A stretch of DNA of 34,173 nt from NCBI GenBank assembly GCA_003327425.1, contig QOQW01000013.1:125351-159523 (forward strand). The letters run 5' to 3'. This document shows, piece by piece, positions 1-34,173 of the stretch. How positions within the stretch are numbered: the stretch's first letter is position 1; the number at the start of each line of letters is the position of its first letter. The translations under genes were made by a program, and so were the position numbers. The notes under the pieces are model-generated. The model was not told the DNA's origin, searched no databases, and was given only the letters and a program-made list of their open reading frames with translations. Origin of the DNA: Candidatus Ozemibacter sibiricus. GTDB lineage: Bacteria; Muiribacteriota; Ozemobacteria; Ozemobacterales; Ozemobacteraceae.

Positions 1-3000
1 GCGCAGCCCGGAGAGCGTGACCCGATGCTGGGTGGTCAGGCCGCCGCCGTCGACCGCACGCATGGTGTAGCGCCCGGATTCGGTACCATAATCGACCACC
101 GTGGTCGAGTCGGTGTCCGTCTTCCAGGATACCAGGGCCGAGAGCTGCGTGATGTTGGTGGTGATCAGATCGCTGATGATGGGCGGCGCCGCCGATTGGG
201 GAGTCATGAAGGTGTAGTTCTTCGACACGACTTCGAGCCCGGTGATATCCCGACAGCGGACGCGGAAATTGTACAAGGTGTAGGGGTTCAGGCCGGTCAG
301 GCTGACCGCATGGTTCTGCGTCAACTGGAAGGGATCGACGATGCTCGGCGCCTGGAAGCCATAGGCCGTGGTCGGCCCGTATTCGACGAGTGAGGTGGCA
401 GAGGCGGTGCTTTCCCAGGTAATCGAGGCGGTCGTGGCCGTCAGGTTGCTGACCGCGATGGCGCTCAGGGTGAACGGCACGGTGAACGACCGCTCCTCGG
501 AGACGCTGCGATTGCCCGCCGTGTCGGACGACCAGACGCGATAGTACCAGACCGGCGAGACGGTGCCATCGAATCCGGAAATCCGCACCACATGCGCACG
601 AGTGAGCGTCGGATCGAAGGGCGAGGTGGCGGTGTACACTCCGGGGGTCGAGCCCCATTCGACCTGCGAGGTGCTGTTCTCGTCGGTCGTCCAGGTGATG
701 ACGGCCGTCGAGAGCGTCACCTGGCCGGCCGTCACCGCCCAGATCACCGGACCCACCGTATCGGGGGTGGTGAAGGACCGCTCGACCGACAGGCCGCTGT
801 TGCGAGCCAGATCGGTGGCTCGCACGCGGTACCGATAGGCTCGCTGCGGCGTCAGGCCGGTCAACCCGACGACGAAGGTGGTGGTGGCCACGGCATTGGG
901 CAGAGTCGAGAGGGCGAAATCGCCGAAGCCGTATTCCACGGTGGCGAAGGCCGGTTCGCTGGTGGTGAAAGTGATGGAAGCAGTGGTGCCGGTCATGGTG
1001 GCCACCTGCAGATCGCAGACCGTCGGCGGCACCGAATCGACGGTGCGGAAGGGGCCGGCCGCCAGGCTGGCGACATTCCCCGCTTCATCGATGGATGAAA
1101 CCCGATAGTAGTAGTCGGTGTCCGGCTTCAACCCCGACAAGGCCACCTGGTGCCCCAGGACCATGGCGGTGTTGCGCGGCGTGATCATGCCGTAGGCTGG
1201 CGTCAGGCCATACTCCACCTGGGTGGTCGAGGGACGGTTGCTCGCCCAGACGATGGTGGCCGTATTGGCCGTGATCTGCGTGGCCGTCGCGTTGCTCAGC
1301 ACCATGGGCGTGGGGTCGGGCGCGGCCGGCGTGCGGAAGCGCAATTCCCCGCTCATGGCTTCGTTCCCCTGGGCATCGATCGACCGCACCCGGTAGGAAT
1401 ACTGGGTCGAAGGGGACAGGCCAGTCAAAGACACCATGTGGCTCTGGGTCAAGGTGGGGCTGAAGGGGCTCGACCATCCGAAGCCGGCGCTGAGGCCATA
1501 GTCGACCTGCGAACTGCCCGGCTTGGAACTCTGCCAGACGATGGTGGCCGAAGTGGCCGTCACCTGGGTAGCTGAAGCGTTCGACACCGCGATGGGCGTC
1601 ACCTCGAGCATCGTCAGCGTGGTGAAGGTGAACGCCCCGCCGACTGCTTCATTGCCGGCCGCATCTTTCGAGCGCACGCGTACGTGGTACAGGGTGCCGG
1701 GCGTCAGGTTGGTCAGGCGCATGCGATGCCCCTCGACCAGGGTCTGATCGATCTGGGTCGACCACCCATAGGCCGGGGTCAACCCCCATTCGACCTGGGA
1801 GGTCGAGGGCTCATTGGTCTGCCAGACGATGGTGGCGGCGGTCGCCACCACCTGAACGGCGGCCGGCATCGTGATGACCGGCGGGGTGACCTCGGTCGTG
1901 GTGAACTGCTCGAGATCGGACGTGGCGGTGGCGCCAGTGTCGATCCAGGCTTGCACCGTGAAGGTGTAGAGCGTGCCGCCGGTCAGGTTCGACAGGGTGA
2001 ACGAATGGTCTTTCTGCAGGCGCAGGTCAGTACGAGTGGTGGTCTGGGTCGCCGTCTGGGCCTGATAGATGATGCGAGCGGCAGCGTCTTTGTCGGTCTT
2101 GAAGGTGACGACCGCCGACTGGCTGGCGATGCGACTGACCGCGACATTGAAGATGATGGGGGTGGGCGGAGTCGCAGACGCCACGGAAAGGGTGATGAAG
2201 GCCAATGGTTGCGACACCATCGCCGCCCCGCCGGCGGCCTGCACCGAGGCGCGCATCTGGTAGCCGGTTTGCGGAGCCAGATCGGCCAGGAGCGCGGCAT
2301 GGAACCGCCCGGCCGAGCGGGCGGGAATCACCTGGCTCTTCCCGCTGCGGGCTTCGATCAGTTCGACCTGCCCAACACCCTCGGCCGCGGTACTCCAGAT
2401 CACTTCGGCTGTCGAGGCCGTGACCGCCCGGATGAAGGGCCCCAGGGCGGTGGCAGGATCGGCGGGGATCTCAGCAACGATCTCGGCGCCAGGCTCACCT
2501 GTCAGGGTAGGAGTCGTGGGAGCGGGGGGGGACGCCGGCGTCGCGCTGGCGGCTGACGAATTGGTCGGTTCGACCACCACCCGGAACCCCACCGGTCGGA
2601 TCCACCCCGAGCGGATGCGGAAGAACCCGTTCTCGCCCCAGGAAGCCGACCAGGAAGTCTGGCCGATCCAACAGCGCTGCTCGTCGTCATAGCCGACCAG
2701 CAGGAAAGCCAGCTCGCCGACGTCTGGACCGACCGTCGGCTCGTAGATCCCGCCGCGGTAGTAGAAGAAATCGGCCTTCACGGGCATGAGGCCGACCACC
2801 GGCCCTTCCAGGATGGCGGCTTTCAGAGCATCCTCGCCGAGGACGAGACTCCAGGAACGAGCGCGATGCTTGATCTGGCCTGCTTTGGTGACGGGCGGCG
2901 ACGGCACGGTCGCATAGGGGCAGGCCTCTTCGGTGACGACGCCGGTGGTGGTCAGAAAATCGAGGGCCGCGGAAGGATACCATCCGCCCGGCACCGGAGG

Positions 3001-3627
3001 ACGGCCGCCGGTGCCGTGGTACCAGAGGTCCCATTCGGACAGATCGAGACCGTTGGCCGCGGCCGCCTGATCGGTCAGCCGCAGACGCGCCTCGAAGGCC
3101 GCCAGGACCGCGAACGCGACGCCGGTTCCCCACTTGCCCTGGGCCTTGACAGCCGGCAGGAGCCGACCGCCTTCCTGTTCACGCCACGAAAAGCGAGCCG
3201 GAAGGGCGGGAAGCGGTAGTGCGGCGGCGGCCGCCTCAACCGCCACCGCCCCAACGGTCGAGGTGGCGGCTTGCCCCTGGGGCTGCTCGGCGTTCTCGAG
3301 GGTAGCAGAAGGCATCAGGGCCCCCGTCAGGACTGAGGCCGGCACCTGGGGATCGGGCAGGGCCCCGCACAGCAAGGCGGCTTCGGCCTGGGAGAAGCCC
3401 AACGTGACGGCGGTCTCGCCGGCGGTCCAGGATGAGCCGCTCGCTGTCTGCAAGGCGGCGGCGACCTGCGCGAGCGAAAGATCCCAGGCGGGGGGTTCCA
3501 TGACCTGCGGTCCGACGGGAGAGCCGCTCCCTCCGCCTCGGCCAAAACAGCCGGTCAATGTCAAAGTGGCCAGAACCAGTCCACCACAGGCGAACCAAGG
3601 GATGATCCTGCGCAGGGCGCCCTTCAT
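1..3627 (-). CDS. Lipoprotein with catalytically dead papain-like (C1A) domain and tandem FN3 repeats, C-terminus cut by window
   Basis: The frame is open from the ATG at 3627 to the window edge (1209 codons, no stop). The N-terminus is a lipoprotein signal: Lys/Arg, a hydrophobic stretch, then LTGC with Cys27 as the likely lipidated residue. Residues about 140-345 have the C1A peptidase landmarks in order: an FSW start, the QGxxGxxxAF helix, a GGxxxxAxxFL...TEExxPY segment, GPV, a GIY loop, LLVGYDD and SWGENGFFRI. The catalytic residues are all replaced: Gly169 at the Cys position, Leu306 at the His position and Thr324 at the Asn position; Gln163 is kept. From about residue 395 come nine FN3 domains of about 95 residues, the last incomplete, each with a TSA(T/S)I(V/T)W strand, an (E/D)YG or EWG turn and a YxYRVR strand. 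It is probably exported and surface- or periplasm-anchored, acting as a binding or scaffold protein; the ligand is unknown. Confidence 0.9.
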   Translation of the reverse strand, partial: MKGALRRIIPWFACGGLVLATLTLTGCFGRGGGSGSPVGPQVMEPPAWDLSLAQVAAALQTASGSSWTAGETAVTLGFSQAEAALLCGALPDPQVPASVLTGALMPSATLENAEQPQGQAATSTVGAVAVEAAAAALPLPALPARFSWREQEGGRLLPAVKAQGKWGTGVAFAVLAAFEARLRLTDQAAAANGLDLSEWDLWYHGTGGRPPVPGGWYPSAALDFLTTTGVVTEEACPYATVPSPPVTKAGQIKHRARSWSLVLGEDALKAAILEGPVVGLMPVKADFFYYRGGIYEPTVGPDVGELAFLLVGYDDEQRCWIGQTSWSASWGENGFFRIRSGWIRPVGFRVVVEPTNSSAASATPASPPAPTTPTLTGEPGAEIVAEIPADPATALGPFIRAVTASTAEVIWSTAAEGVGQVELIEARSGKSQVIPARSAGRFHAALLADLAPQTGYQMRASVQAAGGAAMVSQPLAFITLSVASATPPTPIIFNVAVSRIASQSAVVTFKTDKDAAARIIYQAQTATQTTTRTDLRLQKDHSFTLSNLTGGTLYTFTVQAWIDTGATATSDLEQFTTTEVTPPVITMPAAVQVVATAATIVWQTNEPSTSQVEWGLTPAYGWSTQIDQTLVEGHRMRLTNLTPGTLYHVRVRSKDAAGNEAVGGAFTFTTLTMLEVTPIAVSNASATQVTATSATIVWQSSKPGSSQVDYGLSAGFGWSSPFSPTLTQSHMVSLTGLSPSTQYSYRVRSIDAQGNEAMSGELRFRTPAAPDPTPMVLSNATATQITANTATIVWASNRPSTTQVEYGLTPAYGMITPRNTAMVLGHQVALSGLKPDTDYYYRVSSIDEAGNVASLAAGPFRTVDSVPPTVCDLQVATMTGTTASITFTTSEPAFATVEYGFGDFALSTLPNAVATTTFVVGLTGLTPQRAYRYRVRATDLARNSGLSVERSFTTPDTVGPVIWAVTAGQVTLSTAVITWTTDENSTSQVEWGSTPGVYTATSPFDPTLTRAHVVRISGFDGTVSPVWYYRVWSSDTAGNRSVSEERSFTVPFTLSAIAVSNLTATTASITWESTASATSLVEYGPTTAYGFQAPSIVDPFQLTQNHAVSLTGLNPYTLYNFRVRCRDITGLEVVSKNYTFMTPQSAAPPIISDLITTNITQLSALVSWKTDTDSTTVVDYGTESGRYTMRAVDGGGLTTQHRVTLSGLR

Positions 3628-3946
3628 CGGAAACCCCCCAACGAAAATCTGCTTTCCCCGACCAACCGCCGAACGGTCTGCCGCTCGCGACCAGACGGCA
3701 AACCTTCGTCGCAGCTCGGAACAAAGCGATGAAGAGAAGATAATGATGGCGATTCTTTCTTCGGCCTTTCCCCTGGTTCTCTTTAGGGGGGATCTTCCCC
3801 ATAGGCTGAGTAGTCATGTCTGAAGAAGGCAGAAACCGTGCGGAGCCCGACCCTTGGCGCGACGAGGAGGCTCCCCCCCTGCCGAGGCGGCGCTCGCACC
3901 GCTGCCAACGGTTGGTACACGGCGCCAAAAAGATCTTAAAAAATGC
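3628..3946. other. Divergent intergenic region, no gene
   Basis: This separates the minus-strand FN3 lipoprotein from the plus-strand Rrf2 gene. It is less GC-rich than its surroundings, especially at 3720-3790. A weak hairpin (CCCCT 3770-3774 with AGGGG 3785-3789) is the only structure seen. No clear -35/-10 pair for the lipoprotein gene and no recognisable riboswitch core could be picked out. Confidence 0.5.
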
Positions 3947-3978
3947 TTGCCTGTTTTGTCTTATTTTGGTATTATAAT
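3947..3978 (+). promoter_or_regulatory. Probable promoter of the Rrf2-ferredoxin-hcp operon
   Basis: A consensus -10 TATAAT lies at 3973-3978 in a locally AT-rich stretch. The best -35 candidate is TTGCCT at 3947-3952, giving a long 20-nt spacer, so the -35 assignment is uncertain and an activator may be needed. A transcript starting near 3985 would have a short leader ending in GGAG (3999-4002), eight bases before the ATG at 4011. Confidence 0.6.
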
Positions 3979-3987
3979 GCCAGAATA
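3962..3987. promoter_or_regulatory. Palindromic operator overlapping the -10 box, likely Rrf2 binding site
   Basis: The core TGGTATTATAATGCCA (3967-3982) is a dyad whose inner eight bases ATTATAAT are self-complementary and whose outer TGG/CCA arms pair. The symmetry extends to 3962-3987 with only three mismatched pairs out of thirteen. It covers the TATAAT box, so an occupied site would block RNA polymerase. AT-rich palindromes of this size are typical of Rrf2-family sites. Autoregulation by the adjacent gene product is inferred from position. Confidence 0.65.
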
Positions 3988-4010
3988 TAAAAAGCCACGG
4001 AGCGACGAAG

Positions 4011-4454
4011 ATGGCAGACCTGGTGAAATTCTCTGATGCGGCCAATCTGGCAATCCATGCGATGATCGACCTGGCACAGCACCCGGGCGAAGAGGTGCCG
4101 CTCAAAGAGATCGCCCATCGCCTGCAGGCCTCCGAGGCCCACCTGTCGAAGGTCTTGCAGCGCCTGCGCAAAGCCGGTCTCGTCACGGCGTGCCGCGGTC
4201 CGGCCGGCGGCTACCAGCTGGGGCGGCCGCCCGCAGCGATCACCTTCGCAGAGATCTACGAAACCATCGAAGGGCCCATGGAGCCGCATTTCTGTCTGTT
4301 CGGCACCCCCGTCTGCCAGAACCCCGACTGCGGGCTCGGCCACTTCGTCGGCTCGCTCAATCAGCAGTTGAAGGAGTTCCTGTCCAGGTTGACCCTGGCC
4401 GATCTGCCCCTGACCGCGGGCAAGCTGCGAAAGATGAAAATGGCGACGTCCTGA
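4011..4454 (+). CDS. Rrf2-family transcriptional regulator, probable Fe-S redox/NO sensor
   Basis: This is a 147-residue protein, the normal Rrf2 length. Residues 6-75 form the winged helix: an N-terminal DAANLAIHAMIDLA helix, the EIAHRL...SEAHLSKVLQRLRKAGLV recognition region and the GPAGGYQL wing, all close to the family pattern. Three cysteines at 95, 102 and 107 (C-x6-C-x4-C) sit in the loop that binds a [2Fe-2S] or [4Fe-4S] cluster in IscR and NsrR, so cluster sensing is expected. The ATG is preceded by GGAG at 8 nt. It is the first gene of an operon with a ferredoxin-like protein (18-nt gap) and hcp, which suggests it senses NO, hydroxylamine or redox stress and represses its own promoter through the overlapping palindrome. 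Whether it is NsrR-like in effector is inference. Confidence 0.9.
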   Translation: MADLVKFSDAANLAIHAMIDLAQHPGEEVPLKEIAHRLQASEAHLSKVLQRLRKAGLVTACRGPAGGYQLGRPPAAITFAEIYETIEGPMEPHFCLFGTPVCQNPDCGLGHFVGSLNQQLKEFLSRLTLADLPLTAGKLRKMKMATS

Positions 4455-4473
4455 CGCCCACAAGGAGGAACCC

Positions 4474-5337
4474 ATGAAACGCAAGATCATCGAGATCGAC
4501 GAAGAGAAGTGCAACGGCTGCGGCCTGTGCGTCCCCGGCTGCCAGGAAGGAGCGCTGCAGATCATCGACGGCAAGGCCCGCCTGGTCAGCGACGTCTACT
4601 GCGACGGGCTCGGCGCCTGCCTGGGCCAATGCCCGCAGGGCGCCCTGAAAGTGGTGGAGCGCGAGGCGCCCGAATTCGACGCGCAAGCGGTCGAGAACCA
4701 CCTGCGCTCGCTCGGCCGCCCCACCCCGGCCGGGCATGGCTCACCCTCCGGCGCTGTCTCCGCGCCCTCAGGGTCAGCCTCTGATCAGGGTCATGTCCAC
4801 GCGGGTCACCACCATCATCATCATCATGGTCACGGGCCGGGTGGCGGCTGCCCCGGCAGCGTGCTGCGCCGACTGACCCCCGCCCCGACCAACGCGACCA
4901 TTACGACCGCCGCGGCCGCCACCGGTGGCGAAGGGGTGGCCGACGTTCCCCCACCCTCGCAGCTCGGGCACTGGCCGGTCCAGTTGATGCTGGTGCCGCC
5001 GCACGCTCCGTTTCTACAGAATGCCGATCTCGTTCTGTGCGCCGATTGCGTGCCGTTCGCCATCCCTGACTTCCACGCCCGCTACCTGCAGGGGCGCAGT
5101 ATTCTGGTCGGCTGCCCCAAACTCGACGACGCCGCGTTCTACCAGCAGAAGCTGACGGCCATCTTCCAGCAGGCGCGACCGCGGCGCGTCACCGTCCTGC
5201 GCATGGAAGTGCCCTGCTGCGGCGGTCTGACTCAACTGGCTCAGCAGGCGCGCGCCCAGGCCGGCGTCGACGTTCCCCTCGAGGTTCATGTCATCGGCAT
5301 CCAGGGCGGCATCGTGTCGCACCAATCGGCGACCTGA
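4474..5337 (+). CDS. Ferredoxin-like 4Fe-4S protein with His-rich linker, likely electron-transfer partner of Hcp
   Basis: Residues 5-65 are a dicluster ferredoxin domain. The first cluster has a full set of ligands (Cys13, 16, 19, 23). The second motif, CDGLGACLGQCP, has Cys43, Cys49 and Cys53 but Leu46 where the fourth Cys would be, so a [3Fe-4S] or alternatively ligated cluster is possible. A flexible Ser/Gly-rich linker contains a run of about seven His (near residues 111-117), which may hold metal. The C-terminal half (about 165-287) has further cysteines in LCADC, GCPK and PCCGG. A strong AAGGAGG site precedes the ATG. Lying between the Rrf2 gene and hcp, it probably passes electrons to Hcp in the cytoplasm; that pairing rests on gene order, and the C-terminal domain's function is unknown. 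Confidence 0.85.
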   Translation: MKRKIIEIDEEKCNGCGLCVPGCQEGALQIIDGKARLVSDVYCDGLGACLGQCPQGALKVVEREAPEFDAQAVENHLRSLGRPTPAGHGSPSGAVSAPSGSASDQGHVHAGHHHHHHHGHGPGGGCPGSVLRRLTPAPTNATITTAAAATGGEGVADVPPPSQLGHWPVQLMLVPPHAPFLQNADLVLCADCVPFAIPDFHARYLQGRSILVGCPKLDDAAFYQQKLTAIFQQARPRRVTVLRMEVPCCGGLTQLAQQARAQAGVDVPLEVHVIGIQGGIVSHQSAT

Positions 5338-5370
5338 TCGACGTTCATTCCCGGTTTTCCGTCACGCGCG

Positions 5371-5398
5371 GGGGCTATTCCCCGTTGTCCTGAACAAC
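5371..5398 (+). promoter_or_regulatory. hcp leader: short hairpin plus dyad
   Basis: In the 83-nt gap before hcp, GGGG (5371-5374) can pair with CCCC (5380-5383). It is followed at once by the dyad GTTGTCCTGAACAAC (5384-5398), with 5-bp arms around a 5-nt centre. The dyad does not resemble the operator at 3962-3987. It could be a second regulator site or a structured leader; no promoter hexamers are evident here. Confidence 0.35.
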
Positions 5399-5420
5399 AC
5401 ATCATCAGGAGGATTCCATC

Positions 5421-7094
5421 ATGGGTATGTTCTGTTATCAGTGCGAGCAAACGGTCCAGTGCAAGGGGTGCACCCAGGTCGGCGTCTGCGGCAAGGACGC
5501 CCAGACCGCCAACCTGCAGGATGTCCTGCTGCATGTGACCAAGGGCATCGCGCAGTATGCCCACCGCGCTCGCCAGTTGGGCGCCAGCGATCGGAAGATC
5601 GACCGCCAGGTCATCGAGAACCTGTTCACCACGGTCACCAACGTCAACTTCGACCCCGAGCGCGTGCGCCAGTTGATCGAACGGTCGGTGCAGACCCGAG
5701 CCGACGCGAAGGCCCTGTATGAAAAAGCCGCCGCCAAAGCCGGCAAACCCATCGAGAGCCTGCACGGGCCGGCGCAGTTCACGCCGGCCGCCGTCCTGCC
5801 CGACCTCGAGAAGCAGGCCGCCGACGTGGGGATCGAGGCGCGGAAGAAGCGGTATGGCGAAGACATCGCCGGTCTGATGGAGCTGCTCACCTACGGGTTG
5901 AAAGGCACCGCCGCCTACGCCGATCACGCCATGATCCTGGGCCAGGAGGACGAGGCCGTCTATGGGTTCTTCCACAAAGCGCTCGATCTGCTGACGCACG
6001 AGCAGCAGACGGTGGATGAGCTGTTCGCCGCCGCCATGGAATGCGGCCAGATCAACCTCAAGGCGATGGAACTGCTCGACGCCGGCAACACCAAGACCTA
6101 CGGCCACCCCGAGCCGACGAAGATCCGCATCAGCGCAAAGAAGGGCAAGGCCATCCTGGTCTCGGGGCATGACCTGAAAGACCTGCACGAGCTGTTGAAG
6201 CAGACCGAAGGCACCGGCATCAACGTCTACACGCACGGCGAGATGCTACCCTGCAATGCCTATCCCGAACTCAAGAAATTCAAGCATCTGGTGGGCAACT
6301 ACGGCGGCGCCTGGCAGGACCAGGCCAGGGAATTCGAGGCCTTCCCCGGCGCCATCCTGATGACCACCAACTGCATCCAGCGGCCGCGCGATTCCTACAA
6401 GGGCCGGATCTTCACCAGCGGGCTGGTGGCCTGGCCCGGCGTCACCCACATCGCCGACCGCAACTTCGCGCCGGTCATCGCGGCGGCCCAGGCCGCCCCG
6501 GGCTTCCCGGCCGACGAGCCCGAGAAGTTCATCATGGGCGGGTTCGCCCGGAATACCGTGATGAGCGTGGCCGGGCAGGTCATCGAGGCGGTGAAGAAGG
6601 GCGCCATCAAGCACTTCTTCCTGATCGGCGGCTGCGACGGGGCCAAGCCCGGACGCAACTACTACACCGATTTCGCCCAGGCCGTGCCCAAGGACTGCGT
6701 CATCCTGACCCTGGCCTGCGGCAAGTTCCGCTTCAACAAGCTGGAATTCGGCGACATCGGCGGCATTCCGCGCCTGCTCGACGTCGGCCAGTGCAATGAC
6801 GCCTATTCGGCGGTGCAGGTCGCGGTGGCGCTGGCCAAGGCCTTCAACACCGATGTCAACAGCCTGCCCCTGTCGATGGTGCTGTCATGGTACGAGCAGA
6901 AGGCGGTCTGCATCCTGCTCACCCTGCTCTCGCTCGGCATCAAGAACATCCGGCTGGGGCCCTCGCTGCCGGCCTTCCTCACCCCGAACGTGCTGAAGGT
7001 GCTGGTCGAGAAGTTCGCCATCAAACCGATCACCACCGTCAAAGACGATCTCAAGGCGATCCTGCCCACCCACCCCGCCGTCGCCGCGCTGTAA
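5421..7094 (+). CDS. hcp: Hydroxylamine reductase / hybrid-cluster protein Hcp
   Basis: The 557-residue product is full length for the family. The N-terminus has the cubane cluster motif C-x2-C-x8-C-x5-C (Cys5, 8, 17, 23) typical of anaerobe-type Hcp. The hybrid-cluster ligands are all visible in order: His in SGHDLKDLHELL, Glu in YTHGEMLP, Cys in TTNCIQRP, the persulfide-bearing Cys in GGCDGAKPGR, Cys in LACGKFRF, Cys in DVGQCNDAY, and the Glu/Lys pair in WYEQKAV. The enzyme reduces hydroxylamine to ammonia in vitro and acts as an NO reductase or S-nitrosylase in the cells where it has been studied. The start is fixed by AGGAGG eight bases upstream. It is the last gene of the Rrf2-ferredoxin-hcp operon and is followed by a strong hairpin. 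Confidence 0.97.
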   Translation: MGMFCYQCEQTVQCKGCTQVGVCGKDAQTANLQDVLLHVTKGIAQYAHRARQLGASDRKIDRQVIENLFTTVTNVNFDPERVRQLIERSVQTRADAKALYEKAAAKAGKPIESLHGPAQFTPAAVLPDLEKQAADVGIEARKKRYGEDIAGLMELLTYGLKGTAAYADHAMILGQEDEAVYGFFHKALDLLTHEQQTVDELFAAAMECGQINLKAMELLDAGNTKTYGHPEPTKIRISAKKGKAILVSGHDLKDLHELLKQTEGTGINVYTHGEMLPCNAYPELKKFKHLVGNYGGAWQDQAREFEAFPGAILMTTNCIQRPRDSYKGRIFTSGLVAWPGVTHIADRNFAPVIAAAQAAPGFPADEPEKFIMGGFARNTVMSVAGQVIEAVKKGAIKHFFLIGGCDGAKPGRNYYTDFAQAVPKDCVILTLACGKFRFNKLEFGDIGGIPRLLDVGQCNDAYSAVQVAVALAKAFNTDVNSLPLSMVLSWYEQKAVCILLTLLSLGIKNIRLGPSLPAFLTPNVLKVLVEKFAIKPITTVKDDLKAILPTHPAVAAL

Positions 7095-7114
7095 GGATCG
7101 TCCCCTCCCCCTCA

Positions 7115-7141
7115 CCGGCCGGGGCTTGACGCCCCGGCCGG
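7115..7141 (+). terminator. Terminator hairpin after hcp
   Basis: A perfect 11-bp GC stem, CCGGCCGGGGC (7115-7125) and GCCCCGGCCGG (7131-7141), encloses a 5-nt loop 21 nt after the hcp stop. Only a short TTT follows, so release may not be purely intrinsic. It lies between convergent genes and could also act on minus-strand transcripts. Confidence 0.7.
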
Positions 7142-7198
7142 ATCCTTTGGCATGGCATGCTTCGAGGGTCATCGGCGAGAAGCGAGGGAGCGGGCGGC

Positions 7199-8911
7199 TC
7201 AAGAATCGCGGGCGGCCAGCAGCAGCAGGTGCAGGGCATCCTGGGACAGGGCGGCCTGGCGCAGCCCGAAGGCAGGGCCGCAGATACGGTCGGCCAGGGC
7301 GTCGAGACGCGCCCGGAAGTCCTGCCAGCGGGCCCGCCCGGCGGGACCAGGCAGAACGGGGACCTGCCAGCCCAGCTCCAGGGCAGGGGCAGGCCCCGAG
7401 GGCTCCCCTGCCACGAGATGCCGTGACGTGGCGCCGCCCGGGGCCGCGCGCCCACCGTCAGGCGGCCCATTGGCCCCGGTGGGGCCGCCGGGCGGACCCG
7501 CCCACCCATAGCGCGACGGATGCTCCCAAAGATCGGTACCGACCTCGGCCATCAGCGGAAACAGGTCGTAGGTCACCCCGAAGGGGTCGAAGGCCGGCCA
7601 GACGTCGGCCAGCAAGGCGAGGGTCGCTTGCTGGTCGGCCTCGTCTTCGCCCGGGAAGCCGGTCATCAGGAAGAGATGCACGGCCAGTCCGGCCGCCGCC
7701 ATGTCGAGCAGGACGCGGCGGGCGGTGGCGGCGGTGATCCCCTTGCGGAACCGGGCGAGCAGGCGATCGGAGCCGGTCTCGAGCCCGACGAAGAGTTTGC
7801 GGCAGCCGGCGGCGCGGACCCGCGCCAGGCCGGCCGCGTCATGCCCGGGGTCGAGCCGCGTATAGGCGATCCAGCCGACGGGAGCGGGCAGCCCGCCGAA
7901 GACCTCGGCCAGCTCGCGCAGCCGGCCGGGCGGCACCGCCTCATCCACCACGGCGAACCACCGATGCCCTGCCGCGAACAGGCCGCGCACTTCGGCGGCC
8001 ACCCGCTCGAGGGGGCGGGGCCGCCAGGGCGGACGGCCGTCGGGCGCGCGCACCGGGTGGATGCAGAAGGCGCAGCGTCCCCACGGACAGCCCCGCGCCG
8101 TCTCCACCGGCATGACCAGCGCCGGGGTCAGATACTCATCGAGCGGCAGCAGGTCGAAGGCGGGCGGCGGCCGCTCCGGCCCTGCCAGCACCGGCGCGGC
8201 GCCGGCCCGCTCGCCCCAGGCCAGGGCGTTGGGAGCCTGTGCCGGCGGGGTTCCCGCCGCCACCGCCGTCAGAAAGGGCTCGCCATCGCCCAGCACCACC
8301 GCCTCGACCCACTCGGCCAGCCAGCGGGCCTCGGCCAGCGCCGTCCGGCGGTAGGTGAGGGCGTCGCCGCCCAGCACGAGGCGGCGCTCCGCCCCGCCCG
8401 GCTGCCGGCGCAGCCAGCCCACCAGGGCGAGGCCGGCCGCCAGCTGGGTGTCGGCGATGAGGGACAGGCCGATCAGATCGGGCTGCCAGGCCAACAGCTC
8501 GGCCAGTTCAGGCCGCAGATGGGCGAGGAAGGGCATGGGCACCCGCCCGGCCAGCATGTCCTGCCAGGCCTGGCGCGAGCCGGCCGCCCAGGGCCCGCCC
8601 GCGGTGTCCCAGAACAGGCGCCATTTCCCCAGGGGGTCGGCCCGCTCGTCGAACACCCGCTGCGCGGCGGCGGTGAGCTGCAGGTAGGCGGCGGCATCTC
8701 GCAACGAGGCCGGATCGCTCAGGCGGCGCCGCAGGGCCTCCTCCACCCCGTCCCCAGGACACGCCCCCAGCAGGCGACGGTAGAGGGCCAGGTTGAGGTC
8801 CCAGACCCGGACTTCCACCCCGGCGGCGCGGGCCGCCCCCGCCAGCACCGCCAGGCCCAGCGGGGGCTGGCGCGGATCCCATTGCGGGGGGAAGACCAGG
8901 GCCAGCCGCAT
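7199..8911 (-). CDS. Radical SAM protein with B12-binding-type N-terminal domain, atypical CX4CX2C motif
   Basis: This 570-residue protein starts with the pattern of cobalamin-binding-domain radical SAM enzymes (LALVFPP, then PPLGLAVLAGAARAAG). The radical SAM core follows ARGCPWGRCAFC, with cysteines at 275, 280 and 283. The spacing is C-x4-C-x2-C instead of the usual C-x3-C-x2-C. Later landmarks fit the core barrel: VDEAV, GLETGSDRLLARFRKG, LFLMTGFPGE. A Gly/Pro-rich insert lies near residues 470-500, followed by a C-terminal domain. The substrate is unknown; methyltransferase or RiPP-like chemistry are possibilities only. It starts 18 nt after mntP and probably shares its transcript. No strong Shine-Dalgarno site is seen. 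Confidence 0.85.
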   Translation of the reverse strand: MRLALVFPPQWDPRQPPLGLAVLAGAARAAGVEVRVWDLNLALYRRLLGACPGDGVEEALRRRLSDPASLRDAAAYLQLTAAAQRVFDERADPLGKWRLFWDTAGGPWAAGSRQAWQDMLAGRVPMPFLAHLRPELAELLAWQPDLIGLSLIADTQLAAGLALVGWLRRQPGGAERRLVLGGDALTYRRTALAEARWLAEWVEAVVLGDGEPFLTAVAAGTPPAQAPNALAWGERAGAAPVLAGPERPPPAFDLLPLDEYLTPALVMPVETARGCPWGRCAFCIHPVRAPDGRPPWRPRPLERVAAEVRGLFAAGHRWFAVVDEAVPPGRLRELAEVFGGLPAPVGWIAYTRLDPGHDAAGLARVRAAGCRKLFVGLETGSDRLLARFRKGITAATARRVLLDMAAAGLAVHLFLMTGFPGEDEADQQATLALLADVWPAFDPFGVTYDLFPLMAEVGTDLWEHPSRYGWAGPPGGPTGANGPPDGGRAAPGGATSRHLVAGEPSGPAPALELGWQVPVLPGPAGRARWQDFRARLDALADRICGPAFGLRQAALSQDALHLLLLAARDS

Positions 8912-8929
8912 CGCCCGCGCCGGCCCGCC

Positions 8930-9493
8930 TCAGATCTCGAGGAGCTTGGCCGCGATGGCCAGCAGGATCAAGGCGCCCATCGTCTCGACCCGCTTGCCGA
9001 AGGCGATCGACAGCCGCCGCCCCAAAAACAGACCGGTCCAGGTCATGCCGGCCGCCGTGAAGCCGATGACCACCGATTCCCAGAACAGGCTGGCCGCCGC
9101 CATGCTCATGCCGAAGCCCACCCCCAGCGCATCGAAGCTGGTGGCGAACGAGAGCGCGACCAGCGACCAGCCGCGCGTCGGATCGCAGCGCTCGGCGGCG
9201 GCCGCCTCGTCGTCGGGGTCGGCCAGGCTCTCCTTGAGCATGCGCAAGGCGATGACCGCGAGCAGACCCGAGGCGATCCAGTGGTCGTAGTCGGCGATGT
9301 ATGCGAGCACCGCCCGCCCGGCATACCACCCGCCCATCGTCATCAGGAACTGGAACAGGCCGAAATGGAACCACAGCCGGAAGCACTGCCGGCGGTCGGG
9401 GTCGCGCGTGCCGATGGCCAGGCCGACGGCGAAGGCATCGCAGCCGAGGGCCAGGGCGATGCCCAGCACCATCAAGGAGGAATCGAGGTTCAT
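8930..9493 (-). CDS. mntP: Manganese efflux pump MntP
   Basis: The 187-residue, strongly hydrophobic protein matches MntP in length (E. coli 188) and plan: about six membrane helices in two related halves. The conserved acidic motifs are present: CDAFAVG with Asp19 in the first helix and SFDALGVG in the fourth. The charged cytoplasmic loop (DPDDEAAAAERCDP) lies between the halves, and the typical MGALILLAIAAKLL helix ends the protein. The family exports Mn(II) across the inner membrane. No yybP-ykoY manganese riboswitch could be recognised upstream; instead a MITE-like insertion begins 54-62 nt before the start codon. The radical SAM gene follows closely. Confidence 0.93.
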   Translation of the reverse strand: MNLDSSLMVLGIALALGCDAFAVGLAIGTRDPDRRQCFRLWFHFGLFQFLMTMGGWYAGRAVLAYIADYDHWIASGLLAVIALRMLKESLADPDDEAAAAERCDPTRGWSLVALSFATSFDALGVGFGMSMAAASLFWESVVIGFTAAGMTWTGLFLGRRLSIAFGKRVETMGALILLAIAAKLLEI

Positions 9494-9547
9494 CGGCGAA
9501 ACGACCGGGTCACCCGGACGGGGGCCTCAACGCCGCACCGGCGTCGA

Positions 9548-9555
9548 CCGGACAA
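9548..9555 (+). repeat. Left 8-bp target-site duplication (CCGGACAA)
   Basis: CCGGACAA directly abuts the left terminal inverted repeat and is repeated exactly, in the same orientation, at 9755-9762 directly outside the right terminal repeat. This is the expected mark of transposition. Confidence 0.8.
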
Positions 9556-9754
9556 GACACTCTAGCATGGGTACAGATAACCTTTGCAAGGAACATGAGT
9601 CGCTGCCGGCTCAGGTCCCAGAGCTTCTCGAAACTCGTGGCCAAATGGGCTTCCCTCAGGATGGTCGAGGGCAACGCGTTGGCGAAGATCGGTCGTTGTC
9701 CGGGCACGGTCCATCGCTCGCTGCCTTTTTCATCTGTAGGGTTGCTAGAGTGTC
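9556..9754. mobile_element. MITE-like 199-bp element with terminal inverted repeats
   Basis: The left end GACACTCTAGCATGGGTACAGAT (9556-9578) is matched by the reverse complement of the right end (9732-9754). Nineteen of 23 positions agree, the first twelve are perfect, and all four mismatches fall in one block (TGGG against ACCC). The element is bracketed by an exact 8-bp direct repeat. At 199 bp it is too short to encode a transposase, so it is a MITE or an internally deleted insertion sequence moved in trans. An ATG frame opens at 9595 but runs out of the element with no stop and is not called. The left end, read toward mntP, contains TGCTAGAGT, which could serve as an extended -10 with TTGCAA 19 nt upstream. 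The parent IS family was not identified. Confidence 0.82.
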
Positions 9755-9762
9755 CCGGACAA
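9755..9762 (+). repeat. Right 8-bp target-site duplication (CCGGACAA)
   Basis: Exact copy of the left duplication at 9548-9555, directly outside the right terminal inverted repeat. The rest of the gap to 9855 holds nothing recognisable. Confidence 0.8.
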
Positions 9763-9855
9763 CCTCTGGCCCTCGCGCTCGGCCGCCAGAACGCTCGCCA
9801 CGTCGGCCTTCCCCATCTCCCCATCACCTTCCCCCGGCGCGGCCCTCCACCCCTG

Positions 9856-11832
9856 TCACCAGGTGGCGGGCCGCTCCTCGATCACCCGATAGACCCTGGC
9901 CTGGACGAAGATGTCGAGCAGTTCCTTCGACAGCAGCCCCTGGTTGACCTCATGGTACATGATATCGAATGCGCGATCGTACGGGATCGCTTTCTTGTAC
10001 GGACGATCGCGAGCTGTCAAGGCATCGAAGATGTCGCTGATCGTCATCAATTTCGATTCGAGCGGAATCTGGGCCGCGGTCAGATGATTGGGATAGCCGC
10101 GTCCGTTGAGCTTCTCGTGGTGGGCGTAGGCGATCTCGGGCACCCGCCGCAGGTCGCGCGTCCAGGGGATGCGCGACAGGAAGTTGAAGGTATGGGTGAC
10201 GTGCGACTCGATCTCGGTGCGTTCGGCCTCCGACAGCGAGCCCTTGCGAATCGACAGCACCTGCGTCTCGCGCGGGATCAGGAAGGGGATGCGTTCCCCC
10301 TCGCGGGTGACGTATTCCCGACCGGCGATGTCGAGCAGACGATGGAAATTGCCTTCCTCCATGACGGTGGGCTCGTTGGCGACGAGGAGGAACTCCAGGA
10401 TCTCTTCGAGTTCGGCGAGCTGGGTCTGGTAGTTGGCCTCGAGGGCGGGCAGCATCAGATCGAAGGCCTCGCGGCCCCGCGCGCGCAGCTGCTGGTAGCA
10501 ATCATGCCAGAAGTCGGCCTCGAGCGCCTTGCGCAGGTAGCGGAAGCGCGCGCGCAGGTTCTCCAGTTCCCAGGGGAAGAGCTTCTTGGCCTTGACCAGC
10601 ACCTCCTCGCGGACGCCGACCTTGCCGAAATCATGCAGCAGCGACGCGTAGCGGATCTCGGTCAGGGCCTTCTCATCGAACTGGATCCCGGCGAAGGGGC
10701 CTTCCTTCAGGTCGGCCAGCGTGCGGGCGAAGGCGGTGGTCAGGGTCGCCACCCGCTCGGAATGACCGCTGGTGGTGGGATCGCGGGCTTCGATGGCCAC
10801 CACCGAGGCCTTGACGAACCCTTCGAACAGGTTCTTGATCTCCTCGTAGAGCCGGGCGTTCTCGAGGGCGATGGCGGCTTGCGAGGCGAGGGCCTGCAGC
10901 AGATCGAGGTCATTGCGGTGGAACGGCACGATCACCGCTTCGTCGAGCGGCACGCCGGGCTGGAGCTTCTCGAAATCGCTGCGCTTGTTGATCAGCTGGA
11001 TGACGCCGAGCACCTCGCCGGCCGGATTCTTGATCGGCACGACGACCATGGATTTGGTGCGATAGCCGGACTTGAGGTCGAAGGAGCGGTTGAAGGTGAA
11101 GGGGTAGGACGACGGCAGGAAATAGACGTCGAGCAGGTTGAGAGGCTGGCCGGTCAGCGCCACATACCCGGCGAGACTCTTGTCATCGATGGGCATGAGC
11201 TGGTTCTGGCTCATCTGCCAGTTCAGCGAAGCATTCTGGGTCAACCGGAACCGCAGCTGCCGCCCCGGTTCGATCAGATACAGACTGGCGGCATCGGCCT
11301 CGGCGATCTGCCGACTCTTGGTCAGCATCAACTCGAGCAGACGAGAAAGATCGCGCTCGGCGCTGAGCGCCAGGGCGATGGCGCGCAGATCCTTGATCTC
11401 GCCCTGGGCCCGTTCCAGCTGGCGCCGCATCTCCTGCATGGCCAGGCTGGTCTCGGCATCGACGGTGCAGTTGCGCAGCGTGTCGGACAACTGCTTGAGC
11501 CCGACCGGCTTGACCAGATAGTAGAAGGGCCGATCGATGAACACGGTCTGCAGATAATCGCGCGACAGATTCTCGCCCAGGATGATGACCGGCCGATTCT
11601 CGGGCGCCCGCAGGAAGATGTCGAGCAGGCCGCCGAAATCCTGCAGCAGGAACTGCTCGTGCAGCAGGTAGATGCCGGGTTGGCCGGCCGCTTCGTCCCA
11701 GCCGCGGAGGTCTTCCCGGAAGGGGACGACCTGGTAGCCCAGGCCCACCAGATCGGCATAGAAGGGTTCTTGCCGGATATGATCGGAAATATAGAGGTGG
11801 ATGCGACCTGCAGGTTGGAGCGACTCAGTCAT
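9856..11832 (-). CDS. GAF/HD-GYP cyclic-di-GMP phosphodiesterase with degenerate receiver domain
   Basis: I choose the start at 11832 (658 residues): it has AGAGGA four bases upstream and overlaps the stop of the preceding gene by 8 nt (ATGACTGA). Residues 8-120 look like a receiver fold (LLHEQFLLQDFGG, VIILGE, YYLVKPVG) with the Lys kept, but the phospho-acceptor position reads LLH instead of an Asp. A coiled segment (about 125-160) leads to a GAF domain (about 155-335; KSMVVVPIKNPAGEVLGVIQLIN). The HD-GYP domain has GHSERVA, HDFGKVG (His400-Asp401), HHEKLNGRGYP (His571-Pro581) and SDIFDALTARDRPYK. HD and GYP are about 170 residues apart, roughly 100 more than usual, because of a helical insertion. 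The family hydrolyses c-di-GMP; phosphorylation-independent control is inferred. Confidence 0.9.
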   Translation of the reverse strand: MTESLQPAGRIHLYISDHIRQEPFYADLVGLGYQVVPFREDLRGWDEAAGQPGIYLLHEQFLLQDFGGLLDIFLRAPENRPVIILGENLSRDYLQTVFIDRPFYYLVKPVGLKQLSDTLRNCTVDAETSLAMQEMRRQLERAQGEIKDLRAIALALSAERDLSRLLELMLTKSRQIAEADAASLYLIEPGRQLRFRLTQNASLNWQMSQNQLMPIDDKSLAGYVALTGQPLNLLDVYFLPSSYPFTFNRSFDLKSGYRTKSMVVVPIKNPAGEVLGVIQLINKRSDFEKLQPGVPLDEAVIVPFHRNDLDLLQALASQAAIALENARLYEEIKNLFEGFVKASVVAIEARDPTTSGHSERVATLTTAFARTLADLKEGPFAGIQFDEKALTEIRYASLLHDFGKVGVREEVLVKAKKLFPWELENLRARFRYLRKALEADFWHDCYQQLRARGREAFDLMLPALEANYQTQLAELEEILEFLLVANEPTVMEEGNFHRLLDIAGREYVTREGERIPFLIPRETQVLSIRKGSLSEAERTEIESHVTHTFNFLSRIPWTRDLRRVPEIAYAHHEKLNGRGYPNHLTAAQIPLESKLMTISDIFDALTARDRPYKKAIPYDRAFDIMYHEVNQGLLSKELLDIFVQARVYRVIEERPATW

Positions 11833-12349
11833 GCGTTCCTCTCGATGGATCGTTGGGAACGCCTGGATCGCCCGGGCGGGCGGCACCGGTCGCACCGGTG
11901 CCGCCAGTGGGGCCAGTGGCGCCGGCCGAGCCCGCAGGCCCGGCGAGACCGGCGGGACCGGCGGGACCGACCCGCGGGAAGGCCAGGGCCTTCCAATAGG
12001 CGAGATCTTCCACCTGATCGACCTGGATGCGTATGGCGAAGTGGCAACGCGGCCAGTACCGGCGGACCAGCTCGATATCTTCAGGCCGCGCCGATACTTC
12101 GCCGCGACCGTACAGCCGGTAGCCGGTATCCATTTCGCGGCTGGCCACCAGCACCCAGCACCGCGGATCGCGGGCCAGGTTGCGACGGGTCTCGACGTAG
12201 CGTTCCCCAGACAGGATGAGCGCCCCCTCGGAGGCGGGCAGCAGATTCCAGGCCCCGACCAGGTGGGGCGTGCCATCGGCGCGTAACGTGACGATGGCGG
12301 TGAAATCGGTCATTTTGATGGTCTGCAAGACCTCGGGGGGCAGTTCCAT
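11825..12349 (-). CDS. PPOX-fold flavin-binding-like protein with collagen-like C-terminal tail
   Basis: Residues 1-120 resemble pyridoxamine-5'-phosphate-oxidase-like split-barrel proteins: a start helix, FTAIVTLRADGTPHLVGAW, ALILSGERYVETRRNLARDPRCWVLV and GYRLYGRGEV. The split barrel normally dimerises and binds FMN or F420. After VDQVEDLAYWKALAFPRV comes a run of ten uninterrupted Gly-X-Y triplets (residues 128-157: GPA, GPA, GLA, GPA, GSA, GAT, GPT, GGT, GAT, GAA), then a short Pro/Gly tail. Such tails are very rare on this fold. The start at 12349 is supported by a promoter ending 7 nt before it (leaderless); ATG at 12313 is an alternative. The 3' end overlaps the HD-GYP gene by 8 nt, so the two are probably translated together. 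Its biochemical role is unknown. Confidence 0.8.
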   Translation of the reverse strand: MELPPEVLQTIKMTDFTAIVTLRADGTPHLVGAWNLLPASEGALILSGERYVETRRNLARDPRCWVLVASREMDTGYRLYGRGEVSARPEDIELVRRYWPRCHFAIRIQVDQVEDLAYWKALAFPRVGPAGPAGLAGPAGSAGATGPTGGTGATGAARPGDPGVPNDPSRGTHD

Positions 12350-12356
12350 GCCCGCC

Positions 12357-12385
12357 AGTGTATCCCGCCAGGGCTGAGAACGCAA
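12357..12385 (-). promoter_or_regulatory. Sigma-70-type promoter for the PPOX/HD-GYP pair, leaderless
   Basis: Read on the minus strand: TTGCGT (12385-12380), a 17-nt spacer, TACACT (12362-12357), then only GGCGGGC before the ATG at 12349. Transcription would begin at or beside the start codon. There is no Shine-Dalgarno sequence. Confidence 0.65.
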
Positions 12386-12626
12386 TCCTCCACCGCGACC
12401 ACGACCGCTTGCCCCTCCGCCGACCAGCCTCGCCGACCAGGCCGCTACGGACCGACCGGCGGACATGGCGGCTCGCCTGGGCGGAGATGCTTCGGTCGCG
12501 CTGGCGAACGAGGTTGGCGGGCGGCGGCGGCGCTGCCTCGGCCGGCCCTCCTCAGGTCGGGAAGGCCAGTGCGAGCAAGCTTTCTCGGGATTCCTTGTCC
12601 GGAGCGCGGCCACAGGGGCCGATCCC

Positions 12627-13280
12627 CTAGGATGCAGGCGGAGAGCGACGGCGACGGGCCGAGGGCGGCGGCGAGGGCGACGAGGGTAGGCCGGCGCCAG
12701 GGTCGTGGCGGTCGCGGCGGATCAGATACTTGTTGGGCACCACGGTGGTGAGATCGCGCTGCAGCGGGTCATCGCGGCGATCGCGCCAGAGCCGGAAGAC
12801 CTCGACCGCCCGGCGGAAGAGCCAGGGCCCGGTGGTCGGCACCACCAGCGGCACCTTCCCCGACTCGAGCTCGGCCAGACCGAACCAGGCGAACCGGCTG
12901 CCGGCCATGTCATCGCCCGGCTCGATCGGGCCGCCTTCATACGCCATCACGTAGCTGATGCTGAGCATGAACCGGACGTTCTCGTCGTAGTGGAAGCTCG
13001 ACGCATGCACCACGCCCACCGGCCGGACCCGGACCTGCGGCCCCGCCTCTTCGCGCGTCTCCTTGAGCGCCCCCTCGAGGATGGTCAGCCCGGCGTCGAG
13101 GCCGCCATTGACCACCTCCCAGCCGGCGCGCTGCGGATGATGGAGCAGCAGGAATTCCTCGCGGTCGTTGATGATGAAGACGACGACGGCGGCCGGAAAG
13201 CACGGGAAGACCCGCCGGCCATCGGTGGTCGTGACCGTGGGCGGCCCCGCCCGGGGGGAACCTGAACGCGCAGCTGTCAT
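12627..13280 (-). CDS. Nudix hydrolase domain protein
   Basis: The ATG at 13280 has AGGAGA just upstream and overlaps the stop of the giant helicase gene as ATGA, so the 217-residue product is probably made by translational coupling. A Nudix fold is clear: VVFIINDREEFLLLHH, WEVVNGGLDAG and the box GLDAGLTILEGALKETREEAG. Compared with GX5EX7REUXEEXGU, the first Glu is Leu and the Arg is Lys, but the metal-binding Glu residues of the KETREE core remain. The segment after the box (GVVHASSFHYDENVRFMLSISYVM, then FAWFGLAELE) matches ADP-ribose/NTP-type Nudix enzymes in general. The tail is low-complexity Pro/Ser/Arg. The substrate cannot be told; the coupling suggests it serves the helicase protein, for instance by removing a nucleotide product. 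Confidence 0.88.
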   Translation of the reverse strand: MTAARSGSPRAGPPTVTTTDGRRVFPCFPAAVVVFIINDREEFLLLHHPQRAGWEVVNGGLDAGLTILEGALKETREEAGPQVRVRPVGVVHASSFHYDENVRFMLSISYVMAYEGGPIEPGDDMAGSRFAWFGLAELESGKVPLVVPTTGPWLFRRAVEVFRLWRDRRDDPLQRDLTTVVPNKYLIRRDRHDPGAGLPSSPSPPPSARRRRSPPAS

Positions 13281-16200
13281 GATCTCTCCTTCCTCGCCGC
13301 CCCTGGACCATCGTGGGGAAGCGCGACCCGATCGCCCTCGACCACCGCCAGCCCCTGCCTGACCAGCCAGGCGATGCCGGCTTCGGCGAACGCCTGCAGC
13401 CGGGTGGTGACCCGCCGGTAACCCAGGCGGGAGGCCATCTCGCGCCGCAAGTCGATGTGGGGCAGACCGACCGCGGCCTGCAGCACCCGCAGACCGACCG
13501 CCGCCCACTCCTCGACCGGAATGTGCTCAGGATCGCGCACCTCGCCGTCGGGGGCCGGCCCGCGAGGCACCGGCAGATCGCCAGCTACCGCCCCTGCCCC
13601 CGCCGCTCGGCCGCATGACGCCTCGGTCGCCGTCTCGGCCGGCGCCCCGGCGGTCGCGCGGGGAGCGGCCCAGACGAAGCCATCGGCATACCGGCACCGG
13701 CCGGCGGCGGCCGCCGTCTCCACCAGCGCCTCGACGACCTGGCGGGCCCGCTGGCGCGGCTGCTTCACGCCATAGCAGGCGGCCAGCCGGCGCACCAGCA
13801 GGTCGAGATGCAGCGGCGCCTCCACCGCCAGGATGCGCTGGAGCAGGTCTTCAAGCACGGCTTGATGCCCGGGCCGGCCGAACTGGTCGGGCGTGCCCCG
13901 CACTTCGATCGGAAACGCCCGGTACGGGGGCAGGCCGAGAGCGGCTTCGGGGAGCGAAGAGGGCGGGGGTGGCGAGGGTGGCGCCGCGGTCGTCGCGGCG
14001 CCCCCGGCCGGCTCTGGCGCGGCTCGCGTCGCGGGCCCCATCGCTTCGTCGCCCTCGCCCTGGGCGGCGGCCGGCGCGGGGGCGCCCGGCGCAGCCTGGA
14101 CGCAGGAATGGGCCCGACCGTTGGCCGCCCCGTTCCCCGCCGAGGGGCCGTCGTCTTCGACGACCACTACTTCCGGACGGAGGTCGGCATTGGCCCCGGG
14201 CGGCGGCGGCGGCATCGGCTCGGCCCGGGCCGCCGCCAGTCGGCTCCGCAGCCGGCGTAGCTCGCCCTCACGATCGTGCAGCCAGTCGAGCACATGGAGA
14301 CGATGCAACCGCCAGCCCAGGCCGGTCATGACCTCCTGCCGCAGCCGCTCCCGGTCGCGGGCGGTGTGGGCGCTGGCGAAGGCGGGCCCATCGGTCTCGA
14401 TGCCGAGCAGGGTCGCCCCGGTCGCCGGATCGCGCACCGCCAGATCGAGCCGATACCGCGAGAACCCCACGCCCCGCTCGACCAGCCAGCCGTCGGCCGC
14501 CAGAGCCGCCGCCACCTGATCGACCAGGGGCGACAGGGGCGCCGCCGGCGCGGCGTCCCCGGCCCGCACGACCGCCAGCTCATCCCACGCGCCGCCGGCA
14601 TACCGCAGGAATTCCCGCAGATGGCGAACGCCGACCGCCCGCGTGCGCCCCAGATCGATCTGTTCCGGCGACAGGCTGGTGAAGACCTCGAGCCGGCGGC
14701 GGGCCCGCGTGATGGCGACGTTGAGACGGCGCTCGCCCCCCTCGCGGTTGAGCGGGCCGAAGTTCATCGGCAGGTAGCCGGTGGCATCGGCGGCGTAGGT
14801 AATCGAGAAGAGCATCACATCGCGCTCGTCACCTTGGACATTCTCCAGATTCTTGACAAAGACCGGTTCGGGGGCGCGCTCGCCGAAGTACGGTTCGATC
14901 TCGGGCCAGCGACTGCGGGCCTCTTCGAGCAGATCTTCGATCAGGGTCTGCTGGGGCTGGTTGAAGGTGACCACCCCGATCGAGAGCCCTCGGAAGCGCG
15001 GATCGCGCAGATGGGCCACCACTCGCGCCGCGACCGCCTCGGCCTCGGCCCGATTGACCCGGCCCCGCCCCCGCTCGAAGACCCCCGCGACCTTGATGAG
15101 AGCCACGCCGGTGAGGAAGTCTTCCTCGGGCGCCACGACGAGGGGATCGGACGCTTCGGCCCTGGCGGCCGGTTCGGCGACGCCGTTCGCCGCAGAGCGA
15201 GGGACCGCCCGCTCGGGTCGCGGGGCGCCCCGACGGGGGGCAGGGAAGGTCTGCAGGCGATTCTCATAATAATGATGGTTGCTGAAAGCGATCAGACGCT
15301 CATCGCGACTCCGATAGTGCCAGGCCAGCCAGAGGCTGGGCACGTTGGCGGCAACCGCCTCCTCCAGGATGCTTTCGAGATCATGGGTGAGGGGCTGATC
15401 GCTGTCGGGCAGGCCCTGCCCGTCTTCGGCCGCCTCGAGGTCGGTGGCGAAGAAGGTGGTCGGCGGCAGCTGCCGACTGTCGCCCACGATGATGACCTGC
15501 GGGGCGCGGGCGATGGCGCCGATCGCGTCATGGACGGCGATCTGCGAGGCCTCGTCGAAGACCACCAGGTCGAAGCGGTCGGCGGTCGGCGGCAGATACT
15601 GGGCGATCGACAGGGGGCTCATCAGCAGGCAGGGCTTGAGGCGCCCCAACAGCCGGGGGATCCTCTCGAGCAGGCGCCGGATCGGCAGCACCCCCCGTTT
15701 CTTGCGTGCCTCGCGCAGCACCAGGCCGGTCTCGGAGAACCCGTTGAGGACGATGGTCCCGGCGGCGGGGCGCCGCGCGGCGAGGGCGGCGGCCAGTTCG
15801 CGCCGGGCACGGCGGATCAGCTCGCGATCGCCAGTGCGGAACCGCTCGGCCAGCTGCTCATAGGCCTGTCCCGAGAACCGGGCGATCCGGGGTTCGCGGG
15901 CACAGAGCTGTTCATACCGATTCTGGCGGAACCCCCGTTCGAAGACGGCGGCCAGGTCGGCCAGCGGCCATTTCCCCTGCCACAGACCGGCCACCAGATC
16001 GGCCAGGCCGCTCGCTTCGGCCTGGGCTCGCGCCTCGCCCAGCCGGGCCCAGTCGCGCAGATCGCCCAGACTGGCCCGCCACTGGTCGCAGCGCGCCGCG
16101 AGCGCGGCGGGCGTGACCTGGGCCAGACCGGCCGGCCAGGCCTCTTCCAGGCACACCCGCAGGCCGTCCACCACCCGTTGCCAGGCCGTTTCGCAGGCGG

Positions 16201-19200
16201 CCCGGGCCGCCTGCAGCTCGCGCCCCACCGCCGCCGCCACGGCCGCCGGCGGAATGGGGATCGATCGCCCAGGGGCCAGCGGCAAGCGATCTCCCGGCCG
16301 GGTCGCCGCCGCACCGCCTGGTGGGGTCGAAAGGGGCGGTGGCGGAGAAGCTGAAGACACCGTCGCTGGGCCGAGACCGACGGGCATCGCAACCTGCCCC
16401 GAAGCCGCATCGGCCAGCGCTCCCCCAGGCGAGAGCGCAGCGGCAGGTCTCTGAGAGCAGGCGGGCGCCCACGCGCGGTCGGCGGGCAGGGCGGCGACCG
16501 CCGCCGGCCAGTCCCGCAGGAAGCAGACCAGGACGGCCGGACGCCGCTGATCGCCCAGGCTGCCGCGGACGGGTTCGCCATAGCGTTCGGCCAGCTCGGC
16601 TTCGGCCGCGGCGATGGCCCGGGTCAACTCCTGCACCCGGATGCCGTTGTCGAGCTCCTCGAGCAAGCGCGGCAGCTCGGGCAGCTCGCGCGCGGCGAAG
16701 GCGGACAGCTCGGCCCGCGGCCCCCGCAGGTTCCACCAGCGCCAGAGGACGAACGCCTCTCCATACGTGAAGAAGGCGCTCCGCAGGCGCGGCAGATCGA
16801 GGCCGAGCACGCCATCATGGAACCATTGGCGGAGGCGGTCCAGGCGGGCATCCCGCTCGACCGTCAGCGCCAGCAGCGCATCGAGACCGGCGATGGCCGC
16901 CGGCAGCCGGGCCGGATCGGCCAGCAGCTCGGCGGCGCCGGGCGGCACCCCTTCCGCCAGCAGATCGAGCAGGCGGGCCACGGCGGCCAGATCGCCCAGG
17001 CGCAGCTCCCAGCCGAGCGCGAGAAGGTCGGCCGCCCGCGCGGCGGCGGCCTGCAGGGCGCGCGCGGCCGCGGCGGCCGCGGTCAGCTCTTCCTCGCGGG
17101 CGCGCGCCGCGCCGGGGGTCCAGGTGGTGATCCGGCAGGGCCCGAACGGATGCCGGGCCGGCGGCTCGAAGCGGGCGGCCGCCACGATCAGATCGGCGAC
17201 CCGGGCCCGGGCGGCGGCCCGCCGAGCGTCGTCCCAGGCGAGGGCGTCGGGCAGCTCGAACTCGGGGCGGGGCGGGAGCGGCGCGGCGCTCAGCCAGGCG
17301 GCGGTGGCATGGTGGGTTTCGCCGAGCGGGGTCGGCCCGTGCAGGAGGGCCACCACCGCGTTCATCTCGTCGCGCGCCGCCGCCACCTCCTGACGCAGGG
17401 CGGTGGCCGGGGGTTCGGCCAGCCCGGGGCCGAGCGCCAGCACCCGAGCCAGTTCGGCGGCGACCTCCCGCTTGTTGGCCCGGTTGCTGTGCAGTTCGAG
17501 GCAGGCATCGCCCAGGCCGGCCTGCTGCAGACGCCGGGCCACCACCTCGAGGGCGGCCCGCTTCTCGGCGACGAAGAGCACCCGCTTGCCATCGGCCAGG
17601 CAGGCAGCGATCAGATTGGCGATGGTCTGCGATTTCCCGGTGCCGGGCGGGCCCTGCAGGACGAACGTCTGGCCGCGCCGGGCGGCCTCGATGGCGAGCA
17701 ACTGGCTGGCATCGGCGTCGAGCACGAGCGGCGGACGGCCGGGCTCGAACACCTGATCCAGCCGATCGGCCGGGATGGCGTCCGGGGGGGCGCCTCCCGG
17801 GCTCGTCGTGCCGTCGATCAGATGGCGCACCAGCGGATGCTGCGCCAGATCGGCGTGATGGGCATCGAGGTCGCGCCACATCAGGAATTTGGTGAACGAA
17901 AAGAAGCTGATCTCGGCCCGATCGATCACATCGAACCGGGGAACCCGCGCCGTCACCGCGCGCAGGATGCGCAGCACCCCAGCCAGATCGATGCCCGAAT
18001 CGTCGAGCGGCATGGTCTGCAGATCGGAGAAATCGAGACCGAAGCTCAGGCGCAGCTTTTCGAGGAGGGTGTCGTTCAGGCGCGGCTCGTCGTCGCGCCA
18101 GCGCATGACGAAGCGCCCGCGCAGGCTGGGACGGACGATCTCGATCGGATAGAGCAGGATGGGCGCCAGAAGCGCTTCCGAAGCGGAAGGCGATTCGAAC
18201 CAGCGCAGGAAGCCCAGCGCCAGGAACAGCGTCGAGGCGCCGGTCTCTTCGAGCTCGGCCCGCGCCGCCCGGAAGACGATGCGCAGCCGCCGGGCCAGCT
18301 CGGCCTCGTCGAGCGCGGTCAGCACCCGACGCTGGGCCAGCAGCCGCCGGCACTCGGCCCGAAACTGGTCGGCGCCGCCCGCCTGCTCGACCAGGGGCGC
18401 GGCCCGCGGGTCATCGGCGCTGGCCATGACATGGGGCTCGAGCACGAGGTCATGGCCGGCCGCCATCAGATCTTCGAGACCAGGCAGATCGTCGATGGCC
18501 AGGGGAATGGCGCGATCGCGCGAAGGCCGGTAATTGAGCAGCCGATTGCGCAGAGACAGATCGAGCAGCCGGGCTTTCCAGGCCCGCAGGCGGGCCGGCT
18601 CGGGCTCGCGACCGGCCCCCGTCGCCGCGGCGGCGCCCGCGCCGACCGCCGCCAGGTCCGCGGCCTCGACGCCCGCCCCTCGGGCAGCCGTGGACCCGCC
18701 CTCGACCAGCCACCGGTCCGCGGCCGGCCCCGCCGTTCCGGCTTCGGCGGCCGCGCCCGCCTCGCCCGCCGACCGAGCGGCCGCGCCCGTTCCCTTCCCA
18801 CCGGAGGTGGGACCCAACCCGAGCGGCTGTTCCCACGGTAGCGGCAGGATGCGAGCCAGTCGCGAGGCGCGCACATCAACCAAACAGGCGATCTCTTCCA
18901 TCTCGAGGCGGCGGTCGGCCAACTGTACGGCCTGGGCGAAAAGCGGCGGCGTGGGCTGCAGGGCAGAGGTGCCCTCGAAGAGGAGCAGATCTCGGCAGCG
19001 CACCAGCTTGCGCGGCACGTCGGGGTCATCGGTCACGGTGACCGGCAGCCATTCGTCGATCAGCCAGACGCCGGGCAGGACATGGCTGCGGAAGACCGCC
19101 AGCACCGGATGGAGGCCCGCGCCCTCGAACAGCGCCGCGGCCAGCAGCGAGACCTCGAGACAGTTGGCCAGACGGTGGCCGAGCAGGTCATCGGGCCGCC

Positions 19201-19864
19201 GGATCTTCTGCCCCGTCGTCTCGAACGAGGGCGGCGCCACGGCGTAGGTCAGCCCCAGCCCGGCCAGGGTGCGATAGACCGCCTCCGCCACCTGCCGGCG
19301 CCGTTGCCGATCGGGCGAGCGATACCCATCGAGCGTGGGATCGTCGGTGAGGTCGCGCAGGTGATCGCGCACCACCGGCAGGAGGGCGGCCACGGCGGGG
19401 TGGGCGGGCGTGACGAAGGCGGCCAGCAGCTCGGGCAGGCGGGTGCGGTCCCATTCGTTGGCGGCCAGGATCTCGCAGGCGAGATCGACTCGGGCCAGAT
19501 CGGTCGCTTCCCCGGCCGGCCCGGGCTCTGGCGCGCGCCGCACCGCCAGTTGCACCATCAACGCCCGACGCTCGGTCGCCCCGCGTAGGAGCGCCTCGGG
19601 CAGAGACACCGCCACCGGCTCGCCGACCCAGACACCGCCAGCCGGAATCGCCGGCAGAGCCAGATGCAGAAGAGGAATCGCCTCGCCCGGCAGGCGGGCT
19701 TCGAACCAGGCGCCGACCAGCGGCGCGGCCCCGGCGTTGCGAACCTCGACCCGTCGCAGGAACGGGACCCCATTGGCCGCCATCGCCCAGGACACGCGGG
19801 TCTCGCCATCCACCCGCAGCCCGATGCCGCGATTGTCGCCTGGCATGTCCATGGCTCGGATCAT
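13277..19864 (-). CDS. Giant DUF4011 superfamily-1 helicase with MTES_1575-type nuclease and DUF3320 domains
   Basis: The product is 2195 residues. Residues about 200-275 look transglutaminase-like, with Cys in RLANCLEVS (near 234), His in FRSHVLPG (near 259) and Asp in WLIDEW (near 267). DUF4011 begins with WKARLLDLSLRNRLLNY (near 430). The SF1 helicase follows: Walker A GPPGTGKSQ (near 738), a helical insert of about 700 residues, Walker B VVFDEAS (near 1434), GDSRQLPP, WHYRSRDE, NVQGDERD and NVAITRARRRLEVF (near 1715). A PD-(D/E)XK-type nuclease has SRYRLDLAV, IETDG and ARDRERLRQEV...GWRLHRLHVLDW (1800-1860). DUF3320 and a winged-helix-like region end the protein, with Ala/Gly/Pro-rich linkers between domains. 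The same architecture is found in anti-phage candidates (Hhe-type); a defence role is inference. ATG 19864 has GGGAGG upstream; ATG 19852 fits a leaderless promoter. Confidence 0.9.
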   Translation of the reverse strand: MIRAMDMPGDNRGIGLRVDGETRVSWAMAANGVPFLRRVEVRNAGAAPLVGAWFEARLPGEAIPLLHLALPAIPAGGVWVGEPVAVSLPEALLRGATERRALMVQLAVRRAPEPGPAGEATDLARVDLACEILAANEWDRTRLPELLAAFVTPAHPAVAALLPVVRDHLRDLTDDPTLDGYRSPDRQRRRQVAEAVYRTLAGLGLTYAVAPPSFETTGQKIRRPDDLLGHRLANCLEVSLLAAALFEGAGLHPVLAVFRSHVLPGVWLIDEWLPVTVTDDPDVPRKLVRCRDLLLFEGTSALQPTPPLFAQAVQLADRRLEMEEIACLVDVRASRLARILPLPWEQPLGLGPTSGGKGTGAAARSAGEAGAAAEAGTAGPAADRWLVEGGSTAARGAGVEAADLAAVGAGAAAATGAGREPEPARLRAWKARLLDLSLRNRLLNYRPSRDRAIPLAIDDLPGLEDLMAAGHDLVLEPHVMASADDPRAAPLVEQAGGADQFRAECRRLLAQRRVLTALDEAELARRLRIVFRAARAELEETGASTLFLALGFLRWFESPSASEALLAPILLYPIEIVRPSLRGRFVMRWRDDEPRLNDTLLEKLRLSFGLDFSDLQTMPLDDSGIDLAGVLRILRAVTARVPRFDVIDRAEISFFSFTKFLMWRDLDAHHADLAQHPLVRHLIDGTTSPGGAPPDAIPADRLDQVFEPGRPPLVLDADASQLLAIEAARRGQTFVLQGPPGTGKSQTIANLIAACLADGKRVLFVAEKRAALEVVARRLQQAGLGDACLELHSNRANKREVAAELARVLALGPGLAEPPATALRQEVAAARDEMNAVVALLHGPTPLGETHHATAAWLSAAPLPPRPEFELPDALAWDDARRAAARARVADLIVAAARFEPPARHPFGPCRITTWTPGAARAREEELTAAAAAARALQAAAARAADLLALGWELRLGDLAAVARLLDLLAEGVPPGAAELLADPARLPAAIAGLDALLALTVERDARLDRLRQWFHDGVLGLDLPRLRSAFFTYGEAFVLWRWWNLRGPRAELSAFAARELPELPRLLEELDNGIRVQELTRAIAAAEAELAERYGEPVRGSLGDQRRPAVLVCFLRDWPAAVAALPADRAWAPACSQRPAAALSPGGALADAASGQVAMPVGLGPATVSSASPPPPLSTPPGGAAATRPGDRLPLAPGRSIPIPPAAVAAAVGRELQAARAACETAWQRVVDGLRVCLEEAWPAGLAQVTPAALAARCDQWRASLGDLRDWARLGEARAQAEASGLADLVAGLWQGKWPLADLAAVFERGFRQNRYEQLCAREPRIARFSGQAYEQLAERFRTGDRELIRRARRELAAALAARRPAAGTIVLNGFSETGLVLREARKKRGVLPIRRLLERIPRLLGRLKPCLLMSPLSIAQYLPPTADRFDLVVFDEASQIAVHDAIGAIARAPQVIIVGDSRQLPPTTFFATDLEAAEDGQGLPDSDQPLTHDLESILEEAVAANVPSLWLAWHYRSRDERLIAFSNHHYYENRLQTFPAPRRGAPRPERAVPRSAANGVAEPAARAEASDPLVVAPEEDFLTGVALIKVAGVFERGRGRVNRAEAEAVAARVVAHLRDPRFRGLSIGVVTFNQPQQTLIEDLLEEARSRWPEIEPYFGERAPEPVFVKNLENVQGDERDVMLFSITYAADATGYLPMNFGPLNREGGERRLNVAITRARRRLEVFTSLSPEQIDLGRTRAVGVRHLREFLRYAGGAWDELAVVRAGDAAPAAPLSPLVDQVAAALAADGWLVERGVGFSRYRLDLAVRDPATGATLLGIETDGPAFASAHTARDRERLRQEVMTGLGWRLHRLHVLDWLHDREGELRRLRSRLAAARAEPMPPPPPGANADLRPEVVVVEDDGPSAGNGAANGRAHSCVQAAPGAPAPAAAQGEGDEAMGPATRAAPEPAGGAATTAAPPSPPPPSSLPEAALGLPPYRAFPIEVRGTPDQFGRPGHQAVLEDLLQRILAVEAPLHLDLLVRRLAACYGVKQPRQRARQVVEALVETAAAAGRCRYADGFVWAAPRATAGAPAETATEASCGRAAGAGAVAGDLPVPRGPAPDGEVRDPEHIPVEEWAAVGLRVLQAAVGLPHIDLRREMASRLGYRRVTTRLQAFAEAGIAWLVRQGLAVVEGDRVALPHDGPGAARKERS

Positions 19865-19889
19865 ACTCCGACCTCCCCTTCCCTCTCAA
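19860..19889 (-). promoter_or_regulatory. Possible promoter of the giant helicase gene, favouring a start at 19852
   Basis: On the minus strand TTGAGA (19889-19884), an 18-nt spacer and TATGAT (19865-19860) are followed by seven bases and ATG at 19852. This layout matches the other leaderless promoters here. However, the TATGAT overlaps the upstream ATG at 19864, which itself has a GGGAGG site, so only one of the two arrangements can be right for a given transcript. Confidence 0.45.
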
Positions 19890-19940
19890 GAGCAGGATCC
19901 TCAGGTCGCGGGCCACTTCCGGCCGATGGTGGTCCCCCGC

Positions 19941-19956
19941 AACAAAGAACGTTGTT
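19941..19956. promoter_or_regulatory. Imperfect dyad in the helicase/HEAT divergent region
   Basis: AACAAAGAACGTTGTT forms a dyad (AACAA/TTGTT arms; AAGAACGTTGTT is symmetric at 10 of 12 positions) in a small AT-richer island between two divergent genes. A further hairpin, GGGAGG/CCTCCC, lies at 20000-20015. The rest of the 311-nt gap shows no gene. A regulator site is possible but unsupported by any second copy. Confidence 0.3.
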
Positions 19957-20138
19957 CCCCCCGAGAGCCCCGCCAGGGGCCTCGCCCCCCAGCTTCCCTG
20001 GGAGGTCGCCCTCCCGACCATCGGGTGGGCTCTGGCCAGCGGTCGCATCCCTTCCCTCTTCGGTGGCCACGAGCAGACAGGTCGCAAGATTGGTCAGGTC
20101 GGGGGAATAGCGACCTGGCTGAGCGGTCGTGCCCGCAG

Positions 20139-20167
20139 TTGCCGTGCCAGCACCAGACTGGTATCCT
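20139..20167 (+). promoter_or_regulatory. Sigma-70-type promoter of the HEAT-repeat gene, leaderless
   Basis: TTGCCG (20139-20144), an exact 17-nt spacer and TATCCT (20162-20167) precede the ATG at 20176 by eight bases. There is no Shine-Dalgarno site, so the mRNA probably begins at the start codon. Confidence 0.65.
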
Positions 20168-20175
20168 GACCAGCG

Positions 20176-22902
20176 ATGACGAGCAGTTCCCTGGACCCCA
20201 CCTGGCTGGTCGACCTGCAGGCGCCGGTCAAATCATTCCGCCTGTTCGCCCTCGAACGGGCCATGGCGATGCCGCCCTCGGCCGAGCTGCTGGCCGCCCT
20301 CGAGGCGCACCACGCCGTCGAGGACGACGAGGAATGCCAGCTGCTGCTCATCCATGCCATCGCATCCATCCGCCAGCAACTGGAAGGGACCGCTCCGGCC
20401 GGCCCTCTGCCAGCTCCAGCCGCGGCCGGGCCGGCCGACGACCCGGCTGCCGCGTTCCGGCAGGCCTGGCAGGCGGCCGATCTGCAAGGCCGTCTGGGAC
20501 TGCTGAATCGGCTCGATGCCCGCCACCGTCGGATGCTGGCCGCTCAGGCCCCCGATCTGCTGGCCGCCGAGGCGCATCCCGTGCTGCAGGCGGCGCTGAT
20601 CCGCACCTTCTCCCGGGCCTGGCCGGCCGACCGGATCGCCGACCTGGGCCGGCATCTGTTCGAGCCCAGCCTGGCCGTGCGGCTGGCCGCCCTGGAAGCG
20701 CTCTCCCACCTGGCCCCGCAGTCGCTCGTCCGCGACTTCCCGAAACTCCTGCGCTCGCCCGATCCGCGGCTGCGAGCCCTGGCCATCCGGGGGCTGGCCG
20801 CCCTCGACCTCGACGAAGCGATGCTCCACCTGCAGGCCCTCCTGAACTCCCCCGACCGGCACGATCGCGCCGCCGGGCTGCAGAACTGCCTGCTGCTCCC
20901 CTTCCCGGCCGTCCAGCCGCTGCTGCTCGATTTCCTGGCCGCCGAACCGCATCCCACGCTGCTGCGCCAGGCCGGCGACATCCTGGTCTCCAACCCCGAC
21001 CCCCAGACCCCCTACCGCCTCTGGGAAGCGGTCGAACGCGCCCCGCGCGAGAAAGCCCCCCACCTCAAGCAGATCCTCGAAGAGGTGGTGGCGATGCTCG
21101 ACAAGAGTCGCGTGCTGGGCGACGACTTCCCCCGCTATCTGGAGCGTCTCCAATCCTGGATCCGGCAGCGGGCCGCCGTCCGGTTCGTCCAGGAATGCCT
21201 CAACCGCCTGACCCTGCAGGAAGGCCAGTCCGACGACGAATTGGACGGGATCGTCCGGGCCCGGCTGGCCCAGCCCGCCATCCGCGCCGCTTTCACTGAA
21301 GCCCTGTCCTGGCAGGTGGCGCCCGCGTTGAAGCAGGTGATCCGCGTCTGGCTGGAGGCCGAACACGCTCCGGCCAGCCCCGCCGGCGCAGCGGTCGAGC
21401 CACCGTCCGCGCCGCCGGTGGGCCCCGCGCCGCCAATGAGCCCCGCGCCGCCGCCGGCGCCCACGGCCACTCATGGCGAAGACGCTGGCCCCAGCGGTTC
21501 TCGCCCCCCTGGCCCCGAACCCGCTGACCGCGGCGCGATCGCCCAGGCCACCACGGCCCCGCCAGCGACCAGCGCCTCGCCCGCCACGCCCGGCGACGAT
21601 CGCCGCCCTGCCGACCCAGCCCTGGGCGCCCCGCCACGGCCGTCACCAGCCACGGCCGCCACCGTGGGAGCCCCGACTCCGACGGTTCCCCCGTCGACCG
21701 CCCCGCCGACCAGCGTTCCGGCGGCCGCCGCCCCGCCCTGGGAAAGCCTCTCCCTCACCGAACGCATCCGCCGCATCGGCCTGTGGCAGGAAGCCGACCG
21801 CCAGGAGGCCCTGGCCCGCCTCGGCCCCTTCCTGAACGATGCCGCCACCCCGCCCGAAGGGCGCGCGGCCGGTCTGCGCGCCGCCGCCCGCCTGGGCCTG
21901 CCCGGCTTTCTCGACCTCGCCCGACGCAGCCTGAAGCAATCGGACGGCAATCTCTCCAGCGCCGCCCTCGAGTATCTCGGCGCCCTCGATCCCGACCAGG
22001 TGTTCCCCACGCTGGGCCTCTACCTCCATGCGCGCGAACCGCGCCTCAAGAACGCCGCCCTGCGGATCCTCAAGCGTTTCGATCCACGGCAGGCCCTCTC
22101 GACCTTTCAGCTCATGCTCAAGGGCCGGTCGCGGGAAGAGCAGATGCAGGCCCTCGCCTGCGCCATCCATTTCGATTTCGCCCTCATCCGGGAAACCCTG
22201 ACCCAGTTCCTGATCGGCCAGGCCGATCAGGGCATCCTCGAGGCCGGCATCTACCTCTTCCAGTCGAACCCCGAACCGGAGAACCTCTACAGCCTGTATC
22301 GCATCGAGCGCTCGCTGAGCGGCGAGCGAGCCGCCCTGGTCCGCAATACCCGCCTGCAGTGCCAGACCTTCCTGGTGCAGAGCGGCCTGTTGTCGGCGGC
22401 CGGGGCCGCGGTCATGGACCAGGAACTCGAAGCCCGCTGGAGCCGCGATCAGGCCCGCGCCGCCGGGCCCCGCCCCGCCTATGCCTACGTCGCCCCCGAG
22501 ACCAGCCCGCCGCTGGCCGAACGGCTGGCCGCCACCTGGCTCGCCCTCCGCGATCGCTACCTCACCCCCGCCCGCCTGGTCACCGCCCTCGTGTTGATCG
22601 TGGCCGGCGGCACCTGGCTGCTGTGGCCGGCCGGGCCCGAGTCCATCGGCCGCGGCCCCCGCCTGGGGGCGGTGTCCAGCGAAGAGCTCACGCTGGCCGC
22701 CGTGGTCAGCGAGAATGACTCGACGTCCGGGCGGCTCGTCCTTCGCGATGACCAGGGCCGCGAGTATCTGCTCTTCCCGCGCCAGGACGGCGTCCCCGCC
22801 TGGCCCACCGGCACCCGGGTCGAGGCCGTGCTGGTGCCGTTCCGGGTGACTTCCACCAACCGGATCCGCGCCCATGCCCGCCGCCTGGTCAAGCTCGAAT
22901 GA
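20176..22902 (+). CDS. HEAT-repeat protein with single C-terminal membrane helix
   Basis: A 908-residue protein without a signal peptide. Residues about 15-390 and 520-720 are helical repeats of HEAT type (for example VRLAALEALSHLAPQSLVRDFPKLLRSPDPRLRALAIRGLAALD, read in pieces, and EYLGALDPDQVFPTLGLYLHAREPRLKNAALRILKRFDP). A Pro/Ala/Thr-rich linker of about 120 residues separates the two blocks. One membrane helix (801-817, LVTALVLIVAGGTWLLW) is followed by about 85 residues forming a small beta-rich domain (SGRLVLRDDQGREYLLFP). The bulk is therefore probably cytoplasmic scaffold or docking surface, with the C-terminal domain across the membrane. Partners are unknown; the STAS gene follows 76 nt later with its own promoter. 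The start is set by the leaderless promoter. Confidence 0.85.
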   Translation: MTSSSLDPTWLVDLQAPVKSFRLFALERAMAMPPSAELLAALEAHHAVEDDEECQLLLIHAIASIRQQLEGTAPAGPLPAPAAAGPADDPAAAFRQAWQAADLQGRLGLLNRLDARHRRMLAAQAPDLLAAEAHPVLQAALIRTFSRAWPADRIADLGRHLFEPSLAVRLAALEALSHLAPQSLVRDFPKLLRSPDPRLRALAIRGLAALDLDEAMLHLQALLNSPDRHDRAAGLQNCLLLPFPAVQPLLLDFLAAEPHPTLLRQAGDILVSNPDPQTPYRLWEAVERAPREKAPHLKQILEEVVAMLDKSRVLGDDFPRYLERLQSWIRQRAAVRFVQECLNRLTLQEGQSDDELDGIVRARLAQPAIRAAFTEALSWQVAPALKQVIRVWLEAEHAPASPAGAAVEPPSAPPVGPAPPMSPAPPPAPTATHGEDAGPSGSRPPGPEPADRGAIAQATTAPPATSASPATPGDDRRPADPALGAPPRPSPATAATVGAPTPTVPPSTAPPTSVPAAAAPPWESLSLTERIRRIGLWQEADRQEALARLGPFLNDAATPPEGRAAGLRAAARLGLPGFLDLARRSLKQSDGNLSSAALEYLGALDPDQVFPTLGLYLHAREPRLKNAALRILKRFDPRQALSTFQLMLKGRSREEQMQALACAIHFDFALIRETLTQFLIGQADQGILEAGIYLFQSNPEPENLYSLYRIERSLSGERAALVRNTRLQCQTFLVQSGLLSAAGAAVMDQELEARWSRDQARAAGPRPAYAYVAPETSPPLAERLAATWLALRDRYLTPARLVTALVLIVAGGTWLLWPAGPESIGRGPRLGAVSSEELTLAAVVSENDSTSGRLVLRDDQGREYLLFPRQDGVPAWPTGTRVEAVLVPFRVTSTNRIRAHARRLVKLE

Positions 22903-22930
22903 AGGGCCTCAGAGGAATTCTGAAGCAGGG

Positions 22931-22961
22931 TTGCCGAGCCAGCTGGACCTTGTGGTAGAAT
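22931..22961 (+). promoter_or_regulatory. Probable promoter of the first STAS gene
   Basis: TTGCCG (22931-22936) and TAGAAT (22956-22961) with a 19-nt spacer lie between the end of the HEAT gene and the ATG at 22979. The leader would be about 11 nt and carries GAGG at 22967-22970. Confidence 0.55.
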
Positions 22962-22978
22962 CGTCCGAGGGCAAGACC

Positions 22979-23338
22979 ATGGGACCGTATGAATTCCGCC
23001 AGCGCCTCCAGGATGGCGTGGTCATCGTGGAGGTCCACGGCTATTTCAACGATCAGGCCGGGAAAGCGCTGACCACCCTGGTGCAAGATCAGGTGCGGGG
23101 CGGCCATACCATCTTCTTGCTGGATTTCGGCCCCTGCTCGGTCATCAACAGCACCGGCGTCGCCACCTTCCTCGATCTCACCCTCGCTTTGACCGAAGAC
23201 TACCAGGGAAGGCTCCTGATCTGCGGACTCGATCGTGTCAAACAGTCCGTGCTGGAAATGGTCGGCATCACCTCGATGGCCACCCTGGCCAGAGATGTCG
23301 CCGAAGCCCTGACCCTGGCCAAAGCCTCTTCCCCCTGA
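22979..23338 (+). CDS. STAS-domain protein (anti-anti-sigma factor type), copy 1
   Basis: I start at 22979, not at an upstream in-frame ATG inside the HEAT gene, because a promoter and a GAGG site lie just before it; the product is 119 residues. The whole length is one STAS domain: VVIVEVHGYF, LLDFGPCSVINSTGVATFLDL, LLICGLDRVKQSVLEMVGI. Asp49 and Ser58 (INSTG) match the phosphorylatable-Ser loop of SpoIIAA/RsbV-like antagonists, so partner switching with a serine kinase/anti-sigma factor is likely. It is a paralogue of the protein at 24944-25297, sharing GPC-VINS and GLDRVK-SVLEMVG. The two flank a metallopeptidase lipoprotein gene. Confidence 0.9.
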   Translation: MGPYEFRQRLQDGVVIVEVHGYFNDQAGKALTTLVQDQVRGGHTIFLLDFGPCSVINSTGVATFLDLTLALTEDYQGRLLICGLDRVKQSVLEMVGITSMATLARDVAEALTLAKASSP

Positions 23339-23428
23339 CCGTCAGCCGCCGGGCCGGTTCCTTCCCGGGGGCTGCCGCATCGATCCTCGCTCTGCGCTCG
23401 CCTCGAATTCCGTCGAAGGAGGTCCTCC

Positions 23429-24808
23429 ATGATCCGCAAGGTCCTGCGTGCCACAGCGTTCCTTTGTCTCCTGGCGATGATGGCCGTCACCCTCACCGGC
23501 TGCGCCGACGTCTTCGAGAAGGTCATCAACTTCATCAAGACGGTGGTCAAGACGGTGAAAGACGTCTTCGGCAAGGTCGACAAGGTGGTCACCACCGTCA
23601 AAGATGCGGTAAAGACAGGCAAGAACGCCGTCGACAAGATCAAAGACATCTTCAAGGGCGGCGACAAGAAGACCGGCACCGACAAGGGCAAAGGCGGTGG
23701 CAAGATCACCAACCCCGAAGATGACATGGACGATGCCAAGGGCGGCGGTGGCACCACCAGCGGCGGGTCCTCGACCGGCCCAGGCAAAGGTCCCGGCACC
23801 GGCGCTGGCGCCGGCGGGAGCACCGAACCTCCCGGCAGCAACACCGAGAAGTCCAAACTGAGCAGCGAACTTGAAAAGGCCCTCACCAACCTCGATGGCA
23901 AGATCAAGCAGCTCGAGAAGCTCCTCAAGGAAGACCTCCCCGCTTCCACCAAAGAACAGATCGAAGAAACCCTCGAACGCATGAAGGACCTCAAGGAGGT
24001 CCTCGAAGGCACCAAGGGCGACCTGAAGACCGCCGATACCCAGAGCGAACTCGACCGCATCAAGGAAGACCTCGAAGACAGTCAGAAAGGCTTCATCAAG
24101 CTGGTCGAGGTGATCCAGAAGATCGTGTCGGGCATCAAGAAAGCCGGCGATACCGCCATCTCGATCATCAACAAGATCAAAACCTGGACCAAGATCCTGA
24201 CCGGCGGGACCACCGACACCAAGCCGGGAAGCGGCACCGGAACGAGCGGCGGAGCCACCACCGTCGCCGGGCTGACCGAGGAGATCCGTGCCACTTTCGG
24301 CATCGAAGTCAAAAATGGCGTGACGGCCGACGTCGGTTGGGGCTTCAAAACCACCGCTGGCTCTTGGGATGTAAAAGAATTGACGATCGTCCGCGACACT
24401 CTGGCCAAGCTTCCCCCGCATTTCGTCAAATGCACCACGCTGATCTACAACAACCAGAGCGTGGCCGACGACATTTCGGCTTGCTTTGGGTTATACAGCC
24501 CAGCCGATGGCACCATGTGGATGTCCGACCTGGCCATGCAGCACGGAGAATTTGCCGGAACCCTGGTCCACGAAATGACCCACGCCTACCAGCGGGCCAA
24601 TCCTCACCTCGAGAAGGAATGGACCAAGCTCTTCTGGAACGGCAAAAGGCCCAAGACCAGCTCGCCCACCGATTACGGCAATACCAATCCGAGCGAGGAC
24701 ATGGCCGAGTCGGTTCGCCTGTATTTCGTCGATCCTGCCGCCCTCAAACTGGACAAAGCGAGATACGAGTTCGTCAAGAAATTCATCATGGGAGGGAAGG
24801 AGTTCTAG
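23429..24808 (+). CDS. Lipoprotein with C-terminal HExxH metallopeptidase domain
   Basis: The 459-residue protein begins with a lipoprotein signal (LTLTGC-type lipobox, Cys25), preceded by a strong AAGGAGG. Residues 26-90 are Lys/Val-rich amphipathic helix (repeats of KTVKD, KVVTTVKDAVK). A Gly/Thr/Ser-rich linker (about 90-145) and a long charged coiled-coil (about 150-240) follow. The C-terminal domain (about 285-459) carries VHEMTHAYQ (His381, Glu382, His385) and downstream SEDMAESVRLYF (Glu423, Glu427), the layout of zinc gluzincins such as the anthrax-lethal-factor-like ATLF domain. HExxH binds Zn and Glu382 would be the general base. All key residues are intact, so activity is expected, outside the cytoplasm. 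A terminator follows. The substrate is unknown; the neighbouring STAS and pilin genes suggest an envelope role. Confidence 0.85.
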   Translation: MIRKVLRATAFLCLLAMMAVTLTGCADVFEKVINFIKTVVKTVKDVFGKVDKVVTTVKDAVKTGKNAVDKIKDIFKGGDKKTGTDKGKGGGKITNPEDDMDDAKGGGGTTSGGSSTGPGKGPGTGAGAGGSTEPPGSNTEKSKLSSELEKALTNLDGKIKQLEKLLKEDLPASTKEQIEETLERMKDLKEVLEGTKGDLKTADTQSELDRIKEDLEDSQKGFIKLVEVIQKIVSGIKKAGDTAISIINKIKTWTKILTGGTTDTKPGSGTGTSGGATTVAGLTEEIRATFGIEVKNGVTADVGWGFKTTAGSWDVKELTIVRDTLAKLPPHFVKCTTLIYNNQSVADDISACFGLYSPADGTMWMSDLAMQHGEFAGTLVHEMTHAYQRANPHLEKEWTKLFWNGKRPKTSSPTDYGNTNPSEDMAESVRLYFVDPAALKLDKARYEFVKKFIMGGKEF

Positions 24809-24829
24809 CCCCCTGTTTGGCGCAGGCTG

Positions 24830-24864
24830 CGACCGGGCCGGCTCGTCGGCCCGGTCGTTCTTTT
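24830..24864 (+). terminator. Rho-independent terminator after the metallopeptidase gene
   Basis: A perfect 11-bp stem, CGACCGGGCCG (24830-24840) with CGGCCCGGTCG (24847-24857), and a 6-nt loop is followed by TTCTTTT (24858-24864). It separates the first STAS/metallopeptidase unit from the second STAS/pseudopilin unit. Confidence 0.85.
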
Positions 24865-24943
24865 GGGAAGCTCAGGAGGGGACTCGCGCTCGCACCGCCC
24901 CAATAGCGGGAGACGAGGGTTTATGGTAAGGTAGGGGCTGGAT

Positions 24944-25297
24944 ATGGAAGCCTTCACGATCCACGAGGAAGACCTGCAGGGCACCCCGGTATTGACCGTC
25001 CAGGGCTATTTCTCGGACGTCACCGGCCGGGACCTCCTGACCCGCCTCGAACGCCTGATCGGCACGGGCCGGACGACCTGCATCATCGATCTAGGCCCCT
25101 GCACCGTCATCAACAGCCCCGGGCTCGGCACCATGCTCGACCTCACCCTCAAGGTGGTCGACGATCTGCGCGGCCGCTTGATCCTGACCGGGCTCGATCG
25201 GGTCAAGACCAGCGTCCTCGAGATGGTCGGCGTGCTGGCCATGGTCACCGTCGCCCCCGACCGCGCCGCCGCCCTGCGCCAGGCCCAGACGCCATGA
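24944..25297 (+). CDS. STAS-domain protein, copy 2, coupled to pseudopilin genes
   Basis: A 117-residue single STAS domain: PVLTVQGYF, IIDLGPCTVINSPGLGTMLDL, LILTGLDRVKTSVLEMVGV. Asp49 and Ser58 fall at the same positions as in copy 1, and the shared GPC-VINS and GLDRVK-SVLEMVG blocks show recent common origin. AGGGG lies six bases before the ATG. It follows a terminator, so it begins a new transcript; no convincing -35/-10 pair was found. Its stop overlaps the next ATG as ATGA, putting an anti-anti-sigma-type protein in one coupled unit with three pseudopilin genes. A role in regulating or localising that secretion or pilus assembly is inferred. Confidence 0.9.
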   Translation: MEAFTIHEEDLQGTPVLTVQGYFSDVTGRDLLTRLERLIGTGRTTCIIDLGPCTVINSPGLGTMLDLTLKVVDDLRGRLILTGLDRVKTSVLEMVGVLAMVTVAPDRAAALRQAQTP

Positions 25298-27450
25298 ACC
25301 GCCCGCCGCCCCGCGATGGCCGCCGGCAGCATCGCGTGACGGCGCCCCGCCCGGCCGGCCGGACGACGCCTCGCGCCGCGCCGCGACCCGGCCCGCGGCG
25401 CCCGCGGCGCCGCGGCTCGGCCATGTTCGTGGTCATGCTCGTGCTGATCGTCCTGACCGCCCTCTCGGTCGCCTTCTACCAGATGTCGCGGGAGGCCCGC
25501 GCCAGCGCCTTCCTCATCGAACAGAAAAGCATCCTGCGCGAACTGGCCGAAGCCGCCCAGGACGAAGCCTTCGCCCGCCTCGCCGCCGCCACCGCCGATC
25601 CGACCAGCGCCGCCAGCCAGTGGCTGACCGGCCCGCGCACCGGCGAACTGGCCCTGTCCGTCCCCCTCACCGCCGGCCAGGCGGGAAGCATGCTCCGCTC
25701 CGACCTGGAGGCCCGCTTCGCCGCGGTGCTCCGGTGCGTCGAGGCGCGCACCAGCGACAGCAAGGGCTCGCCCTTCGCGCCCGGCGAGGCGCTCGGCACC
25801 GCCGAGATCGCCGTCACCGTCGAGCTGCACCCCCGCTGGTCGGGCTGGAAGAAGACCACCCCCTATGCCAGCTGTTCCATCATCCGCCACCACGATTTCA
25901 AGGTGGTGTCGGTGGTCAGCCCCCGCCAGAACGCTTCCCCGCGCACCGCCTACGCCCACAACTGGGTGCTCGATTACGTCCTGCTGCTGCGCCACGGCCT
26001 GCGGGAGTTCCGCCAGCAGCACGGCGAGCCGCTCAACCCCTCGCAGACCACGGTGGTCATCGACCAGAACGCCCTGGCCGGCACCCCCGAGCGGCTCGGC
26101 AAGATCTTCATCGGCGGCACCACCGATCCGAGCGGTCCTTCGACCGCCGGGCCCAACGAAACGCCGCGCGGCAACCATGTGTTCGCCAACATCGACGAGT
26201 CGATGGCGGCGCTGATCCCCCCCTTCCAGAAAGTGGGAACCCGCCGCATCGGCCTCGACGAATGCTGCCTGCTGCTGCCCCGGCTGAACGCGGCCCGCCG
26301 CTATCTGGCCGGGCTGGAGGGCGTCTTCTCGGCCCGCCACGTGCCCTTGCTGCGGCCGCCTGCCGGCTACCAGGGCAGCCCCGAAGCCGAGGCCGAGCTG
26401 TCGGCTCGCAACGGCGCGCTCAACGCGGCTCAGGGCGCCGAAGCCACCATCGCCACCGGCCTCTACCTGCTCGGCAAGGAGCCCGCCCGCGCCGCCGACA
26501 GCGCCTTCGCCGCCGCCATCCTGGAAGGCGCCATCCGCCAGCGGTTCCTGTATTTCTCGTATTTCCACCTCGATCTGTCCCGGGTGTCGGGAGCCTCGGC
26601 CCAGGACATCGCCGACCTGCAGCGGCTGCTCATCCCGTGCATCCCGCCGGGGCCGCAGCCCATCCGCGATGATACGCTGCGCGCCTTCACCGAAGGGCTC
26701 GCCCGCCTCGAAGCCCGCTATGGCAACGCCCCCGGCACGCCGGTCCTGACCTCGCGCCTGCAGGACGGCTTCTTGTACCAGGGCGGGCAGAGCGGACCGG
26801 TGCCGCCCGCCGGCGCCGCCTTCGCCGCGCCCCGGCCCGCTTTCTTCGATTACCGGGGGCAGCCAGCCGAGCTGACCCAGTCCGGGAAGGACGGCTGGCC
26901 CTACCGGCACTACGGCCTGTGGGACCGCAAACTCGAAACGGCCGACCAGCTCGAGACGTTCGGCATCCTCGACCGCCAGAAAGGCGAGCTGCGCCTGCGC
27001 GGCGTGATCGGCGTCAACGATTACGTCACCCTCGGCGCCGCCGGCCAGCCCCCGCTGAAGATCCGCGGCCAGGGCGTGCTCGTGGCCAAGGGGTTCCGCC
27101 TGCTGTCCGGCCTCGAGAAAGCTGCCGGCGAGCCGGTGGAGCCGATCTGCGTGCTCTTTGCCCGCGACCAGTCGATCCTGGTCGAGACCTCCGACCCCAT
27201 CCAGGCGTCCCTGATCGCGCTGGGCGCCCCCGGCAACCCGCTGGCGGTGCTTCCCCAGAAGACGCTCGCCCTGCAGGGCTGCCTGGCCGCCGATGAACTG
27301 CGGCCCGAACGCTGGGCGCCGGGAGTCGAGCATGTCCTGCGCTATGACCCCGCCCTCAAACCCGGCCGGCCCGTGCTGCAGATCAACCTCGCCCGCTGGA
27401 TCACCTTCCAAAAGGTCATCGAAAGCGAAACCCCGGAGGGGGCCACATGA
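25294..27450 (+). CDS. PilX/GspK-like pseudopilin-family protein
   Basis: A 718-residue protein with an Arg/Pro-rich leader of about 41 residues, then RRRGSAMFVVMLVLIVLTALS, a hydrophobic helix (42-64) and an amphipathic continuation (REARASAFLIEQKSILRELAEAAQDEAF). This is the arrangement of PilX-type minor pilins and GspK-type proteins, which have RG(S/V)A before the helix instead of GFTLIE. The large remaining domain (650 residues) is not recognisable and is much bigger than PilX. The start is fixed by the ATGA overlap with the STAS gene; the end overlaps the next pilin gene in the same way. Likely a minor component at the tip of a pilus or pseudopilus in the inner membrane/periplasm. Confidence 0.8.
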   Translation: MNRPPPRDGRRQHRVTAPRPAGRTTPRAAPRPGPRRPRRRGSAMFVVMLVLIVLTALSVAFYQMSREARASAFLIEQKSILRELAEAAQDEAFARLAAATADPTSAASQWLTGPRTGELALSVPLTAGQAGSMLRSDLEARFAAVLRCVEARTSDSKGSPFAPGEALGTAEIAVTVELHPRWSGWKKTTPYASCSIIRHHDFKVVSVVSPRQNASPRTAYAHNWVLDYVLLLRHGLREFRQQHGEPLNPSQTTVVIDQNALAGTPERLGKIFIGGTTDPSGPSTAGPNETPRGNHVFANIDESMAALIPPFQKVGTRRIGLDECCLLLPRLNAARRYLAGLEGVFSARHVPLLRPPAGYQGSPEAEAELSARNGALNAAQGAEATIATGLYLLGKEPARAADSAFAAAILEGAIRQRFLYFSYFHLDLSRVSGASAQDIADLQRLLIPCIPPGPQPIRDDTLRAFTEGLARLEARYGNAPGTPVLTSRLQDGFLYQGGQSGPVPPAGAAFAAPRPAFFDYRGQPAELTQSGKDGWPYRHYGLWDRKLETADQLETFGILDRQKGELRLRGVIGVNDYVTLGAAGQPPLKIRGQGVLVAKGFRLLSGLEKAAGEPVEPICVLFARDQSILVETSDPIQASLIALGAPGNPLAVLPQKTLALQGCLAADELRPERWAPGVEHVLRYDPALKPGRPVLQINLARWITFQKVIESETPEGAT

Positions 27451-28013
27451 GCGACCGCCCCCCGCGCGCGGTCTGCCCGCGGCGACCGCGCCTCGCCCCG
27501 TCGGGCCGACCGGCTCGGCCCTCCTCCTCGCCCGCCATCGGTCGCCGGGGCGGGCGCGCGCCGCGTCGCGCCTTCACCCTGATCGAAGTGCTGGTGGCCA
27601 TGATCTTCCTGTCGCTGGCCCTGCTCAGCCTGATGTGGATGAACCAGGCCTCCACCCGCGGCGCCATGGATGCCTACTACGAGTTCCTCGGCCAATCCCT
27701 GGCCCAGGAACCCCTGGAAGTCTACCGCGCGCTGGGCTACGACTGGCTGGCCCGCAACCCCTCCGGGCTGCCCGACCTGCCGATCGGCGCCTGGCAGGAT
27801 GTCAGCGACGGCCCGACCCCCGATCTCGGGCGACCGGCCGAAGCCGGCTTCTTCTCCCGGCTGATCGAGACGGCCAGGATCACTGACGGCACCGGCCTGT
27901 CGGCCCTGCGCCTCACCGTCACCGTGCGGCCTCGCCAATTGGGACGGGTCGAAGCCTGGCTGACCCGGAACCAGATCACCCGCACCGCCCTCCTCTTCCC
28001 GCGACCGCCATGA
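27447..28013 (+). CDS. Type IV pilin-like minor pseudopilin (PilV/GspI-like)
   Basis: A 188-residue protein with a class III signal: RRAFTLIEVLVAMIFLSLALLSLM, mature Phe43 and the conserved Glu at mature position 5 (Glu47). The residue before the cleavage site is Ala42 instead of the usual Gly. The leader is 42 residues and Arg/Pro-rich, far longer than in typical pilins, and no later start codon is available. The short C-terminal region (about 145 residues) fits PilV/GspI minor pilins. It overlaps both neighbours by ATGA. It would be processed by a prepilin peptidase encoded elsewhere and join a pilus or type II secretion pseudopilus. Confidence 0.85.
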   Translation: MSDRPPRAVCPRRPRLAPSGRPARPSSSPAIGRRGGRAPRRAFTLIEVLVAMIFLSLALLSLMWMNQASTRGAMDAYYEFLGQSLAQEPLEVYRALGYDWLARNPSGLPDLPIGAWQDVSDGPTPDLGRPAEAGFFSRLIETARITDGTGLSALRLTVTVRPRQLGRVEAWLTRNQITRTALLFPRPP

Positions 28014-28840
28014 ACCAGCCCCGCCCTTCCACCCCTGCACGCCTCGCCACGCGGCCCCGCCCGGACGGCCAGCCAGCTCGGGCCGAGCGGGCCGGCTTCA
28101 CTCTGGTCGAGATGATGATCGTCGTGGCGTGCGTCGTGCTGCTGCTCGCCCCGATGCTGCTGATTCTACGCTCGGGAGCGCAGGTTTCCCGCAAAGGCAT
28201 GGTGCAGATCGATACCACCATGCAAGCCCGCCGCATCCTGCACCTGATCCATGACGACCTCAAGAACGCCTGCGTCTCGACCGGCAACCGCACCTGGATC
28301 GACTTCCCCGATCTGCTGCAGGAAGCCGGCACCGCCCCGACCTTCCAGTATGTCTTCTGCCGCTTCCCCTTCCGCGGCGAGATTTCCCAGACCGTGCCGG
28401 CGCCACGCTCCGGGTTCAGCCCCCGCCGGGCCAGCCGGGTCCGCTACACGGTGGAAAAACCGACCGGCAGCCGCTTCCTGCACTTGATTCGCGAAGAGAC
28501 CTTCCACCCGTCCCACCCGCTGGCGGCCACCTTTCCCGGCGGCACGTGGCGCCGGGTGCTGACCGAGCGGGTCAACTACTTCCGCATCCAGCCCTGGGAG
28601 ATCCCCGACCCCAGCCAGCCCGGCAGCCGCCAGTTCGTCTGGTGGGTGACCCTGCAACTGGTCGACGTCGACCCCAGCCAGCGCACCCCGCCCGCTCCCA
28701 GCGGCGACCTGTGGACCGACCGCGGCAAAGGCCTCATCATCGCCGATTTCTACGACGTGGTCTACCCCGAGTTCTTCAACGCCTTCTGGCGCCAGCCGTT
28801 GATCAACCGCAACTGGCACACCATCATCGAGGAACCCTGA
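28010..28840 (+). CDS. Type IV pilin-like minor pseudopilin (PilW/GspJ-like)
   Basis: A 276-residue protein with a 29-residue leader rich in Arg and Pro, then the canonical prepilin site AG|FTLVEMMIVVACVVLLLAPM (Gly29/Phe30, Glu34 at mature position 5). The size and the pattern after the helix (MQARRILHLIHDDLKNACVS) fit PilW/GspJ-like minor pilins. It begins in an ATGA overlap with the previous pilin gene and ends the four-gene coupled set (STAS, PilX-like, PilV-like, PilW-like). No hairpin is seen in the 75 nt before galT, which has its own promoter. Confidence 0.87.
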   Translation: MNQPRPSTPARLATRPRPDGQPARAERAGFTLVEMMIVVACVVLLLAPMLLILRSGAQVSRKGMVQIDTTMQARRILHLIHDDLKNACVSTGNRTWIDFPDLLQEAGTAPTFQYVFCRFPFRGEISQTVPAPRSGFSPRRASRVRYTVEKPTGSRFLHLIREETFHPSHPLAATFPGGTWRRVLTERVNYFRIQPWEIPDPSQPGSRQFVWWVTLQLVDVDPSQRTPPAPSGDLWTDRGKGLIIADFYDVVYPEFFNAFWRQPLINRNWHTIIEEP

Positions 28841-28880
28841 AGCCCCGTCTGGCGGCGGGCCGCCGGACACAGCAGGGAAG

Positions 28881-28909
28881 TTGGCAGTCGCCGGGCGACG
28901 TGGTAGAAT
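28881..28909 (+). promoter_or_regulatory. Sigma-70-type promoter of galT, leaderless
   Basis: TTGGCA (about 28881-28886), a 17-nt spacer and TAGAAT (about 28904-28909) end six bases before the ATG at 28916, with no room for a ribosome binding site. This is the clearest promoter in the window. Confidence 0.75.
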
Positions 28910-28915
28910 CCGACC

Positions 28916-29923
28916 ATGATCCGGCAGAATCCGGTCACCAAGGGCTGGGTGATCATGGCTCCCCAGCGGGCCCGACGGCCGACGACAGGCGCCGAGGTCT
29001 CGACCGCCCCCGAAGCGATCCCCGATCGCCGGGGCGATTGCCCATTCTGCAAAGGCCCTGAAGGGGAAGACCGCAAGCCCTCCATCATCCTGCATGACGA
29101 GCGGGGGTGGTACCTGTACGTCATCCCCAACCGCTTCCCGGCTTTGTCCCCTGATGTAGCCCCCGAGCGCCTCCGCGAGGGCGGCCGGCTGGCCGTCGGC
29201 GGCTTCGGCCTCGCCGAAGTGGTGGTCGAATCGAACGACCACTGGGGGTACCTCTACAAGCGCTCCGCCCATGAGGTTCGCGACCTGTTCGGCGTCTTCC
29301 AATCCCGGACGGCCGCCCTCCTCAAAGATCCCCGCATCCAGCAGGTCATCGTGTTCCAGAACTGCGGGCCCCGGGCCGGCGCCAGCCAGCCCCACCCCCA
29401 CTCGCAGATCTATGCCTTGCCGATCGTGCCGGCCAACATCCGGCGGGAGATCGAATGCCGGCGCCAGTTCTACGACAACGAAGGTCTCTGCCCGGCCTGC
29501 CACGAACTCGAGCGCGAGCTGCACGAGAACCAACGGGTGATCTTCAAGAACGACCTGGTGGTCGCCTACTGCCCCTGGGCCTCCGAAGTCCCCTACGAGA
29601 TCCACTTCCTGCCGCGCCGACATGCGACCTGCCTGACCCTGCTCGACGCCAGGCTGCTCGACGCCCTGGCCGATGCGGTTCGCACCATGCTCTGCCGGTT
29701 GATCAGCCTGCTGGGCACGGTCGATTACAATCTGCTGATCGACACCGCCCCCCGCGACGAACGCGATGCCCCGTTCTTCCACCTGCGGGTGCGCCTCATG
29801 CCCCGCCTGGCCACCCCCGCCGGCTTCGAGATCGCCACCGGCATCCCGGTCAACACCGTGCTGCCCGAGAACGCCGCCAGAGAGCTTGCCGGCCCCGCCC
29901 TCAACGACCCCAGCCCGTTCTGA
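28916..29923 (+). CDS. galT: Galactose-1-phosphate uridylyltransferase GalT
   Basis: The 335-residue protein has the HIT-superfamily active site ASQPHPHSQIY, with His160-Pro-His162; His162 would form the uridylyl intermediate. Zinc-type cysteines appear as CPFC (Cys42, Cys45) and a later CPAC. Other family blocks are NRFPALSPD, FQNCGPRAGAS, EIHFLPRRH, YNLLIDTAP, HLRVRLMPR and GFEIATGIPVNTVLPE. The enzyme exchanges UMP between UDP-glucose and galactose-1-phosphate in the Leloir pathway in the cytoplasm. No galK or galE is in the window; with a different partner it could serve another sugar-1-phosphate. The start follows directly from the leaderless promoter. Confidence 0.92.
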   Translation: MIRQNPVTKGWVIMAPQRARRPTTGAEVSTAPEAIPDRRGDCPFCKGPEGEDRKPSIILHDERGWYLYVIPNRFPALSPDVAPERLREGGRLAVGGFGLAEVVVESNDHWGYLYKRSAHEVRDLFGVFQSRTAALLKDPRIQQVIVFQNCGPRAGASQPHPHSQIYALPIVPANIRREIECRRQFYDNEGLCPACHELERELHENQRVIFKNDLVVAYCPWASEVPYEIHFLPRRHATCLTLLDARLLDALADAVRTMLCRLISLLGTVDYNLLIDTAPRDERDAPFFHLRVRLMPRLATPAGFEIATGIPVNTVLPENAARELAGPALNDPSPF

Positions 29924-30010
29924 GCCCTTTCCGAGCCCGCCGCCGGTCGCCCGGGTTCCTCCGGGGGCCGGATCGACCGCGGCACCGCCCCCCTGCCCCC
30001 AGCCGCCGAG

Positions 30011-30042
30011 CGGGCCGGCCCATTCCTGAGGGCCCCGGCCCG
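30011..30042 (+). terminator. GC-rich hairpin after galT, possible terminator
   Basis: CGGGCCGG plus CCC (30011-30021) can pair with GGG plus CCGGCCCG (30030-30042) around an 8-nt loop, with a two-base bulge. There is no U-tract; it directly abuts the htpG -35 box. Confidence 0.45.
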
Positions 30043-30044
30043 GC

Positions 30045-30074
30045 TTGCCTCGGCCCCCGGTTTTGGTGTACTGA
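30045..30074 (+). promoter_or_regulatory. Probable promoter of htpG
   Basis: TTGCCT (30045-30050) and TACTGA (30069-30074), 18-nt spacer, lie 60 nt before the start codon. No CIRCE-like inverted repeat or clear heat-shock sigma site is seen nearby. Confidence 0.5.
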
Positions 30075-30134
30075 TATCTGCCGCCCGCCCCGGGCGGGAT
30101 GCGAGTCACCCCATTTCCACCAAGGAGTACCAGC

Positions 30135-32087
30135 ATGTCTACGGAAACGCGATTCGAATTCAAGGCCGAAGCCAGGCAAATCCTCGATCTGATGATCCAT
30201 TCGGTCTACTCGCACCGGGAGATCTTCCTGCGCGAGCTGATCTCGAACGCCTCCGATGCTCTCGACAAGCTGCGTTTCGAGGCGCTCACCAATGACGCCC
30301 TGCGCCCCTTGACGGAAGATCTCCATATCCGCATCACGGCCGACCCCAAAGAGCGCACCTTGTCGGTCAGCGACAACGGGATCGGCATGAACCGCGACGA
30401 GATTCTGCAATACATCGGCACCATCGCCAAGTCGGGCACCCGTGATTTCGCCAAAGCCCTCAAGGAAGCCAAGGACAAGACCTCGGCCCCCGAGTTCATC
30501 GGCCAGTTCGGTGTCGGCTTCTATTCGAGCTTCATGGTGGCCGACAAGGTGACCCTGGTGTCGCGCCGCGCCGGCGACACCAAGGCCTGGAAGTGGGAAT
30601 CGGACGGCACCGGCACCTTCACCCTCGAAGAGTCCGCCCGCGACAGCCACGGCACCACCGTGATGCTGCACCTCAAGCCCATCGACAAGGATGACGACGA
30701 CGCCGAGGACTACACGCAGGAGTGGGTCATCCGCGATATCGTCCGCAAATACAGCGATTTCGTGGCCTACCCCATCCGCATGAAGGTCGAGCGGCAGAAA
30801 TGGCCGAAGGATGCCGACGGCAAGACCCCGCCCGACGCCAAGCCCGAGACCGTGATCGAGGATGAGACCCTCAACTCGATGAAGGCGATCTGGATGCGCC
30901 CCGAGAAAGAGGTCTCCGAAGAAGAGTACAAAGAGTTCTACAAGCACATCAGCCACGACTGGAACGACCCGCTGCGCCGCATCGTCTTCAAGCTCGAAGG
31001 CACCACCAGCGAGTTCCGCGCCCTCCTCTTCCTGCCCAGCAAGCCGACCCCCGAGATGTTCCTGCAGCCCAAGGAGCGCGGCATCCACTTGTACATCAAG
31101 CGCGTCTTCATCATGAACGACTGCAAGGAGCTGATCCCCGAGTACCTGCGCTTCGTGCGCGGCGTCGTCGATTCCGAAGATCTCTCGCTGAACATCTCGC
31201 GCGAGATCCTGCAGCACAACAAGCAGATCCAGATCATCAAGAAGAGCGTCACCCGCAAGGTGCTCGACACCTTCAAGGCCATGCGCAACGAGGACCGCAA
31301 GAAGTTCCTCGAGTTCTGGAAGGATTTCGGCGCGACGATCAAGGAAGGCCTGTTCAAGGCCGAAGAGGATCGCGACAAGCTGTTCGAGGTCTGTCTCTTC
31401 CCCTCGACCGCCGCGGGCGACGACCTCTGCACCCTCGAGGAATACGTCGAGCGCATGAAACCGGGCCAGGACGCCATCTACTACGTCACCGGCGAGACCC
31501 GCACCACCATGGAGAACTCGCCCCTGCTCGAAGCGTTCCGCGACAAGGGGTACGAGGTGCTGCTGCTGTCCGACCCGGTCGATGAGGTCTGGGTGCAGTT
31601 CGTGCGCGAGTACAAGGGGAAGCGGCTGGTCTCGGCCGCCAAGGGCGACGTCAAGCTGGGCACCGAGGAAGAGAAGAAGAAAGCCGAAGAAGCCGTCAAG
31701 CAAAAGAGCGAGACCTACAAGGACCTGCTCGAGTTCCTCAAGACCAGGCTCTCCGATCACCTCAAGGACGTGCGCCTGTCGAGCCGCCTGACCAGCTCGC
31801 CCGCCTGTCTCGTCGGCGATCTGGGCGACATGAGCCCCCACATGGAGACCCTGCTCAAAGCCTCGGGCAAGGAGCTGCCCAAGGTCAAGCGCATCCTCGA
31901 GCTGAACCCCGATCACCCGCTGGTCGAGAAGATGCAGGCCCTCTTCGCCAAGAACAAGGAAGATCCCGTCCTCCTCGACACCGCCGAGATCTTGTATAAC
32001 CAGGCCCTGATCGCCGAGGGCGGCAAGCCCGAGAACCCCGCCGCCTTCAGCAAGAAGGTGGCCGACCTGCTGCTGAAAGCGCTCTGA
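30135..32087 (+). CDS. htpG: HSP90-family chaperone HtpG
   Basis: The start at 30135 is chosen because AAGGAG stands seven bases before it; an in-frame ATG 36 nt upstream has no such site and adds residues outside the family. The 650-residue product has all HtpG landmarks: FEFKAEARQILDLMIHSVYSH in pieces at the N-terminus, FLRELISNASDALDKLRFEAL, the ATP-binding DNGIGM and the EFIGQFGVGFYSSFMVAD lid loop, then DSEDLSLNISREILQ and YYVTGE in the middle domain. The acidic/Lys-rich stretch after KLGTEEEKKK precedes the C-terminal dimerisation domain. It is a cytoplasmic ATP-dependent chaperone. No co-chaperone gene is next to it. Confidence 0.96.
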   Translation: MSTETRFEFKAEARQILDLMIHSVYSHREIFLRELISNASDALDKLRFEALTNDALRPLTEDLHIRITADPKERTLSVSDNGIGMNRDEILQYIGTIAKSGTRDFAKALKEAKDKTSAPEFIGQFGVGFYSSFMVADKVTLVSRRAGDTKAWKWESDGTGTFTLEESARDSHGTTVMLHLKPIDKDDDDAEDYTQEWVIRDIVRKYSDFVAYPIRMKVERQKWPKDADGKTPPDAKPETVIEDETLNSMKAIWMRPEKEVSEEEYKEFYKHISHDWNDPLRRIVFKLEGTTSEFRALLFLPSKPTPEMFLQPKERGIHLYIKRVFIMNDCKELIPEYLRFVRGVVDSEDLSLNISREILQHNKQIQIIKKSVTRKVLDTFKAMRNEDRKKFLEFWKDFGATIKEGLFKAEEDRDKLFEVCLFPSTAAGDDLCTLEEYVERMKPGQDAIYYVTGETRTTMENSPLLEAFRDKGYEVLLLSDPVDEVWVQFVREYKGKRLVSAAKGDVKLGTEEEKKKAEEAVKQKSETYKDLLEFLKTRLSDHLKDVRLSSRLTSSPACLVGDLGDMSPHMETLLKASGKELPKVKRILELNPDHPLVEKMQALFAKNKEDPVLLDTAEILYNQALIAEGGKPENPAAFSKKVADLLLKAL

Positions 32088-32395
32088 TCGGCGGGCCGCG
32101 CCCCGCTGCGCCCCGCCGGTGGCCCTGGGCCGGATCAAGCCCCCGCCGGCGGGGCGCCGTCTGTGCCGACCATCGCGCGCGTCTGCCCCCGGCGGCCGTG
32201 CTCCTCTTTACTGCTGGTGGCTCCCGGTCGCTACCGAGGGCGGATGGCCCTCCTCTGCATCAGATGAACCGGAGGCTGTGTCGCTCGCTTCCCCTCTCCT
32301 ATCGAAACGGCCTTCGAAGGAACATCTGTTCCAAGTCGACGACCAGAGGCCATGCCTGGTAAGCATCGAAGGAAGCCACCGACAGTGAAGTCAAC
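32088..32395. other. Intergenic region after htpG, with long-loop inverted repeat
   Basis: No credible gene. A perfect 12-bp inverted repeat, GCGCCCCGCCGG (32108-32119) with CCGGCGGGGCGC (32146-32157), spans a 26-nt loop and may end htpG transcription, but has no U-tract. Base composition falls from here to the right edge. Confidence 0.5.
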
Positions 32396-33190
32396 TTAAC
32401 GAAACTCCGGCGGAATGGTGGTTTCCGTCGTGAAGGGTATGCCTTCTTTCTTCAATTGCGCCGTGATCGTTCGGTAATGGTCCGGCCGAATGCGGCCTCG
32501 ATCGGGCAGGAGGCGGGGGTTATCGAAGGCAAAAGGAACCGGGTAGACTTCTCCATCTACCTCGTGCGCATCGATGAACTGGGAATAATTCGCCAGGATT
32601 GGCATCACCTGGGGTACGTTTTCGGTGGCCACACGATAGGTGATGATTTGGAGAGACGTCAAAGCCCCGAAAGTTCCTTGAGGAATTGCTTTCTGCATGG
32701 CTTCGACGATTTCTTGCATCTTTTTCATAGGACAGGACTCCACGAGAGTGACGATCCCTTGCCCGGGGTAGAAGATTTGAACCGACGGATTGGCTTTCGG
32801 ATCCTTGAGCAGCACGAAGTCGGTTGTCCCTTGCAAGCGCAGACGAAATGCCAGTTGGAGATCGGGCGAACCCGGATACCCCTCTTTCAATTTCATGACG
32901 CAAAGAACAGAAGCCAGGTCAAAGCACGGGGGAAGATCGAGGCTCGCGGCGCCATCGATGAAAAACAGCCTGACCGAATCCTCGATGATGCCATCGGCCC
33001 CGAAGACTTTTTTGGCCTCGGCCAGCGCATGACGAGAAAAAAACTCCAGGTTCAACGTCACCGCGCCGTCCTGCAGTTCCTGCAAAAAGCTGGTGGTGTG
33101 AGGATCAGCGGCCGAACAGGGGAAGCCGGCAGCCAAGGACAGGACCAGCACCACCAAGGGCAACATCTGAGAAAGTCTTCGACAATGCAT
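32396..33190 (-). CDS. Secreted protein of unknown function
   Basis: The start at 33190 is chosen because AAGGAGA lies about seven bases upstream and it opens a clean Sec signal peptide: MHCRRLSQ, hydrophobic LPLVVLVLSLAAG, then a CSA-AD cleavage region. The product is 264 residues. The mature part is a mixed alpha/beta sequence with three or four cysteines (PCFDLASVLC, ESCPMKKM) and no motif I recognise. It looks like a periplasmic or released single-domain protein. Gene composition is less GC-rich than the window average, as is the flanking DNA, which hints at an accessory origin. No clear promoter was found. Confidence 0.75.
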   Translation of the reverse strand: MHCRRLSQMLPLVVLVLSLAAGFPCSAADPHTTSFLQELQDGAVTLNLEFFSRHALAEAKKVFGADGIIEDSVRLFFIDGAASLDLPPCFDLASVLCVMKLKEGYPGSPDLQLAFRLRLQGTTDFVLLKDPKANPSVQIFYPGQGIVTLVESCPMKKMQEIVEAMQKAIPQGTFGALTSLQIITYRVATENVPQVMPILANYSQFIDAHEVDGEVYPVPFAFDNPRLLPDRGRIRPDHYRTITAQLKKEGIPFTTETTIPPEFR

Positions 33191-33968
33191 GGGATTCTCC
33201 TTGCTGGAAGGGAATGAGACCCCCGTGTAGGCGAACATGATGTTGGTCTGAAATTCGCCACGGGCCTCTTAGGCAAAGAGCATGCCAAGGTTTTGTATAG
33301 ATCTTCACCACCGGCGGCGAAGTCGAAGTCGCCCCAGCCAGTTCGGCGGCCAGCAGCCACAGGCCATCAGGTAGCCTCAGGCGGGAAAATGGACAACGCC
33401 GACTTGCCGACAAAATTCAGTATGCCTTTGCAGATCACCGCCTTTCCCGCCATGCGAATTTTTGAACATCATTCTTGTCACGCCGGTCCACCCGAAGGAT
33501 CAGCCGCATGCCAAAATTTCGGCATCAGTCATCAGGCTCGCCACAGCGTACACAACCCATCAAAACCTGCATCAACACGGAGTATGGCCCATCAATCCAA
33601 CCCCAACGAAAACAAATCCGATGTTTTCCACCCTGGCGAACCGGCTCCCTTAGAGGGTTTGGCATCCCGAGCATTGTGCAGGGGAATTCGAAAAATTCCG
33701 TGTATGATCGGACGCCTCTTCACTCCTAGATTTCCAATGCCAGCGGCCGCCATGGCAACCCCTCAAACTCGAACTCCGATATCGATCCGTACATCATCCT
33801 GCCAATTTTCGAGCCAGGAGAGGCTGTTGCACGAATACTAAAAACGACATTTCTGTACGGGCCACCGGAGACCCGCTCTAGATCATACCGGAGGCCCCCC
33901 GCAAAAAATTCATACAGCCAGAGCCATTGAGAAAGGGGGCCTCCGGCAGTGAAGGCCCGCGCCGTCAC
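33191..33968. other. Long AT-richer region without a convincing gene
   Basis: About 780 bases with several overlapping open frames on both strands, none with a ribosome site plus protein-like composition. A dyad GGAATTCGAAAAATTCC (33683-33699) is followed by TATGAT at 33703-33708, a possible operator/-10 for a plus-strand transcript, but no open frame follows it well. Decayed accessory DNA is the simplest reading. Confidence 0.5.
33888..33946. repeat. Perfect 12-bp inverted repeat downstream of the PIN gene
   Basis: CCGGAGGCCCCC (33888-33899) and GGGGGCCTCCGG (33935-33946) surround a 35-nt AT-rich loop. It begins 22 nt past the PIN-domain stop codon on the minus strand. It may be a transcription terminator or a REP-like element; there is no U-tract and no second copy in the window. 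Confidence 0.6.
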
Positions 33969-34173
33969 TCATTTTTTCCGCCTGGCGGGAAGATGGGAGG
34001 CGAAGAAGTCGGCGGGGGTCAGAATACGCACTCCTTTGACCCGGCGACCGAACAGGGGGCCGAAATGTCTGAAGTCGCCGGTCAGAAGAATGTCAGCCTT
34101 GATCTGGATCGCGGCCGCAAGTATGGGGAGATCCTTGTCTGGAAGCTGGATGGAAGGAGGCAGGCGGGAACCT
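33969..34173 (-). CDS. PIN-domain protein, C-terminal fragment (gene runs off the right edge)
   Basis: The last 67 codons are visible, with the stop at 33969-33971. The reading gives LPDKDLPILAAAIQIKAD, then ILLTGDFRHFGPL, then GVRILTPADFFASHL. This is the C-terminal half of a PIN domain: the acidic DKD and TGDFRHF positions bind the metal for RNase activity. Most such proteins are toxins of VapC-like toxin-antitoxin pairs, in which case the antitoxin gene would lie just beyond the right edge; this cannot be checked here. Confidence 0.85.
   Translation of the reverse strand, partial: GSRLPPSIQLPDKDLPILAAAIQIKADILLTGDFRHFGPLFGRRVKGVRILTPADFFASHLPARRKK

Follow-up and report, generated by a model that had tools for sequence, protein, structure and literature searches.

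The window, the whole stretch of 34,173 nucleotides that was analysed, carries at its left edge a gene for a putative lipoprotein whose papain-family (C1A) domain has lost all three catalytic residues. Judging from the protein and its relatives, we consider it about 80% probable that the domain is a secondarily inactivated protease, that the triad disappeared a single time, before two species of a Riflebacteria (Ozemobacteraceae) genus diverged, and that the domain has been selected as a non-catalytic module.

Read from the minus strand, the gene starts with an ATG at window position 3627 and crosses the left edge of the window. The whole open reading frame (L002:5555-10978, minus strand) encodes 1807 aa, of which the window holds aa 1-1209; about 1.8 kb more lies outside. 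From N- to C-terminus the protein comprises a signal peptide with lipobox, a propeptide-like segment, a linker, the Peptidase_C1 domain, a second linker and an array of FN3 repeats. The features are as follows (all on the minus strand; dN/dS values are rough):

1..3627, minus: pseudo-cathepsin/FN3 lipoprotein gene (ORF; same-genus orthologue of 1819 aa, 82% identical)
3547..3627, minus: signal peptide and lipobox LTGC with lipidated Cys27 (pattern match in both species)
3352..3495, minus: propeptide-like segment, aa 45-92 (alignments, dN/dS 0.108, Foldseek zymogen matches)
3208..3351, minus: fast-evolving linker, aa 93-140, from the propeptide-like segment to the C1 domain (dN/dS 0.79, 95% 0.46-1.34)
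2605..3204, minus: Peptidase_C1 domain of papain/cathepsin type, aa 142-341, inactive by sequence (PF00112, PDB phmmer matches to cathepsins, AF2, Foldseek)
3121..3123, minus: Gly169 at the catalytic Cys position (alignments)
2710..2712, minus: Leu306 at the catalytic His position (alignments)
2656..2658, minus: Thr324 at the catalytic Asn position (alignments)
2443..2589, minus: fast-evolving linker, aa 347-395 (dN/dS 0.49)
1..2442, minus: FN3-type repeats, aa 396-1209, the array running on to aa 1807 (PF16656/PF00041; dN/dS 0.133)

The original prediction of a lipoprotein with a signal peptide is borne out by the lipobox: a hydrophobic stretch is followed by LTGC, which matches the pattern [LVI][ASTVI][GAS]C and places the lipidated Cys at position 27 in both species. 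The nine FN3 domains first counted agree with the approximately nine units inside the window (about eight complete, the last one cut by the window edge), but the whole protein has about 15 by eye; the FN3-like PF16656 model alone matches 12 in the gene.

The Peptidase_C1 profile PF00112 matches aa 142-341 with an E-value of 1.2e-22 and a score of 81.5 bits, against a curated cut-off of 20.7. The motif QGKWGTGVAF begins at aa 163, GELAFLLVGYDD at aa 304 and GQTSWSASWG at aa 322, which fixes the substitutions exactly as Cys to Gly169, His to Leu306 and Asn to Thr324. Pairwise alignments to solved cathepsins, the family alignment and the profile alignment all agree on these calls, so that both the C1A scaffold and the three replacements proposed at the outset stand. 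The oxyanion-hole Gln163 is retained. By sequence, the domain is thus a homologue of family C1A that does not have the Cys, His and Asn of a peptidase. The only cysteines of the domain are Cys236 and Cys319, each of which also occurs in some active relatives, and the family alignments revealed no Cys-His pair in the active-site columns; an intact pair elsewhere in the domain, which would have spoken against the loss, was rejected since both cysteines are found in active relatives. A sequencing or assembly error was likewise rejected, because the separate assembly of the second species shows the identical state.

The replacements are set in a well-preserved framework. Fifty-six columns are invariant in the five nearest active domains, and 44 of them are kept in both species. 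Among the 12 that are changed, four are invariant across all aligned active domains (C169G, H306L, N324T and Y340S), and the column of Y166W is conserved at 94%. The change of the triad and of Tyr340, together with the retention of 44 of the 56 columns, indicates that the active site has been dismantled and the scaffold retained.

The predicted structure agrees with this assignment. AF2, given aa 44-356 and 19 sequences, produced a model with a pTM of 0.76 and a mean pLDDT of 76; most of the domain lies above 75 (ten-residue blocks mostly 75-96) and the linker below 50. In a Foldseek search against the PDB, the best match was procathepsin B (E 6.1e-14), with target TM scores of up to 0.81. The top 11 matches are all cathepsin B entries, with E-values from 6e-14 to 7e-13, and nine of them are labelled as zymogen or pro-form; other papain-family enzymes rank below them. 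The triad-intact relative L057 gave similar matches. The model is thus papain-like, as proposed at the outset.

The conserved segment at aa 45-92, which the original prediction had missed, carries the motif W-x-A-G-x-T-x-V-T ... L-C-G, also seen in the alignments of active relatives. Its placement as in a cathepsin B zymogen is suggestive only, because the structural alignments to the zymogens have rmsd values of ~4-9 Å, and it relies on the motif and on a model of moderate pLDDT. At the sequence level a cathepsin B propeptide could not be demonstrated: neither Pfam (propeptide families) nor PDB sequence-profile searches returned a match for the segment.

To place the substitutions among related domains, we compiled 165 distinct C1 domains by searching 382 genomes and scanning GTDB. 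In this sample, which is biased to better-scoring domains and serves as a guide rather than a census, 160 domains were readable at all four sites (oxyanion Gln and triad): 157 have Q-C-H-N, two have Q-G-L-T and one has H-C-Y-N. The two Q-G-L-T domains are that of the window protein and that of its orthologue in G002; such a distribution, 2 of 160 against 157 with the intact state, is more than chance. The G/L/T state is carried by these two species only, and the proposed survey of related genomes accordingly turned up the same substitutions in the G002 orthologue alone. This orthologue, from the same genus, has 1819 aa and is 82% identical (80% in the domain), and it is flanked by the same gene neighbours. 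The third species of the genus examined, G001, has the neighbours without the gene; at its syntenic site (L116:9521-10591, G001:C61) a PIG-L-like deacetylase gene, so named by eye, is found in place of the pseudo-cathepsin gene. This difference reflects either a gain in two species or a loss or replacement in one.

Five other close domains have an intact triad, from G003 (two copies), G010 and G014 of the same family and from an Omnitrophota-labelled contig (L059); the C1 domains of G003, G010 and G014 are 36-46% identical to the window domain. One of them, L034 (G003, another genus of the Ozemobacteraceae), has Q-C-H-N and the same layout of C1 domain and FN3 repeats, with 33% identity over 1672 aa. 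A lipobox is present in L034 and L036, and L035 and L059 have a lipobox-like Cys. In the tree, the Q-G-L-T pair forms one clade (support 100/100) with L034 as sister (90/72), and a single change of state suffices. The stem of the pair has a length of 1.07, its precise value being uncertain owing to the unusual letter make-up of the pair, and the tips have lengths of 0.13 and 0.16.

The survey also brought up two unconnected observations. The H-C-Y-N domain (L217; G130:C75:26444-27619, minus strand) is also bacterial but unrelated to the pair; Tyr replaces its catalytic His, and an Ig-like domain follows it. Its oxyanion Gln reads as His, in a part of the alignment that is uncertain. It is a candidate for a second bacterial C1 pseudoenzyme. 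A genome of the same phylum (G026) has at least 27 Peptidase_C1 matches, far above its relatives, and those full-length domains that were read are intact.

We estimated selection by the Nei-Gojobori method from the window gene and its G002 orthologue; since dS is ~1, the following dN/dS values are rough. They are 0.110 (95% 0.066-0.175) for the C1 domain, 0.108 (0.040-0.221) for the propeptide-like segment and 0.133 (0.110-0.157) for the FN3 repeats, against 0.79 (0.46-1.34) for the linker at aa 93-140 and 0.49 (0.21-1.01) for that at aa 347-395. The linkers provide an internal control, showing that the domain is constrained as tightly as the FN3 rod. These values bear on the simplest alternative, namely that the C1 domain is a functionless, decaying relic carried along with a needed FN3 part. 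Such decay could account for the change of all three catalytic residues and for the patchy occurrence of the gene within the genus. It does not fit a dN/dS of the domain as low as that of the FN3 part next to much higher values in linkers of the same gene, the 82% identity despite a dS of ~1, the absence of any stop or frameshift, or the 44 of 56 columns kept in both species. The relic reading is already largely refuted, and we regard it as very unlikely. The evidence instead supports a predicted pseudoenzyme that is maintained by purifying selection and arose once: the domain is homologous to active enzymes, has lost their catalytic residues and is kept by selection. The original proposal that the fold is kept by selection for a binding function is consistent with the measured constraint as regards selection; a binding or other non-catalytic role would be the natural reading.

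A second alternative takes its cue from TrCB1.6, a cathepsin B paralogue with a Cys-to-Gly change that binds cystatin, though not in its pro-form, and for which a decoy role has been proposed (PMC7054455): by analogy, the window protein might draw inhibitors away from an active C1 protease. The comparable loss of Cys on a retained cathepsin B-like fold would suit this role. A genome search, however, found neither an active C1 paralogue nor any other C1 domain to be protected, and no chagasin-type (I42) inhibitor, although inhibitors from other organisms might be the target. Furthermore, it is the unprocessed form of TrCB1.6 that fails to bind cystatin, and the window protein is not expected to process itself. 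A decoy role is therefore very unlikely. That the domain is still an enzyme with another nucleophile is hardly credible: Gln163 and the adjoining Thr168 are retained and two His residues (204 and 254) are present, but the nucleophile position has neither Cys nor Ser, the base position has no His, and Thr168 is equally found in active relatives and both cysteines in some of them, so that none of these is a new nucleophile.

For the selected, non-catalytic module, the layout of the protein suggests how it may work. The ancestor would have been an active lipoprotein zymogen of the same layout, with a lipid anchor, propeptide-like segment, protease and FN3 rod. In the predicted active relatives the propeptide would carry the lipid anchor, and self-cleavage in the linker between the propeptide-like segment and the protease would release both protease and FN3 rod. 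Since self-cleavage would not be possible in the window protein, its propeptide-like segment should remain attached, where it may fill the old active-site groove, and the protein should stay permanently tethered. The loss of the enzyme would then amount to a switch from a released to an anchored protein. We offer this conversion of a self-releasing zymogen into a tethered rod, its groove plugged by its own propeptide, as a tentative and distinctly less probable proposal than the inactivation itself.

Because the lipid on Cys27 is N-terminal to both the pro segment and the C1 domain, the domain is expected to lie near the membrane with the FN3 array reaching outward. The picture of a secreted pseudopeptidase carried on an FN3 stalk is accordingly doubtful and should probably be turned around: the anchor adjoins the inactivated domain and the rod should point away from it. 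The domain would now form the base of a long, membrane-anchored rod, with a binding or a structural role. The propeptide-like segment, constrained like the domain itself, is a specific clue to how the latter works.

Next to the gene, on the plus strand, lies a divergent block (window 4011-7094) that encodes an Rrf2-type regulator (4011-4454), a 4Fe-4S protein (4474-5337) and a hybrid-cluster (prismane) protein (5421-7094). The block resembles a nitrosative-stress module and is kept in both G001 and G002. No functional link between it and the lipoprotein is claimed, as G001 keeps the block without the gene and has the PIG-L-like gene instead. Further along, on the minus strand (13277-19864), a 2195-aa protein combines DUF4011, AAA_11/AAA_12 helicase parts, an MTES_1575 endonuclease-like domain and DUF3320; its make-up resembles that of a defence-type helicase-nuclease.

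Among eukaryotes, parasites included, pseudoenzymes of the papain family are well known; for bacteria, the open-licence literature searched yielded no description of a C1A case of such architecture. Within that literature the original statement that such proteins are not described stands for bacterial C1A domains, but it has to be narrowed in view of eukaryotic and family C2 cases (PMC7054455, PMC5956821, PMC4631099). TrCB1.5 and TrCB1.6 of Trichobilharzia regenti share the Cys-to-Gly change and the cathepsin B fold; only the Cys change is described for them, and they come from an animal parasite that also has active paralogues, and lack both FN3 repeats and a bacterial lipid anchor (PMC7054455). 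The SMIPP-C proteins of Sarcoptes scabiei have lost both Cys and His, with His replaced by Gln or Leu (Leu in three of five), but their Cys is changed to Ser and they exist in several copies, alongside active paralogues, in an animal (PMC5956821). In Plasmodium falciparum SERA5, a papain-like domain is likewise kept for a non-enzymatic role, although its catalytic Cys is Ser and the protein is eukaryotic and of another architecture (PMC4671257, PMC5500368). Non-peptidase homologues are frequent in calpain family C2, which shares the papain-like fold of Clan CA and the loss of catalytic residues, and include one bacterial sequence (Frankia) without the Asn; they belong to a different peptidase family and do not have the FN3-lipoprotein layout (PMC4631099). 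Prokaryotic multidomain C1A proteins are not analysed in a published phylogenomic study covering the papain family, whose table of evolutionary forces has a row for 'loss of active site' (PMC10380794).

With cathepsin B and other C1A peptidases the window protein shares the fold, the oxyanion Gln and the VGYDD and SW...WG motifs, zymogens being the top structural match; it differs from them in the absent triad, in carrying Trp166 where the first conserved Cys would be, and in being a bacterial lipoprotein with an FN3 rod. The C1A/FN3 lipoproteins of the same family (such as L034/L057, 1739 aa) have the lipobox, the W-x-A-x-x-T motif of the propeptide-like segment, the C1 domain and the long FN3 array in common with it. 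They differ in that Cys, His and Asn are intact, so that they are predicted to be active, and no shared gene neighbours were found. Since another genus of the family has an intact relative with matching layout, what becomes of a protease domain after cutting ceases can be studied by direct comparison.
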